Positions 1-64,000 of a DNA stretch of 64,000 nt are shown here, piece by piece. Location of the stretch: contig JAMWZY010000011.1 of assembly GCA_024281825.1 (NCBI GenBank), forward strand, positions 1 through 64,000. Reading direction: 5' to 3'. The translations under genes were made by a program, and so were the position numbers. The DNA comes from Nitrosomonas sp. (GTDB lineage: Bacteria; Pseudomonadota; Gammaproteobacteria; Burkholderiales; Nitrosomonadaceae). How positions within the stretch are numbered: the stretch's first letter is position 1; each line of letters opens with the position of its first letter. The notes beneath the pieces were generated by a model. The model was given only the letters and a program-made list of their open reading frames with translations, had not been told where the DNA came from and made no database searches.

Positions 1-1055
1 GTTGCTAAACTACGAAGCCGCCGCCAGCCATAACGTGACTGTCAGGATCACCGATTCCGGCGGATTGACCTATGATGAAACCTTCACCATCAATCTAAAC
101 AATGCTAACGAAATCCCCACCGATTTAAGCTTGACGATTAACATCGTCGCGGAGAATGCGGCGAACGGAACCTTTGTTGGCACGATCTTCGGAACCGACC
201 CGGACAGTGGGGATACCAAGACCTATAGCTTCACCGATAGTGCCGGAGGTCGGTTCGCCATTGACAGCTTGACGGGGCAAATCACCGTAGCGAATGGCAG
301 TTTGCTGGATTATGAAGCAGCCGCCAGCCATAGCGTTACCATCAGGGTTACCGATTCCGGCGGATTGACCTACGATGAGACCTTCACCATCAATCTGATC
401 AATATTAACGAACCCCCCACCGGGGCCGATGCTACTGTTACGATCAACGAAGATGCCTCCCATACGGCCACCGCGGCAAACTTCGGTTTTAGCGATGTCG
501 ATGCGGGCGACAGTTTGAGTGCCGTACGCATCGACACGCTGCCCGGCGCCGGAAGCCTCACTCTCTCGGGCGTGGCGGTGACCGCGGGACAGGTCATCAC
601 TGTGGCTGACATTACCGCCGGCAACTTGGTCTTTACTCCTGTGGCTGGTGCAAACGGAACAGGGTACGCCAGTTTCACGTTCTCTGTCCGCGACAGCAAC
701 AACACCTATGATGCCGCACCGAACACCCTCACCGTCAATGTGACCGCGCAGAACGACGCGCCAACCGACCTGGCGCTCTCGGCAAATACGGTGGCTGAGA
801 ACGCCGCCAACGGCACCTCGGTAGGTACGGTCAGCGCTACCGACCCCGATAGCGGCGATACCAAGGCCTATAGCCTCACCGACACCGCCGGTGGGCGCTT
901 CGCCATCGATAGCAATACTGGCGAGATTACTGTCGCCAATGGCTCGTTGCTAAACTACGAAGCCGCCACCAGCCATAACGTGACCGTCAGGATCACCGAT
1001 TCTGGCGGATTGACCTATGATGAGACCTTCACGATCAACCTAAACAGTGCTAACG
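1..1055 (+). repeat. Tandem cadherin-module DNA repeats inside the adhesin gene
   Basis: The same module end (LNYEAA..SH.VT then DSGGLTYDETFTINL) is encoded at about 2-110, 302-410 and 947-1055, giving offsets of 300 and 645 bp. Copy 1 and copy 3 are nearly identical at the DNA level. The front halves of the modules at about 115-300 and 760-945 also align. The block is GC-richer than the sequence after about 1055. Confidence 0.85.
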
Positions 1056-2335
1056 AAACTCCAATCAATATAGTGCCCGGTTCCCAGATTGTTAACAGGA
1101 ACACGCCATTGACTCTTGGAGGAATATTTGTTTCTGATGCAAATGATGACCTCAATACGGTGCGCTTAATAGTTGAGCATGGTACGTTAAAAGTTACATT
1201 ATCAGGTACCACCAATATTAGCGCAGGAAGTAACGGTACAAGCTCTCTGACTTTGTCAGGCAGTCTAACGGATATCAATGCGACCTTAGCGAGTTTAATC
1301 TATCAAGGCAACTACAATTACATTGGAATTGATACTTTAAATGTCGTCAGTAGCGATAGTAATTCTGCGCAAGACATTGATACTGTGGTTATTAATGTTG
1401 TATACGACAATAGCCTTCCTGTTGGCTTAAACGATAGTTATACGTTATTGCAGGACTCTATATTTTCCGTAGAAGCGCCTGGACTACTCATCAATGATAG
1501 TGACGCCGACAACAATGAGCTATCAATTATTCCAATGAGTAACCCCGAAAATGGAGCGCTGGTAATTAATTCCGATGGCAGCTTTATTTATACACCCAAC
1601 AAAGATTTTGTCGGAGTAGATTCGTTCACATATGTTGTCCATGATGGTTATGGAGATTCTTCGCCTGTTACCGTAATGTTAATCGTGAATCCGCTGGTGG
1701 TTCCACTACCAGAAACGCCCTCATCGCTCATTGTACCGATAACGCTGCCTTCGACGGCACTAGCGCCAATAACAGATTTATTCCATCCATCAATCCAAGG
1801 AACAATACCATTTATAGCATCTACAACTGTATTGCCAGCAATACAGAACTTACTTGAACCAACTTCTCCCATCATTTCAGAAAATACAGCTGAAAATGCT
1901 AGATTAGCGCTTCAGCCTACAAGGTTACTGCAGGATCATGACAATAGTCATTTGCCGGAGCATTGGCAAGAAATCAATAGCCATATCTCACACGCTTTGC
2001 TTACACAAAATACGGTAATCGCCAATCAACAATTATGGGAAGAAGTTGAAAATATACGGATAGACATCCAAAAAGCATTCGATGAAAAAGAATTAACTGC
2101 AAATGTCGCATCTGTTGCAGGCATCTCATTGACCGCAGGTATCGTAGGATGGCTAATACGATCAGGCTCGATATTAGCGAGCCTCTTAAGCATCATTCCT
2201 GCGTGGAAGAGCGTGGATCCTCTTTCTATAGTCATTGCAAAATCAGATAAGGATACTCATGAAAGCTTAGAGGATGACGATGATACAAAACAAAAAGAAA
2301 ATTCTGCTGAAAAACTTTTTTATCCGGATAAATAA
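2..2335 (+). CDS. Giant cadherin-repeat surface protein, C-terminal part (5' end outside window)
   Basis: The reading frame is open at the left edge, so this is the last 777 residues of a longer protein. The visible order is: the end of one cadherin-type module, a full module at about residues 36-137, a different beta-sandwich module at about 139-250, another cadherin module at about 252-350 and two further Ig/cadherin-like modules at about 355-560. The last of these has the usual NDSDADN calcium-type motif. A Pro/Ile/Thr-rich linker and a charged helical stretch follow (about 640-700), then a hydrophobic hairpin at about 702-742 and an acidic tail with a DDDD run. Tandem cadherin/VCBS-like modules are typical of secreted adhesins. 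The membrane-type C-terminus differs from a normal type I secretion signal. The downstream adaptor and protease genes lie in the same direction only 10-60 bp apart, which suggests an operon. Substrate and ligand are unknown. Confidence 0.8.
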   Translation: MLNYEAAASHNVTVRITDSGGLTYDETFTINLNNANEIPTDLSLTINIVAENAANGTFVGTIFGTDPDSGDTKTYSFTDSAGGRFAIDSLTGQITVANGSLLDYEAAASHSVTIRVTDSGGLTYDETFTINLININEPPTGADATVTINEDASHTATAANFGFSDVDAGDSLSAVRIDTLPGAGSLTLSGVAVTAGQVITVADITAGNLVFTPVAGANGTGYASFTFSVRDSNNTYDAAPNTLTVNVTAQNDAPTDLALSANTVAENAANGTSVGTVSATDPDSGDTKAYSLTDTAGGRFAIDSNTGEITVANGSLLNYEAATSHNVTVRITDSGGLTYDETFTINLNSANETPINIVPGSQIVNRNTPLTLGGIFVSDANDDLNTVRLIVEHGTLKVTLSGTTNISAGSNGTSSLTLSGSLTDINATLASLIYQGNYNYIGIDTLNVVSSDSNSAQDIDTVVINVVYDNSLPVGLNDSYTLLQDSIFSVEAPGLLINDSDADNNELSIIPMSNPENGALVINSDGSFIYTPNKDFVGVDSFTYVVHDGYGDSSPVTVMLIVNPLVVPLPETPSSLIVPITLPSTALAPITDLFHPSIQGTIPFIASTTVLPAIQNLLEPTSPIISENTAENARLALQPTRLLQDHDNSHLPEHWQEINSHISHALLTQNTVIANQQLWEEVENIRIDIQKAFDEKELTANVASVAGISLTAGIVGWLIRSGSILASLLSIIPAWKSVDPLSIVIAKSDKDTHESLEDDDDTKQKENSAEKLFYPDK

Positions 2336-2345
2336 TTAATTAAAC

Positions 2346-5300
2346 ATGTTTACACTGCGGTTGCGACCATACGTTCGACTTAGCTTAGGATTAATTGCAT
2401 TAATCCTAAGTATTTTGTTGATTGGTCAATCACTTGGCATTGTTCCTGATAAATCGCACTCTCTTTTAGAAAACCGGAAAAATATAACAGAGATTCTTGC
2501 CGTGCAGTTTGCGCTAGCAGCAGAAAAAAATGATTTCATCCAGATAGAAAAAACTTTGAGCGTTCTAGTAAATCGTAATTTAGATATTCTTTCAGGCGCC
2601 ATCCGAAAAAGTGATGGCGTGCTTTTTGCAGTTGCAGGCGCTCATGATGAGCATTGGCAAGCTAATGAAAATGGCACTCCATCTTTGACACATATCCAGG
2701 TTCCTATCTTGCAAGGTGATCAAATATGGGGAATCGTTGAAATAAGCTTTTCACCTCTGCTTGGTAATAACCTATTGGATGAAATAAAAAACTCATTTTG
2801 GGGCTTTATGCTGTTTGTTACCGCATTTGGTTTGTTGGGCTACTTATTAATGCTGAAACGCGCCTTAAAAGAACTGGATCCCTCAGGAGTTGTCCCGCAA
2901 CGAATTAAATCTGCCTTTGATACGTTAACCGAAGGCATACTGATCCTTGATGAACAAGGACGGATTCTATTAGCAAACAATGCATTCAGCCAAAAAGTTG
3001 AACTACCATCCGATAGCCTAATTGGTCAAGAGGTTTCAAAACTAAATTGGGAAAAATCTTCAATTGAACAATTGAAAGAAGGTTGGCTTTATCCCTGGTC
3101 CGAATCTCTTGAAAAGAGAAAAATACAAACACGTATACGGTTAGGTTTTAATTCAACTCGGCAGGATAAAAACATTTTTATGATTAATAGTTCGCCAATT
3201 CTGGGCAATGACAATCAGTGTAAAGGCGCATTAGTTACTTTTGATGATGTTACAGAAATCGAAGAAAACAATCTCAAGCTTGATTTAATGTTAAAAAATC
3301 TAGAATCATCAAGGAACGAGATATCGCGCCAAAATAATGAATTAAAAAAATTAGCGGAAATCGATCCGCTCACTGGTTTTTACAATCGACGAGCATTGAC
3401 TTTCTATTTCAACGAAGCCTTTGACTTGTCACGTGAGCAAAGTAGCAATCTTATCTGCATTATGCTCGATATCGATCATTTTAAATCTGTAAATGATAAT
3501 TATGGGCATCAGGTTGGCGATGAAATCATTAAATTGGTTACTACTATTTCCAGAGAAAGTTTACGAGATACAGATATTGTAGGTCGATATGGAGGGGAAG
3601 AATTCTGCCTTGTACTGCCAAGCATTGATATTGAGATCGCTTTGAAAATTGCTGAACGCATTCGTACCAATATAATGAATACTACTACTTACCATGCTTT
3701 TGGAATTGAACGAGTCACTATTAGTTTAGGAATTTCCTCGATAACCGATGGCGCACAAAACACCAATGAAATGATCGACTTGGCAGATAAGGCTCTTTAT
3801 TATTCTAAGAAAAATGGCCGTAACCGCGCTACTGTGTGGAAAGATATTGCACAGCAGGATAGCAACGCTAATGCAGCAGACAATATCGACAAAAATGATA
3901 CCTCAATAACTATGGTTAATGATACGACCAACATCAACATTGATCAGCTAATCGGAAAAATCAAAGAATTAGAACAGTTAAATGAAAAACAACAAAAATT
4001 GATTGAGCATCATATAAATTATGACTCTGGAACCGGCCTCCTGAATCGTTTCGGTTTACAAGAGCGACTTAAAACCGCAATCTCCTATGCTGCCAGATCA
4101 GATTGCTATGTAGCCATCCTCTCCCTTTCATTAAATAGCTATAAACGTGTTTATAATACTTTAGGTTATGAGGCAGCAGAAAAATTCATCGTCGATGCCT
4201 CTCGCAGAATAAGTAGTATTTTGCGCACAACAGATGCCATATCCTCTGAAACCGGAACCACAAACCTCGATTCCATGCTATCGAGAAAAAATGAAAATGG
4301 TTTTTACATTTTACTTTCTGAATTAAAGAAAAACGAACCTATAGCACAGATTATTAACCGTATTTATTTCGCGTTAAATCAAGCTTTAATTGTTGATGGC
4401 TTTAACATAAACACTGACAGTGCCATTGGCGTTAGTATCTATCCAATTGATGATCTGACCCCTATTAATTTACTGAATTATGCTGACTTAGCGTTGAATA
4501 ATGCTGAATCTAGCGGCATAGGAATATGTCAATTCTATTCAAAAGAGATGAACCACCAGTATTTGTCAGAAATACAGCTTGAATCAGATCTGATACATGC
4601 TATTGAACTGAACCAATTCGAAATTTTTTATCAACCCATCGTTGGCATTAAACATAGCATGATCAACAAATTTGAGGCCCTGCTGCGTTGGCACCATCCT
4701 GAAAAAGGAATCATAACAGCAGCAGGCTTTATTGATGTCGCCGAACGAAGTGGCTTGATCCTGCATATTGGTGATTGGGTTCTTCGTGAAGCAATCAGAC
4801 AACTTGCTATTTGGCGCAAAGAAGTATCAGATGAAGTACAAATAGCAGTAAATATATCAGCAGCACAGCTACAATTTGAAGATTTGACCGAGAAAATACT
4901 CAGCTATTTACGTGAATATGAAGTACCACCCAAGAATTTAGTGCTTGAAATTACTGAAAGCATGATTATGCAATCAATCGAAGGCTCAACACAGATTTTG
5001 AATAAACTTCACGACATGGGAGTTCAAATTGCACTTGATGATTTTGGTATGGGGTATGCATCATTTCAGTATTTACAGAAATTTCCTATCGATATCGTCA
5101 AAATAGATCGCTCGTTTATCAGTGACATTGATGAAAACAGCAGTAACAACGCGATTGTTTTAGCAATCATCGAAATGTCGAAAAAAATGGGAATGATTGT
5201 TGTAGCTGAAGGAGTAGAAAATGAAAAACAATTTAAACATTTATGCAAATTAAAATGCGATGAAGCTCAAGGTTACCTACTTGGACATCCTATGCCTAAA

Positions 5301-5372
5301 GAACACGCCTATAACGCCCTTAAACGACTTAATCTAGCGACAGAGAAGCAACTTATTGTCGTTAATCAGTGA
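2346..5372 (+). CDS. Membrane PAS-GGDEF-(degenerate GGDEF)-EAL protein
   Basis: The 1008-residue protein has membrane segments at about residues 12-34 and 150-170 that flank a small periplasmic sensor region. A PAS-like domain follows (about 190-310), then a coiled stretch and a GGDEF domain with an intact GGEEF signature at residues 416-420, so cyclic-di-GMP synthesis is possible. A second GGDEF-fold segment at about 555-730 lacks the signature and looks inactive. The C-terminal EAL domain (about 745-1000) keeps EAL at 777-779, NIS, ITES, DDFG and the VAEGVE motif, so it should be able to hydrolyse c-di-GMP. The gene starts 10 bp after the adhesin gene and is very probably co-transcribed with it. 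It may set local c-di-GMP for adhesin display. The net direction of activity cannot be read from sequence. Confidence 0.88.
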   Translation: MFTLRLRPYVRLSLGLIALILSILLIGQSLGIVPDKSHSLLENRKNITEILAVQFALAAEKNDFIQIEKTLSVLVNRNLDILSGAIRKSDGVLFAVAGAHDEHWQANENGTPSLTHIQVPILQGDQIWGIVEISFSPLLGNNLLDEIKNSFWGFMLFVTAFGLLGYLLMLKRALKELDPSGVVPQRIKSAFDTLTEGILILDEQGRILLANNAFSQKVELPSDSLIGQEVSKLNWEKSSIEQLKEGWLYPWSESLEKRKIQTRIRLGFNSTRQDKNIFMINSSPILGNDNQCKGALVTFDDVTEIEENNLKLDLMLKNLESSRNEISRQNNELKKLAEIDPLTGFYNRRALTFYFNEAFDLSREQSSNLICIMLDIDHFKSVNDNYGHQVGDEIIKLVTTISRESLRDTDIVGRYGGEEFCLVLPSIDIEIALKIAERIRTNIMNTTTYHAFGIERVTISLGISSITDGAQNTNEMIDLADKALYYSKKNGRNRATVWKDIAQQDSNANAADNIDKNDTSITMVNDTTNINIDQLIGKIKELEQLNEKQQKLIEHHINYDSGTGLLNRFGLQERLKTAISYAARSDCYVAILSLSLNSYKRVYNTLGYEAAEKFIVDASRRISSILRTTDAISSETGTTNLDSMLSRKNENGFYILLSELKKNEPIAQIINRIYFALNQALIVDGFNINTDSAIGVSIYPIDDLTPINLLNYADLALNNAESSGIGICQFYSKEMNHQYLSEIQLESDLIHAIELNQFEIFYQPIVGIKHSMINKFEALLRWHHPEKGIITAAGFIDVAERSGLILHIGDWVLREAIRQLAIWRKEVSDEVQIAVNISAAQLQFEDLTEKILSYLREYEVPPKNLVLEITESMIMQSIEGSTQILNKLHDMGVQIALDDFGMGYASFQYLQKFPIDIVKIDRSFISDIDENSSNNAIVLAIIEMSKKMGMIVVAEGVENEKQFKHLCKLKCDEAQGYLLGHPMPKEHAYNALKRLNLATEKQLIVVNQ

Positions 5373-5479
5373 GATTTCTTTGACTTAATATGTTATAAAC
5401 GCATGGCGTTGAATTAGAATTCTTCGACTCATTGCTTTCATCGTACATCTTTACTAATTCTATTAAGAGCCGAGATCAA

Positions 5480-6301
5480 ATGAGAGTTTCTAGCTATATT
5501 GGGTTCATTTTTGTGTTTTCTGTTTCATGCCACATGACAAATAGCTACGCTGAATCTACTGAACCCAAGGCTGCTTCTGTCTTGAATTCTATAGAAAAGC
5601 AAGCTAAAGAGAAGCCTACCTCCCCTTCCGCTGCAACGACGAAAATCCGAGGCTTGGTTAAGCCATTACGTGAAGCTGTGCTATCAACCGATGTAATCGC
5701 TAAAATTACGCATATTAATGTCAAAGAAGGAGATCCTTTTAAGCAAGGAGAAAGATTAGTACAGTTTGAATGTAGCCGACAAAGAGCGCAGCTAAAAGCA
5801 GCGGAAGCTGAAGTTTTAGCCAAAAAAATGGTTTCCGAGAATAACGAAAGTCTGTCGGCATTTAATGCCGTCGGCTCGCTTGAACTGGAAGTATCCAAAG
5901 TTCAGTTGGATAAGGCCATGGCAGAATTGGAAGCAATCAAAATTGGCAATTACTTCATTTGCTCTTTTAGAGCGCCTTGGGATGGACGAGTTACTGAGAT
6001 TAAAGCAAACGCACATGAAGTGATTGAACCAGGTCGTGAAATCATGAAAATCTTGGATGACAAAAATCTTGAGGTTGAAATGATAGTTCCATCCGGTTGG
6101 CTAAAATGGATAAAACCGGGCATCAATATTTCCATGGTAATCGATGAAACAGGAAAAAATTATGATCTTGAAATATCCAGAGTTGGAGCTCGCGTTGATC
6201 CTGTTTCTCAAACCATACGTATCTTTTCAAGTTTTAAAAGTGATGCGACGGATGTTTTGGCTGGAATGAGCGGATCCGTTATTATTAATCTCCCAGATTA
6301 A
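5480..6301 (+). CDS. Periplasmic adaptor (HlyD/RND membrane-fusion protein family)
   Basis: The start is placed at the ATG at 5480, because the product then opens with a plausible signal peptide (about residues 1-24, SYA cleavage site). The longer reading from 5432 adds residues unlike a signal sequence. The 273-residue protein has the split biotinyl-lipoyl halves (around VKEGDPFKQGERL and the later FRAPWDGRVTEI) that bracket a short coiled-coil hairpin, followed by a beta-barrel region. This is the layout of periplasmic adaptors that link an inner-membrane pump to an outer-membrane channel. No pump or TolC-like gene is adjacent inside the window. The next two genes also encode adaptor domains, so the three products may assemble together around export of the upstream adhesin. 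Confidence 0.82.
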   Translation: MRVSSYIGFIFVFSVSCHMTNSYAESTEPKAASVLNSIEKQAKEKPTSPSAATTKIRGLVKPLREAVLSTDVIAKITHINVKEGDPFKQGERLVQFECSRQRAQLKAAEAEVLAKKMVSENNESLSAFNAVGSLELEVSKVQLDKAMAELEAIKIGNYFICSFRAPWDGRVTEIKANAHEVIEPGREIMKILDDKNLEVEMIVPSGWLKWIKPGINISMVIDETGKNYDLEISRVGARVDPVSQTIRIFSSFKSDATDVLAGMSGSVIINLPD

Positions 6302-6338
6302 TGTTGATCTAGAAAGAACACATAAGGATCAATGTGTC

Positions 6339-7691
6339 ATGAATGAAAGGAAAGAGTTTCCAGAGGAAAATAAGGCAACTTTAATCCTACTTCAGTTAGA
6401 AGCAGACGCGCGTAACGCAGAAGACTTATTGGCACTACATTACCTTATTGTCAATGAAACACGGCGTTTACTAAAATATCGGCATGCAACACTCTTAAAA
6501 GCTGTTGGGCAAATAAACTCTAGTTTCCAAGTAATCAGAACATCCGGCCTTACCGTAATTGATCGTTCAATTCCCAAGAACCAATTGATTGAACGCATCA
6601 TTCATCACCAAAGAAAAGAATCTTCAAATGACCAGCCCTTTCCAGTCATTTTTGAACAGCTCCCAAATGAATTACAACAAGATTGTCAGAGCTTATTGTT
6701 ACCATTCCCTGTTTGGGTTGGCATGCGATTGCCAAGTGGCACATTAATAGGTGCTTTATGGCTTGAAAGGGAAACCGCGTGGAGTAATAACGAACTATTC
6801 TTGATGAAACGACTGGCCGATACTTATGCACATGCTTGGGGCTATTTTGATAAACATCGGCAATTAAAAATATGGCTAGTTTCTAGAAAAACTCGATGGG
6901 TAATTGGGATCATGACAATGATCTTGTTTTTTCTACCCATCCAACACTCAACTCTGGGATCCGTTAAAGTCATTGCCAAAGATCCATTGATTGTGAGTGC
7001 GCCTATCGACGGAGTAATCGCATCCATACCCGTTGAGCCTAATCAACTGATCTCTCAAGGACAAACATTATTCAATTATGAAGATACAAGCTACAGAAAT
7101 GAATATGTGATTGCTCAGCAATCCCTAGCTGTCGCCGAAGCCGAATTGAAGAAAGCAACTCAAAGTGCATTCCAAGATGAAAAAAGTAAGGCGGAAGTTG
7201 CCTTATTAAAAACAAAAGTTGAATTAGCTAATATCAAGAGAGATTACGCCAAAGAAATGCTTGATCACCTTAATGTGATCGCAGATAGAGATGGATTTTT
7301 GTTATTGGGTGATAAGCTAGAATTAATTGGGAAGCCAGTGATTGTTGGTGAAAGACTTATGGAAATCGCAGAAACGGGTAAGTTTATGTTTCGTATTGAT
7401 TTACCCGTTGAAAATAACATTGAATTTTCTATAGGAACTCGGGTAAAAATATACCTGAATATTGACCCGCTTAAGTCAATCAGCGCAGAAGTTACTAATA
7501 TTGGTTTTCGTGCCGAGGTAGTGCCAGGAGATATTCTGGCTTACCGAATCGATGCAGAAACAACAGAGACAACCGATCATCTTAGAATTGGTTGGCAAGG
7601 TACAGCTAAAATATATGGTAATTCGGTTAATTTATTTTTTTATCTTTTCCGTCGACCTCTTGCGGCCGCTCGCCAATATTTAGATTTTTAA
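6339..7691 (+). CDS. GAF-like domain fused to membrane-anchored HlyD-type adaptor
   Basis: This 450-residue protein begins with about 170 residues predicted to be cytoplasmic that look like a GAF fold. They comprise an N-terminal helix, a central strand-rich part and a final segment reading GALWLERE then helix. A single membrane segment follows at about 186-203, then the periplasmic part. That part has the lipoyl halves (SAPIDGVIASIPVEPNQLI and, after a coiled coil, VIADRDGFLLL) and a C-terminal beta-barrel region. HlyD proteins usually have only a short cytoplasmic tail, so the sensory-type domain is unusual. The gene lies 37 bp after the previous adaptor gene and 39 bp before the protease fusion. 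The likely role is an adaptor whose state responds to a cytoplasmic signal. The ligand is unknown. Confidence 0.78.
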   Translation: MNERKEFPEENKATLILLQLEADARNAEDLLALHYLIVNETRRLLKYRHATLLKAVGQINSSFQVIRTSGLTVIDRSIPKNQLIERIIHHQRKESSNDQPFPVIFEQLPNELQQDCQSLLLPFPVWVGMRLPSGTLIGALWLERETAWSNNELFLMKRLADTYAHAWGYFDKHRQLKIWLVSRKTRWVIGIMTMILFFLPIQHSTLGSVKVIAKDPLIVSAPIDGVIASIPVEPNQLISQGQTLFNYEDTSYRNEYVIAQQSLAVAEAELKKATQSAFQDEKSKAEVALLKTKVELANIKRDYAKEMLDHLNVIADRDGFLLLGDKLELIGKPVIVGERLMEIAETGKFMFRIDLPVENNIEFSIGTRVKIYLNIDPLKSISAEVTNIGFRAEVVPGDILAYRIDAETTETTDHLRIGWQGTAKIYGNSVNLFFYLFRRPLAAARQYLDF

Positions 7692-7730
7692 ATTAAGAGA
7701 TTGGCATGATGCTCTGGCACAAAAGAAAAC

Positions 7731-9848
7731 ATGTCTTCAAATAATATTCACCCCTTACCTTCATTACGAAGCGATTTACATTTCTTAAAAGCACCTAATG
7801 CTCACGATGGATCAACCACGTGGACTTTATATGATCCTGTAAATAATCGTTTTTACCGGATAAGCATCTTGATTCACCACATACTGAGCAGATGGTCAAT
7901 CAATGATAGCCAACAGATAATAGATCAGATCGCCAATGAAACTGTTTTTAAACCGACACAAGGAGATGTAGCAACTCTGATTAACTTCCTGCAGCACAAC
8001 CAATTAACGAATCAATCCCACACTCGGCCAGCCTCTGAATATTTAGTGCAACATAGGAAGGCTCATGCAAATTTCTGGGAAAAAATAGCCCATCAATATT
8101 TGTTTTTTCGCATTCCTCTTTTTCAACCTGATGCGTTTCTGAATCGAACGTATCCTTTTATCAAGCAATTCTTTTCTGTTACTTTCCTAAGTTTTGCCAT
8201 TCTGATCTGCATAACGGGCTTATACCTGGTTTCACGTCAATGGGACGTGTTTGCGAACACATTCCTTCATTTTTTTTCGTTGCAAGGCATTCTAGTTTAT
8301 GCAATTGCGTTAATAGGTGTAAAGACTATTCACGAACTTGGGCATATATATACAGCGAAGCATTATGGTTGTCATGTGCCTAGTATGGGGTTAGCCTTTA
8401 TGGTTATGGTGCCAATGATCTATAGCGATATGTCGGATACTTGGCGACTATACTCAAAAAAACAACGAATACATGTAGCCGCGGCTGGGATTTTGAATGA
8501 ACTGTTGATGGCTGGTATTTGTTTATTTATTTGGGCATTTTTACCCGAAGGGATATTGCGTAGCGTTTGTTTTGTAATTGCGACTACCAGTCTAATTAGT
8601 AGCCTGCTGATCAATATCACACCTTTTATGCGTTTCGATGGTTACTACATTTTGTCTGACTGGTGGGGCATCGACAATTTGCAGCAACGATCATTTCTAT
8701 TAGCAAAATGGAAATTGCGCCAACTACTATTTGGATCCGTCGAAGAAAAACCAGAGCATTTTTCTCCTGAAATAGAATTTAAATTGATTGGCTATGCATG
8801 GTTTACCTGGCTTTATCGTTTGATTCTATTCATTGGAATTGCTCTACTGGTTTATCATTTATTTTTCAAAATATTAGGCATTATTCTATTTGCAGTGGAG
8901 ATAGTTGCACTGATTCTTGTTCCTCTTTTTAAAGAATTCAGGCATTGGTGGATGCTAAGAAATAGCATCCAATTAAATAATCGGCTACGAATATGGATGC
9001 TTATTTTAATAAGTTCTATAAGCCTCTTATTTATCCCCTGGAATTCACATATTTATATTCCTGGAGTACTAACCTCAGCAAACTACAGTACGATTTTCAC
9101 ACCTGAATCCGCTCAAATTGTTTCTATTGAGATCCAAACAGGACAAAAAGTAGACAAGAATCAGGTCCTGATAGTACTAAAATCACAGAAGCTCGACGTA
9201 GAAATAGAACTTACGCGCAAGCAACTCGAAATGCTAGAGCTGCGCGCTACAAGAGCAGTAGTCAGTCGTCAAGAGCAAGATAATTTACAGGTAATACTAG
9301 AAGAAATTGCATCAGAATCCAGCAAGCTGGAGGGATTGGAGAAACAGCAGAAAAAACTTAGCCTACGCGCACCATTTTCCGGTGTCATCACAGAAATGGA
9401 TGAAACACTGCACGTGTCTCGTTGGGTTAAAAGTGCCACGCCTCTCTTTTCTATTATGGACTCGAACACTTCTGAAATCAGAGGCGTTGTCTCTGAATAT
9501 GAACTGAATCGAATTGAGCCAGGGCAACAAGCTTCATTCTATCCCGAGGATATTCAATTACCCAAACTAACGGCCTCCATTGATAGAATCGACAAAAGCG
9601 AAATCAGGAGCCTTGATTTGAGCTATCTAATTTCAAACTATGGCGGAAGTGTAGCTACTCGGAACAGCAAGAATGGTACATTTGTGCCGGAGGCAACAAT
9701 TTACGCCGTCTACTTAAATAATGTTTCCTCCTCAGTTCCACAAAAAGAAATCAAGGGAAATATCTTTATTTCAGGCACTCCCATTTCACTCGCAACGAGA
9801 ATCTATGAAATGATCACATCTGTTTTTATACGAGAAAGCGGCTTTTAA
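7731..9848 (+). CDS. PqqD/RRE-like domain + M50 site-2 protease + HlyD adaptor fusion
   Basis: The protein has 705 residues in three parts. Residues about 10-105 resemble the PqqD/RiPP-recognition winged helix (WTLYDP then an FYRIS strand, helices, and FLQHNQL at the end). Residues about 140-435 are a polytopic M50 metalloprotease with the zinc motif HELGH at 201-205 and the partner motif NITP..RFDG, whose aspartate is residue 303. Residues about 440-690 form an HlyD-type lipoyl/coiled-coil/barrel adaptor (RAPFSGVITEM is the second lipoyl half). Related proteins are often labelled peptide zinc metalloprotease. It is the last gene of the adhesin-linked run. The neighbouring adhesin ends in a membrane hairpin, so that hairpin is an obvious candidate substrate. 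This is inference. Confidence 0.82.
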   Translation: MSSNNIHPLPSLRSDLHFLKAPNAHDGSTTWTLYDPVNNRFYRISILIHHILSRWSINDSQQIIDQIANETVFKPTQGDVATLINFLQHNQLTNQSHTRPASEYLVQHRKAHANFWEKIAHQYLFFRIPLFQPDAFLNRTYPFIKQFFSVTFLSFAILICITGLYLVSRQWDVFANTFLHFFSLQGILVYAIALIGVKTIHELGHIYTAKHYGCHVPSMGLAFMVMVPMIYSDMSDTWRLYSKKQRIHVAAAGILNELLMAGICLFIWAFLPEGILRSVCFVIATTSLISSLLINITPFMRFDGYYILSDWWGIDNLQQRSFLLAKWKLRQLLFGSVEEKPEHFSPEIEFKLIGYAWFTWLYRLILFIGIALLVYHLFFKILGIILFAVEIVALILVPLFKEFRHWWMLRNSIQLNNRLRIWMLILISSISLLFIPWNSHIYIPGVLTSANYSTIFTPESAQIVSIEIQTGQKVDKNQVLIVLKSQKLDVEIELTRKQLEMLELRATRAVVSRQEQDNLQVILEEIASESSKLEGLEKQQKKLSLRAPFSGVITEMDETLHVSRWVKSATPLFSIMDSNTSEIRGVVSEYELNRIEPGQQASFYPEDIQLPKLTASIDRIDKSEIRSLDLSYLISNYGGSVATRNSKNGTFVPEATIYAVYLNNVSSSVPQKEIKGNIFISGTPISLATRIYEMITSVFIRESGF

Positions 9849-9944
9849 TATGCTCTATTGGCTGGTATTTTGCTTGAAAACACATACAAAAACATTATTT
9901 AGAAACCTCACAAGTGTTAATAACTTGGATTAGTTCAGATCTAA

Positions 9945-12900
9945 TTAACAAATCCTCCAGCTTCGCATCATGGGGAAATACAATGCCAACTTTACCGGAC
10001 GGGGGTCTATTTGTTGCATCAACAGTTTATATTGATCCAACTGAAATTGATAACGAAGCTGTTCACGATTAAGGAATTCCTGCAAATCTGCACCTTGGTG
10101 ACTGCTTATTTTGTAATCTATAATCCAGCGTGTTTTGTCGAAATCATAAAAGGTTCTATCAATTACTCCTTTAATAAAATCATTGTTCACCACACCGGTA
10201 ACTTTTAATTCGTTTTGTGCATTCTGTTGTGGACCGAGTATCCATTGACCTATGTGATCTGTTACCGCATTCGTCAATGCACATGTTATTTGATCAATTG
10301 CGTCGTTTAATTTTTCTTCGCTTGCATTCAAACCCACCGCAAATAGATTTTTTTTGAATTGATCCTGCATCGATTGTATTCTTTCTGCATTCCATTCACG
10401 CATTTCATCTTCTGCAATCTGTTGCAGCCATCGATGCGCCACTATTCCAACACATCGGGCAATTTCACTGGCCCAGGAAAATTCAATGGCATGTTCAAAC
10501 ACTTCGTTCGAGGGCGGCTCTTGCCAAACCATAGCAGAAAAAGCATCAGGCAATTTCCAATCTGCGGGCAAACGATAGAAATTTTGATTGATCGTTTTGC
10601 TATCTTCCAGTGGCGAGCGCGTATTAATCTCAATTTGCGCTTTTTTTGCTGCATCCCAATAATCAGGCGCTACAACTACCCACAACTGTGATAGTAAAGA
10701 ACGCGTGCCGGGTTCTTTAACAAGCGGCTCTTGCTGTGTAGTATCCCAATTAACATGACCTAATAAATGCAGGTATTTTCGTGCTCGGGTAGCGGCAACA
10801 TAAAGCAATCGTACTGACTCAAATTGCTCTTTTTCCTGGTTGAGATTATCAATCCAGCGATAGGTAGAATCTACTGGTTCACCAGTTTTTTCGATGGAAG
10901 CCAATAGAAGATCAGTTAATACATTTTGTCCGGTGTTTTTTTCTTGACTCGGTTGCTCGATCCACTTTAATAATTGTTTGTCTTTATTGCGAGGATTGCG
11001 GCCCAACCCAGGGACAATAACGGTATCAAACTCAAGCCCCTTGGCCTTATGGATGGTCATAACCTGTAACCGATCATCGGCGCTTGGATCGGGTAATGCA
11101 TATAACTCACTCAGACCTGCTTCAAAATTCGTAATGTCCGAAATACTGCACGCACTTTCCTGATTTTCCAAATAATCCAGAAAAACCATTGCGTCACTTA
11201 AATCGATTTCACTTCGCGTGTTTTTTCCATTATAAGTATTTACACAACCTGGCCCACCCAGTATTCGCCAGACTGCCTCAACCGTATCGCGTAATGATCT
11301 GCGCTGGCGATGATCAATGCAAAGCTGCAGCACGCCCCTTAATCTGTGAATGCGCTCGACAGCATCGGTTGAAAGATTGCTCCAATGGTGTTCGTCGCAC
11401 AATAATTCCCAGACCGTTAATGCGTTTGATGTAATCTTACTTTGGCTATGCTGTTGTTCGGAATCGATTAAAGCAAGCAGGTCATCTAAGCGAATTCCAC
11501 AAAAAGGTGTCCGTAAAAGGGCAATCCAAGCAATACGATCAGCTAAATTGAGAAGTGCGCGGGTCAAAATCCATAAATCCTGCACAACGGACTTGTCTCG
11601 TAGTGGTTCAATCTCAATCGCTCGGAAGGCTATCTTGGCTTTTTTGAGTTCCGCAGTAATCGCGATCAAGTGATTTCGATTGCGTACCAGAACTGCAATC
11701 GTATCGTTTGGATTCTTACGTCTGGTTTCCACAAGAATGTCGAGTACTTGATAAGCTTCTTCAATATCATTGCGGGTCAAAAAAGGATACACTTTAACTG
11801 CCTGTGTAGCATCCAAAGCATGGATAGCTACCGAAGCAGCATACGCTACGGCTCCCTTGGAAATATCTTCTTCATCAGGCATCACGCGACCAAAAGTATC
11901 ATTCACCCAATCTACAATACCTTGCTGTGATCGGAAATTGGCTTTCAGTGTGATCGGTTGCAATGTAACGTTGCCTATTCCTTGCTGTCTTGCTTGCAGA
12001 AAAAGCCCCACTTCTGCTTCACGAAAACGATAAATGGATTGCATGGGATCGCCTACCGTAAATAAGGTGCGACCATCTCCTGCTTCCCATCCCGCTGTTA
12101 ATTTCTCAATTAACTGGAATTGACTGATCGAAGTATCCTGGAATTCATCAATCAGTAGATGCTTGATGCGATGATCCAGGGCCAAGGCCAAATCGGTAGG
12201 AAATTCTGAATCTCCAAGTGCTAGCAAAGCTCGCTGGGTAACTTCGGCGAAATCCACCTGGCCAGATTGTTGGAAAACAGTTTCCAGCGCTGCTACCGCG
12301 TGGTGCAATAAACTGGTAATCGCGGCGATGATTTGCCATTGTTGGTCAGAATAATTAGGGGGTGGCAGTGACCGGATAGCCTGCAGTGATTGTCTAAATG
12401 CTTCGTTTGGTCGCAACGATTCCAATAAATCCATCAATCTGGCTTTCCATGCTTTTGTCGATGCTTTTTCTTTTTGGTTATTGGCAGAAGGAAAACCTTC
12501 ATTGACCGTGACTTTCTTGCGCCACTCCCCTTTTGCAGTCAACAACAACGCCGCTATCCCGTTCCAATGCTGAATGCTAGCTGTAGATAGATTTTCTAAT
12601 TCACTAGCCATGCTAACTTCTGAAGTAGGCGGTACTGATCCGCTTTGGTTAAGATTACCTGTTGCATATCTTATTAATTGCAGCAATTCATTTTGAAATT
12701 CGAGTGGAAATAATCGATAAGCCGATTGCAGCGCATTGTTGCGTACATTTTGCAACGCTATTTCCAACTCCTCTCTAGGCTTCTCAGTCATTAAATGACG
12801 TAGCCATTGATCACGCTTTGCTAGCATCTCTGCGACTAAAGATTCCACGCGGGCCCAGTCATTATCTAAATGCACCAATAACTTCTTTATGTCTTGTGCA

Positions 12901-13421
12901 ATCACCCCATTTTTTTCTATCAAATCCAGGGTGATACGGGCCGCTTCACGATAAAGATCATGAGCATGTTCAGCGATTCTTGGCGATGCACCAAATTCTG
13001 ATAAAACAGGCATTTGCCGTACTAGCGAAGCGCATAATGCGTCAATGGTTTGTATGCGCAATCTCTGCGGGTTACTAACCAGTTGCCAACCCAATTGTTG
13101 ATCCCGATCCAGTACCGCCGCTGATAATTCGTAATTCAATCGATCCTGTTCCATACCCGAATTGCTGTGTTCTTCACCTTGACGAATCTCCAGCGCCGCT
13201 AAAACACGTGTACGCATTTCTGCAGCAGCTTTACGCGTGAAAGTAATGGCAATAATTTCTTCGGGTGAATCGACACAAGTCAGTAATCTTAGATAACGTT
13301 GAATTAATAACGTGGTTTTTCCAGATCCAGCCGGCGCCTGAACGATAAACGAATTTTCCGGGTTTAATGCACGGTAACGTTCCGAAGCATCAGGAATAGG
13401 ACGATTAACCATCATTCTCAC
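9945..13421 (-). CDS. addA: AddA/RecB-like UvrD-family helicase-nuclease
   Basis: A 1158-residue superfamily 1A helicase with Walker A APAGSGKTTL near the N-terminus, motif II DEFQDTS, motif III GDPMQSIYRFR, motif V TIHKAKGLEFD and motif VI YVAATRARK. The C-terminal PD-(D/E)XK nuclease domain shows GVIDRTF and IIDYKIS. This layout matches AddA, which with AddB processes double-strand DNA ends for RecA-dependent repair. The start lies inside the 3' end of the upstream partner gene (17-bp overlap), which implies translational coupling and a stable complex. Betaproteobacterial members are often named RecB-like or exodeoxyribonuclease V beta, so the symbol is by function class. Confidence 0.88.
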   Translation of the reverse strand: MRMMVNRPIPDASERYRALNPENSFIVQAPAGSGKTTLLIQRYLRLLTCVDSPEEIIAITFTRKAAAEMRTRVLAALEIRQGEEHSNSGMEQDRLNYELSAAVLDRDQQLGWQLVSNPQRLRIQTIDALCASLVRQMPVLSEFGASPRIAEHAHDLYREAARITLDLIEKNGVIAQDIKKLLVHLDNDWARVESLVAEMLAKRDQWLRHLMTEKPREELEIALQNVRNNALQSAYRLFPLEFQNELLQLIRYATGNLNQSGSVPPTSEVSMASELENLSTASIQHWNGIAALLLTAKGEWRKKVTVNEGFPSANNQKEKASTKAWKARLMDLLESLRPNEAFRQSLQAIRSLPPPNYSDQQWQIIAAITSLLHHAVAALETVFQQSGQVDFAEVTQRALLALGDSEFPTDLALALDHRIKHLLIDEFQDTSISQFQLIEKLTAGWEAGDGRTLFTVGDPMQSIYRFREAEVGLFLQARQQGIGNVTLQPITLKANFRSQQGIVDWVNDTFGRVMPDEEDISKGAVAYAASVAIHALDATQAVKVYPFLTRNDIEEAYQVLDILVETRRKNPNDTIAVLVRNRNHLIAITAELKKAKIAFRAIEIEPLRDKSVVQDLWILTRALLNLADRIAWIALLRTPFCGIRLDDLLALIDSEQQHSQSKITSNALTVWELLCDEHHWSNLSTDAVERIHRLRGVLQLCIDHRQRRSLRDTVEAVWRILGGPGCVNTYNGKNTRSEIDLSDAMVFLDYLENQESACSISDITNFEAGLSELYALPDPSADDRLQVMTIHKAKGLEFDTVIVPGLGRNPRNKDKQLLKWIEQPSQEKNTGQNVLTDLLLASIEKTGEPVDSTYRWIDNLNQEKEQFESVRLLYVAATRARKYLHLLGHVNWDTTQQEPLVKEPGTRSLLSQLWVVVAPDYWDAAKKAQIEINTRSPLEDSKTINQNFYRLPADWKLPDAFSAMVWQEPPSNEVFEHAIEFSWASEIARCVGIVAHRWLQQIAEDEMREWNAERIQSMQDQFKKNLFAVGLNASEEKLNDAIDQITCALTNAVTDHIGQWILGPQQNAQNELKVTGVVNNDFIKGVIDRTFYDFDKTRWIIDYKISSHQGADLQEFLNREQLRYQFQLDQYKLLMQQIDPRPVKLALYFPMMRSWRIC

Positions 13422-16182
13422 TCGTTGATTCTATGAAAGAATCGACGCTCAAACGCTGAGAGACTCGACAGATCAATTGCATGTCACACTGTTGACATGT
13501 TGCAGGATAGTTTTTAGGATTAACACGTGCATCACCACTAGAAAATCCTTCAGCAAGCGCTATCAATTGCTGCTGCCAAGTTGCTACTAGTTCCCGCCAA
13601 GAACTAAAGTGTTTAGAGCCAGTTAGCTGCGAATAAGCTTTCACATCTGGCAGTAAATCCGAATCTTGCAAAATGCCTATAAATCCAAATTCACCCGTTT
13701 TGACGATGGCAAATGCAATACCTGCCGCGTGTTGGCGTAAATTCGCCATAACTAAATATAGCGGTAACTGAGGCTCATCCAAGCGATCACCGATCAAAGT
13801 CTGAATCGATTGCCGATTTGTCTTGTAATCGATAATGACTGATTGACCATTTTCCAACACATCGATGCGATCTATGCGAACATTTAGAGTCAGATTACCA
13901 ACCTGAATAAGCTCTTTTTGTTCGATTGATGCTACCGTGAAATCCGATCGTTTCCTTTCGGTATCCAACCAATTGTTGAGTACATTCGTCAAACGCTGTA
14001 ATTCAATTTCATAGAAACCTTGAGAAAACTTAGCACGCTTATCCGATTGCAAATTAGATAGCGCATTATTGGCGCTGCTCGCGAGTATCTCCTCCAAATT
14101 CGTACCACTGAGTGTATCTAGTTTTGTTTTACTTGCTAATTCTTTCCATAGGTAGGCCAAGGCATCATGAATGAGTATGCCTCGTTCCATGGCATTCAGT
14201 CCGTTATGAGGTGTTTCTAAGCGCTTTACTTTTAGCCGATGCTTAATCAAAGCGCGAATTGCACATGCAGCATAATCCTTGATAACAGCAGTACCTCCTG
14301 TGATAGGCTGTTTAAGGGTTTCTAACGGTAATGGAAAGGTTTGATGATCTTCGATCGCCTCCAACGCACAAGACTGAGCAATCCGTTCATCATATGATTT
14401 CCAAGAAGGCAGCTCGACAGAAATTTCCGCAATCGAGTGAATTAATGGACTTGGTAATAACGCACGGCCATCGTTACTGTTTTCGGGGTAACTTAGGATC
14501 ACTTCATCAGCACTTAGAAACCATCGCTGCATCAATTTCTTAGAATATGCGAATGCTTGTGACGAAGCGCCAAAAGGGAATGCTGTTTTGGCCTGCAATT
14601 CCAGCGGGATAAATGGATTAGGATTCGCACTCAAAGGCCATTGCTCGTCTGAGAGACCCATCACCCACAAATGATCAAATGTGATTAGATTGGCTTCCAA
14701 TACACCCAAAATCTGTATTGGCACAGACGGTGATTCAGATTGAAATAAGGTGTCATGCGTTATTTGTTTTAAATGCAACACTGCTTCAGAAAAAGAGGCT
14801 TCCGACTTAACACGATCTAACGATGCAAAATCTACCAGCAACGATTGCCATTTCTGGTAGGCTTGATATTCATCAGAATCTAAATGTCGTTCGCCTGGGA
14901 AACCCAATACTTGCAACAATTCAGCAATAATTTGCGCAAAAATAACGTAATTGCCCGAACTCAACTGCTTTACTTTACAAAAAGCGGTTAGCTTATTTAA
15001 ACATTGCAGTAATAGTGGACAAGATATTCCTTCATCAATTTGTTGTATCAATCCAATGAAACGATCAAGCGTTATCGTGGGTTCGCTAAACCGGCGTAAT
15101 TTGGCATCCAGTAATGCACGCGGCATTTTCTCACTTTCTGCGCCGGCGATAAAAGGTGAATGCAAAAGTTGACTCGCACGACTAAACGGAATCTCTACTT
15201 GCAACAAATCAAGGCAAATCAAAGCTGAGTCAATCAACGGATAAGAACTCAGAGGAAGTCCCAGTGATAAATTAAAAGGAACCACCCGACGAGCAATTCC
15301 TGGTAATAAAGAATGCGCATCAGGATATACCACGGAATTAAAAATACGCAGAATTGCGCTGCGATAATTGGCTAAATCGGGTACTACGATACCGATAGAA
15401 GCTTGAGGATTTTCTTCCAAACGTGTACGAGCCCAAATAGCAGCCCGCTTAATTTCATCGTTGCTGGTTATAAATCCAATCCGACCTATTTTCTTGGAAC
15501 AACGATTCGCATCAATTTGGTGAGAAGAAATGGAATAGGCAACCGTGACTTCACAATTACTGTTTTGGAGTTTTTCTAGTAATTGAATCTGCTGCGGAGT
15601 AAAGAAATCAAAGCCGTAGCAGATCAATGAAGTTATTTTTTTTATAGGTATATTTTGATAGTTTTCAGCAATCCAGTCACAAAGCTGCGCTTGATCAATT
15701 TGTAGATGATTGCTCGTTGTTTCTTCGTATAATTTAGCCCATACTAAAAAAGTACCAGCATCATCACCGAGAAGATAATGTGCAAATGCCTGGTAAATTT
15801 TCCAGGCATGCAGAAACTGCCATGCCTCTTGCGCTAGTTTAGCCGTTTGGGAATGTTGCAGTAAGCCATGTCCTATATCTGAGGAGCAAATAATCGATTC
15901 CCACAACAACCGCTCCTGCAACACGGAAAGCAATCGTGGTACAACTTGCGCTTGCGATGAATAAAGCGCATCAGAGTATATTCTTTCGAGAAAAGCGGAA
16001 AACGGCAGAATATCCGCCGTATGCCATGCTGCTTTTGCAGAACGAGCGTTGTTCCAATCAAACTTCCTTGTCAACGTCAAAGCCAGCCTACGGTTCGGAG
16101 TAACAACCGTAGCGCCCGTACTGAGGCGACTTAAAACTTCATCTAAGGGGATTTCTGAAAATTTAGGAAATCTGCCGGTCAT
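13405..16182 (-). CDS. addB: AddB-like PD-(D/E)XK nuclease, double-strand-break repair
   Basis: A 925-residue protein with a degenerate helicase-like body and a C-terminal nuclease domain (RIDRIDVL and VIIDYKTN). Cysteines in DYAACAIRAL and in the TCQQCDMQLIC cluster near the C-terminus fit the four-cysteine iron-sulfur staple known from AddB-type nucleases. The family is widespread in betaproteobacteria as the partner of the AddA-like helicase, which follows with an overlap. It should bind DNA ends, provide the second nuclease and recognise regulatory sequences. No Walker A motif is evident, consistent with an inactive helicase half. Confidence 0.82.
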   Translation of the reverse strand: MTGRFPKFSEIPLDEVLSRLSTGATVVTPNRRLALTLTRKFDWNNARSAKAAWHTADILPFSAFLERIYSDALYSSQAQVVPRLLSVLQERLLWESIICSSDIGHGLLQHSQTAKLAQEAWQFLHAWKIYQAFAHYLLGDDAGTFLVWAKLYEETTSNHLQIDQAQLCDWIAENYQNIPIKKITSLICYGFDFFTPQQIQLLEKLQNSNCEVTVAYSISSHQIDANRCSKKIGRIGFITSNDEIKRAAIWARTRLEENPQASIGIVVPDLANYRSAILRIFNSVVYPDAHSLLPGIARRVVPFNLSLGLPLSSYPLIDSALICLDLLQVEIPFSRASQLLHSPFIAGAESEKMPRALLDAKLRRFSEPTITLDRFIGLIQQIDEGISCPLLLQCLNKLTAFCKVKQLSSGNYVIFAQIIAELLQVLGFPGERHLDSDEYQAYQKWQSLLVDFASLDRVKSEASFSEAVLHLKQITHDTLFQSESPSVPIQILGVLEANLITFDHLWVMGLSDEQWPLSANPNPFIPLELQAKTAFPFGASSQAFAYSKKLMQRWFLSADEVILSYPENSNDGRALLPSPLIHSIAEISVELPSWKSYDERIAQSCALEAIEDHQTFPLPLETLKQPITGGTAVIKDYAACAIRALIKHRLKVKRLETPHNGLNAMERGILIHDALAYLWKELASKTKLDTLSGTNLEEILASSANNALSNLQSDKRAKFSQGFYEIELQRLTNVLNNWLDTERKRSDFTVASIEQKELIQVGNLTLNVRIDRIDVLENGQSVIIDYKTNRQSIQTLIGDRLDEPQLPLYLVMANLRQHAAGIAFAIVKTGEFGFIGILQDSDLLPDVKAYSQLTGSKHFSSWRELVATWQQQLIALAEGFSSGDARVNPKNYPATCQQCDMQLICRVSQRLSVDSFIESTSENDG

Positions 16183-16210
16183 GCGGTGGCAAAATTACCG
16201 CCGTAGTCAA

Positions 16211-16534
16211 TCAACGTTCCAATTGATCAAACTTGTCAATAACTTTGGCCCAGCTATCAGCATCAGGTAATGCCTCTTTCTTCTCAATAATCGGTTGCCA
16301 TTCTTTGGACAGTTCGGCATTTAATGCAATAAAATGCGTTTGTCCATCAGGCACATCATCTTCTGCAAAAATTGCCTCTACCGGACACTCTGCAACACAC
16401 AGTGTACAATCGATACACTCATCCGGATCAATAACTAAGATATTAGGCCCTTCACGAAAACAATCTACCGGACATACATCCACACAATCTGTATACTTAC
16501 ATTTGATACAACTTTCAGTTACTACATAAGCCAT
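16211..16534 (-). CDS. fdxA: 7Fe ferredoxin, FdxA type
   Basis: The 107-residue protein opens [12 protein letters not shown] and carries [15 protein letters not shown] and [12 protein letters not shown], the paired cysteine motifs of a [3Fe-4S][4Fe-4S] ferredoxin of the Azotobacter FdI type. The C-terminal extension after residue 60 is typical of FdxA. It should be a soluble low-potential electron carrier. The ATG has a strong AGGAAGAG ribosome site just upstream. It lies 28 bp before addB on the same strand and may be co-transcribed with it. The C-terminal PDADSW region also matches the family. Confidence 0.93.
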
Positions 16535-16726
16535 GACAACTCTTCCTTGCTAAACGCTTTGTACAAAATAGAATCTTATATTTTAGCAGAATTCCCATAA
16601 ACAAAGCCAACATCAAACCTGCTAAATAATGCGAGAGTTGCATATATTTTTTGTAGCTGCTGTTTCATATTGATCAGCTGATCGATTAGAACACGATGAA
16701 TCAAAAAATAAGCTGATAAGAAACTA
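16535..16726. other. Intergenic region between spoT and fdxA with a 12-bp palindrome
   Basis: This region lies between the end of spoT and the fdxA start and should hold the fdxA promoter. A perfect 12-bp palindrome, GATCAGCTGATC, lies at 16672-16683 and could be a protein-binding site or chance. No gene is visible. Confidence 0.5.
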
Positions 16727-18847
16727 CTAATCTTTAATGCGGGTAATCTTAATGATGTCTTTAATGTGTCTTAATCCTCGCATCACTTGAGCAAGATGCT
16801 GGCGATGATTGACTTGTATAATAAGGCGCATATAAGTGTAATCATCCCCACTTTCCATATCGATATCATCAATATTGGATTCAGCTTTGGCGATTTCAGC
16901 TGCAACTTGCGCTAATACACCCTTTTTGTTTGCTGCAGTAACTCGAATACTTACTTCAAAAGTTTTAGCAATATCTTTACCCCAAGCCACATCCAGGCAA
17001 TTCGAGCAGTTCTCCGGGCTTTTCTGACTACTAGCAATGACTGAGCAGTCGTGCGTATGAATGATGAGGCCATGCTCCTTTTTAATGATGCCGGCAATTT
17101 CATCGCCTGGGATCGGTCGGCAACATTTAGCGAATTGAACGGTCAACCCTTCGGTTCCCAATATCATGATGGGGCTTGCTATTTGTTCGCTAGTAATAGA
17201 CTCGAAAGGAGAGGTGAGTCGTTTTGCGATGACAGCGGGAAGCTGTTTTCCTAAGGCCATTTCTGCTAACAAATCTTCTTTAGACTTCACACCGCTATCA
17301 CGAACGAGTTTTTCCCACTGCACTTCAGTGATCGCTTCCGGATTGATATTGAATGATTGCAATGCCTGGTTTAATAAACGTTCCCCTAACTTCACTGATT
17401 CATCATATTGAATATTTTTGAGAAAATGACGGATATGAGAACGCGCTCTCCCGGTTACCACATAACTGAGCCAAGCAGGATTAGGTTTTGCGTAAGGTGC
17501 CGTAACGATTTCAACACGATCACCACTTTTTAACTTAGTACGTAAAGGAGCGCTTTCACCGTTAATCTTTGCCGCAACACAGCAATTTCCTATATCCGAA
17601 TGTACTGCATATGCAAAATCAACCGCTGTGGAACCTCTTGGTAGTGTTAAGATTTTTCCTTGCGGAGTAAACACATACACATCCCCTGGAAATAGATCAA
17701 TTTTGAGATGCTCCAGGAATTCCAAAGAATCAGAAGTATTTGATAACAACGCCTCTAGTAATCCTTGTAACCATTGACCAGATTTCAAGTGTTCGTTTTT
17801 GAACTCGCTATTATCTGAAGACTTATAAAGCCAATGCGCCGCTATGCCATTTTCTGCAACACTATGCATGTCAATCGTACGAATTTGAATCTCAATAGGC
17901 AAGCCAAATGGCCCTAATAAAGTGCTATGTAATGATTGATAACCATTGTTCTTAGGAATAGCGATGTAATCCTTGAATTTCCCAGGAATAGGGCGATACA
18001 ATCCATGTAATATTCCCAAGGTTACATAACAGGCAGGAATATCTCTAACAATCACTCGAAAACCATAAATATCCAACACTTCAGAAAAAGACAAATGCTT
18101 ATCCAGCATTTTAGTATAGATGCTATATAAATGCTTTTCCCGACCGGTTACCTCCGCATCCAAGCCGGCTTCTTTCAGTTTCATTTTAATTGCATCAAGG
18201 ATTCTGCCAACCACCATACGGCGGTTACCTCGCGCTGCTTTTGTGGCTTTAACCAAGACGTTGTAGCGCATTGGGTAAGAATAGCGGAAACCCAGCTCCT
18301 GCAATTCTTGAAAAACATTATTAAGCCCTAATCGATAAGCAATGGGAGCATAAATTTCTAGCGTTTCGCGTGCGATACTCTGTTGTTTTGCAGAATTCAT
18401 GGATTCCAGTGTACGCATATTGTGCAACCGATCCGCTAGCTTAATCAAAATAACACGTACGTCACGCGCCATTGCTAGCAGCATTTTTCGAAAATTCTCT
18501 GCTTGTGCTTCTTCTTGTGTTTGAAATTTGATCTTTGCCAGTTTAGAAACACCATCTACCAATTCAGCCACAGAATCACCGAAGCGTTCGCTGATTTCAG
18601 CTTTGGAAATTTCGGTGTCTTCGACCACATCGTGCAACAAAGCCGCCATTAACGTAGGAGCATCAAGATGCAAAGAGCTTAAAATTCTTGCTACTGCAAC
18701 TGGGTGGGAAAAATAAGGTTCTCCGGATTTACGAAATTGTCCTGAGTGCGCACCACTGCCAAAGGAATGCGCAATTTTCAGCTGTGCAACGTCTTCGGGT
18801 TTAAGATACTGCGCTACTTCAGAAAATAGAATTTCTGATTCAGGCAT
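16727..18847 (-). CDS. spoT: RelA/SpoT family bifunctional (p)ppGpp hydrolase/synthetase
   Basis: The 706-residue length and domain order fit long RSH enzymes. The HD hydrolase domain has LLHDVVEDT, so degradation is expected to be active. The synthetase domain carries YGFRVIV, GKFKDYIAIPK and NGYQSLHS. A TGS domain (FTPQGKILTLPRGSTAVDFAY), a CC-containing middle motif (FAKCCRPIPGDEI) and a C-terminal ACT domain (VSIRVTAANKKGVLAQVA) follow. The KFKD motif corresponds to the RxKD type linked with bifunctional enzymes. The gene adjusts the stringent response to starvation. rpoZ, often found upstream of spoT, is not adjacent here; a lipoprotein gene occupies that place. Confidence 0.93.
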   Translation of the reverse strand: MPESEILFSEVAQYLKPEDVAQLKIAHSFGSGAHSGQFRKSGEPYFSHPVAVARILSSLHLDAPTLMAALLHDVVEDTEISKAEISERFGDSVAELVDGVSKLAKIKFQTQEEAQAENFRKMLLAMARDVRVILIKLADRLHNMRTLESMNSAKQQSIARETLEIYAPIAYRLGLNNVFQELQELGFRYSYPMRYNVLVKATKAARGNRRMVVGRILDAIKMKLKEAGLDAEVTGREKHLYSIYTKMLDKHLSFSEVLDIYGFRVIVRDIPACYVTLGILHGLYRPIPGKFKDYIAIPKNNGYQSLHSTLLGPFGLPIEIQIRTIDMHSVAENGIAAHWLYKSSDNSEFKNEHLKSGQWLQGLLEALLSNTSDSLEFLEHLKIDLFPGDVYVFTPQGKILTLPRGSTAVDFAYAVHSDIGNCCVAAKINGESAPLRTKLKSGDRVEIVTAPYAKPNPAWLSYVVTGRARSHIRHFLKNIQYDESVKLGERLLNQALQSFNINPEAITEVQWEKLVRDSGVKSKEDLLAEMALGKQLPAVIAKRLTSPFESITSEQIASPIMILGTEGLTVQFAKCCRPIPGDEIAGIIKKEHGLIIHTHDCSVIASSQKSPENCSNCLDVAWGKDIAKTFEVSIRVTAANKKGVLAQVAAEIAKAESNIDDIDMESGDDYTYMRLIIQVNHRQHLAQVMRGLRHIKDIIKITRIKD

Positions 18848-18909
18848 AAAATTAACAGCCTCTAAAAATCATATGTGAAAAAATACTGAATTTACTAACT
18901 GAGAAGAAA

Positions 18910-19401
18910 CTATATTCTAACTGACTTCCAATAATTGGATTTCCAATAATTGTTATCCAGCCGAGATATCGTGACGCCTTTTCTTTCAGAGACATGCAGA
19001 AACTGGTTATTTTCTAGAAAAATACCGACGTGACCCGATTGAAAAGTCGTTTTGAAGAAAACCAAATCGCCCGCCTTTAACTCACTTTTATTGACTTCTT
19101 TTCCTAATCTAGTTTGCAATGCCGTTGTTCTAGGTAGATCCAGACCCAGTTTTGTTTTAAAAGTTATATATACAAAACCTGAACAATCAATTCCCGAGCG
19201 ACTTAAACCACCATACCGATAACGAACACCCTGCCAATCGTTAAATTGAGAATACAGTACTTTCTTTACGTAAACGGAATCAGTCAGCTTAGCAGTGTTC
19301 AGTGATAACGAGCTTCTTTCTTGTAAAGCCCCACAGCTTATTAACAGGCTAATAACAGAAACCAGTACCGCAAACCGGACAATATTCTGTGTAATCGACA
19401 T
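18910..19401 (-). CDS. NlpC/P60 cell-wall hydrolase lipoprotein
   Basis: The 163-residue precursor has a lipoprotein signal peptide ending in LLISCG (cysteine about residue 23). The NlpC/P60 fold follows with YGGLSRSGIDCSGFV (catalytic Cys), GDLVFF and SGHVGIFL (catalytic His). Enzymes of this family cut peptide bridges in peptidoglycan, usually D-glutamyl-diaminopimelate links. It lies 35 bp after cheB on the same strand, so it may be transcribed with the chemotaxis genes, although no functional link is implied. The C-terminus has a short direct duplication (YWKS twice). Confidence 0.88.
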   Translation of the reverse strand: MSITQNIVRFAVLVSVISLLISCGALQERSSLSLNTAKLTDSVYVKKVLYSQFNDWQGVRYRYGGLSRSGIDCSGFVYITFKTKLGLDLPRTTALQTRLGKEVNKSELKAGDLVFFKTTFQSGHVGIFLENNQFLHVSERKGVTISRLDNNYWKSNYWKSVRI

Positions 19402-19436
19402 TGAATATTGGTCTCCAACAAGTGAAGAAAATTTAA

Positions 19437-20516
19437 CTATACGCGATTGGTACGGGTTCCCATAGAGGACAACTTCGACAACACACTTCTGGCGATATCT
19501 TTTAATGGCACAACTTCATTGACACCACCAGCCGCAATCGCTTCTTTTGGCATCCCAAAAACCACACAACTAGCTTCATCTTGGGCAAAATTATAAGCAC
19601 CAGCCTTGTGCATTTCTAACATTCCAGATGCGCCATCTCTTCCCATACCCGTCATAATAACGCCAATGGCATTCTTACCTGCACAGTTCGCCGCTGAACG
19701 AAATAGTACATCAACCGATGGACGGTGTCGACTCACCGGTTCACCTCGATTCAATTCGGTAATATAATTCGCACCGCTCCGTTTCAATAGTAAATGCGAG
19801 TGCCCTGGCGCGATAAATGCATGCCCTGGCAGAACACGTTCTTCGCCACGCGCTTCTGTCACTGATATCTTACAAAGACTATTCAACCGATTAGCAAAAG
19901 ATTTTGTAAAGCCTTCTGGCATATGCTGCGTAATTAAGATAGCCGGAGAGTCAGGAGGCATTTGAACAAGAAAATCCTTGATTGCCTCCGTACCCCCAGT
20001 AGAAGCTCCAACAATGATCAATTTTTCCGTCGAAGCGATGCGATTGGACAGTGATGGCAAAACCGCATCTGCGGTATTGCTCTGGATCGCTGTGATCGCT
20101 ATACGTTTTTTTAATCGCGCAGCTTTAGCAATACGAATTTTATTGGTAATTTCGCTGCTATATTCTTTAAGTCCATCAGCAATACCAATTTTAGGTTTTG
20201 ATACAAAATCTACCGCCCCAAGTTCCAGAGCGCGAAAAGTCACTTCAGATCCTTTCTCAGTCAAAGTGGATACCATAACTACCGGCATTGGCCGAAGACG
20301 CATCAATTTTTCTAGAAAATCAATGCCATCCATACGAGGCATTTCGATATCCAGTGTCAGCACGTCAGGGTTCATCTCGCGAATCATTTCACGTGCCACG
20401 AGCGGATCGGCGGCAGCACCAATAACCTCCATATCGGACTCATTATTAATTATCTCGGTAAGTAGCTTACGTATTAATGCAGAATCGTCAACAACCAAGA
20501 CCTTAATTTTGCTCAT
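19437..20516 (-). CDS. cheB: Chemotaxis response regulator protein-glutamate methylesterase CheB
   Basis: The 359-residue protein has an N-terminal receiver domain with Asp10/Asp11 and phosphoacceptor Asp56 ([12 protein letters not shown]). The C-terminal methylesterase domain has the catalytic serine in GASTGGTEA, the histidine in TQHMPEGF and the aspartate in MTGMGRDGA. It removes methyl groups from receptor glutamates and may deamidate glutamines, tuning adaptation opposite to CheR. It follows cheR and cheD on the same strand, the usual adaptation set. Confidence 0.96.
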
Positions 20517-20546
20517 GATAATGCCTCAATTATTCTAATAGCTTAC

Positions 20547-21161
20547 TTAAGAAAACAATTCAATTTCTCCGCCACCTACATTTACCTTATCTAAAGCCTG
20601 TTTATAAGCACTCTCGCGTACCGAAATTTCGGCATTACGAATATTTCTCAGTTTTTTTACCATGACCCTACTACTTTTTGGAAAGAAATAGACTTTGCGT
20701 GGAAATATATCGACCAAATCCTGCGCCACCACCCTTATTTTTTCCATCTTAAGAAAATTCAAGACGAAATCTGCATTTCGTTGGCCAATATTGGTAATGG
20801 TCATGCTCTCGATGACATTCCCGCCGCCAAACACTTTCGCTTCTAAATTCGATCGCTGGGCGCCTAGCTTTAGAAGTTGATTAATCAATATTTCCATTGC
20901 ATAAGTGCCATAACGTGCTGATGCATTCAACGGATTATTAGAATCTCCCCCGGCATCCGGCAACATAAAATGATTCATTCCGCCAATTCCACTGCGGCTA
21001 TCTCGGATACAAGCCGCCACACATGATCCAAGAACTGTCACCAACATCATATCTTTGTTGGTCACAAAATATTCACCGGGTAGTAACTTGACAGCTTCAC
21101 TGTCAAAGTTCCGATCAAAATAAAAATTAGTTGCAAGATGTTCATCAAGAATCTGAGCCAT
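20547..21161 (-). CDS. cheD: Chemoreceptor glutamine deamidase CheD
   Basis: The 204-residue protein contains the family core: a GSCVAACIRD segment with the catalytic cysteine, GGMNHFMLP with the histidine, and FGGGNVI. CheD deamidates receptor glutamines and in some bacteria works with CheC. No cheC is present here. The C-terminus ends GGGEIELFS, which closely resembles the end of the CheZ-like protein encoded at 24933-25493 (GDIELF). The gene sits 9 bp after cheR and 30 bp before cheB. Confidence 0.95.
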   Translation of the reverse strand: MAQILDEHLATNFYFDRNFDSEAVKLLPGEYFVTNKDMMLVTVLGSCVAACIRDSRSGIGGMNHFMLPDAGGDSNNPLNASARYGTYAMEILINQLLKLGAQRSNLEAKVFGGGNVIESMTITNIGQRNADFVLNFLKMEKIRVVAQDLVDIFPRKVYFFPKSSRVMVKKLRNIRNAEISVRESAYKQALDKVNVGGGEIELFS

Positions 21162-21170
21162 AGCGTTGCC

Positions 21171-22025
21171 TCATTTATGAACTAATTCGTACACCGTTTT
21201 CTCACGTAACTTAAATAAATCAGATGCATGCTGAAAACTCTCTGAGTGTCCGGCAAATAACAATCCGTCGGGCGCTAATAGTGGAACAAATTTCTTCAGG
21301 ATTTTATACTGCGTGGGTTTATCAAAATAAATCATTACATTACGACAGAATATTGCATCAAAAGGACCACGAATTGGCCAAACTTCATCGAGTAAATTTA
21401 GCTGCCGGAATGTGATCATATTGCGCAACTCTGGGCGAACTCTTGCTGATCCAGCATGGTGACCTTTACCTTTCAAAAAGAACTGGCGAAGTTTTTCTTT
21501 GGGAATTTTCTCCAGCCGATCTAGCGGGTAAATCCCAAGCTGAGCCTTTGCGAGTACATTAGTATCCAAGTCAGTCGCCAGAATATGCACCGGTGGAGTC
21601 ATGGATTTAAACGCATTAGTCACTGCCATGGCCATTGAATAAGGCTCTTCACCTGTTGAAGAAGCACTACACCAAAGCTGTATTTTCTTCTGATTTTTAC
21701 GCTGCTCGAGATGCTTCTCAAAGATAGGAAAATGGTGTTGTTCACGGAAAAAAGCCGTTAAATTGGTTGTTAGTGCATTCGTAAACGCTTCCCATTCTTC
21801 AGAATTGCCTTTTTCCAAAAAACCTAAATAATCTTTAAAGCTGTTCAGGCCATTTGCGCGAACTCGTCGTGCAAGACGGCTATAAACCATATTTTTCTTA
21901 CTGGGTGATAATGAAATTCCTGCATGCTGATAAATAAGTTTTTTAATGCGCTCGAAATCTTGTTGAGTAAAAGCATATTCCCGTTCTTTATTATCAGCAA
22001 TTTCATTGTCTGCGCTTATTACCAT
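21171..22025 (-). CDS. cheR: Chemotaxis protein methyltransferase CheR
   Basis: The 284-residue protein has the N-terminal helical CheR domain (about 20-75) and an SAM-dependent methyltransferase core with STGEEPYSMAM and the FCRNVMIYFD motif, characteristic of CheR. It methylates receptor glutamates during adaptation. It is followed at 9 bp by cheD. The 202-bp gap to cheA contains no gene, so cheW and receptor genes often found between them are absent. Confidence 0.95.
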   Translation of the reverse strand: MVISADNEIADNKEREYAFTQQDFERIKKLIYQHAGISLSPSKKNMVYSRLARRVRANGLNSFKDYLGFLEKGNSEEWEAFTNALTTNLTAFFREQHHFPIFEKHLEQRKNQKKIQLWCSASSTGEEPYSMAMAVTNAFKSMTPPVHILATDLDTNVLAKAQLGIYPLDRLEKIPKEKLRQFFLKGKGHHAGSARVRPELRNMITFRQLNLLDEVWPIRGPFDAIFCRNVMIYFDKPTQYKILKKFVPLLAPDGLLFAGHSESFQHASDLFKLREKTVYELVHK

Positions 22026-22227
22026 AGTATGTCAACCTAAATCCGTGCCAATTTTTATCTTTATTCTAGAAAACCTACCGCACAGTAAAAGTTGATCTGG
22101 AGATCACATCTCCGCGTGCGAATAGGTGTTCTATATTGTTAAGAAAATCGTATTGATAGACTTTATAAAATTGCGGGAAGTGTTGTATCTGAAAAATAAA
22201 CAACAAACACCTCGGAAGAACCCAACA
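22026..22227. other. cheA-cheR intergenic region with perfect inverted repeat
   Basis: No gene is visible in these 202 bp. At 22099-22113 there is a perfect inverted repeat, GGAGAT-CAC-ATCTCC, which could be an operator for a dimeric regulator or a small RNA hairpin. It lies about 75 bp upstream of the cheR start and may belong to a promoter for cheR-cheD-cheB. Confidence 0.5.
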
Positions 22228-24360
22228 TCACACGATTTCTTGTTGTGATGCCATTACTAAAGCTGTTGTGTCGAGAATGAGCGCAACTTTCCCATCCCCC
22301 ATAATCGTTGCACCCGATACGCCTTTAACTCGGCGATAATTCGTTTCAAGACTCTTAATGACGACTTGATGTTGGCCAACTAAATCATCTACAAACAGTG
22401 CCGCTTTTCGCCCTTCTGCTTCCAGGATAACCAAAATGCCATCGTGTACTGAAATGACATTAGGATGTAGATTAAAAATCTCATGCAAAGCTATGACGGG
22501 GAGATATTCCCCGCGCACTTGTACTAGCCTGCCATTGCCGCTGACGGTTTTGATATCAGCAGCCGTAGGTTGCAATGACTCGACAATATAATTGAGTGGC
22601 ACGATAAACATTTGATCGCCAGCCGTAACAGACAGTCCATCCAGTATTGCCAATGTCAACGGCAGGCGAATTGATATTCGTGTGCCAACGCCAAACGAAG
22701 ACTCGATATCAATGCGTCCGCCTAAGCTTTGAATATTACGCTTCACCACATCCATTCCGACACCTCGACCAGAAACATCCGTAATGGCTTCAGCAGTAGA
22801 AAATCCTGCTTCAAAAATTAACTGCCAAACTTCCTGGTCGGTCATGCCATCATGAATCGACAATCCACGCTCCCGAGCTTTGGCAAGAATTTTTGCTCGA
22901 TTGAGACCCGCACCGTCATCGCTGACTTCGATTACAATACTACCTCCTTGGTGAAACGCACGCAGCGTAATCGTTCCTTGCATTGATTTTCCTGCTGCTC
23001 TACGATTCTCAGGTTGCTCGATTCCATGGTCTAAACTGTTTCTAACTAAGTGCGTCAATGGATCAGCAATCTTCTCGATGAGTCCTTTATCAAGCTCGGT
23101 ATTTTCACCGACTGTTTTTAATTCCACTCGCTTATTCAGCTTTGAAGCCAAGTCACGTACTACGCGGGGATATCGACTGAATACAAAACTAATTGGCATC
23201 ATACGAATCGACATCACAGATTCTTGTAGATCACGAGTATTTCGCTCCAATTGGTTCATGCCACTGTGCAATTTCTCAAAAACAATCGGATCAAATTGAG
23301 AGGCCGTCTGAGCCAACATCGCTTGTGTAATCACCAATTCTCCAACCAGATTGATCATCTGATCAACTTTTTCAATACTTACTCGAATTGAAGAGGTTTC
23401 ATTCGATGTAACAGGTGCATTAGCTTTGGTAGATGCTTTTGCTGCTTGACGCTGATCTGTATCTTTTTGGAGTAATGGTTTCTCTGTTATTTCCTGAGAA
23501 TCTTTTTCCCTAGGTGCTGCAGGTGCACCTGGAAAAAAACCATAACCAGGTGAAGCCAAGACTTCTTTGGCTTTATAATGCATGGAAGCATCACTCTGAT
23601 TGACTTCTTCTTTCAGCGCATTCTTAATACTATTCGATACCTCAGATTCAATCTTTAGTTTCTCAGGGTCCACGACAAAAGCCAGAGCCTCCCAAATCTC
23701 CTCTTCGCTATTCTCGGTAGCCAATTTTAGGCTGCACAAGTTATCACCACCACCCCTAGTTTCGCCTTCAAGAGCACCCAATAACTGAAGATTGCTAAAT
23801 AAATTTTCTAATGCAGCCTCATTTAAACCAGATTTTGAAAATTCTATACAATAAATGTACTTTGGCTTATTCTCCGCTACGGTAGCCGCGCTTTCGTCAA
23901 CCCGAAGGTTTTCTATCGGAGCATCAGCCCTACGCTCCGTGTTAGAGGGTTCTTTATTCGACTGTAGTTGCGTTTCATCACTTAATTTTTTCAACTCGTC
24001 TAAAACCATAGCTGCTTCCGCAGGGTCTGCCGCACCTTCGCCACGATGTCCCGCGAGTTGGTTTTTAATCACATCTCCCGCTTTGAGGAAAGCATCAATC
24101 ATTTCACTGCGTACCTCAAGTTCACCTTTACGCAATTTATCAAGTAATGATTCCAGCATATGCGTTGTCTCCGTTATATCGACAAAACCAAATGTTCCTG
24201 CCCCGCCTTTAATAGAATGCGCAGCACGAAATATTGCGTTTAGATCTTCCAGGTCAGGCGAATTAACATTCAATCTAAGCAAACATGCTTCCATATCCGC
24301 AAGTAACTCTGAAGATTCTTCAAAAAATATCTCATAGAACTGTTCAAGATCATCACTCAT
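22228..24360 (-). CDS. cheA: Chemotaxis histidine kinase CheA
   Basis: The 710-residue protein has a P1 phosphotransfer domain with His48 in AAHSIKGGAGTFGF, a long linker with the CheY/CheB-binding region, a P3 dimerisation helix (VEKVDQMINLVGELVITQ), a P4 kinase domain (HLVRNSLDHGIE, DDGAGLN, GRGVGMDVV) and a C-terminal CheW-like P5 domain. It receives receptor signals and phosphorylates CheY and CheB. A CheW adaptor gene and chemoreceptor genes are not in this cluster and must be elsewhere. Confidence 0.97.
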   Translation of the reverse strand: MSDDLEQFYEIFFEESSELLADMEACLLRLNVNSPDLEDLNAIFRAAHSIKGGAGTFGFVDITETTHMLESLLDKLRKGELEVRSEMIDAFLKAGDVIKNQLAGHRGEGAADPAEAAMVLDELKKLSDETQLQSNKEPSNTERRADAPIENLRVDESAATVAENKPKYIYCIEFSKSGLNEAALENLFSNLQLLGALEGETRGGGDNLCSLKLATENSEEEIWEALAFVVDPEKLKIESEVSNSIKNALKEEVNQSDASMHYKAKEVLASPGYGFFPGAPAAPREKDSQEITEKPLLQKDTDQRQAAKASTKANAPVTSNETSSIRVSIEKVDQMINLVGELVITQAMLAQTASQFDPIVFEKLHSGMNQLERNTRDLQESVMSIRMMPISFVFSRYPRVVRDLASKLNKRVELKTVGENTELDKGLIEKIADPLTHLVRNSLDHGIEQPENRRAAGKSMQGTITLRAFHQGGSIVIEVSDDGAGLNRAKILAKARERGLSIHDGMTDQEVWQLIFEAGFSTAEAITDVSGRGVGMDVVKRNIQSLGGRIDIESSFGVGTRISIRLPLTLAILDGLSVTAGDQMFIVPLNYIVESLQPTAADIKTVSGNGRLVQVRGEYLPVIALHEIFNLHPNVISVHDGILVILEAEGRKAALFVDDLVGQHQVVIKSLETNYRRVKGVSGATIMGDGKVALILDTTALVMASQQEIV

Positions 24361-24491
24361 AGATTGCCTATTTAGGTTTTCAAGTTAATGGATAGCCTAA
24401 CACTGCGTTAAAACGAGCAAAGTAAAAAACAAAACCATAAAAATTAGTTATTCACTTAAATGAATCTAGCTGATGCATGAACTACCAAATT

Positions 24492-24510
24492 ATTGGGTTT
24501 ATTACCCAAT
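24492..24510 (-). terminator. Hairpin spanning the cheY stop codon
   Basis: A perfect 7-bp stem, ATTGGGT with ACCCAAT around a 5-nt loop, spans the stop codon of cheY (24502-24504). It could attenuate transcription between cheY and cheA. No uridine tract follows, so it is a weak terminator candidate. Confidence 0.35.
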
Positions 24511-24867
24511 CACTTTAGCAATCACTTCGAGTAACCGCTTCGGATCAAATGGCTTGACCAACCAACCAGTGGCGCCAGCAGCCCTACCTTTGGCCTTGAT
24601 GTCATCACTAGACTCTGTTGTGAGCATCAAAATAGGTACCGTCTTATAATTGGACAATTTGCGCAGCAACGCCAAAAGCTTCAATCCATCCATTCTCGGC
24701 ATATTGATATCAGTTAGCACCAGATTAACAGTATGCTGATTGGCTTTTTCAAGCGCATCTTCACCGTCAACTGCCTGAATCACTTCATAACCCGCACCTT
24801 TAAGCGTAAAAGCAACCATTTGTCTAATAGATGCGGAATCATCGACTGCAAGGATTGTTTTAGCCAT
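24502..24867 (-). CDS. cheY: Chemotaxis response regulator CheY
   Basis: A 121-residue stand-alone receiver domain. The acidic pair is Asp9/Asp10, the phosphoacceptor is Asp53 (LVLTDINMPRMDG), the threonine switch lies in MLTTESS and the conserved lysine in WLVKPFDP. Phosphorylated by CheA, it should bind the flagellar switch. It is followed by cheA after 134 bp and preceded by the CheZ-like gene after 65 bp on the same strand, which makes it the direct target of that candidate phosphatase. Confidence 0.95.
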   Translation of the reverse strand: MAKTILAVDDSASIRQMVAFTLKGAGYEVIQAVDGEDALEKANQHTVNLVLTDINMPRMDGLKLLALLRKLSNYKTVPILMLTTESSDDIKAKGRAAGATGWLVKPFDPKRLLEVIAKVIG

Positions 24868-24932
24868 TTACCTGTTACTCCTCTTACTTATTGTTAATTT
24901 GCATTGAAATCTTTTATGTCTATGAAGCGTTG

Positions 24933-25493
24933 TTAAAACAATTCAATATCACCCATTTGCATGCCTTGTTGCACTACAGGTTTCTTGTTATTTTTAGTTT
25001 TGGCGATATTGACTGCTTTGGTAATTCCTTCATGAATCGTATGCAACGCTGTCTTCCCATTCCTCCAATTATCTTCTCTATCAACACGTTGCAATTCCAT
25101 ATTAAGCATCTCGACTTGATGGGTGGTATGCGCTAAGAGCTGCGTCACTAAATCGCCAAACTGCAAAGAAGTGATTGCCATTTCCAATTCTTGTTCGATC
25201 TTATCGGCAATATTCATTTGCTTATCTAATAATTCCAGAATGGGTTTACTGGCTTCTGGAGAAGCCATTTTTTCAATCACCAAAACCATCTCATGGTGAG
25301 TTTTAGTCAATTTGCTGATGTAACGGAAGTTAATTACTAAATTATTTACGGCATCGCTGATCAGTCGATCAATCTGACCCAACTCACTTTTTATATTCAT
25401 GAAGTATTCATCAGCTTCAACATTGCATAATGCATTCATTTCATCAGTTAACTGATTATCAATATTGTCACTATTAGACTGCATCTCAGTCAT
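24933..25493 (-). CDS. CheZ-like protein, candidate CheY-P phosphatase
   Basis: A 186-residue, almost wholly helical protein with no signal peptide. Residues about 35-135 form a long helical hairpin. In it, LQFGDLVTQ places Asp114 and Gln118 four residues apart, the same spacing as the acidic residue and catalytic glutamine of CheZ (DFQDLTGQ in E. coli CheZ). A charged linker leads to the C-terminal peptide MGDIELF, in the position of the CheY-binding tail of CheZ. It lies directly upstream of cheY. I infer CheY-P dephosphorylation. Overall sequence similarity to classic CheZ is low and I cannot run an alignment, so no symbol is given. Confidence 0.65.
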   Translation of the reverse strand: MTEMQSNSDNIDNQLTDEMNALCNVEADEYFMNIKSELGQIDRLISDAVNNLVINFRYISKLTKTHHEMVLVIEKMASPEASKPILELLDKQMNIADKIEQELEMAITSLQFGDLVTQLLAHTTHQVEMLNMELQRVDREDNWRNGKTALHTIHEGITKAVNIAKTKNNKKPVVQQGMQMGDIELF

Positions 25494-25630
25494 ATTTTTC
25501 TCCCGTTCTTAGCGGACTTGAGAACCGATGCTCCTGATCTCCAATCGTAGTATTACGCACAGTGTTTTATTACCGATTTCGAATTGAGAGATTAATTGCT
25601 GGAATACAAACAATTTAGATTGCAAGCTTT

Positions 25631-26869
25631 TTAACTTGCAGCTTCGCTCATACGATTAGCCCATCCAATTGCTTGCATTTCAATGCTGGCTAATTCACTT
25701 AGACTCAGAAATCCTAACTCAGTCAGGATCGATTGCATCGTTTCGACTTCACTATTTTCATTGGCTTCCACTAGCTTCAATTCCTGCCCTAAACGACCAC
25801 TACGCGATATGAGTGCCTGACTCATATCTTCAGAAATAGCCAGATTGTCCACTATCTGTTGCATGTCCATGCCGAGTAATACATCAAGAAGCGATAATAT
25901 GCCGACCATAAAAGCTCTTTCATGGTGATTTTTGTCATGAGGTCGTTCGGCTATCGCGATTAATTCCATAAGCTTGCCACGCGCAGCTGCAGTTTGCAGT
26001 AAAGCGCTTGACATGTTGTCGCCTGACTGGTTAGAGGTGTAAAGCAGCAATTGAATCCATTTTTGCAATGGCTTGCGGCCAAGCACCATAATGGCGTGCT
26101 TAATCGAATTAACTTTTTGTGGCAATCCGCTAGCAACAGAATTTACCATTCGCATCAAGTTGTAGCTTAGGCCGGGTTGGTGTTTAAATTCTTTTTCGAT
26201 TTCTTCTATATCGTTATCACTCGTGATAACAGCCAATAACTGCAACAAAGCTAATTTTCCTGGATCTGCACGTTTTATCGTTAGTACTTCAGGCTTAGCA
26301 AAAAAATACCCCTGAAACATTTGAAAACCCAACTGCATACAGTGTGTTTGCTGCTCGCGAGTTTCTACCTTTAATGCCAGCAATAACACAGGCCAACGAT
26401 TTAATGCAGCCACCAGCTTAGTGAGACTTTCTTTATCGAGTTCAAGGACGTTTACTTTGACAATGCTCACGATAGTCAGCAACTGCTCTACTTGAGCGTT
26501 AATAGCAGTGACATTATCAAGTGCAAATTGATATCCGTTTTTTTTCAGCTCACCACAACGGAGTAAAAATTCTGGTGTAATTTCTGCAGTTTCTTTTAAT
26601 TCCAAAACAACATGTTTACTTGGTAATAAAGAAATGATATCACTCATGATCAATTCGGGATCCGCGTTGATGAATCCACGTTGATTCCCAAGCACATTTT
26701 GGATACCAAATTGACCATAAGCGTTTACAATAACATTGGAAGAAGCCGCTAACTCGTTAGTGACAGTCACTCCTTCTTCATTCTCTTCTTGCCGAAATAG
26801 CAATTCAAATGCCACTAAATTCTGATCGCGATCTAAGATGGGCTGCCGTCCAAGAAAAAAGCCGGTCAT
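25631..26869 (-). CDS. EAL-HDOD signalling protein (YuxH family)
   Basis: The start is set at the ATG at 26869 because GGAGAA lies six bases upstream; the ATG at 26884 would place that site inside the gene. The 412-residue protein has a shortened EAL-like N-terminal half (GRQPILDRDQNLVAFELLFR, with ELL in place of EAL, then VLELKE and FFAKPE) and a C-terminal HDOD domain from about residue 200. The HDOD domain includes SYNLMRMVNS and a later MVGILSLLD segment. Catalytic c-di-GMP residues look incomplete, so the protein probably binds partners rather than hydrolysing c-di-GMP. Its position between chemotaxis genes and cyclases suggests a regulator of motility. Confidence 0.85.
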   Translation of the reverse strand: MTGFFLGRQPILDRDQNLVAFELLFRQEENEEGVTVTNELAASSNVIVNAYGQFGIQNVLGNQRGFINADPELIMSDIISLLPSKHVVLELKETAEITPEFLLRCGELKKNGYQFALDNVTAINAQVEQLLTIVSIVKVNVLELDKESLTKLVAALNRWPVLLLALKVETREQQTHCMQLGFQMFQGYFFAKPEVLTIKRADPGKLALLQLLAVITSDNDIEEIEKEFKHQPGLSYNLMRMVNSVASGLPQKVNSIKHAIMVLGRKPLQKWIQLLLYTSNQSGDNMSSALLQTAAARGKLMELIAIAERPHDKNHHERAFMVGILSLLDVLLGMDMQQIVDNLAISEDMSQALISRSGRLGQELKLVEANENSEVETMQSILTELGFLSLSELASIEMQAIGWANRMSEAAS

Positions 26870-26964
26870 ACTAGTTCTCCACATTGATTCATAATTTTAT
26901 CCAGCAATTTAGTGCCTCAAGGAAGCTCATCAAAGCGAAATAATATCCTCATCCATTACTGATT

Positions 26965-27762
26965 TCAGGCCACCGAAGGAATAGTGCAATTTTTCCCCAT
27001 ACGCTTAGCTTGATATAGCGCTTGATCAGCCCGACTAATCACCGAGTTTTGATTTTCACCAAAAGCGCGTAGAGCAACACCAGCACTAAAGGTAATCGGC
27101 ATGAGTTGATTTTCGAGTGGAAGAGCGCTACTTTTTGCGAGGTTATTTTGTATTCGCTGCACAATTGTCAGCGCCTCTCCCATCTCAACATCAGGCAATA
27201 AAATGACAAACTCCTCACCACCAAAGCGTACTACCACATCAGTAGGGCGTAGCGTTTCCTTTGCAACGGTAACCAAACTAATCAAAACATTATCGCCATA
27301 GGGGTGCCCTAAACAGTCGTTGATTCGTTTAAAATCATCCAAATCAACCATAACAACCCCCAAGGATTGCGCATTCCTATCAGCACGGGCTGCTTCACGC
27401 TTAAAAATATCTTCTAAGCCGCGACGATTAAATGCACCCGTCATTTGATCTGTTTGCACAAGGCTGCGTAACTGTTCAACTTCATTTTTTAGAGATTCAA
27501 TTTTTTGTTCCGCCCGCTTCACTTGTTCCTGCGCGACGAATGCTTCATCGCTGAATCTCACTTCCCGCGTTTCGGACAAAACAATATCAAGAATCCGAAC
27601 GATTTCATCGGCATTTCTCGTATTACGTATCTGTTCAGCATATTGTTGAACTTGCTTATAGTATTTCTCTGAGTCAGTCATAGGCTTCTGCTCACTTTCA
27701 ACTAAGTTTGGTGATTTAACCAGTCTCAACATTCCTCTTTTATTATTTGTGGCTTTTTGCAT
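26965..27762 (-). CDS. Diguanylate cyclase (GGDEF), short form
   Basis: The start is placed at 27762, where a perfect AGGAGG (27769-27774) precedes the ATG; the longer reading to 27873 runs through a probable structured leader. The 265-residue protein has an N-terminal helical region of about 100 residues and a GGDEF domain with TGAFNRRGL, the metal-binding DLDDFK region and the active signature GGEEF. It should make c-di-GMP in the cytoplasm. The helical part and domain closely resemble the C-terminal half of the next gene's product, so the two are paralogues. Confidence 0.88.
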   Translation of the reverse strand: MQKATNNKRGMLRLVKSPNLVESEQKPMTDSEKYYKQVQQYAEQIRNTRNADEIVRILDIVLSETREVRFSDEAFVAQEQVKRAEQKIESLKNEVEQLRSLVQTDQMTGAFNRRGLEDIFKREAARADRNAQSLGVVMVDLDDFKRINDCLGHPYGDNVLISLVTVAKETLRPTDVVVRFGGEEFVILLPDVEMGEALTIVQRIQNNLAKSSALPLENQLMPITFSAGVALRAFGENQNSVISRADQALYQAKRMGKNCTIPSVA

Positions 27763-27873
27763 TACTAACCTCCTTATTAAGCGTATGAAGGCCTGCGCCG
27801 CGGACCAGGGGGTAGTTCGTTGGATTGCGAAGGAGAACCCATTCCCGCTTATACACTGCCATGTCAGCAACAT
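27763..27873 (-). promoter_or_regulatory. Possible structured 5' leader of the diguanylate cyclase gene
   Basis: On the minus strand the leader can form an outer stem between TAAGCG (27846-27851) and CGCTTA (27778-27783), extendable with one bulge. An inner stem pairs GGGTTC (27835-27840) with GAAC plus CCC (27810-27818, two-base bulge). The outer stem ends four bases from the AGGAGG ribosome site. The segment is GC-richer than its surroundings. It does not match the c-di-GMP-I riboswitch core that I know. The pairing was found by eye. Confidence 0.35.
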
Positions 27874-27974
27874 TAACAGAGCAAGTTAGGGTTGGATTGA
27901 AGAAATAAAAAGGAAAACTTGTGTTATTTAAACTGTTTTAAAGAAATTCATTGATAACAGTAGGTTACAAACAG

Positions 27975-29708
27975 TCACTCGGCCATAAGTATCTGATTCT
28001 TGCCAGATCTCTTGGCGCGATATAGCGCTTCATCCGCTCGTTTGAAAATACTTTCTTGACTTTCGCCCGGATTAAATTGCGCAATACCCGCACTAAACGT
28101 TATCAACAATCGATTATTGTCATGCAGAAAGAATTTTTTGGTTAAATTGCGCCGTATCCTGGACAACACTTCAAAGGCTTCTTCTTTTTCCGTGTTCGGA
28201 AGTAAAACCACAAATTCCTCTCCGCCATAGCGTGACACAACATCTTCTGGCCGTGTTTTTTCTTTGATCGATTGAACTAGATAGATTAACGCATCATCGC
28301 CAACCTTATGGCCGTGTGTATCATTAAGTTGTTTAAAATTATCAATATCCAGTAGGGCATAACATAAGGAAACATGGTGACGGACTGAGCGTGCAGTTTC
28401 TCGCATAAATGCGCTATCCAAGCCTCGTCGATTCAATATGCCTGTCAGGTGATCTTCATGAACCTTCTCTCCCATCTCCATGAGGTCGGTTTCAAGCTGA
28501 TTAATTTTTTCTTGTGCTTTAGAAACTTCGGCACGAGCTGCAAGAAAATCATTACGATAGCCATGCGCATTCTTTTGCATCTGCTTGGTTTCATCCATAA
28601 TTAACCTAAGAAGCTGATTCATATCATTAATGTCATCTACCTTGCTGATTTTGTCTGAATAATCTTCAAGTTTTTCCTGGTATTCTCCAGTAGCATCGGT
28701 TAGTTCTTCAATGTTAGTAATGATTGAGGTCACCATTTGTTTCAGTGTTGTTTTGGCTTCATTTAAGCTAAGCCGAATCTGGCCTTGCTTTTGCGTTATT
28801 ACCTCCAAACACTGCTCTGCTTCTTCAATCACCGCTTGATTCAACGGCTTTGACATCGTTACGCGCAATTTATCGATTTGGGTCTTAATCCACTGATCAC
28901 CTGCTAATAATTCTCCGGCACTATCCATAAGCATACCTAGCAACTTTAATAATCCCTGACGAAGCGTTTTTTGATCTTTATCGTAGGCATTAAAATTACT
29001 ACAGAACTGCTGGAAACACGTTACAAACAATGTCAATTCTGACTGGCTGCTTACTTGGCGAATTTGGTGCGCCAACTCTGTAGCTTCCTCTGACAAAGTG
29101 ATATCTTCAATCTGACATGCCACAATTTGATCCAAAATTTGTCCAGCAATATCTACTATCTGATCAGCATCAAATTGGACATCTTGTTCCTTCAGCAATA
29201 ACTTCTGTGTGTTTTCTACCTCTGCAACTACAGGTTCTGTCTCAGGCTGTACCAATTCGAGTGACGCTTTTTGCTGCCGTTCAGAATCGACCTGCGGTGA
29301 TTCAGAGGGGACAATGACTAATGCCCCCCATGAATCGATCAATCCCTTTAGCTTGATATGTAATTGATTAGAATCCTTGGAGAATTTACTTAAAACTCGA
29401 GTAATGCCTTCCCTTTTCTTGGCAATCGTCAACTTACCGTTCTTATTTTCCAATTGTTTCAGTAATACTTCCAACGTTTCTCCCCAGTTCAGAGAATTTC
29501 CAGAAATCGAATTAGTATTATCAGTAGTCTGATTTGCAGTAGCATCATTGCTCAGAGAACTTGCTTCTGCTGAATTATTAGAAACTCCGGCAATTTGATT
29601 ATAAAGTTTGTAATAATTATCAGGTGTTGGAGGAATTTTCAGTGTAGCAAGTTGCTTTAGGGTTTCACGAGCAACAATTGTTGGGTTTGCGTTTTTTAAC
29701 TCATTCAT
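27975..29708 (-). CDS. Diguanylate cyclase (GGDEF) with long helical N-terminus
   Basis: The 577-residue cytoplasmic protein opens with a conserved-looking segment (IPPTPDNYYKLYNQIAG) and continues for about 400 residues of predicted helix and coiled coil. It ends in a GGDEF domain with TGILNRRGLD, ALLDIDNFK and the active signature GGEEF. It has no membrane segment. The C-terminal half aligns by eye with the shorter cyclase encoded just downstream, including the ET..., A..KI..L and NRRGL positions. It should produce c-di-GMP under control of its helical region. Confidence 0.9.
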   Translation of the reverse strand: MNELKNANPTIVARETLKQLATLKIPPTPDNYYKLYNQIAGVSNNSAEASSLSNDATANQTTDNTNSISGNSLNWGETLEVLLKQLENKNGKLTIAKKREGITRVLSKFSKDSNQLHIKLKGLIDSWGALVIVPSESPQVDSERQQKASLELVQPETEPVVAEVENTQKLLLKEQDVQFDADQIVDIAGQILDQIVACQIEDITLSEEATELAHQIRQVSSQSELTLFVTCFQQFCSNFNAYDKDQKTLRQGLLKLLGMLMDSAGELLAGDQWIKTQIDKLRVTMSKPLNQAVIEEAEQCLEVITQKQGQIRLSLNEAKTTLKQMVTSIITNIEELTDATGEYQEKLEDYSDKISKVDDINDMNQLLRLIMDETKQMQKNAHGYRNDFLAARAEVSKAQEKINQLETDLMEMGEKVHEDHLTGILNRRGLDSAFMRETARSVRHHVSLCYALLDIDNFKQLNDTHGHKVGDDALIYLVQSIKEKTRPEDVVSRYGGEEFVVLLPNTEKEEAFEVLSRIRRNLTKKFFLHDNNRLLITFSAGIAQFNPGESQESIFKRADEALYRAKRSGKNQILMAE

Positions 29709-29858
29709 AGCTATTCAATTCGAAGGACCACGATACGGAAAAATTATTGTAAGCGACTGCCTGTATTTATGCCTTATTCATGCCTAGCCACTTTACACAT
29801 TAAAAAATGAAGCAAGTATATCGATTAAATTCTCCCTCATTGCAAGAAAAACAATTCA

Positions 29859-30491
29859 TTAATCAACCAATTTATTTTTTATCGCATAACGAATGAGTTC
29901 AGAGTTATTGGTCAGTTTTAACTTTTCCAATAAGCGCGCGCGATAAACACTCACTGTTTTGGGACTTAGAAACATTTCACCAGATATTTCAGATAATGTT
30001 TTCCCCGCAGCAATAAAACACAAAGTTTGATATTCTCTATCTGACAAAGTGGAATGAAGCGGTTTATCGGCGTCAGTATTAATGATATTTGCTAACTCTT
30101 GTGCTACTGCTGGACTGACATATTTATTACCAGTTGCAACCTGGCGAATCGCCACAACCAATTGCGCTGGTGCACTTTGTTTGTTTAGATAACCAGCAGC
30201 GCCTGCTTTTAATGCACGAATTGCAAATTCATGCTCGTTATGCATACTCAACATCAAGACAGCAAGGGTGGGTCTATCTTTTTTAACTTGCTTAAGAATT
30301 TCAATGCCGTTTCTGTCAGGTAGCGATATATCAAGCAACATTACATCAAAAGATTGCTGTCGCGCGATTTTAACTGCTTGAAACCCTGTTTCAGCTTCCC
30401 CGGTCACTTTAATATCATCTGTCTCGCTAAGTATTTGTTTTAAGCCTTGACGAACGATTGCATGGTCATCAGCTATCATGACATTAATCAT
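29859..30491 (-). CDS. NarL/FixJ-type response regulator
   Basis: The 210-residue protein has a receiver domain with Asp8/Asp9, phosphoacceptor Asp54 (VMLLDISLPDRNG) and the conserved lysine in YLNKQSA. A LuxR-type helix-turn-helix (about 145-205) follows with LSDREYQTLCFIAAG and the recognition part SPKTVSVYRARLLEKL. It starts 30 bp after the histidine kinase gene, so the two form a pair. Targets are unknown. The flagellin operon divergently transcribed from the kinase gene is one possibility. Confidence 0.92.
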   Translation of the reverse strand: MINVMIADDHAIVRQGLKQILSETDDIKVTGEAETGFQAVKIARQQSFDVMLLDISLPDRNGIEILKQVKKDRPTLAVLMLSMHNEHEFAIRALKAGAAGYLNKQSAPAQLVVAIRQVATGNKYVSPAVAQELANIINTDADKPLHSTLSDREYQTLCFIAAGKTLSEISGEMFLSPKTVSVYRARLLEKLKLTNNSELIRYAIKNKLVD

Positions 30492-30521
30492 ATATATCTT
30501 CTGCTATTCAAAACCATGAGA

Positions 30522-32075
30522 TCACTTCCTCATTGAATGATTGGCAAAATATTCTCTATTAATTTCAATCTCAAAATCAATAGCTTCCTGTGTTGATAGT
30601 ATATTCTCCCCTTTAGGAATAAGGATAGTTACCTTTGTTCCCTCATCAGGACCTCCGGAAATATAAAAGCTTCCCTTTAACTGTTGACAACGTTCCCTCA
30701 TCCCTCTAATTCCAAAGGAATCATGTTTCTCCATGTCGGCGCTAGTGATACCATGACCATTGTCACCAATCTCAAGAAGAATTATTTGATCTAGATCAGC
30801 GAGCGTGACATGCACTTGAGATGCTCCAGCATGCTTCGAAATATTTGTAAGTGCTTCCTGGAATACACGAAAAATTGCAATGGCCAAATCAGAGTCTAAC
30901 GTTATGTCATCACTGTCACAAGAAACTTTGCAGGCAATTCCTGTACGACCACTAAACTCCTTAGCTTGCCATTGCACTGCAGCGACGATACCACAGTCCA
31001 AAATACCTGGACGTAAATCTAAAGAAATACGACGTGTGCTGTCAATTACACGATCGACTAGCGATTCAACTGATTTCATTTTTTGTTGATAAAACTCGGG
31101 ATTTCTAAATTCCCGATCAATGCATGGAAATAGTTCACATTTGATAGCCGTTAAGGTTCCTCCTATGTCATCGTGAATCTCTCGTGCAATACGTGCGCGT
31201 TCTTGCTCTTTGACTTTCTGCATATAGGAAGACAACTCAGCTAATTGCTCACGTGAACGCGCTATTTCACGCTCAGCTAACTTATTGCGAGTTATATTAA
31301 TCATAATGCCATCCCACACCATTGCCTCATCATCTATCCTTCTCGGTGTGGCACGTAAGCTAATCCATTTGATATCACTATCGCCCTTAACTTGAATACA
31401 ACCCTCCCAGTCCCAGGTAGAAAGTTGTTCCGCAGATACCACAAATGATTGCCGATAAGATTCTCTATCGTTAGGTAATATTAATTCAGGAAATAAGCCA
31501 GAGTTATCAATTAGTTTTTCTGGACGCAAGCCCAGTAATGTTTCACTGGCATCACTTGCGTATAAGAAACTAGTCTCCCCATTACTCGTCAACAAAAACT
31601 GGAAAACAACACTCGGAAGATTGGTTGTAATTGCCTGAAATAAAGCTTCACTTTTTTGTAATGCACTCTGCGCGATGATAAAACGTTGGTAATTCTCAGC
31701 TTCATTTAGAATCCGACGTATTACAGGCACCAATCTAGCAGAATGGCGTTTCATCATGAAGTCATATGCGCCCAAGGCCATAATATGTTCTGCTACTGCT
31801 TCGCCGACATGACTGGATAATATAATTAATGGAATATCAAGTTCTTTTTCACTAAGAATCCGCAGCACATCACAGACAGTTAATTGCGGCAAATCATAAT
31901 CGGATAAAACTAAATCCCAGTGATGGTTTGACAATGCGTCCTGTAATGCTCCAATTGAGCTTATTTGTAAGTATTCTGTTTGAAATCCGCTTCTAGTAAG
32001 CAATAACACTATCTGCTCTACATCCTGTGCAGAATTTTCAATCATTAGTACTTTCAGTTTATCTCCACTGACCAT
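30522..32075 (-). CDS. REC-PAS-histidine kinase (HisKA_3/HATPase)
   Basis: The 517-residue soluble protein starts with a receiver domain (about 8-125; SDYDLPQLT holds the phosphoacceptor, MMKRHS the lysine). A PAS domain follows at about 145-270, then a dimerisation/phosphotransfer helix with ARIAREIHDDIGG (His301) and an ATPase domain with the N box EALTNISKHA and the G boxes GDNGHG and GIRGMRER. No membrane segment is seen, so the input is cytoplasmic or comes through phosphorylation of the N-terminal receiver. It is paired with the downstream NarL-type regulator and is transcribed divergently from fliC. Confidence 0.9.
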   Translation of the reverse strand: MVSGDKLKVLMIENSAQDVEQIVLLLTRSGFQTEYLQISSIGALQDALSNHHWDLVLSDYDLPQLTVCDVLRILSEKELDIPLIILSSHVGEAVAEHIMALGAYDFMMKRHSARLVPVIRRILNEAENYQRFIIAQSALQKSEALFQAITTNLPSVVFQFLLTSNGETSFLYASDASETLLGLRPEKLIDNSGLFPELILPNDRESYRQSFVVSAEQLSTWDWEGCIQVKGDSDIKWISLRATPRRIDDEAMVWDGIMINITRNKLAEREIARSREQLAELSSYMQKVKEQERARIAREIHDDIGGTLTAIKCELFPCIDREFRNPEFYQQKMKSVESLVDRVIDSTRRISLDLRPGILDCGIVAAVQWQAKEFSGRTGIACKVSCDSDDITLDSDLAIAIFRVFQEALTNISKHAGASQVHVTLADLDQIILLEIGDNGHGITSADMEKHDSFGIRGMRERCQQLKGSFYISGGPDEGTKVTILIPKGENILSTQEAIDFEIEINREYFANHSMRK

Positions 32076-32369
32076 CTAACCCCTTCCTGGTCGAAGCTGA
32101 CAACCTAAATTATGCCCTATCAATTAACCAACTGAATTTTTAAAGTATCTTACAAGATTATTCGCAAATGACATAGCCATTTATTTCGTTAATTACCAAC
32201 ATAAATCAGTCAATTAAGTATTAATTCTGAGCTATAAAATTCTAAACTTTTGAAAATGCTATCCGATTACTGCTACAACAGCGGTTACAAACCCTCTTGG
32301 ATTGCGGGGAAAACCAATGGAAATGGCAATTTTGCCAATATTACTTAGTAAAGTAAAAGGAGAACCCAA
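32076..32369. other. Divergent region between histidine kinase gene and fliC
   Basis: These 294 bp contain the sigma-28 promoter at 32243-32269 and the fliC leader. No gene is visible. The kinase-gene promoter should read leftward from here but I could not identify it with confidence. Confidence 0.6.
32243..32269 (+). promoter_or_regulatory. Sigma-28 (FliA) promoter of the flagellin gene
   Basis: TAAA at 32243-32246 is separated by exactly 15 bp from TCCGATTA at 32262-32269. The enterobacterial sigma-28 consensus is TAAA, 15 bp, GCCGATAA, and the -10 box agrees at six of eight positions. The predicted leader to the fliC ATG is about 90 bases and ends with AAAGGAG at 32356-32362. The position directly ahead of a late flagellar gene fits. 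Confidence 0.75.
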
Positions 32370-33860
32370 ATGCCACAAATCATTAATTCAAATGTTGCCT
32401 CATTAAATGCACAGCGTAATTTAAATACTTCACAATCATCACTGAATACCTCTCTGACACGTCTTTCTTCTGGTTTGCGTATCAACAGTGCAAAAGATGA
32501 TGCAGCAGGTTTAGCAATTTCAGAACGAATGACCTCACAAATCCGTGGTTTGAACCAAGCAGCACGGAATGCAAATGACGGTATCTCATTGTCACAAACC
32601 GCTGAAGGTGCTCTGGGAGAAATCGGTAACAATTTGCAACGTATTCGTGAACTGGCCGTACAATCAGCCAACGCAACCAACAGTGCCAGTGATCGCGCAT
32701 CGATCCAGGCTGAGGCTGCACAATTAACGGCTGAAATAACCCGCGTTGCCAGTCAAACCCAGTTTAATGGCACGAATTTGCTGGATGGCTCTTTCCAGAG
32801 CCAGAGCTTTCAAGTTGGAGCCAATGCCAATCAAACAATTGACGTAGCAAAGATCGCTGATGCTCGATCATCAGCACTCGGTAGTCACACTCTGAGCACC
32901 AGCGGTACGGGAATGAACGCAGTTACTGTTGGCGATATCGCATCATTAGTAGGCGGCATAGGTGCAGAAACCGATCTCACAATTACTACAGCTGATGGCG
33001 GCACAACCAGCGCAATTTCCTATGCTGCAGGTACAGCCGGATCGCTGGGAACTACCGGTGGAGCCAAAGAGCTTGCTGCAGCAATCAATAGTGCTGCCAG
33101 TACTATTGGAATAACCGCCACCGCTACTAACAGTACAACATTAAGTGGATTAAGTGCAGCTGGCGCAGTATCATTCAGTTTGAATGGCACGGCCATCTCA
33201 ACAACAATTACAGACCAAAATGATCTGAGCAGTCTGGTTTCATCCATCAATGGCGTTCAAAATGCCACTGGAATCACAGCCAATTTCACCAGTTCCAGTT
33301 CGAAATCAAGCATTACTCTCAGCACGACAGATGGGCGAAATATTGTCTTGAGCGGCTTCGCAAATGGTACAGCTGGCAACCAAACCATTAGCTTCGGTGG
33401 TTCAACCCTAACGGAAGGCGCCGCAGCTACCGCCTCAGCCGTAAAAACTGGAACCGTTTCACTTTCCAGCAATAAAGGTGCAATTTCAACGGCTAATGCC
33501 AACGCTAATGTATTTGCAGCCGCTGGTGTAAATAATAGTACATTCGCCTCAGTAGCAGCACTAGATCTCTCGACAGCGAGTGGCGCACAATCCGCGATTA
33601 GCGCATTAGATACTGCTCTGGCACAGGTTAACAGCTCACGTGGCGACTTAGGTGCATTTCAAAACCGTTTCAGTTCAACCATTGCGAATCTGCAAAGTAC
33701 CGCTGAAAATTTATCAGCCTCTCGTAGCCGGATTCAAGATGCCGACTTCGCAATGGAAACTGCGAACATGACACGTGGACAGATCCTGCAACAAGCGGGT
33801 GTGGCAATCCTTGCACAAGCAAATTCATTACCTAACAATGTCCTTTCATTACTCCGCTAA
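32370..33860 (+). CDS. fliC: Flagellin FliC
   Basis: The 496-residue protein has conserved flagellin ends. The N-terminal D0/D1 region reads INSNVASLNAQRNL then LSSGLRINSAKDDAAGLAI, and the C-terminal region reads SRSRIQDADFAMETANMTR and ends QANSLPNNVLSLLR. Between about 170 and 400 the sequence is Ala/Ser/Thr-rich and variable, the surface-exposed D2/D3 part. It has no cysteine and no signal peptide, as expected for export through the flagellar type III apparatus. A sigma-28 promoter lies upstream and a hairpin lies downstream. flaG, fliD and fliS follow. Confidence 0.97.
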   Translation: MPQIINSNVASLNAQRNLNTSQSSLNTSLTRLSSGLRINSAKDDAAGLAISERMTSQIRGLNQAARNANDGISLSQTAEGALGEIGNNLQRIRELAVQSANATNSASDRASIQAEAAQLTAEITRVASQTQFNGTNLLDGSFQSQSFQVGANANQTIDVAKIADARSSALGSHTLSTSGTGMNAVTVGDIASLVGGIGAETDLTITTADGGTTSAISYAAGTAGSLGTTGGAKELAAAINSAASTIGITATATNSTTLSGLSAAGAVSFSLNGTAISTTITDQNDLSSLVSSINGVQNATGITANFTSSSSKSSITLSTTDGRNIVLSGFANGTAGNQTISFGGSTLTEGAAATASAVKTGTVSLSSNKGAISTANANANVFAAAGVNNSTFASVAALDLSTASGAQSAISALDTALAQVNSSRGDLGAFQNRFSSTIANLQSTAENLSASRSRIQDADFAMETANMTRGQILQQAGVAILAQANSLPNNVLSLLR

Positions 33861-33901
33861 TCATTACATATAATGATCTAGCGTATTCACTAAAGTTGAA
33901 G

Positions 33902-33929
33902 GCGCGGGAGCACAGCTAAACTCCCGCGC
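33902..33929 (+). terminator. Hairpin after fliC
   Basis: A perfect 9-bp GC-rich stem, GCGCGGGAG with CTCCCGCGC, has a 10-nt loop and sits 41 bp after the fliC stop. There is little uridine after it, so it may work as an imperfect terminator or as an mRNA-stabilising 3' structure that separates abundant flagellin message from flaG-fliD. Confidence 0.65.
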
Positions 33930-33955
33930 TCCATTCAACCTTGAGGAGCGTTATC

Positions 33956-34318
33956 ATGAATATCAATTCATTAAATGCAGCAAACGTATACCTGCCACCC
34001 CTAACAGTTAATACGCAAAAAACAGCAACCAATTATTTGCAGGTTCTTCCACCCTCGCAAGTCAAAGACACCCAATCTGAAACCACTACTGGATCAGATC
34101 AAGATGTCCAACATGCCGTACAAAAAATACAAAATGCTGTAGCAAACTTGGCACATAACTTGCGTTTCTCTATCGATGAGGACACGGGTAGAACTATCAT
34201 AAAAGTGATGGATATCCATACGGAAGAGGTTATTCGTCAAATCCCAACCAAGGAAGCTATTGAAATTGCGCATACCCTTGATAGGGTACAAGGGTTACTG
34301 TTTAACGATAAAGCTTAA
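33956..34318 (+). CDS. flaG: FlaG family flagellar protein
   Basis: The start is set at the ATG at 33956, which has GAGGAG upstream; the TTG reading at 33941 would include that site. The 120-residue protein has a low-complexity N-terminal half and the FlaG C-terminal core (LRFSIDEDTGRTIIKVMD.. then EVIRQIPTKEAIEIA). FlaG proteins influence filament length and assembly, but their mechanism is poorly known. It lies between fliC and fliD, as in many proteobacteria. Confidence 0.9.
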   Translation: MNINSLNAANVYLPPLTVNTQKTATNYLQVLPPSQVKDTQSETTTGSDQDVQHAVQKIQNAVANLAHNLRFSIDEDTGRTIIKVMDIHTEEVIRQIPTKEAIEIAHTLDRVQGLLFNDKA

Positions 34319-34354
34319 TTCAACCATTAGAAAACCTAAACAAAGAGAATAAAA

Positions 34355-36331
34355 ATGCAGACGCTCGCATCGCCAGGAATTGGCTCTGGCTTAGATGTAA
34401 ACAGTATTGTTACACAGCTAATGACACTGGAAAATCGCCCCCTGATTGCTCTTGATACCAAAGAAGCCAAGCTACAAACAAGATTGTCCGCTTTTGGTGC
34501 CTTAAAAGGAGCGCTCTCTGCATTTCAAAGTAGCGTTGCAGCATTAGCAGATCCGGCAAAATTTAATAGCATAACGGCAACTATTTCCGACCCAACCTTA
34601 GCCAAGGTGAGTGCCACGTCATCGGCAGTTGTAGGTAGTCATTCACTAGAGATTCAAACCCTTGCACAATCACAGAAATTGAAATCGGCAAATTTTGAAA
34701 CAACCAGTACAGCGATTGGTAGCGGTACATTAACGATACAGTTTGGCACATACAACGGCGGCGCATTCACGTTGAATACCGATAAAGCAGCGCAGTCGAT
34801 TGTTATTTCATCGAATAATTCATCACTCTCCGGTATCCGTGATGCTATCAATCAAGCTGATGCTGGTGTAACCGCAAGTATTGTTAATGATGGCTCTGGT
34901 AATCGTTTAGTCATTGCTTCAAAAGACACTGGTGTGAGTAACGCTTTAAAAATTACCGCCATAGATTCTGATGGAAACAACTCGGATAATGTCGGCTTAT
35001 CACAGCTTATTTATGATGCCTCTATGGGAAGTGCATCAAATTTAGTGGAAACAGTGGCAGCCACTAACGCCAACTTCATTATTGACGGTATTTCAATCAG
35101 TAAAGCATCCAATAAAATCAGCGATGCAGTCGAAGGTGTTACGATTGATTTGCTGAAAACGAATTCAGGCACAACAACGACTTTAAGCCTGGCACAAGAT
35201 ACAGCGAGTACTCAAAGCGCCATCACCTCGTTTATAAAATCTTTTAATGACTTAAATAAAACCATCGTCAATCTCTCTAAGTATGATGCAACGACAAAAC
35301 AAGCTTCTGTTTTAACTGGTGACTCAACAGTACGGTCAATTCAAACAAGCTTACGTAACGAATTGTCGAATCCCCTGACCTCAGCAGGCGGCGGCTTAAG
35401 CTTATTATCAGAGATTGGTGTATCTTTTCAGGCCGATGGAACACTTTCGCTTGACCAAACAAAATTATCCAAGATACTAAGTGATCCTACTAAAGATGTT
35501 TCTACTTTATTTGCTTCGATTGGAAAAACAACAGATAGCCAAGTATCTTTCATTGGTGCCACTTCTGACACTCTGAATGGAAGGTATTCATTAGATATCA
35601 CGCAGATGGCAACGCAAGGCACAGCTTTAGGAGACAGCGTGGCATCCTTAACGATTAACTCAGGATCGAATGATGCTCTTGATCTTTCCATTCACGGAAC
35701 AAACACAAACATAACCATTGCAGCAGGGACCTATACGGCAGTTTCGTTAGCTGCAGAGATTCAATCCAAAATCAATGGATCGTCAGCAATTGCATCCGCA
35801 GGCCTTAAAGTCTCAGTGACTGAGTCTGCAGGAATATTAAAAATTTCATCTGATCAATATGGTTCAACATCTACTGTTTCTATAACAGGAGGAAGTGCGA
35901 AAGTAAGTCTATTCGGCATTCCTGTTGAAACCATTGGATTAGATGTAGCAGGTTCGATTAATGGCATTGCTGCTAAGGGTTCTGGTCAAATATTAACTGG
36001 ATTAGGCGATAGCAGCGGATTGGCTTTAAATATTAGCGGCGGTAGTACCGGTGCCAGAGGAGAAATCAATTTTGCGCATGGTTTTGCAGCAAAACTAGAA
36101 AAACTAGCGGACAACATGCTCGATAATCGCTTAATTGATAGTCGCATAGACGGCATAAATTCATCCATAAAAGACATAAACACTCAGCGGGAAACATTAA
36201 ATCGCCGCTTAATCAGCGTAGAAGAGCGTATTCGTGCGCAATTCACAGCTCTTGATTCTATGGTTGCCAGCATGACCCAAACAAGTAATTTTTTACAACA
36301 ACAACTATCGAAATTACCCACAATAACGTAA
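34355..36331 (+). CDS. fliD: Flagellar filament cap protein FliD
   Basis: The 658-residue protein has the FliD N-terminal domain (GIGSGLDVNSIVTQLM near the start) and the C-terminal helical domain (SSIKDINTQRETLNRRLISVEERIRAQ then a Met/Gln-rich coiled end). It is longer than the roughly 470-residue enteric protein because the central domains are expanded. It forms the cap at the filament tip that guides flagellin folding, and is exported by the flagellar apparatus. fliS and a fliT-like gene follow closely. Confidence 0.96.
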   Translation: MQTLASPGIGSGLDVNSIVTQLMTLENRPLIALDTKEAKLQTRLSAFGALKGALSAFQSSVAALADPAKFNSITATISDPTLAKVSATSSAVVGSHSLEIQTLAQSQKLKSANFETTSTAIGSGTLTIQFGTYNGGAFTLNTDKAAQSIVISSNNSSLSGIRDAINQADAGVTASIVNDGSGNRLVIASKDTGVSNALKITAIDSDGNNSDNVGLSQLIYDASMGSASNLVETVAATNANFIIDGISISKASNKISDAVEGVTIDLLKTNSGTTTTLSLAQDTASTQSAITSFIKSFNDLNKTIVNLSKYDATTKQASVLTGDSTVRSIQTSLRNELSNPLTSAGGGLSLLSEIGVSFQADGTLSLDQTKLSKILSDPTKDVSTLFASIGKTTDSQVSFIGATSDTLNGRYSLDITQMATQGTALGDSVASLTINSGSNDALDLSIHGTNTNITIAAGTYTAVSLAAEIQSKINGSSAIASAGLKVSVTESAGILKISSDQYGSTSTVSITGGSAKVSLFGIPVETIGLDVAGSINGIAAKGSGQILTGLGDSSGLALNISGGSTGARGEINFAHGFAAKLEKLADNMLDNRLIDSRIDGINSSIKDINTQRETLNRRLISVEERIRAQFTALDSMVASMTQTSNFLQQQLSKLPTIT

Positions 36332-36368
36332 TTATTAACCAACTATCAGCCCGTTAAAGGAAAATAAA

Positions 36369-36791
36369 ATGCGTGCAGCCAATGCGATATCCGCTTATCA
36401 ACGTGTCGGTGTAGAAACAGGCGTGGAATCAGCAGATCCCCACAAACTTATTTTAATGCTATTTGAAGGTGCACAAGAAGCCTTAGCTAGGGCAAAAAGA
36501 CACATGAAGCACAACGAAATTGCTGAAAAAGGGCAAATGATTTCAAAAGCAATCATGATTATTGACCATGGGCTAAAAGCAAGCCTTGATATGAATGTTG
36601 GAGGCGATCTAGCCATAAAATTACATTCTTTATACGAATATATGGTGAGCCAGTTGCTAATCGCCAATGTTCAAAACAATTTTGAGAAAGTTGATGAAGT
36701 CAATAAGCTTTTATCCGAGCTATGTGATGCCTGGAAGCAAATTCGGCACACCGAGAAAATATCAAAATCAACTCAAAAAATTGCCATTTAG
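36369..36791 (+). CDS. fliS: Flagellin export chaperone FliS
   Basis: The 140-residue helical protein has the family start NAISAYQRVGVETGVESADPHKLILMLFEGA and a further helical region including YEYMVSQLLIAN. FliS binds the C-terminal end of flagellin in the cytoplasm and prevents early polymerisation. It is 37 bp after fliD with an AAAGGAAAA site upstream of its ATG. Confidence 0.96.
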   Translation: MRAANAISAYQRVGVETGVESADPHKLILMLFEGAQEALARAKRHMKHNEIAEKGQMISKAIMIIDHGLKASLDMNVGGDLAIKLHSLYEYMVSQLLIANVQNNFEKVDEVNKLLSELCDAWKQIRHTEKISKSTQKIAI

Positions 36792-36815
36792 GTCCAAAAT
36801 TTGGGAAGTAGAATT

Positions 36816-37151
36816 ATGACTAGTGCCGAAACGATTATGACTTACAAAGCCATTCTGGAAATCACAAGGAAAATGCTATCCGCAGCTCGAAACAATCAAT
36901 GGGATGAATTGGTTGTTTTAGAAAAAGAATGCAGAAACCTCACGGAAAAATTAATGAATAACAATCCAGAACCCATTCTGAATGAAGACTTACTAAAAAA
37001 CAAAATTAACATGATTCATGAAATATTGAATGAAGATGCGCAAATCAAAGCAATTACTCAACCATGGATGGAAAAACTACAGCACATGCTAAATACGACC
37101 GATTACTCTCATAAGACCCGGCAAGCTTACCATTCAGTTGAAAACATATAG
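36816..37151 (+). CDS. FliT-like flagellar chaperone
   Basis: The start at 36816 is chosen over the TTG at 36801 because GGGAAG precedes it. The 111-residue protein is helical and shows the FliT pattern: ITRKMLSAARNNQWDELVVLEKECRNL near the N-terminus, and a second helix hairpin with IRK-like spacing later. FliT proteins act as chaperones of the FliD cap and can regulate FlhDC. Position right after fliS supports the assignment. Sequence conservation in this family is low. Confidence 0.78.
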   Translation: MTSAETIMTYKAILEITRKMLSAARNNQWDELVVLEKECRNLTEKLMNNNPEPILNEDLLKNKINMIHEILNEDAQIKAITQPWMEKLQHMLNTTDYSHKTRQAYHSVENI

Positions 37152-37210
37152 TTTATTAAGTCAAAAATGTCATTGATCGATAAATATAAACAGAATAAAG
37201 ATAAATTATC

Positions 37211-38233
37211 GTGATTCCCTCAATCATTAAAGCTGATTTAATCACACCTTTATTGCAGATAAAATCTTCTGTATCTGCAATAACTCCTCTCAATTTGAAT
37301 CTCACAAAAACCGAGTTTAAACAAGGTGAAAAATACCCAGCTCTGATTGAATCAAGGCTCCCCAATAATAACGCGCAAATTCTCGTGGCAGATCAACAGC
37401 TACAAGTTAAATTACCTGACACCTTTAAACCAGGTACGAAGCTTATGCTAATAGTTTCATCAATAGAGCCACAACTCAAATTCGTGATTGTCCCTGAAGT
37501 CCAGACCCAAGCACAGGATGAACAGACACTACTCAGTGCTACCGGTAAATTTCTCGGTAGTCTTGCGCAAGATCTATCCAAAAATCAGAATCCTAACAAT
37601 ACACAGACGATTACATCCCAAGCTCCAGTTATAGGTGATGCGAATTTAAATAGCGCAGAATTACCCAGTTTATTACAAAAAACAATTACCCAAAGTGGAT
37701 TATTCTATGAGTCGCATCAGGCAAAATGGATAAATGGAGAAAACACACTTGAAAACTTGCGACAAGAACCTCAAGGCAGAACTACAGTGATTGCATCAGA
37801 ATCATCTGCGCTCAAAACGCAAACAACAGCTCAATTACCCATTACTGATTTATCGATACCTAGCCAGGCCGTTTCTCTAGTCTCACAACAATTATCAACT
37901 TTGGAAACAGGGCATATAGCCTGGCGAGGAACTGTTTGGGAAAACCAATTGATGGACTGGGATATTCATGAGGAAAAAAAGAATAATAAAGAAAATGAGC
38001 CAGAATACCTTGTTTCCTGGGATAGTCAATTGCGACTATCACTACCTAATCTCGGAGAAGTTTTTATTAAAATTTCTCTTACTAATCATGATGCCAACAT
38101 TAGAATTGATGCTTTACAGTCAGAAACAACTTGTCTGTTAGAAAATAATAAATGCCCTCTTGCTCGTAATATGCATGCTTCAGGAGTTAATGTTCAATCA
38201 ATTAAAATCCAGAATCATAATGAAAGAACCTAA
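37211..38233 (+). CDS. FliK-like flagellar hook-length control protein
   Basis: The 340-residue protein has an N-terminal beta-rich part (KTEFKQGEKYPALIESRL, then PGTKLMLIV), a Gln/Thr/Ser-rich disordered middle and a C-terminal region of about 90 residues with LRLSLPNLGEVFIKISL. That region resembles the C-terminal domain of FliK, which contacts FlhB to switch export specificity. The start codon is GTG at 37211. The next gene encodes an FlhB-C-terminus-like protein and overlaps this gene by 14 bp, so a partner relationship is likely. Whether it is the main FliK or a second copy cannot be told here. Confidence 0.7.
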   Translation: MIPSIIKADLITPLLQIKSSVSAITPLNLNLTKTEFKQGEKYPALIESRLPNNNAQILVADQQLQVKLPDTFKPGTKLMLIVSSIEPQLKFVIVPEVQTQAQDEQTLLSATGKFLGSLAQDLSKNQNPNNTQTITSQAPVIGDANLNSAELPSLLQKTITQSGLFYESHQAKWINGENTLENLRQEPQGRTTVIASESSALKTQTTAQLPITDLSIPSQAVSLVSQQLSTLETGHIAWRGTVWENQLMDWDIHEEKKNNKENEPEYLVSWDSQLRLSLPNLGEVFIKISLTNHDANIRIDALQSETTCLLENNKCPLARNMHASGVNVQSIKIQNHNERT

Positions 38234-38537
38234 TCCATCTACATTCGCTGTTGCTCTCGCATATCAAGAGGGACAAATAGCACCTAAAGTCGTTGCTAAA
38301 GGTCATGGCCTAATTGCTGAAGAAATTATTAAACGCGCCAAGGAAGCGGGTATATATGTGCATGAATCACGAGAATTAGTTGCACTACTAATGGAAGTTG
38401 ATTTAGACGATCGTATTCCACCGCAGCTATATATTGCTGTCGCCGAATTATTGGCCTGGATTTATCGCCTCGAACATAACTGCAACATTCCACCAATTAG
38501 AAATACAATTGGTTCAAATGCAATGTCAAAAGTCTAA
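38220..38537 (+). CDS. FlhB C-terminal-domain-like protein (FhlB/EscU family)
   Basis: The ATG at 38220 lies inside the end of the preceding gene (overlap 14 bp). The 105-residue protein matches the cytoplasmic domain of FlhB: VALAYQEGQIAPKVVAKGHGLIAEEIIKRAKEAGI, then VDLDDRIPPQLYIAVAELLAWIY. It lacks the membrane part and the NPTH autocleavage loop. Free-standing versions can replace the cleaved FlhB tail in some bacteria. Its coupling with the FliK-like gene suggests a role in the hook-to-filament export switch. Confidence 0.82.
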   Translation: MKEPNPSTFAVALAYQEGQIAPKVVAKGHGLIAEEIIKRAKEAGIYVHESRELVALLMEVDLDDRIPPQLYIAVAELLAWIYRLEHNCNIPPIRNTIGSNAMSKV

Positions 38538-38550
38538 GGGAGTTTTAATA

Positions 38551-39342
38551 ATGAAGAAAACTTATCCAGCAGATGAAACCACAAGCCTTCCAGAACAAGC
38601 TTGGGTTTCTGAAGATGAAAAGAATGAAAATTTCAGATTACACTCCAGAGTAGATATTTTATTTATTTTAAGAGATTTAGAGCAATCAGATTCACTTGTT
38701 ACCCTTTATTTCGGACAAGAAAATAGTTTCATTCTTACATCAATCCTTCACATAGATGCCAATAATAATGAAATTATTATCGATTACGGAACTGATGTAG
38801 TAGCTAACCAGCAAGTACTTAACAGCAGCGAATTATCCTTTGTTACTCGTCAGAATAGAATTAAAATAGAATTCACCTGCAATCAAATAAAAAGAACACA
38901 ATACGATGGGAAAGATGCATTCTCTGTAAATATCCCTGAATCGTTATTACGAATTCAAAGAAGAGATAATTATCGAATTCCAACACCTATTGCTAAGCCG
39001 ATTAAATGTCTCATTCCGCTAGTCATGGAAAGCAGATCGACCAATGCCGAAATTACGTTACTGGATATCAGTTGTGGAGGCATCGGTGCTATTGATAAAC
39101 AAAACTCATTGAATCTAGAACCAGGCAGTGTGTATATCAATTGTCAAATTGCTTTACCAGAAATTGGGATTTTAAAAACAACTATCAAAGTAAAAAACAC
39201 TAGTGAAATCAAATCACAAACTGGCAATATTTATCAACGTGTAGGCTGCGAATTTATAGATTTACCACCAAAAACAGAGTCACTAATTCAACGGTATATT
39301 ATTAAACAAGAACAAATGAATAAAGTATCAAGTCGCTCCTAA
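38551..39342 (+). CDS. YcgR-type PilZ flagellar brake protein
   Basis: The start at 38551 follows AAGGGAG; the longer reading from 38434 overlaps the previous gene. The 263-residue protein has an N-terminal YcgR domain (about 20-130) and a C-terminal PilZ domain with RRDNYR and DISCGGIG, matching the RxxxR and (D/N)xSxxG residues that bind c-di-GMP. Such proteins slow the flagellar motor when c-di-GMP rises. It closes the flagellar gene run and links it to the many GGDEF genes nearby. Confidence 0.9.
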   Translation: MKKTYPADETTSLPEQAWVSEDEKNENFRLHSRVDILFILRDLEQSDSLVTLYFGQENSFILTSILHIDANNNEIIIDYGTDVVANQQVLNSSELSFVTRQNRIKIEFTCNQIKRTQYDGKDAFSVNIPESLLRIQRRDNYRIPTPIAKPIKCLIPLVMESRSTNAEITLLDISCGGIGAIDKQNSLNLEPGSVYINCQIALPEIGILKTTIKVKNTSEIKSQTGNIYQRVGCEFIDLPPKTESLIQRYIIKQEQMNKVSSRS

Positions 39343-39548
39343 GATAGCTTAAATGAAACCTATGCGTATTAGGATGCTGGTGGTAATGATTGGAAATTGG
39401 CATTAACATTTGAGGCTATTCTATCTAAGCACTACTGCTAGGATAGAATTAGATGCTAGACGAATACCAAAATTTCCATACGAAGCAGTTTCAGCATAAT
39501 ACGGGCTTTTTCAACAGACCTTCTGAGCGAGTACAAATACCCCCTTAA
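39343..39548. other. Convergent intergenic region between ycgR-like gene and dut
   Basis: No gene is visible. A long hairpin spans 39418-39449: arms of 14 bases with two mismatches and a 4-nt loop, AT-rich. It may be a two-way terminator between the convergent genes. At 39503-39520 the text GGGCTTTTTCAACAGACC resembles sequences often seen beside insertion elements, but no terminal repeats or transposase are present. Confidence 0.4.
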
Positions 39549-40022
39549 TTAATGCTTGCCTGTACTACCAAAACCATCTTCACCACGGAGGCTTTGATCA
39601 AAACTCTCGACTTGATTAAATTCAACCTGAACGATAGGAACAATCACCAATTGCGCAATTCGTTCTAGTGGGCTGAGCTGAAAGCTATCTTGTCCCCGAT
39701 TCCAACAAGAAACAAGAATTTGCCCTTGATAATCAGAATCAATTAATCCAACCAAATTACCCAACACGATGCCATGTTTATGGCCAAGCCCAGATCGTGG
39801 CAAAACTAACGCTGCCAGATGAACATCAGCAAGATGAATGGCAATGCCTGTGGGAATAAGGCAAGTATCTCCAGGATTCAGCTGGATGGTTTCCGCAATG
39901 CAAGCACGCAGATCCAAACCTGCAGAACCTGGCGTTGCGTAGGCTGGAAAACGTTCATTTAAGCGATCATCAAGAATCTTGATAGCGATTTTCTTCATAC
40001 CGGAATTCAAATAAGGATTCAT
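39549..40022 (-). CDS. dut: Deoxyuridine triphosphate nucleotidohydrolase (dUTPase)
   Basis: The 157-residue protein carries the five dUTPase motifs: [38 protein letters not shown] and the C-terminal [10 protein letters not shown]. It hydrolyses dUTP to dUMP, preventing uracil incorporation and feeding thymidylate synthesis. Its ATG shares one base with the coaBC stop (TAATG), so translation is coupled. The coaBC-dut pair is a common arrangement. A second in-frame ATG at 39998 is possible but lacks a clear ribosome site. Confidence 0.95.
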
Positions 40023-41242
40023 TATTGTTTAAAAAATGTACTGATGTGTTCGATAAGGTGCCTAGCTTGTTCAATTTTTGGCGCTCTCGGAAGAACATGC
40101 TCACCCGTATCATCTAAAAGTATCAATTCATTCTCATCGGAACCGATCGCATTGTGTGCCCAATTCGCAACCATCAGAGGTAATTTTTTTTTGATCCGCT
40201 TCGCTTGCGCATTCTCTAGTAGATTTTCAGTTTCTGCAGCAAAACCAACGCAAAATGGAGGATTGGGTGCAGTAGCTACGGTCATGAGGATATCCGGATT
40301 AAGTGTCAATTCTAGCGTTAAATTATGATTGTTTCTTTTAATTTTTTGCGCATTCATCGCTGCTACGCGATAATCAGAAACAGCCGCCACACTGATAAAT
40401 ATATCGACGGATGGGATTTCATGCTGTACAGCGGCTAACATTTCATTGGCGCTTATCACAGCAACAAATTTATCAACTGCTGGCATCGCCAAACCCGTTG
40501 GGCCTGACACCAATGTTACGCTTGCGCCGGCCTCTACTGCTGCTTGAGCAATGGCATAACCCATTTTTCCAGAGCTTTTATTTGTAAGACCTCGCACAGG
40601 ATCGATTGCTTCGAATGTAGGCCCGGCGGTGATCATGATCTTTTTATTAATTAACAAACATCTATTTTGCCAAAAAACTGTGATTGCTTCTGCCAATTCA
40701 GCCGGTTCTACCATTCGTCCCATGCCAACTTCACCGCAAGCCTGAATACCACTAACTGGACCTATCATTCGAATGCCGTCATTGCGCAATATCGCGAGAT
40801 TACGCTGCGTAGCGGGATTTTCCCACATTTGGCGATTCATCGCCGGTGCAATCAGCAATGGACAATTACGTGCAAGGCATAAAGTCGAGAGTAAATCGTC
40901 AGCAATGCCATGTGCAAGTTTTGCAATGAAATCAGCGCTGGCAGGGGCAATCATAATGACATCAACTTCCCGAGACAGATTGATATGCGCCATAAAGTTA
41001 GATGCGCTGCTTTCCCATAAATCTGTATGAACAGGATTGCCTGTCAGCGACTGGAAAGTAAGTGGTGTAATAAATTGACATGCGGCTTGTGTCATCACTG
41101 TTTGTACAGTAACAACACCTTGCGACAGTGTATGTGCTAATTCCGCAACCTTATAAGCCGCGATACCCCCGGTAATACCGAGCAATACCCGTTTTTTTTC
41201 ATTGCTTAATGATTGCCGGAAGAACGTTTTGTGTAGGGTCAT
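40022..41242 (-). CDS. coaBC: Phosphopantothenoylcysteine decarboxylase / phosphopantothenate-cysteine ligase
   Basis: The 406-residue bifunctional protein has the flavin-binding CoaC half ([34 protein letters not shown], and CGEVGMGRM with the catalytic Cys) and the CoaB ligase half ([25 protein letters not shown], later [10 protein letters not shown]). It performs two successive steps of coenzyme A synthesis. Another step of the same pathway, coaD, is at 59573. It is divergent from radC, with a 170-bp gap that should hold both promoters. Confidence 0.96.
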
Positions 41243-41412
41243 GGAAATAAAAAATGCTTCTAGGAAAACAGTTTTTTCGCGATTATGGTCAATATGGGTG
41301 ATTCAATTCCTCGTTCATCATGCCGCTAGTAACCAAGCATTAGGAGGATTACTGCAAATTTTACTTCTGAATCTGTATTGAGGGTATTAATTCTTTCTAT
41401 CATCATAACATT

Positions 41413-42090
41413 ATGACTATTATTCATTGGCCTGTATCCGAACGCCCACGGGAAAAACTATTACAAAAAGGCGCCGCGGCACTTTCTGATGCTGAACTAC
41501 TGGCTATTTTCTTGCGCACCGGTATCGCAGGTAAAAGTGCAGTAGACCTTGCGCGAGATTTGCTGCAACATTTGGGTAGCCTCAGTAATATTTTTTCATC
41601 GAGTCAAAGTGAGTTCTGTCAACTACCCGGTTTAGGCAGTGCAAAATATGTGCAGCTTCAAGCGGTATTGGAAATGTCTCGGCGTGTGTTAGTGGAAGAA
41701 CTGCAATGCAGTAACGTACTCAACTCGCCGCAATCGGTACGCGATTTCTTACGACTCAGCCTTGCTCGAAAACCTCATGAAGTTTTTGTAGGCATTTTTT
41801 TGGATACTTGCAACCAGATTATCGCCAGCGAAGAACTCTCCAGTGGCACCTTAACGGAAACCAGTGTTTATCCTCGAGAAATTATTAAACGCACATTACA
41901 CCACAATGCGGCAAGCGTCATTTTCGCGCACAACCATCCTTCAGGCAAAGCAGAACCTAGCCAAGCCGATCTACTATTGACGCAAACATTAAAGAAAGCG
42001 CTCGCAATTATCGATGTCAAGCTGCTCGATCATTTCATCATCACCACTAACAAAGAAATCCTATCCTTTTCAGAGCAAAATTTTATTTAG
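41413..42090 (+). CDS. radC: RadC family JAB-domain protein
   Basis: The 225-residue protein has the N-terminal helix-hairpin-helix region ([27 protein letters not shown]) and the C-terminal JAB/MPN domain with the metal motif [16 protein letters not shown]. The family is called DNA repair protein RadC, but a direct repair role is doubtful in enteric bacteria. Divergent from coaBC, as in many proteobacteria. Confidence 0.95.
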
Positions 42091-42229
42091 AATTAACCCA
42101 TCCAAATCGCGTTCTACTCGTTGCATTGTGCTTGAGCAACTTGTTAAATCGATATACTAAATATTTTCGTGTGAATCGGGCAAGTTTGTCATACCATTGC
42201 GCCTATTTACTTCTTTCACAATATATTGC

Positions 42230-43612
42230 ATGACGATTCCACTCCATAAACAGTGGGCATTATTTATAGGACCTTTGTTAGCAATTCTGCTCGCCATTGC
42301 CATGCACTTATCTGGCTGGCAACAGCAAGCTTGCTGGACTGGCGCAATTGCTATACTGTGCGTTATTTGGTGGATTTTTGAGCCCATTCCGATACCAGCT
42401 ACTGCGTTGGTTCCGGTGACGATACTACCTTTAGTCGGTGTTTTGTCGCAAGAAAAAATTGCCTTAGCTTTTGGCAATGAGTTAATACTATTGATGCTTG
42501 GCGGTTTCTTGATTTCTGCGGCGATGGAACGTGCAGGTGCACATCATCGCATTGCACTCGGCATGATTCGCCTCATAGGTGGTAATAGCAGTCGGCACAT
42601 CGTATTTGGCTTTATCATTGCTAGCGCCATGCTGAGTATGTGGATTTCCAATACGGCTACAGCACTGATGATGTTACCGATAGCGCTTGCGGTAATCCAT
42701 CAAAGCCCCGACAAAAAATTAGCCATCCCACTATTGTTATCAATTGCTTACGGTAGCAGCATCGGCGGCCTGGGAACTCCGATTGGGACACCGCCCAATT
42801 TGGTTTTCATGCAACAGTACGAGAAATTCACCGGTCAGTCGGTAAGCTTTGTACAGTGGATGAGCTGGGGGTTGCCAGTGGTTTTAGTATTTGTCCCGAT
42901 TACTGCATTATGGCTGACGCGCCACCTAGACTATCACGGAAAATTAACGATGCCGCCGGTAGGTAACTGGAGACCGGAAGAACGCCGGGTGCTGATCATT
43001 TTTGGCTTAACGGCCGTAGCCTGGATGACACGATTGGAACCTTTTGGTGGTTGGAGTCATTGGTTGGATTTAAAAAACGCTAATGATGCCATTGTTGCGT
43101 TGATCGCGGTAATCACCCTATTTCTTGTTCCTAACGGTCGGGGATCTAAATTACTCGATTGGCAATCGGCAGAGAAGATACCTTGGGGTATTTTGATTTT
43201 ATTTGCGGGCGGCATTGCCATTGCACAGGCATTTGTTGAATCGGGTTTGTCAAAAGCCATCGGTGATCAATTAACGGTACTTGGGAATTTACATCCGCTG
43301 ATAATCATTGTTTCTATCGCGTTGATGGTCACTTTTCTTACCGAAACTACCAGCAACACCGCAACGACATTGTTATTAATGCCGATTCTTGCGCCAGCGG
43401 CGATTGCAGCCGGACTTGAACCAAGTTTGTTAATGGTTCCAGCTGCGATGAGCGCCAGTTGCGCTTTTATGCTACCAGTTGCCACAGCGCCTAATGCGAT
43501 TGTTTTTAGCAGTGGGAATCTTTCGGTTACCGATATGATCCGAGAAGGCGTCATGCTAAATTTTATCGGCGTCATCGTCATTTCGACGGTGTGTTATTTC
43601 CTAATCAATTAA
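42230..43612 (+). CDS. DASS/SLC13 family sodium:anion symporter
   Basis: The start is set at the ATG at 42230; the upstream in-frame ATG at 42197 adds residues without family character. The 460-residue protein has about eleven to twelve membrane segments and the DASS hallmarks: an SMWISNTATALMMLP segment in the first half, GSSIGGLGTPIGTPPNLVF, and ETTSNTATTLLLMPIL in the second half. These are the two SNT-type sodium and substrate loops. Substrate is likely a di- or tricarboxylate or sulfate and cannot be assigned from sequence. Confidence 0.9.
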   Translation: MTIPLHKQWALFIGPLLAILLAIAMHLSGWQQQACWTGAIAILCVIWWIFEPIPIPATALVPVTILPLVGVLSQEKIALAFGNELILLMLGGFLISAAMERAGAHHRIALGMIRLIGGNSSRHIVFGFIIASAMLSMWISNTATALMMLPIALAVIHQSPDKKLAIPLLLSIAYGSSIGGLGTPIGTPPNLVFMQQYEKFTGQSVSFVQWMSWGLPVVLVFVPITALWLTRHLDYHGKLTMPPVGNWRPEERRVLIIFGLTAVAWMTRLEPFGGWSHWLDLKNANDAIVALIAVITLFLVPNGRGSKLLDWQSAEKIPWGILILFAGGIAIAQAFVESGLSKAIGDQLTVLGNLHPLIIIVSIALMVTFLTETTSNTATTLLLMPILAPAAIAAGLEPSLLMVPAAMSASCAFMLPVATAPNAIVFSSGNLSVTDMIREGVMLNFIGVIVISTVCYFLIN

Positions 43613-43783
43613 TTAGCCACCTATTTCAGAATGAATCCATCAAAAAGACCGATGATTTATACATTCACGGGCACATCGTTTTCTCCTTCGCAGGATACGG
43701 GACTGACTTTCAATACCATTAATTCCAGAATCAGCCTTAATTAAACCTCTCACTTGAGTTTCTGATAAATTTCCTGCTGTCGC

Positions 43784-46375
43784 ATGAGTGCCGCCAAAGA
43801 ACAACACACACCTATGATGCAGCAATATCTGCATCTTAAGAGCCAACATCCTGACATGCTCATGTTTTATCGCATGGGAGACTTCTATGAGTTATTTTTT
43901 GATGACGCGGAAAAAGCAGCAAAATTACTCGGTATCACTTTGACACAACGAGGTTCTTCGGCTGGAGAACCAATCAAAATGGCGGGTGTGCCCTATCATG
44001 CAGCGGAACAATACCTCGCCAAATTGGTGAAATTGGGAGAATCCGTTGTATTGTGCGAGCAAATAGGCGATCCGGCAACTTCTAAAGGACCCGTCGCTCG
44101 TGAAGTTACCCGTATTTATACGCCAGGAACATTGACCGATGCAGCATTTTTGGAAGATAAACGCGATTGCATTCTATTGTCAATACTAGTTCGTGAAGAA
44201 ACCGTGGGATTGGCTTGGCTTAATTTAGCAGCCGGGCAGCTCCGGGTCACAGAAACCTCGCGGCAAAATCTATCCAGCGAGCTAGAGCGCATTCGGCCTG
44301 CCGAGATTTTGATTCCCGAATCGTTGGCCATGCCAGAAACACAACAACCGCACTCAGTATTAAAACGAATACCCGATTGGCAATTTGATCGCGATAACGC
44401 AATCCAAGTACTGACCCGGCAATTGGCGACACAGAGTCTATCCGGTTTCGGTTGCGATGATTTATTCATCGCAATGGCGGCGGCAGGTGCTTTGCTGGAA
44501 TATATTCACCTGACCCAAGGCACAAAGGTATGCCCCGTTACTTCATTACACGCTGAATTTGACGCAGCTTATGTACGGATGGACGTATCGACACGGCGCA
44601 ATTTAGAAATTTCCGAAACCCTGCGCGGCGAGCAATCACCAACGCTACTGTCATTATTGGATACCTGCTCTACCAACATGGGTAGCCGCTTGATGCAATT
44701 CTGGCTGCATCATCCCTTACGCGATGCACGGGTGATTCAGAGTCGCCTGGATTGCGTCACCGCTGTGTTGGGTGATTCAGCATCCAATTACTACGTACCA
44801 ACGCGCATACTGTTGCGAAAGTTTGTGGATATCGAGCGAATTGCCGCACGCATTGCACTCCAATCAGCCCGCCCCAGAGATTTATCCGGATTGCGCGATA
44901 GTCTTAAATTGATACCCGAATTGAACGAAATTCTCACGCCTTGTCACAATGAAGCTTTGCAATCATTGATCCAAATATTTCAGATTGATGCCGCCTGGGT
45001 GGATTGCCTCAACGAATCCTTACTCGAAGAACCAGCTACGGTGTTGCGTGAAGGCAATGTCATTGCTAATGGTTACGATGCAGAATTAGATGAATTACGC
45101 GCTTTGCAAAATAATTGTGGCGAATTTCTGTTGCAATTAGAAACTCGAGAGAAAGAACGCACCGGCATTCCGAGCTTAAAAGTAGAATATAACCGCGTGC
45201 ACGGTTTTTATATCGAAGTGACGCATGCGCATAGCGAAAAAATACCCATCGATTATCGACGCAGGCAAACATTGAAAAACGCCGAGCGCTACATCACACC
45301 AGAGCTCAAAGCCTTTGAAGACAAAGCACTGTCTGCGCGTGACCGTGCTTTGGCACGTGAAAAACAGTTGTATCAGGAACTACTATATCAGCTCCAGCCT
45401 TTTGTGCCAGTATTACAGAAACTAGCTGCCAGTATCGCTGAAATCGATGTGTTGTGTGCCTTCGCGGAGCGTGCGAGAACATTGAACTATGTTCAACCGC
45501 AACTATTGGAAGAAAATATTTTTAATATTGATGCGGGGCGACACCCGGTTGTGGAAAACCAGGTTGAACATTTTGTCGCGAATGATATTGATCTTTCTGG
45601 CGAATCCGGTCAAAGCCCGCAGATGTTACTGATCACCGGCCCCAATATGGGAGGAAAATCAACCTACATGCGCCAAGCCGCCTTGATTGCATTACTGGCG
45701 CACTGCGGTAGTTATGTACCCGCCAAACAAGCGCAACTGGGGATGTTGGATCAGATATTCACGCGTATTGGCGCATCGGATGATTTGGCCAGCGGCCGTT
45801 CGACTTTTATGGTGGAAATGACAGAAACCGCTAATATCTTGCATCATGCCACCCAACGCAGCTTGGTACTGATGGACGAAGTGGGGCGTGGCACATCGAC
45901 CTTTGATGGGCTGGCGCTTGCGTTCGCCATTGCACGGCATTTAGTAACGCAAAACCGTAGCTTGACGTTATTTGCCACACATTACTTCGAACTGACCAAA
46001 CTGGCGGATGAATTCCCTCAAATCCACAATGTGCACCTGAGTGCTGCCGAATATAAAAATCATATCGTTTTTCTGCATAAAGTCACCGAGGGTCCAGCGA
46101 ATCAAAGTTATGGCTTACAAGTCGCCGCGCTCGCCGGTGTTCCGGGTAATGTCATCAAGGTAGCGCGCAATCACCTGATTCAGTTGGAACAAGACAGCTT
46201 GAGAAAAAATATCCAGCCAGACCTTTTTTCGATTCAATCTCTTGAAACAGTTGAACCCACACCACAACACGCGCGCGTCATTGCGATGTTGGAAGCATTA
46301 TCGCCGGATGAATTGACGCCGAAACAAGCTCTAGAAAAAGTTTATGCGCTAAAGAAATCGCTTGAGGATAATTGA
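43784..46375 (+). CDS. mutS: DNA mismatch repair protein MutS
   Basis: The 863-residue protein has the mismatch-binding MutS-I domain with [12 protein letters not shown] (the Phe-x-Glu element), connector, lever and clamp domains, and the ATPase domain with Walker [14 protein letters not shown], Walker [17 protein letters not shown] and the ATHYFEL switch. The C-terminal region has [22 protein letters not shown], the dimer/tetramer end. It recognises mispaired bases after replication. The 171-bp upstream gap has no recognised gene. Confidence 0.97.
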
Positions 46376-46538
46376 GGTCCGGTGATTTATCAACTATCCG
46401 GATCATTCCCATGCTATCTTGATTTTCATAATTAAAAATGCTTTTTTCCGGTTACTGTTCGCAGTGAAATTTTGTTCTAACCTCTAATTATGATACTTTT
46501 CGTTATACGCTATAAAAATTAGCAAATTCTAATGCAGC

Positions 46539-49500
46539 ATGGAATACGAGCGATACATAAAGAAATCCCTACTTCCACTTGCCCGCATGTTACTGCTGGC
46601 ATCGGCCTATTTCGCTGGAGGATATACAGGATTAAGCTTGCCTTATGTAAGTGCAAGTATCACTTTATTTTGGCCGCCCTCCGGAATCGCTTTAGCGGCA
46701 CTGTTGCTTTGGGGGATGTGGTGCTGGCCAGGCATATTTATGGGCGCGCTTGTCACAAACCTGTTTATCGGTAACCTCCCTCCGCCTGTTGCGCTGGTAA
46801 TCGCTTTAGGTAATACCGCAGGCCCCATGCTGGGCGCGCTACTACTCCAGAAGGTAATGGGATTTAAAAACAACTTCTTGCACGGACGTGATGTAACGAT
46901 TTTTTTGCTGATTGGGCCGAGCAGTATGTTGCTGACTGCCAGTATCGGTGTTTTAGCATTGTATACTGGCGGAATGCTGTCCTTTGATTTGCTATTCCGG
47001 GCTTGGACCGGCTGGTGGATTGGCGATACGGTGGGCATTTTGGTATTTACACCTCTGCTACTGTTCTTGCTAAGTGATTCGCAGACTCCGATGTTGCAAT
47101 GGTCGCAAAGTAAGCTGGAGTTTATTTTGGTACTGGGTAGTTGTGTCTGCTTAACTTGGCTGATGTTTGGCGACATTTCGGCTATTAATCAACTTATGCT
47201 GCCGCTTGCTTTTATGGTGTTTCCCCCGTTGATATGGGCGAGCTTGCGCTTAAATGCTTTAGAAACTTTTGTAATAGTTCTGGCAATTGCTTCGATTGCC
47301 ATCATCGGAACGACGAAAGGAGTTGGTCCTTTTTCCAGAGGAGATTTCCAGCAAAATCAATTAATTTTGTGTGTTTTTATCGCTACGATTACATTCGTCG
47401 CTCTTATGATGATCGGTATCCAAGCAGGCCAGCGCGAGGCTAAGCAACAATTGCACGCAAGTGAATCACGCCTTCGTTTGGCTCTGGAAGCAGCCAATCA
47501 GGGTCTTTATGATCTCAATGTAAGGACCGGAGAGACAATCGTCAGTCCAGAGTATGCCCCGATGCTCGGGCACGATCCGCAATCTTTTATAGAAACCAGC
47601 GCCAATTGGCTTGACCGCATGTATCCCGGAGACCGGGAAACTGCTTATCAGATCTATAGCGAATACATCAGCGGCTTACGCAAAGAATATCAAGTGGAGT
47701 TTAGGCAACGCACGCAGCAAAACGAATGGAAGTGGATTCTATCGCTAGGCAAAGTGATTGAATGGGATTCCCAGGGGCATCCAGTCCGCATGTTGGGCAC
47801 ACACACCGATATCAGCGATCGTAAGGCGAAAGAGCTTGCTCTACAGAAAAATGAGGAAGAATTACGAATATCCGAACGTCATCAACGAGAATTACGGGTG
47901 CTAGCAGAGCGGGAACAAAGCCGCATGAGCGCATTGCTTTCCGCCATGAGTGTAGGAATTTTATTTGAGGACAATCAGCAGCAAGTGGAATATGTCAATC
48001 CGGCATTCTTACGAATGTGGGGCATCGACGAGCATGAGAACTTATTGAACAAGCCGACCCGAACTATTCTCGAATGTTCCAGCGAGCGATTCGCGCAACT
48101 TGGCCATACTTCCAAACATATGCTGAGCGTGCCGAATATACACGAAACCAGCGAATGCTTCGAGCTTGAACTGAATAACGGTCGAATGCTTACGCAGTTA
48201 TCTCATCCTGTCAACGATATCGAGGGTCGGATTATCGGTCGATTATGGTTATATGAAGATATTACGCTAGAGCGGCAAACCGCACAGCAGCTATTATATC
48301 TGGCAGAGCGCGATCCGTTAACCGGTTTATACAATCGTCATCGATTCCAGGAAGAGTTGAATAATCTGATCGCTGCTTCATTACGCAGCCGGCAGAAGTT
48401 TGCGCTGTTGTATTTTGATCTCGATGATTTCAAATATATTAATGATACCTTCGGGCACCGGGCCGGGGATACCGTTCTGGTTCGAACAGCGGGGGAGATT
48501 TCCAGCATAGTGCGTCATATTGAAGTGTTCGCTCGCTTGGGAGGTGACGAATTTGCCATTCTGAGCCATCTGCAGCCGGATGACGATTTAGACATTCTTC
48601 CCGCTCGGATAGTAGCGTCGATCTCATCGATTCCATTGCATTTCCGTGGAACCAATATTCGCCTGACAACCAGTGTGGGTGTCGCCGTTTTCCCTGAGCA
48701 CGGTGAAACAGCCGAAGATTTGGTTGCACATGCAGATACTGCAATGTATCAGGCTAAGAATCAGGGCAAAAATACCTGGGCCATCTACGATCCTCAGCGT
48801 GATTCCTCGGAAGTCATGATGAACCGGATGACCTGGTACAACTGGATTACTCAAGCGCTGGAACAAAATCTTTTTATAATCCATTTCCAAGGAGTTTACG
48901 AAACCACTCAGAATGCCCTGACTCATTTGGAGATACTTATCAGGATGCGCGATGTAAATGAGCCAGAACATTTAATTATGCCGGGACAGTTTATTCCCAT
49001 AGCGGAAAAGAGTGGACAGATTGTCAATATTGACCGCTGGGTGATCAAGCGCAGCATCGAGCTGCTGGGTGAGAACCCGGCAATGCCGCCAGTTGCAATC
49101 AATATTTCCGGCAGGACATTCGACGACCCATCGATTCCGCAGTATATCCGCAGTTTGTTAAGCGAACTGCAAGTAGATCCAGCGCGCCTTATCATCGAGC
49201 TGACCGAAACGGCAGCGGTGTCTGACATACATGATGCGCAACGTTTTATCGAAGCGGTTCATCAAGCCGGCTGTCGTGTTTGCCTAGACGATTTTGGCAG
49301 CGGTTTTTCAACGTTCGGCTATCTGAAATACTTGGGAGTCGAAATTCTTAAAATCGACGGATTATTTATCCGCGATCTTCCCAATAACCATGACAATCAG
49401 ATTTTTGTCAAAGCCATGGTAGAAGTCGCGCGAGGGCTTGGCAAGTTAACCGTGGCAGAATTTGTCGAAGACGCCGCTACGCTAAGCATGGTAAAAAGCC

Positions 49501-49568
49501 TGGGAATCGACTTAGCACAAGGTTATTACCTGGACCAACCAGGAGCGGAGATTCCCGTCAAATCTTGA
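46539..49568 (+). CDS. MASE1-PAS-PAS-GGDEF-EAL protein
   Basis: The 1009-residue protein starts with a MASE1 sensor of about eight membrane segments (residues about 10-300, including LFWPPSGIALAALLLWG). Two PAS domains follow (about 310-430 and 455-570). The GGDEF domain has an intact signature at 668-672 (GGDEF), then the EAL domain. In that domain the signature is EIL rather than EAL, but LTETAA, LDDFGSGFS, KIDG and a VAEFVED helix remain. It could make c-di-GMP. Phosphodiesterase activity is less certain. It is a single transcription unit, with mutS upstream on the same strand and a convergent SDR gene downstream. Confidence 0.88.
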   Translation: MEYERYIKKSLLPLARMLLLASAYFAGGYTGLSLPYVSASITLFWPPSGIALAALLLWGMWCWPGIFMGALVTNLFIGNLPPPVALVIALGNTAGPMLGALLLQKVMGFKNNFLHGRDVTIFLLIGPSSMLLTASIGVLALYTGGMLSFDLLFRAWTGWWIGDTVGILVFTPLLLFLLSDSQTPMLQWSQSKLEFILVLGSCVCLTWLMFGDISAINQLMLPLAFMVFPPLIWASLRLNALETFVIVLAIASIAIIGTTKGVGPFSRGDFQQNQLILCVFIATITFVALMMIGIQAGQREAKQQLHASESRLRLALEAANQGLYDLNVRTGETIVSPEYAPMLGHDPQSFIETSANWLDRMYPGDRETAYQIYSEYISGLRKEYQVEFRQRTQQNEWKWILSLGKVIEWDSQGHPVRMLGTHTDISDRKAKELALQKNEEELRISERHQRELRVLAEREQSRMSALLSAMSVGILFEDNQQQVEYVNPAFLRMWGIDEHENLLNKPTRTILECSSERFAQLGHTSKHMLSVPNIHETSECFELELNNGRMLTQLSHPVNDIEGRIIGRLWLYEDITLERQTAQQLLYLAERDPLTGLYNRHRFQEELNNLIAASLRSRQKFALLYFDLDDFKYINDTFGHRAGDTVLVRTAGEISSIVRHIEVFARLGGDEFAILSHLQPDDDLDILPARIVASISSIPLHFRGTNIRLTTSVGVAVFPEHGETAEDLVAHADTAMYQAKNQGKNTWAIYDPQRDSSEVMMNRMTWYNWITQALEQNLFIIHFQGVYETTQNALTHLEILIRMRDVNEPEHLIMPGQFIPIAEKSGQIVNIDRWVIKRSIELLGENPAMPPVAINISGRTFDDPSIPQYIRSLLSELQVDPARLIIELTETAAVSDIHDAQRFIEAVHQAGCRVCLDDFGSGFSTFGYLKYLGVEILKIDGLFIRDLPNNHDNQIFVKAMVEVARGLGKLTVAEFVEDAATLSMVKSLGIDLAQGYYLDQPGAEIPVKS

Positions 49569-49637
49569 AATAAAAAGATTTTGCACAACCTTCGCCGCCA
49601 TGAATAGCCAGCGATCACTAAACTTTTCTTGCAAATA

Positions 49638-50537
49638 CTATTCTTGTCTTGCGTTCCGTGCCGCTTGTATGCCAGACACAACGGTTGGATACAACAACTT
49701 GACGTATAATTCTCTTTTTAACCTTGCGTTGACTAACCGTCGGGATTCTCGCATAAAAGACATCATGCCCGGTGAGATCCGTTTTTCAGCTTCTTCACGG
49801 TTAATCCGCGGCGGGTGGGGATAACCGAAATGGTCTGCGATCAAATCAAAATAAGCACCCATTTTGATTTGCGAGTCATCGCACGCATGATACAGCCTGC
49901 CCGGTTTGCCATATTGTGCGGTGGCGTAAATGATTCGCGCCAAATCGTCGGCATGGATATGGTTGGTATAGCTATCTTCGTTTTCCGATAATGCCGGTAA
50001 GTTTTGTTGTAGACGCAAAAGCGGCAACCGGTCTGCGGCATAAATGCCTGGTACGCGCAGAATCGATACAGCGACGTGAGTACGTTTTCCCCATGCACGG
50101 ATTTGTTTTTCGGCATCTACTCGCCGAACGGCGCGTTCATTAGTGGGATTCACTGAATGAGCTTCATCTATCATTGCTCCTTGGCAATCGCCATAGACGC
50201 CACTGGTGCTGATATAAATAAGCCGCTGTGGTAGAATTGTCGCAGTATTTCTAGGTTGTCGTGACAATGCAGACAGCAAGTGAGCGGTGCGCTTGTCCCG
50301 CAAACCTTCGCTCTGCGGTGGCGCTAAATGAATGACGAGTTGTGCAATTCCGGAAATTCTCTCAAGTGTTTCTGGTAAATCCAGGTCTCCGTAAATCGGG
50401 GTCATAGCATGAGACCGGAGAGAGTTGATATTATTGGCATTTCGGTACAGTCCAAAAATGCGGTAATGGTTCTTGAATAAGGGTGCTGTCCGCAGTGCAA
50501 TATCGCCACTACCGACAATTAATAGTGTTTTTTTCAT
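49638..50537 (-). CDS. NAD-dependent epimerase/SDR family protein (YeeZ-like)
   Basis: The 299-residue protein begins with the Rossmann motif VGSGDIALRTAP and has YISTSGVYGDC in the place of the SDR active-site region, then PGIYA and a C-terminal end typical of atypical SDRs. YeeZ-like proteins have no proven substrate. It is divergent from the flavoprotein at 50581 with a 43-bp gap between starts. Confidence 0.85.
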   Translation of the reverse strand: MKKTLLIVGSGDIALRTAPLFKNHYRIFGLYRNANNINSLRSHAMTPIYGDLDLPETLERISGIAQLVIHLAPPQSEGLRDKRTAHLLSALSRQPRNTATILPQRLIYISTSGVYGDCQGAMIDEAHSVNPTNERAVRRVDAEKQIRAWGKRTHVAVSILRVPGIYAADRLPLLRLQQNLPALSENEDSYTNHIHADDLARIIYATAQYGKPGRLYHACDDSQIKMGAYFDLIADHFGYPHPPRINREEAEKRISPGMMSFMRESRRLVNARLKRELYVKLLYPTVVSGIQAARNARQE

Positions 50538-50580
50538 TGGTTACTTTAATTTTGTTACGCAGTTTATTAACCTTCATGTA

Positions 50581-51633
50581 ATGTCGCGCCAAATCATTAT
50601 TCAACCCAGTGGGCATGTACTTACGGTCGAATCAGGAGAAACCATTTTAGAAGCTGCTTTACGCGCAGGATTATCACTGCCGTATGGTTGCAGGAATGGT
50701 TCTTGCGGCCTTTGTAAAGGTGAAATCATACAGGGAACTGTCGATTATGGTCAGCATAATGAGGAAACTTTAACCGCGGCCGAAAAACGTGAAGGGCGTG
50801 CCTTACTGTGTTGCGCATCACCTCTCACAGACTTAGTGATACATTTGGACGAAATCAGTGCAACGAAAGGCATAGAAATAAAAACACTACCGTGCCGCGT
50901 CGAAAAGCTTGAATTAGTTGCACCCGATGTGATGATTGTTTCGTTGAAATTACCGGCGAATCAACGCCTACAATTCCTGCCTGGACAATACATCGATATT
51001 CTGCTGAAAGAGGGGCAACGCAGGAGTTTTTCGTTAGCGAATGCTCCCCATGATGATGAAGTATTGCAATTGCATGTACGTAATTATCCGGGAGGCGCGT
51101 TCACTGAGCATGTTTTTACGCACATGAAAGTGAAAGATATGCTGCGTTTCACGGGTCCATTAGGATCTTTCTTTCTGCGCGACACACCAGCAGAAAATAC
51201 GCCGATTATTTTCTTGGCCAGTGGCACGGGTTTTGCGCCGATCAAAAGTATTCTGGAACATATTTTTTACCATGCCAGCAATCCGTTTTATCGCAAACCC
51301 ATGACACTCTACTGGGGAGTTCGCATCAAAGACGATTTATATTTAACAGACCTAATCAACGAATGGCAGCAACAGCACCCCAACTTTGATTTTATTCCGG
51401 TTCTGTCTGACCCTCTACCGAAAGATCATTGGCAAGGGCGAACAGGATTTGTTCATCATGCGGTGATGCAAGATCACAGCGATTTGCAAGCATACCAAGT
51501 TTACGCTTGCGGCTCCCCGGTCGTGATCAAAGCTGCTTATCATGATTTCATCAGTCAAAGGCATTTACCAAACAATGCCTTTTTCTCTGACATATTTACA
51601 CCTTCAACAACCACGCCGAATAATCCAGGTTAG
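50581..51633 (+). CDS. 2Fe-2S/FAD/NAD(P) reductase, CDP-6-deoxy-glucoseen reductase-like
   Basis: The start at 50581 gives a product that opens directly with the ferredoxin domain; the ATG at 50473 would run over the divergent gene's start. The 350-residue protein has a plant-type [2Fe-2S] domain (YGCRNGSCGLCKGE and LLCCA), an FAD domain with RRSFSLANAP, and an NAD(P) domain with ASGTGFAPIKSI and a C-terminal YACGSP. This layout is shared by AscD-like reductases and phenol hydroxylase reductases. In betaproteobacteria it is usually a housekeeping gene of unsettled role rather than part of a sugar pathway. No sugar genes are nearby. Confidence 0.85.
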   Translation: MSRQIIIQPSGHVLTVESGETILEAALRAGLSLPYGCRNGSCGLCKGEIIQGTVDYGQHNEETLTAAEKREGRALLCCASPLTDLVIHLDEISATKGIEIKTLPCRVEKLELVAPDVMIVSLKLPANQRLQFLPGQYIDILLKEGQRRSFSLANAPHDDEVLQLHVRNYPGGAFTEHVFTHMKVKDMLRFTGPLGSFFLRDTPAENTPIIFLASGTGFAPIKSILEHIFYHASNPFYRKPMTLYWGVRIKDDLYLTDLINEWQQQHPNFDFIPVLSDPLPKDHWQGRTGFVHHAVMQDHSDLQAYQVYACGSPVVIKAAYHDFISQRHLPNNAFFSDIFTPSTTTPNNPG

Positions 51634-52814
51634 TTGAGTTTTTTAAGCGTAAACTCCAATCCTTTGTTGTAGTGAATGATCGCTGCTTCGTGTTTGCCAA
51701 GTTTTTCATATAATTGCGCTAACGCGAGATGAGCTTTATGGCTCGGTTCGACCGACAAGCTCGCTTCGAGATAATTTTCAGCTTTCCCCCAAATCTCACA
51801 GTAGGCGCATAATTTACCAAGTGTGAGCAATAAAGCCGCGTTGTTAGGGTGCACTCTCAACCATCCTTCAGCTAATTCAATTTGCCGACTGACATGCGAA
51901 CCTAAGCATTCCGAGTAAAGCTCGATGAGTTCAACATCCCACGTCGTAGGTAGATTATGTTCGATAATCTGGTGCGCAGAATTACAGTTATTCAATGCCA
52001 TGTATGCACGCGCCGCAGCAACTGCTAATTTACTATCCATTTTTTCCATGGGCGATACCTGTTGCTGCCAATATTGATCTAACGATCGAGCATCGGTAAA
52101 TGTGCCTTTTATTTTTTCAATTTGCGCATCGCGATGTAATTGCCTGACCAAATTCTGGTTAGCAGAAGAACGGTTGGCCAAGGTATCGGTGAGCTCTAAA
52201 ACCGCGTCCCAATTCTTGGCTTGCTGCTGCGCCTTGATTTCCAACAACAATACAGAAGATGATTGCAATCCGCCATCGGCATACAAAGACTGTAATGCAC
52301 TTAACGCTTCTTTGTGTCGCCCTTCATTAATCAAAAAATCGGCTTTGGCAATAATACTTAAGGATTTATCTTCGGGCGCCTTGGTAATGGCGGAATCAAT
52401 ATATTTATCGCGATCTGAAACCTTATCCAATTCATGTGCCGAACGCGCGGCAATAGCTCCGCTTAGCGCTGTTATCAACGATGAATCGGAAAGTTTCAAA
52501 GCGATCGCAGCATTCTTCTTGGCTTTGATGTAATCGCTTTCAAAATAGGCCTTTAGGCTGGATAAAAGCATTTCATCGGTTTTTTTAATGCGATGCCGTT
52601 CACCAAACTCAAGTACCCCCAGAGCAAATCGGATTACGATATAGGAAACGAAAGACAATACGATGATTGAAATGACCAATTCGTCTAGCGGTAACTTTAA
52701 ATTCACATCATAAGAATCAAGCACCAAGGTAGCATAACCTGGGGTATTCTTTGCTACATATACGATCGCTACTGCGGCAGTAAATAACGCTAATAGCCAA
52801 AGAGTTGCTTTCAT
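51630..52814 (-). CDS. hemY: HemY-like membrane TPR protein
   Basis: The 394-residue protein has two N-terminal membrane segments (about 1-23 and 43-65) and the HemY_N signature region, then tetratricopeptide-type helical repeats (for example LTLGKLCAYCEIWGKAENYLEASL). This is the proteobacterial HemY of the hemCDXY cluster, not the protoporphyrinogen oxidase of Gram-positive bacteria. Its exact role in tetrapyrrole synthesis is unknown. It ends 4 bp inside the end of the convergent reductase gene. hemX, expected between hemD and hemY, is not present. Confidence 0.9.
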   Translation of the reverse strand: MKATLWLLALFTAAVAIVYVAKNTPGYATLVLDSYDVNLKLPLDELVISIIVLSFVSYIVIRFALGVLEFGERHRIKKTDEMLLSSLKAYFESDYIKAKKNAAIALKLSDSSLITALSGAIAARSAHELDKVSDRDKYIDSAITKAPEDKSLSIIAKADFLINEGRHKEALSALQSLYADGGLQSSSVLLLEIKAQQQAKNWDAVLELTDTLANRSSANQNLVRQLHRDAQIEKIKGTFTDARSLDQYWQQQVSPMEKMDSKLAVAAARAYMALNNCNSAHQIIEHNLPTTWDVELIELYSECLGSHVSRQIELAEGWLRVHPNNAALLLTLGKLCAYCEIWGKAENYLEASLSVEPSHKAHLALAQLYEKLGKHEAAIIHYNKGLEFTLKKLN

Positions 52815-52973
52815 TTGTTCTCCTCGTTTCGAAAATGGAAATAACAGGATCTAAAACTAACAGGATAAGCGTTTTGAGTGAAGGCAGACGAGAATGAAAC
52901 CGTGGAATAGATTGTATTGAATATTATTAATAGTGTTTTCGACATAACTGCACTTTCAATTTTATTGTCATGG

Positions 52974-53762
52974 TTATTTCACAATCATCTTGCCAAAGTA
53001 CCCCTGCAAGCTATCAAGTAACCCCTCATCCCCAGCCATCGTTGTTTTAATAATTTTTTCGAGCCCTAATTCTTGAGCGGTTTGAACAATGCGTTCATAA
53101 CTCGTAAAGATTGGAGTCGATTTCAGTAATTGTTGGCCAAGCTTGCCTAACATGTCAAATAAATTATGTAACCCTTCGCTACTGGTGATAATTACAGCAT
53201 GTATTTCGCCCTGCGACCAGGTTTCCAATAAAGAAGCGATGTCACCCTCGGGTTTTTTACGTTGATAACATTCTGCATATTCCAATGAAGCATTACGTTG
53301 TATCAATGTATCGCCTAGTAATGCTCGACCACCCACGCCCCGAAAAATGACCACACGTTTGCCAGTCATGTCTTGCAACGGCTCTAGTCGAAGCAATGCT
53401 TCGCTATCGAACTGTTCCACCGGCGTGAGTATTTCATTGATGCCGTAATGTTTTAAGGCATCGGCACTACCTTTGCCAACAGCCGCTATCTTGAGATGAG
53501 GTGGAAAAGTGCTATATTGCGAAATGAATTGCATGGCTTTGTGTACCGCATTGGGGCTGACAAAAAACGCCCAATCAAATTGATCCAGTCGTTTTACAAT
53601 CTGAATCAGGCTATCAGGATGTTCAACATCGGTAATTGTTAGCACCGGAAAAAGAATTGGATTGCCTCCCTCTGCGCGAATACTATTGGCAAGATAAGCA
53701 CATTGGTGCTGCGGACGAGTCACCAATACATTCACCCCGGCCAATAGATTTGCTGCGGACAA
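52974..53762 (-). CDS. hemD: Uroporphyrinogen-III synthase
   Basis: The 262-residue protein has the two-domain HemD pattern: GVNVLVTRPQHQCAYLANSI at the start, FVSPNAVHKAMQF, VIFRGVGGRALLGDTL, AECYQRKKP and IITSSEGLHNLFDML. It cyclises and inverts ring D of hydroxymethylbilane to give uroporphyrinogen III. It begins 2 bp after the hemC stop, so the two are coupled. A 159-bp gap precedes hemY. Confidence 0.95.
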   Translation of the reverse strand: MSAANLLAGVNVLVTRPQHQCAYLANSIRAEGGNPILFPVLTITDVEHPDSLIQIVKRLDQFDWAFFVSPNAVHKAMQFISQYSTFPPHLKIAAVGKGSADALKHYGINEILTPVEQFDSEALLRLEPLQDMTGKRVVIFRGVGGRALLGDTLIQRNASLEYAECYQRKKPEGDIASLLETWSQGEIHAVIITSSEGLHNLFDMLGKLGQQLLKSTPIFTSYERIVQTAQELGLEKIIKTTMAGDEGLLDSLQGYFGKMIVK

Positions 53763-53764
53763 AA

Positions 53765-54721
53765 TTATTTCCAGCCTTCTGCAGGAACGAGCGCTGCTAG
53801 AATTTCACCCGCTCCTTGGCGAATTAATTTCTCTGCCAACATTTGACCCAATTGTAATCCCTGTGTTGGTTGTCCCGAAATGATATCACTGACGATACGT
53901 AGCCCATCCGGTTGCGCAACAAAGCCGCGTAATTGTAGTACGCCATCAAAAATTTCACCAAACGCTCCTAAAGGAACTTGGCAGCTACCGCCCAACACAC
54001 GACTCATTGCGCGCTCAGCCTCGACACAATATGCCGTGGTTTGATGATGCAGCGGTTGTAACCATTCCACCAGATCTGGGCGATCGGCGCGGCACTCAAT
54101 TCCCAATGCACCTTGTCCCACTGCAGGCAGACTCTGTTCCGAAGGTAATAATGCCGTGATGCGATCAGATAAGCCGAGCCTCTTCAATCCAGCCGCAGCA
54201 AGAATAATCGCTGCATATTGGCCTTCATCGAGCTTACGCAGTCGAGTTTGCACATTACCTCGCAATGGTTGTACCTTGAGATGGGGGAATCGTGCGCGTA
54301 ACTGGCTCTCTCGCCGCAAACTGGAAGTACCGACAATGCTGTCTGGCGGCAATGCATCCAAACTACTATACTGATTGGAAACAAATGCGTCGTGGGGATC
54401 TTCTCTCTCGGTAATCACGGCAAGCTTAAAACCTTCTGGCACATTCATCGGCATATCTTTCATGGAATGCACGGCAATGTCGGCACTGCCATCTTCCAAG
54501 GCTTGCTCTAATTCTTTGATGAATAAGCCTTTGCCGCCTATTTTAGAGAGTGATTGATCGAGTATTTGATCGCCCCGGGTTGTCATGCCGAGTATGCTAA
54601 TGTCCGTTTGCGGGTATAATTCAAGCAAACGTTGCTGAATATGCTCAGCTTGCCACATAGCCAATAAGCTTTCACGTGAAGCGATGACAATTTTTTTGGG
54701 TAATGTATAAGAATTGGACAT
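53765..54721 (-). CDS. hemC: Hydroxymethylbilane synthase
   Basis: The start at 54721 gives a protein opening [24 protein letters not shown], the normal N-terminus; the longer reading to 54778 adds a hydrophobic stretch not seen in the family. The 318-residue protein has [27 protein letters not shown] and [11 protein letters not shown], where the cysteine binds the dipyrromethane cofactor. It joins four porphobilinogens. It is divergent from ppc. Confidence 0.96.
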
Positions 54722-54838
54722 TAAAATTATAAAAATGAAAGAAATACAAAAACTTTTCGCTAAGAGCCATTTTAACATGGTAGATAATAATCATGGCTGT
54801 TTTACGTACGTTGCCTATTTTGCAGTGCGTGCAGTCGC

Positions 54839-57649
54839 ATGATGGATATCACTGGAATGAATGATTCGAATCAATCCATTGAAGAAACTTTGGATGCACA
54901 TGATAAAGACTTACCGCTACGTGAAGATATACGTTTCCTAGGCAGAATGCTTGGGGATACGCTACGCGAGCAAGAAGGTGATGCTGCTTTCGAATTGGTA
55001 GAAAATATTCGCCAAACGGCGATTCGTTTTCGCCGCGATCAAGACCCACAAGCACGCCAAGAACTGAAAGCGATATTGAGCCAGTTAAGCGACAAGGTAT
55101 CTTTACCGGTCGTTCGTGCCTTTAGTTATTTTTCACTGTTATCTAACATTGCCGAAGACGTACATCACAATCGCCGCCGCCGCATGCATTTACGCAGGGC
55201 GTCAGCGCCTCAACCTGGCGGTGTTACGCTGGCACTTGAGCGAGTGTTGAATAGCGGAAGAGATTTATCCTTCCTAGCTGGCTTCTTCAGTAAAGCAATG
55301 GTATCGCCCGTTTTAACAGCACATCCCACGGAAGTACAACGACGCAGTATTTTGGATTGCCAGTTAACCATTGAACGCCTGCTCAGAGAGCGTGCGCAAA
55401 TGGAAATGACGCCCAATGAAAAACGACACAATGAAGAAGGTTTGCGCGCAACCATTCAATTGTTGTGGCAAACCCGCATGTTACGCACTACGCGATTATC
55501 GGTCTATGACGAAATCGAGAATGGACTCGCTTATTACAGCTATACCTTTTTGACGGAAATCCCCTATATTTACGCAAAAATAGAGGACCTCCTAGAATCT
55601 CATCTACAGGACAAAGCACCACCAGTAGCTTCTTTCTTACGTATTGGTAGTTGGATAGGTGGCGATCGTGACGGTAATCCATTTGTAACACATGAAGTAA
55701 TGCTGCGCGCAATGGAACGCCAATCCTCCGTGGCGATGGAATTCTATTTAGAGGAAGTCCGTAAACTCAGTCAATCCATGAGTATTACAGAGCGCATTGT
55801 TACTGTGAGTGATGCTGTAAAAGCGCTCGCAGCCATTTCGCCGGATATTCCCAATCGATCTGACGAACCTTATCGTCGCATCTTCGTTAGAATTGGCGCG
55901 CGCTTAGCAGCAACAAGTCGATTCCTAAATAATCAATCGGCGCTATCCAATACTGCAGGTTCTGAACCGCCGTATGCCAATAGCACGGAATTTTTGCAAG
56001 ACCTCGACATCATCATCGATTCACTTCAGCAACATAAATCCCACTGGATAGCGCGCAGATCATTACGTAATTTCCGGCGCGCCGTGGATGTTTTTGGTTT
56101 CCATTTGGCACCATTAGATATGCGGCAGCACAGTAAAGTGCACGAGCAAGTGGTAGCGGAATTGTTTCGCTTGAATACACCCACTGGTCAGGATTACTTA
56201 TCGCTGAATGAAGCAGCACGCATCGAATGGTTGCTGGCGCAGATTAGCAAGCCAAGAACACCCTTCGCTTCCTATCAGCAGTGTTCTGAAATTGCGCAAT
56301 CGGAATTACACATACTGCAATGTGCGGCAGATATTCAACGGCGCTTTGGCTGTGCAGCTATGCCCAACTACATTATTTCCATGACAACGAGCATTGTTAA
56401 TGTATTGGAAGTGGCCTATATGCTCCAGGAAGTAGGGTTATTGCAGCCCGGGTCAAATGCTGTATTGCATGTCAATATTATTCCTTTATTTGAAACCATT
56501 GCTGATTTACGAAGCTGTGGCGATATTATGCATCAGCTATTCTCTTTACCTTACTATCGTGAGTTACTTGCATCGCGAGGAAACGTGCAGGAGGTAATGT
56601 TGGGTTATTCGGATAGCAACAAAGATGGAGGATTCATTTCATCCAACTGGGAAATCTACAAAGCTGAAATCAACTTGACCAAGATTTTCGCCAAACATAA
56701 TATTCAATTGCGATTATTTCACGGACGTGGCGGCACGGTTGGTCGCGGCGGTGGACCCAGTTATCAAAGCATTTTGGCGCAACCACCAGGTAGTGTGAAT
56801 GGTCAAATCCGCTTGACCGAACAAGGAGAAGTGATCAGCAGTAAATATGCGGAACGTGAAATAGGCCGACGCAACCTTGAAACGCTCGCGGCAGCAACGA
56901 TAGAAGCAACTCTTTTCGGTCATGACACGATTGGTGAAAACGCGGAACGTTATTATCAAGCGATGGAATCTTTGGCGTCGACCTCGTTTGCAGCATACCG
57001 CAGTTTGATTTATGAAACCCCAGAATTTAAAGAATTTTTCCTCGAATCGACCGCGATTCGAGAAATGTCAGGATTGCATATTGGTAGCCGTCCTCCATCC
57101 CGGACGAATTCAGAGGCCATTGAAGATTTACGCGCAATACCTTGGGTATTCAGTTGGAGCTTGAATCGCATAATGCTGCCAGGCTGGTATGGTTTTGGTT
57201 TTGCAGTAGAAACTTTTGTGGCTAATGAAAAGCAACCCGGCCAGGGCTTAGCGCTATTGCAGGAAATGTACCGGAACTGGCCTTTTATGCAAACCTTGTT
57301 GTCGAATATGGACATGGTGCTAGCTAAAACTGATATGGGTATTGCCTCGCGCTACGCGGAACTGGTGAGCAATATTACTTTACGTGAACAAATCTTTGCA
57401 CGTATTCAGGAAGAATGGAAGAGAAGTAATAAATGGCTTTTCGCTGTTACTGGCAATACTGAATTGTTGCAAGACAATCCGACATTGGCGCGCAGTATTC
57501 GCAATCGGACACCCTATATTGATCCATTGAATCATTTGCAGGTGGAATTATTACGCCGCTATCGATCCGGCGAAGATAGCCCAGAGGTAAAGCGCGCCAT
57601 TCACTTGACCATCAATGGCGTATCGGCTGGATTGAGAAATAGCGGTTAG
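54839..57649 (+). CDS. ppc: Phosphoenolpyruvate carboxylase
   Basis: The 936-residue protein has the catalytic motifs LTAHPTEVQRRS (His), GGDRDGNPFV, GYSDSNKDGGF, FHGRGGTVGRGGGP and QGEVISSKYA, and ends with glycine, needed for activity. It adds bicarbonate to PEP to form oxaloacetate, filling the TCA cycle, important for an autotroph or for growth on C3 compounds. It starts just after a 60-bp divergent region shared with hemC, or may use the ATG at 54842 (second codon). Confidence 0.97.
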   Translation: MMDITGMNDSNQSIEETLDAHDKDLPLREDIRFLGRMLGDTLREQEGDAAFELVENIRQTAIRFRRDQDPQARQELKAILSQLSDKVSLPVVRAFSYFSLLSNIAEDVHHNRRRRMHLRRASAPQPGGVTLALERVLNSGRDLSFLAGFFSKAMVSPVLTAHPTEVQRRSILDCQLTIERLLRERAQMEMTPNEKRHNEEGLRATIQLLWQTRMLRTTRLSVYDEIENGLAYYSYTFLTEIPYIYAKIEDLLESHLQDKAPPVASFLRIGSWIGGDRDGNPFVTHEVMLRAMERQSSVAMEFYLEEVRKLSQSMSITERIVTVSDAVKALAAISPDIPNRSDEPYRRIFVRIGARLAATSRFLNNQSALSNTAGSEPPYANSTEFLQDLDIIIDSLQQHKSHWIARRSLRNFRRAVDVFGFHLAPLDMRQHSKVHEQVVAELFRLNTPTGQDYLSLNEAARIEWLLAQISKPRTPFASYQQCSEIAQSELHILQCAADIQRRFGCAAMPNYIISMTTSIVNVLEVAYMLQEVGLLQPGSNAVLHVNIIPLFETIADLRSCGDIMHQLFSLPYYRELLASRGNVQEVMLGYSDSNKDGGFISSNWEIYKAEINLTKIFAKHNIQLRLFHGRGGTVGRGGGPSYQSILAQPPGSVNGQIRLTEQGEVISSKYAEREIGRRNLETLAAATIEATLFGHDTIGENAERYYQAMESLASTSFAAYRSLIYETPEFKEFFLESTAIREMSGLHIGSRPPSRTNSEAIEDLRAIPWVFSWSLNRIMLPGWYGFGFAVETFVANEKQPGQGLALLQEMYRNWPFMQTLLSNMDMVLAKTDMGIASRYAELVSNITLREQIFARIQEEWKRSNKWLFAVTGNTELLQDNPTLARSIRNRTPYIDPLNHLQVELLRRYRSGEDSPEVKRAIHLTINGVSAGLRNSG

Positions 57650-57707
57650 CGCATACAAAAGTTAATGTTTACAATTTATGGTATTGGAAAAGTTACAGGT
57701 TTGTTAA

Positions 57708-59012
57708 ATGCATAAAATATTATCTATCGTTATTTTTCTATTGAGTGTACTAGTACAAAGTGCATGGGCATCACTCAACATTCAACACTGGCAAACATCC
57801 AATGGCGTCAAGGTATACTTTGTTGAAAACCATGATTTGCCAATTCTTGATGTCAGCATTGAATTTTCTGCTGGCAGCAGCATGGATACGCGCGATCGAT
57901 CAGGCTTAGCTAATCTAGTACGCCATTTACTTAACTTGGGCGCAAAAGACCTATCCGAAGATCAAATCGCAACAGCATTAGCCGATATCGGTGCGCAATT
58001 GAGTGGTAATTTTGACCGTGATAGAGCGGGTTTAACCTTAAGGACTTTAAGCAGTAACCGTGAACGTGTTCAGGCGCTAAATATTTTAGCAAACATCATT
58101 CAGTTTCCACAGTTTCCCGAAGCTGTTTTGACACGCGAAAAAGCAAGAATTATAGCCAGTATTAAAGAATCAAGCATGAAGCCGGATTATATTGCAGATC
58201 GGGAACTGAACAAAATGCTCTATGGCATTCATCCTTATGGACTCAATGATGTGGGAGAAATCGAAACACTCAACGCATTACACCGTGATGATTTGTTAGC
58301 TTTCTATCGCTCTTACTATGTCGCGAGAAATACCGTTGTCGCTATGATTGGTGATGTAACGCATCAACAAGCCAAAGAAATTGCAGAGTCCTTAACAAAG
58401 CATTTACCTATTGGAGAAAAACAAGCTGACATTCCGCAGGTTCAGATACCGGCAGCGGAAACAAGAAAAATCCCCCATCCGGCAACACAAAGTCATATTC
58501 ATTTTGCCTATCCAGGATTACGCCGTGGCGATCCTGATTATTTTCCATTATTGGTGGGAAACCATATTCTAGGCGGCGGTGGATTTGTATCGCGTTTGAT
58601 GGAAGAAATTCGTCAAAAACGCGGGTTAGCTTATAGTGTTTTTAGCTTTTTCTCACCCTTCAAACAACAAGGGCCTTTTTTGGTTGGACTACAAACCAAA
58701 AAAGAACAATCAGAAGAAGCCTTTTCATTGACCCAAAAAGTGCTAATCGATTTTGTTGCTTCTGGCCCAACTCAAGCAGAATTAGATGCAGCCAAACAAA
58801 ATCTGATTGGGGGATTTCCGCTACGTATCGACAGTAACAGCAAAATACTAGGATTTCTTGCCATGATCGGTTTTTATCAATTACCACTCACCTACTTGTC
58901 CGATTATCTGGTCGCAGTTGAAGCAGTAACCGTAGAACAAATACACGAGGCCTTCAAACGTCGAATTCAACCGAATGGTATGGTGGCTGTCATTGTCGGT
59001 GCTGTTGAATAA
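57708..59012 (+). CDS. M16-family peptidase homologue, zinc-motif-less subunit
   Basis: The 434-residue protein has a signal peptide (about 1-21, cleaved after AWA) and two M16 halves. The position of the zinc motif HxxEH reads NLVRH, so the metal site is lost. The second-half motif with the Arg/Tyr pair (RGLAYSV) is intact. Such chains normally pair with a catalytic chain bearing HxxEH, usually encoded directly upstream. Here ppc lies upstream and no partner gene is present. rsmD begins at once after it. Expected location is periplasmic. Confidence 0.88.
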   Translation: MHKILSIVIFLLSVLVQSAWASLNIQHWQTSNGVKVYFVENHDLPILDVSIEFSAGSSMDTRDRSGLANLVRHLLNLGAKDLSEDQIATALADIGAQLSGNFDRDRAGLTLRTLSSNRERVQALNILANIIQFPQFPEAVLTREKARIIASIKESSMKPDYIADRELNKMLYGIHPYGLNDVGEIETLNALHRDDLLAFYRSYYVARNTVVAMIGDVTHQQAKEIAESLTKHLPIGEKQADIPQVQIPAAETRKIPHPATQSHIHFAYPGLRRGDPDYFPLLVGNHILGGGGFVSRLMEEIRQKRGLAYSVFSFFSPFKQQGPFLVGLQTKKEQSEEAFSLTQKVLIDFVASGPTQAELDAAKQNLIGGFPLRIDSNSKILGFLAMIGFYQLPLTYLSDYLVAVEAVTVEQIHEAFKRRIQPNGMVAVIVGAVE

Positions 59013-59030
59013 TTGAATTTGCAAACATTG

Positions 59031-60335
<1,305 letters not shown>

Positions 60336-60719
60336 TGACCTAGAAATTTATTTTACTTGCTCTTGGGAGGTAGATTAATCGCATTCAATCGCGCTTTTAA
60401 TGCTTGCTTCATGAATTCGTTGAATACTGGTAGGCCTGAATCGAGCTACAGTATTCTTCCTTAATAAGGCAACAAAGGAATGAGATAGAGATAGAATAGC
60501 TTCTCACGGCTAACGATCTTAAGAAGAAAGAGATTACCATTTACTCTGGATTCAGTTCTAAGATTTTTATTACAACTCTCGTTTATCTCTGTTCAATAGC
60601 TTCTGAAATCACATGCACAGTACCACCCTCAGTCCGTAGTGAGCAATGACTTCTTTATCTGGATTTTTGGCAGTTGCACGAAACAGAGATTAATCAGCAT
60701 TGAAGACTGATATAACAGA
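60336..60719. other. 384-bp intergenic region with possible decayed coding fragments
   Basis: No intact gene is visible. On the minus strand two short protein-like runs appear. One ends at a stop near 60350 and reads GLPVFNEFMKQALK with KARLNAINLPPKSK following. Another, at about 60600-60690, reads ATAKNPDKEVIAHYG in one frame and continues GGTVHVISEAIEQR in another. They could be remnants of one or two lost genes, or chance. I do not recognise the families. Confidence 0.35.
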
Positions 60720-61716
60720 ATGAGACGAATTTTTTTAAATAATCATGTGGTTTGGTGTTGGTATCAGAATACCGCACTGCGCATGAGTGTGTTGTGCTGG
60801 TTCTTGTTACTAAGTGGATGTGCAACTATCGACCCCTTTGCCAATCTCGATGAGTGGAAAGAAATCCAAAGTAAACACTTTATCGTCTATACGAATGCCC
60901 AGGAAAAAGTGGCACTTGATTTTGTAAAAGAATTTGAAGTTTTTCGTGCCACGGCACTAAAAATCACAACCATTCCACCATTTGAAGAAACCGCCCCTGT
61001 CAGAATCTATCTCTTCAAGAATCAAAACTCATTTGCTCCATTCCGGCCGTCAGAAAACGCTGCTGGGTACTTTATTCAAGGAAAAAATTATATTGCACTA
61101 TATGCCATTCCCTTTGAAGAAAACCCTCAATTCCCAGTTGTCTACCATGAATACATCCATTATCTGATTTCCAAGCATCCTGCCAATATTCCCAGTTGGT
61201 TCAATGAAGGTTTGGCAACCGTTTGAAACCTTCGAACTTAACCGTGGCCTTGTAACATTTGGAACCCCTCAATATGACCGGTGGATACTTATGAAGCATC
61301 AAGCTAGTTGGATTCCTATGAAAGAATTCCTCTCAGATCAAACGAACTATCATGATAATAACGAGCTCACTCATGCGCATTCACAAGCCTGGGCTCTCAT
61401 GCATTATTTTATATTTGGAAATAAACAAAATATGGCTAAGCTTGGACAGTATATCTACTTAGTGAATAATGGATACGAGTATGATGATGCCTTACTATCA
61501 ACCTTTGGGTTAACACCGGAAGAATTGTTGCAGGAAGTGAAAAGTTATATCGCAAAAAAAGCGCTTCCCTATAGCACCATGAAACTGGATGATATTGTCA
61601 TAGACCATCATCATCACATTCGTTTTCTTAAAGAAAATGAGGCCCGGCAAGTTATTCAAGATTTGAAAGATCTTGTGGAGACCTTCCGCAAAAGTTTATC
61701 CCATCAGCATCAATAG
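60720..61716 (+). pseudogene. Lipoprotein zinc-peptidase-like gene (gluzincin fold), split by a frameshift
   Basis: The first reading frame (60720-61226, 168 aa) has a lipoprotein signal (LLLSGC), then a peptidase-MA-like region with HEYIH at residues 143-147 and the third ligand candidate Glu163 in WFNEGLAT. It stops at TGA 61224-61226. The rest continues in the +1 frame from about 61222 (FETFELNRGLVTFG...) to 61716, ending with helical sequence. Together they would make about 330 residues, normal for this family. The break lies just after the active site. It may be a real mutation, an assembly error or, less likely, recoding. Substrate unknown. Confidence 0.75.
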
Positions 61717-61727
61717 CAAAAGTAGCC

Positions 61728-62318
61728 TCAAGAATTCTTCTTTTCTTCCTTCAGTGCTTGCGGTAACGCGGCTTTCAAATAATAAAACATCGACCAAAGC
61801 GTTAAAACGGCAGCAACGTAGATCAACCATGTGCCAATTTGCTGCGCATCAAAATCTTCCCCGATAGTGTCGTGATAAAGTAGCAATGGAATAGCGATCA
61901 TTTGAGATGATGTTTTGACTTTCCCCAAAAAAGAAACTGCCACACTTTTTGATTTGCCAATTTGAGCCATCCATTCACGCAATGCTGACACGGCAATTTC
62001 TCGACCAATGATAATCAGTGCAATCGGGGCATCTAATCGTCCTAAATATACCAGGACGATCAACGCAGCGGAAACCATTAACTTATCAGCCACCGGATCG
62101 AGAAAGGCACCAAAAGCAGATGTCTGATTCATAACGCGCGCTAAATAACCATCCAGCCAATCGGTAATCGCAGCACCCGCAAAAATCAAAGTGGCAATCA
62201 AGTTCTGATTGGCCGGTAACAACCAAGTATGTGGAAAATAGAAAATTCCGACAAATAATGGGATAGCCAGTATTCGTAAAAAGGTAAGGAAATTAGGTAG
62301 GTTATAAAGCATTCTCAA
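61728..62318 (-). CDS. pgsA: CDP-diacylglycerol-glycerol-3-phosphate 3-phosphatidyltransferase
   Basis: The 196-residue protein has about five membrane segments and the CDP-alcohol phosphotransferase motif DWLDGYLARVMNQTSAFGAF then LDPVADK, with all expected acidic residues. It makes phosphatidylglycerol phosphate, precursor of phosphatidylglycerol. It follows uvrC on the same strand after 57 bp, the usual uvrC-pgsA arrangement, and converges with the zinc-peptidase-like gene. Confidence 0.96.
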   Translation of the reverse strand: MRMLYNLPNFLTFLRILAIPLFVGIFYFPHTWLLPANQNLIATLIFAGAAITDWLDGYLARVMNQTSAFGAFLDPVADKLMVSAALIVLVYLGRLDAPIALIIIGREIAVSALREWMAQIGKSKSVAVSFLGKVKTSSQMIAIPLLLYHDTIGEDFDAQQIGTWLIYVAAVLTLWSMFYYLKAALPQALKEEKKNS

Positions 62319-62375
62319 AAAGGATTCATAAGAGATTGTAAATGGACGGTTGAAGAAGATGTTTGATTGCCAAAT

Positions 62376-64000
62376 TTAATGGAGCTCGCGATATATTTTT
62401 TCTGCCAGTCTCCGGCTGATTCCTTCCGTTTTCTGCAATTCTTCAATACTTGCCGTCAACACACCTTTTAACCCACCGAAGCGGCTCAGTAAGTGCTGTC
62501 GACGTTTAGAACCAACACCGCTAATACCTTCCAGACTAGAACTGGTTCTAGCTTTGGCTCGTTTGTTACGATGTCCCTGAATGGCAAAACGATGTGCTTC
62601 ATCTCGGATCTGCTGAATCAAATGTAACGCAGGGTGTTCACTAGGCAATCGTATTGGATCATCAGAAGAATGCGGTAGGATTAATTGCTCCAGTCCTGGT
62701 TTTCGTGCTTCCCCTTTGGCCACACCAAGCAATACCCCTTCGTTGATACCTAGCTCCTGCAAAGCATCCTGCGCTGCACTCACCTGTCCCTTGCCACCAT
62801 CGATTACTATCAGATCCGGCAATTGGCTTTCACCACTGACAATTTTTTGATAGCGTCGAAACAATGCCTCGCGCATAGCAGCGTAATCATCACCAGGCGT
62901 TATACCAGCAATGTTATAGCGGCGATATTCTTGATTGCGCATAGCAAAATTATCATACACCACACAAGAAGCTACCGTAGCTTCTCCCATAGTATGACTG
63001 ATATCGAAACATTCGATACGATTCAAACCTGGCATTTGCAATACGTCTTGCAATGCCAACAAACGTTTCTCTTGACTCATTTGCCGAGCACACATTTGCT
63101 TTAAAGCCAGATGCGCATTTTCTGTTGCCATTTCCAGCCATACGCGCTTCTCACCAATTGGATTAAACTGCAACGTGATTTTATGGCCACATTGTTGCGT
63201 TAATAATGCTTCGAGTACTTCACGTTGAATTTTCTGGCTGATGATAATCAATGGCGGCACACTGCGGTTTAAATAATGTTGTGCTAGAAAAGCTTCCATA
63301 ATAGCAGAAGCATCACAATCATCAGCATTATGTGGAAAAAAGCTTTTATCGCCCAAATGACGACCACCGCGAATCATGGCCAGATTAACGCATACTTTGT
63401 GCGTCTCTTCTTTCAAGGTAGCTATAGCGATAACATCAGCATCCATCGCTTTACCACTATCAATAAACTGCCTCTCTCGAATTTTACGTAACGCTTGAAT
63501 TTGATCACGCAAGACAGCTGCCTTCTCAAATTCCATACACTCTGCGGCCTGCTGCATTTTGTTATCAATAGCGCCTATCACTTCGGTTTGCTTACCTTGT
63601 AAGAATAACTCAGCGTTTTTTACATCGGTTTGGTATTCCTGTGTAGAAATCTGATCGATGCAGGGCGCGCTACAACGTTTGATTTGAAACAATAAACAAG
63701 GACGTGTGCGATTGCCAAACACACTGTCTTCACAAGTGCGTAGGCGAAAAACTTTTTGTAATAATTGAATACTTTCACGAACGATTCCAGCATTAGGAAA
63801 AGGACCGAAGTAACGTTGTGTTTTGTCTAAAGCACCACGATAGAATCCTAGTCGCGGAAAATCATGCTTGCTCAGAATGACATAAGGATAAGATTTATCA
63901 TCTCGAAACAGTATGTTATAACGCGGCTTGAGGCTTTTGATTAGATTATTTTCAAGCAGTAATGCTTCAGCTTCAGAACGCGTCGCAGTGGTTTCAATAC
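62376..64000 (-). CDS. uvrC: Excinuclease ABC subunit C (5' part outside window)
   Basis: The frame stays open to the right edge, so about 70 N-terminal residues are missing (estimated against E. coli UvrC). Visible parts are the end of the GIY-YIG domain ([34 protein letters not shown]), the cysteine motif RSRPCL-like NRTRPCL, a UVR helix hairpin ([20 protein letters not shown]), the RNase-H-like nuclease ([20 protein letters not shown]) and the C-terminal tandem helix-hairpin-helix ([18 protein letters not shown]). It makes both incisions in nucleotide excision repair. Confidence 0.96.

Follow-up and report, generated by a model that had tools for sequence, protein, structure and literature searches.

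How is a giant adhesin exported and held at the surface by a locus that encodes three HlyD-type adaptor proteins and a membrane protease with no ABC exporter beside them, and what part does the c-di-GMP enzyme encoded next to it play? The question arises from a Nitrosomonas genome (2.57 Mb in 19 contigs), of which a stretch of 64,000 nucleotides (G000:C19:1-64000, hereafter the window) was analysed. At its left end, a sequence-only reading had picked out five same-strand genes as a candidate dedicated display system. The run is real, as all five open reading frames (ORFs) lie on the plus strand, at 2-2335, 2346-5372, 5432-6301, 6339-7691 and 7731-9848, with gaps of 10, 59, 37 and 39 bp between successive frames; the second gap becomes 107 bp if the small adaptor starts at an in-frame ATG at 5480, ahead of a stretch that looks by eye like a signal peptide. 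This last figure corresponds to the gap of about 110 bp given in the sequence-only reading. Pfam agrees with the assignment of a cadherin adhesin, a GGDEF/EAL enzyme and three HlyD adaptor proteins, among them the Peptidase_M50 fusion, and the features are as follows.

1..2335, plus strand: C-terminal 777 aa of a giant adhesin with cadherin/Big_9 repeats (ORF and Pfam)
2003..2332, hydrophobic core about 2093-2218, plus strand: adhesin C-terminal domain with membrane hairpin (alignment, hydropathy)
2346..5372, plus strand: sensor-PAS-GGDEF-(degenerate GGDEF)-EAL enzyme (Pfam, motifs)
2346..2900, plus strand: N-terminal two-TM periplasmic sensor domain of the enzyme (profile, hydropathy)
5432..6301, perhaps from the ATG at 5480, plus strand: small periplasmic adaptor of the MFP/HlyD family (Pfam)
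6339..7691, plus strand: fusion of a GAF-like part, a TM segment and an adaptor (HlyD_3), hereafter the GAF-adaptor (Pfam, hydropathy)
7731..9848, HExxH at 8331-8345, adaptor about 9033-9794, plus strand: fusion of an M50 (site-2 type) membrane protease and an adaptor, hereafter the M50-adaptor (Pfam, model)

Searches of the whole window returned no Rfam match and no tRNA; promoter-like sites were below the shuffle mean and terminator-like sites near it. Two short tandem repeats were also observed in the window.

The adhesin is truncated in the window because contig C19 begins at base 1 of the window, inside the repeats. Contig C16 terminates within a gene bearing the same repeats, and the front part of the adhesin is probably encoded there, at L019:6414-19586, beginning with a GTG at L019:6414; the adjacency of C16 and C19 would follow from three relatives. 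In the close relative G057, channel and adhesin lie on a single contig in that position; G054 encodes a complete adhesin of 3293 aa in the same gene order; and in G066 the same genes are reordered, with a complete 4358-aa adhesin that carries both the LEPR motif and the hairpin. Just ahead of the adhesin front, C16 encodes a 504-aa TolC/OprM-type channel (OEP, E 2.7e-37), and before it in L019 come genes for an MCP-like protein and for a CheA-like protein with two Hpt matches. The apparent absence of a TolC-like channel, reported when the run alone was in view, is therefore not supported. No type I exporter with lapD/lapG, the arrangement that might have made the locus an ordinary one, appears in the 16 kb upstream of the adhesin start.

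Within the window, the adhesin repeats belong to the cadherin/Big_9 families, and no RTX family matches are found in this part. The N-terminus does not resemble a classical signal peptide: in the copy from G054, hydropathy over 19 aa reaches 0.61 at best. Against the LEPR-XLL family (NF012209, cut-off 17 bits), the adhesin of the window genome falls short at 12.5 bits, and two clade A relatives reach 35.9 and 25.5 bits. The DUF4347 model shows a clan CD (caspase/CHAT-like) fold, in which H168 and C212, a candidate catalytic His/Cys dyad, are nearly invariant, G414a having lost both. DUF4347 was rejected as a specific marker, as 11 of 52 genomes with the domain give no M50-adaptor match and the window genome encodes two more DUF4347 proteins, with repeats that look RTX-like by eye; conversely, 15 of 56 M50-adaptor genomes give no DUF4347 match. 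The C-terminal end consists of a membrane hairpin and a charged tail. The hairpin, proposed from the window alone, is both hydrophobic (best 19-aa mean 1.81) and conserved, with R, S, P and DPL invariant over 9 aligned copies; it has no confident Pfam family, occurs once in the window genome, and is also present outside Nitrosomonas.

All three adaptors score under the TIGR01843 type_I_hlyD cut-off. The label given earlier to the front of the GAF-adaptor holds weakly at the level of the family: at E up to 1, Pfam GAF is matched by 6 of the 14 members aligned, the best at 2.7e-6, but the window member gives no match at that threshold. Similarly weak is the RRE-like label of the M50-adaptor: its model has three strands followed by three helices, which we take to be the PqqD pattern, and a single member among 30 matches PqqD (E 0.015). 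The M50 part passes the Pfam cut-off and places HExxH and a distal Asp motif in membrane helices, with H201, E202, H205, N295 and D303 retained in 55 of 55 M50 parts. In a PDB fold search with this model, the match list was filled by residues 435-688, so that the protease and N-terminal parts were barely probed; the adaptor part is MacA-like.

Is such a combination peculiar to one strain? Among 85 genomes of the genus, 12 carry the M50-adaptor, as do 56 of 370 genomes sampled from the class (E <= 1e-30). The class scan, like the one for the SecA-like protein described below, scored at most three candidates per genome, which makes its absences soft. A scan of genome contigs returned three Nitrosomonas relatives and one match restricted to residues 453-601. 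Surroundings were mapped for 52 of 69 M50 places, which together with named and same-genus loci make 63 regions; 8 of these have no M50 ORF in the map, and the remaining 55 form an uneven sample. The ORF maps are mechanical, and a longer opposite frame can mask a gene (G381, G351). Because many regions stop at contig ends, the counts over the 55 are lower bounds: the GAF-adaptor is present in at least 44 and directly upstream of the M50-adaptor in at least 41, the small adaptor in at least 39, a giant LEPR ORF in at least 20, the channel in at least 14, and the sensor in at least 13. The recurrent set comprises the channel, a giant LEPR/DUF4347 protein, the small adaptor, the GAF-adaptor and the M50-adaptor, so that conservation of the neighbourhood in related genomes, on which the idea of a dedicated system depended, is found. 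Since the run recurs in L015 and L016 with differing downstream genes and also in other genera, the arrangement is not due to chance. The domains do belong to known families, as would be expected if unrelated envelope genes had simply come to lie together in Nitrosomonas, but content, and often order, is kept in distant genera with different flanks; chance clustering was rejected on these comparative data, which contradict it, and such an origin is hardly credible.

Among the closest known systems are the type I systems of the LapA/BpfA kind, which share with the locus a giant repeat adhesin, an outer-membrane channel, an HlyD-type adaptor and a nearby c-di-GMP enzyme. They differ from it in several respects. 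None of the 63 ORF-mapped regions (1.15 Mb in total) shows an ABC exporter that combines TM and ATPase parts, five ORFs in them being ATPase-only, and none of 85 same-genus genomes gave a match to lapG (Peptidase_C93), for which a control in Caulobacter was positive; the window locus adds the C-terminal membrane hairpin and the M50-adaptor fusion. The enzyme, which unlike LapD has intact GGEEF/EAL motifs, scores 181.4 bits against the LapD equivalog model (cut-off 1020), and control by LapD/LapG was rejected on this score and the absence of lapG. These absences, and the regular position of the GAF-adaptor before the M50-adaptor, speak for the dedicated display system that the sequence-only reading had proposed. 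As a whole, its interpretation is partly supported, and the observation behind it is confirmed; two links described below, that of a SecA-like ATPase with the M50-adaptor and that of the enzyme's sensor with the hairpin, were beyond its view.

The strongest rival, although in our view an unlikely one, is that a type I exporter acts in trans, a PrtD-type transporter driving the adhesin through the channel and adaptors of the locus, with the M50-adaptor as an accessory adaptor or a processing enzyme. A PrtD-type ATPase/permease is indeed encoded elsewhere in the window genome (771.5 bits, cut-off 510.15), and the ORF after it has an HlyD-like look by eye; such exporters score above cut-off in 11 of the 12 M50-positive Nitrosomonas genomes, and the channel and adaptors of the locus resemble type I parts. 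Nonetheless, the locus supplies a channel and three adaptors itself, the mapped regions show no ABC exporter, and the adhesin has a membrane hairpin at its end and no RTX family matches in the window part. Type I substrates have a C-terminal secretion signal, usually behind RTX repeats, and this adhesin may still carry such a signal. The sister clade, moreover, has a different ATPase beside the M50-adaptor.

This ATPase, a protein of about 650 aa with SecA_DEAD, P-loop and preprotein-binding domains, was first seen in three loci directly after the M50-adaptor, and holds that position in at least 15 of the 55 mapped regions. A profile of 12 sequences from loci picked beside M50 genes yielded, across 370 class genomes, 23 loci at 654 bits or above in 22 genomes; the next match, at 638 bits in a 901-aa frame, is as expected for a housekeeping SecA. 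All 22 genomes carry the M50-adaptor. Since the profile was built from 12 of these genomes, the linkage is fairly judged on the other 10, every one of which is M50-positive (Fisher 3e-10, a value that takes the genomes to be independent although they are not). Of the 23 loci, 20 have an M50-adaptor match no more than about 1 kb away (8 of 11 outside the profile); of the other three, one is 15.6 kb off on the same contig and two are on other contigs. The short family retains the ATP-site residues and does not span residues 701-900 of the window-genome SecA, presumably the two-helix finger and the wing. A tree was built from 19 of the 23 short loci and 8 further relatives, together with 11 of the 14 housekeeping SecA loci retrieved; in it, the short proteins and these relatives split from the housekeeping SecAs with support 1.0.

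A tree of 55 M50 parts resolves two clades of 27 and 28 members, and the 15 M50 genes that a SecA-like gene immediately follows all fall within one of them, clade A; Nitrosomonas belongs to the clade without such downstream genes. The short gene was not found in the window genome, whose one SecA_DEAD match is a 910-aa protein above the housekeeping SecA cut-off. A dedicated SecA in Nitrosomonas was rejected: beyond matches of 27 bits or less, a second SecA-like match occurs only in G005, where it lies in two frames, and as a contig-end fragment in G020, and both genomes lack an M50-adaptor match. In Gram-positive bacteria, the accessory Sec system, with SecA2, exports giant adhesins, and clade A relatives share with it a dedicated SecA-family ATPase beside a giant surface protein. 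They differ from it in having a Gram-negative envelope and, as partners, the M50-adaptor and channel; the two short proteins tested score under every SecA and SecA2 cut-off, and the window genome has no dedicated SecA that could be found.

The enzyme carries GGEEF with an upstream RxxD, EALLR, DDFG and EGVE motifs. Its first 185 residues, the sensor, have no confident Pfam family and recur on other outputs: a cyclase only, a cyclase-phosphodiesterase and a kinase-receiver-Hpt protein. Profile searches of 291 genomes (against 370 in the M50-adaptor, DUF4347 and SecA-like scans) found 18 with the sensor, 17 with the hairpin and 17 with both; all 18 sensor-positive genomes are also M50-positive. 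Between them, the two profiles drew on 8 of the 17 overlap genomes, and when these are left out, the sensor is present in all 9 remaining hairpin genomes (Fisher 3.5e-16, again treating as independent genomes that are not). In 15 of 17 genomes, no more than about 0.7 kb separates the two matches. In G254 the sensor gene is found at the opposite end of the adhesin gene; G366 has it about 10 kb away, past the M50 and SecA-like genes; G318 has the sensor and no hairpin match; and G390, which probably was not among the 291 genomes, carries the sensor. As the pair is found with both M50 clades (in the second, by labels assigned by genome, in Nitrosomonas only), it behaves as a module separable from the exporter type, and from these profile matches the enzyme appears to be paired with the membrane anchor of the adhesin.

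It could be argued that the sensor enzyme merely reports export stress or the state of the periplasm, its link to the hairpin being no more than co-inheritance of a gene pair. Two of 13 sensor domains weakly match a single-Cache family (best 2.8e-4), suggesting small-molecule sensing, and the outputs vary among GGDEF, GGDEF-EAL and kinase-Hpt types. We regard this as doubtful, however, because the sensor accompanies the hairpin in every hairpin genome, across two M50 clades and different outputs, and G254 and G366 keep both despite their unusual order.

A different role for the protease would make it a release switch, cutting the anchoring hairpin to shed the adhesin at low c-di-GMP and so functionally replacing LapG/LapD. 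Site-2 proteases cut membrane helices, which fits; the M50 catalytic residues are retained throughout, the c-di-GMP enzyme adjoins, and lapG did not turn up in the 85 same-genus genomes. The hint in the sequence-only reading that the protease acts on the hairpin nevertheless fails in the comparison, as the M50-adaptor is commoner than the hairpin (56/370 vs 17/291), and the hairpin goes with the signalling gene. In addition, the giant proteins of the M50 loci G282, G186, G441 and G414a give no hairpin match at their visible ends, and GAF-adaptor and M50-adaptor stand together in many regions without a visible sensor. A hairpin-specific M50 protease was rejected on these grounds, and the release switch seems quite improbable.

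The reading we favour, at slightly better than even confidence, is that the run forms the back half of a dedicated export, display and sensing system for one giant adhesin, with N-first export and coupling of hairpin to sensor. The outer-membrane channel and three adaptor proteins would form an envelope-spanning conduit, in which the M50-adaptor would fill the inner-membrane place held by the ABC transporter in type I secretion. The adhesin, bearing an N-terminal LEPR-type motif followed by the caspase/CHAT-like DUF4347, would be exported N-terminus first, the direction in which SecA-family motors push their substrates. Energy may come from a Sec-type motor: the short SecA-like ATPase in one branch and, in Nitrosomonas, the sole SecA, a role extrapolated from the sister clade since the window genome has no short gene. 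The C-terminal hairpin of the adhesin, the last part to arrive, would halt in the inner membrane, so that the adhesin stays anchored while its repeats project outside. There it may contact the two-TM sensor of the GGDEF/EAL enzyme, coupling the state of the adhesin to c-di-GMP, and this would explain both the joint inheritance of hairpin and sensor and the association of the M50-adaptor, which also occurs without hairpins, with the LEPR substrate instead. As for the M50 protease, its target is more likely the N-terminal LEPR region that these substrates share than the hairpin. Several observations weigh against the reading as a whole: the PrtD-type exporters encoded elsewhere, the missing short SecA-like gene, the atypical adhesin N-terminus, the incomplete overlap of DUF4347 with the M50-adaptor, the two further DUF4347 proteins beside a single hairpin match in the window genome, and the sensor without a hairpin match in G318. 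Tentatively, and with distinctly less confidence, the relatives may be brought together as an undescribed Gram-negative secretion class, in which a Sec-type motor feeds LEPR giants N-first into a conduit of M50-adaptor, GAF-adaptor, small adaptor and TolC-like channel, the substrate in a sub-branch being an outside-in receptor that would rest its last helical hairpin in the inner membrane and switch a c-di-GMP cyclase or a histidine kinase that had evolved together with it.

Partial likenesses to other systems exist. The M50 part matches NF041824, the family of Daptide/YydH-type HExxH membrane proteases of peptide natural products, at 153.4 bits, but this is under the 300-bit cut-off, and the window protein is adaptor-fused and next to a giant adhesin. 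BapP of Pseudoalteromonas tunicata is a large cadherin-like/BIg adhesin beside an adaptor-containing exporter, as here; the main text of that paper describes ABC and LolD-like components in the BapP cluster and does not mention M50, whereas the window locus has M50 (PMC12153261). No description of a system like the present one was recognised in the open-access literature, to which the search was confined, and the combination of a giant adhesin, an M50-based conduit and a paired signalling enzyme looks undescribed. The system is a conserved variant of adhesin display through adaptors and a channel; one of its branches is linked to a SecA-like gene, and it includes a module in which adhesin and sensor are inherited together. 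It bears on the question of how Gram-negative bacteria sense the engagement of a surface adhesin, as a hairpin-ended giant adhesin co-inherited with a sensor on a cyclase, cyclase-phosphodiesterase or kinase offers a testable physical link from the surface to c-di-GMP. The linkage of the SecA-like protein with the M50-adaptor points to widespread export of very large proteins without an adjacent ABC transporter, and in ammonia oxidisers the system may bear on aggregation and biofilm formation.

The genes of the adhesin locus occur in a changed order in the related genome G066, where the adaptors and the M50 protein come first, followed by the channel, the adhesin and the sensor enzyme. The gene content is thus retained although the order is not fixed. 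In further relatives, reading frames are interrupted: the end of the adhesin sits in a different frame in G044, and both the adhesin gene and the M50 gene are split in G061, breaks that may reflect either assembly error or decay.

L098:3-18411, gene set in changed order (G066)
L016:3806-4402 and L044:4372-17170, reading-frame breaks (G044 and G061)

On contig C16 of the Nitrosomonas genome itself, two genes directly precede those for the channel and the adhesin, one MCP-like, the other large and CheA-like. They may form a surface-sensing chemosensory pair; similarly sized genes occupy this position in G057 and G054. In G174, a TpsB/TpsA-like pair immediately precedes the genes for the GAF-adaptor, the M50-adaptor and the short SecA-like ATPase.

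L018:7830-14591, MCP-like gene and CheA-like gene with Hpt domains (C16)
L072:387-11510, TpsB/TpsA-like pair with ShlB and TPS domains by Pfam (G174)

Two additional DUF4347 proteins with RTX-like repeats, recognized by eye, are encoded in the Nitrosomonas genome that holds C16, and these are possible substrates of its PrtD-type exporter. A profile search for the adhesin hairpin gave no match at either protein, and the LEPR motif is absent from their listed ORFs, outside which lies the front of the C7 copy, in another frame.

L093:6694-10641, DUF4347 protein (C3)
L094:8263-11396, DUF4347 protein (C7)

In G154 and G357, the sensor kinase and SecA-like genes adjoin a gene for a receiver-GGDEF-EAL protein, so that one cluster joins phosphorelay and c-di-GMP outputs.

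L120:3910-5748, receiver-GGDEF-EAL protein (Pfam)
L122:10285-12114, copy similar by eye
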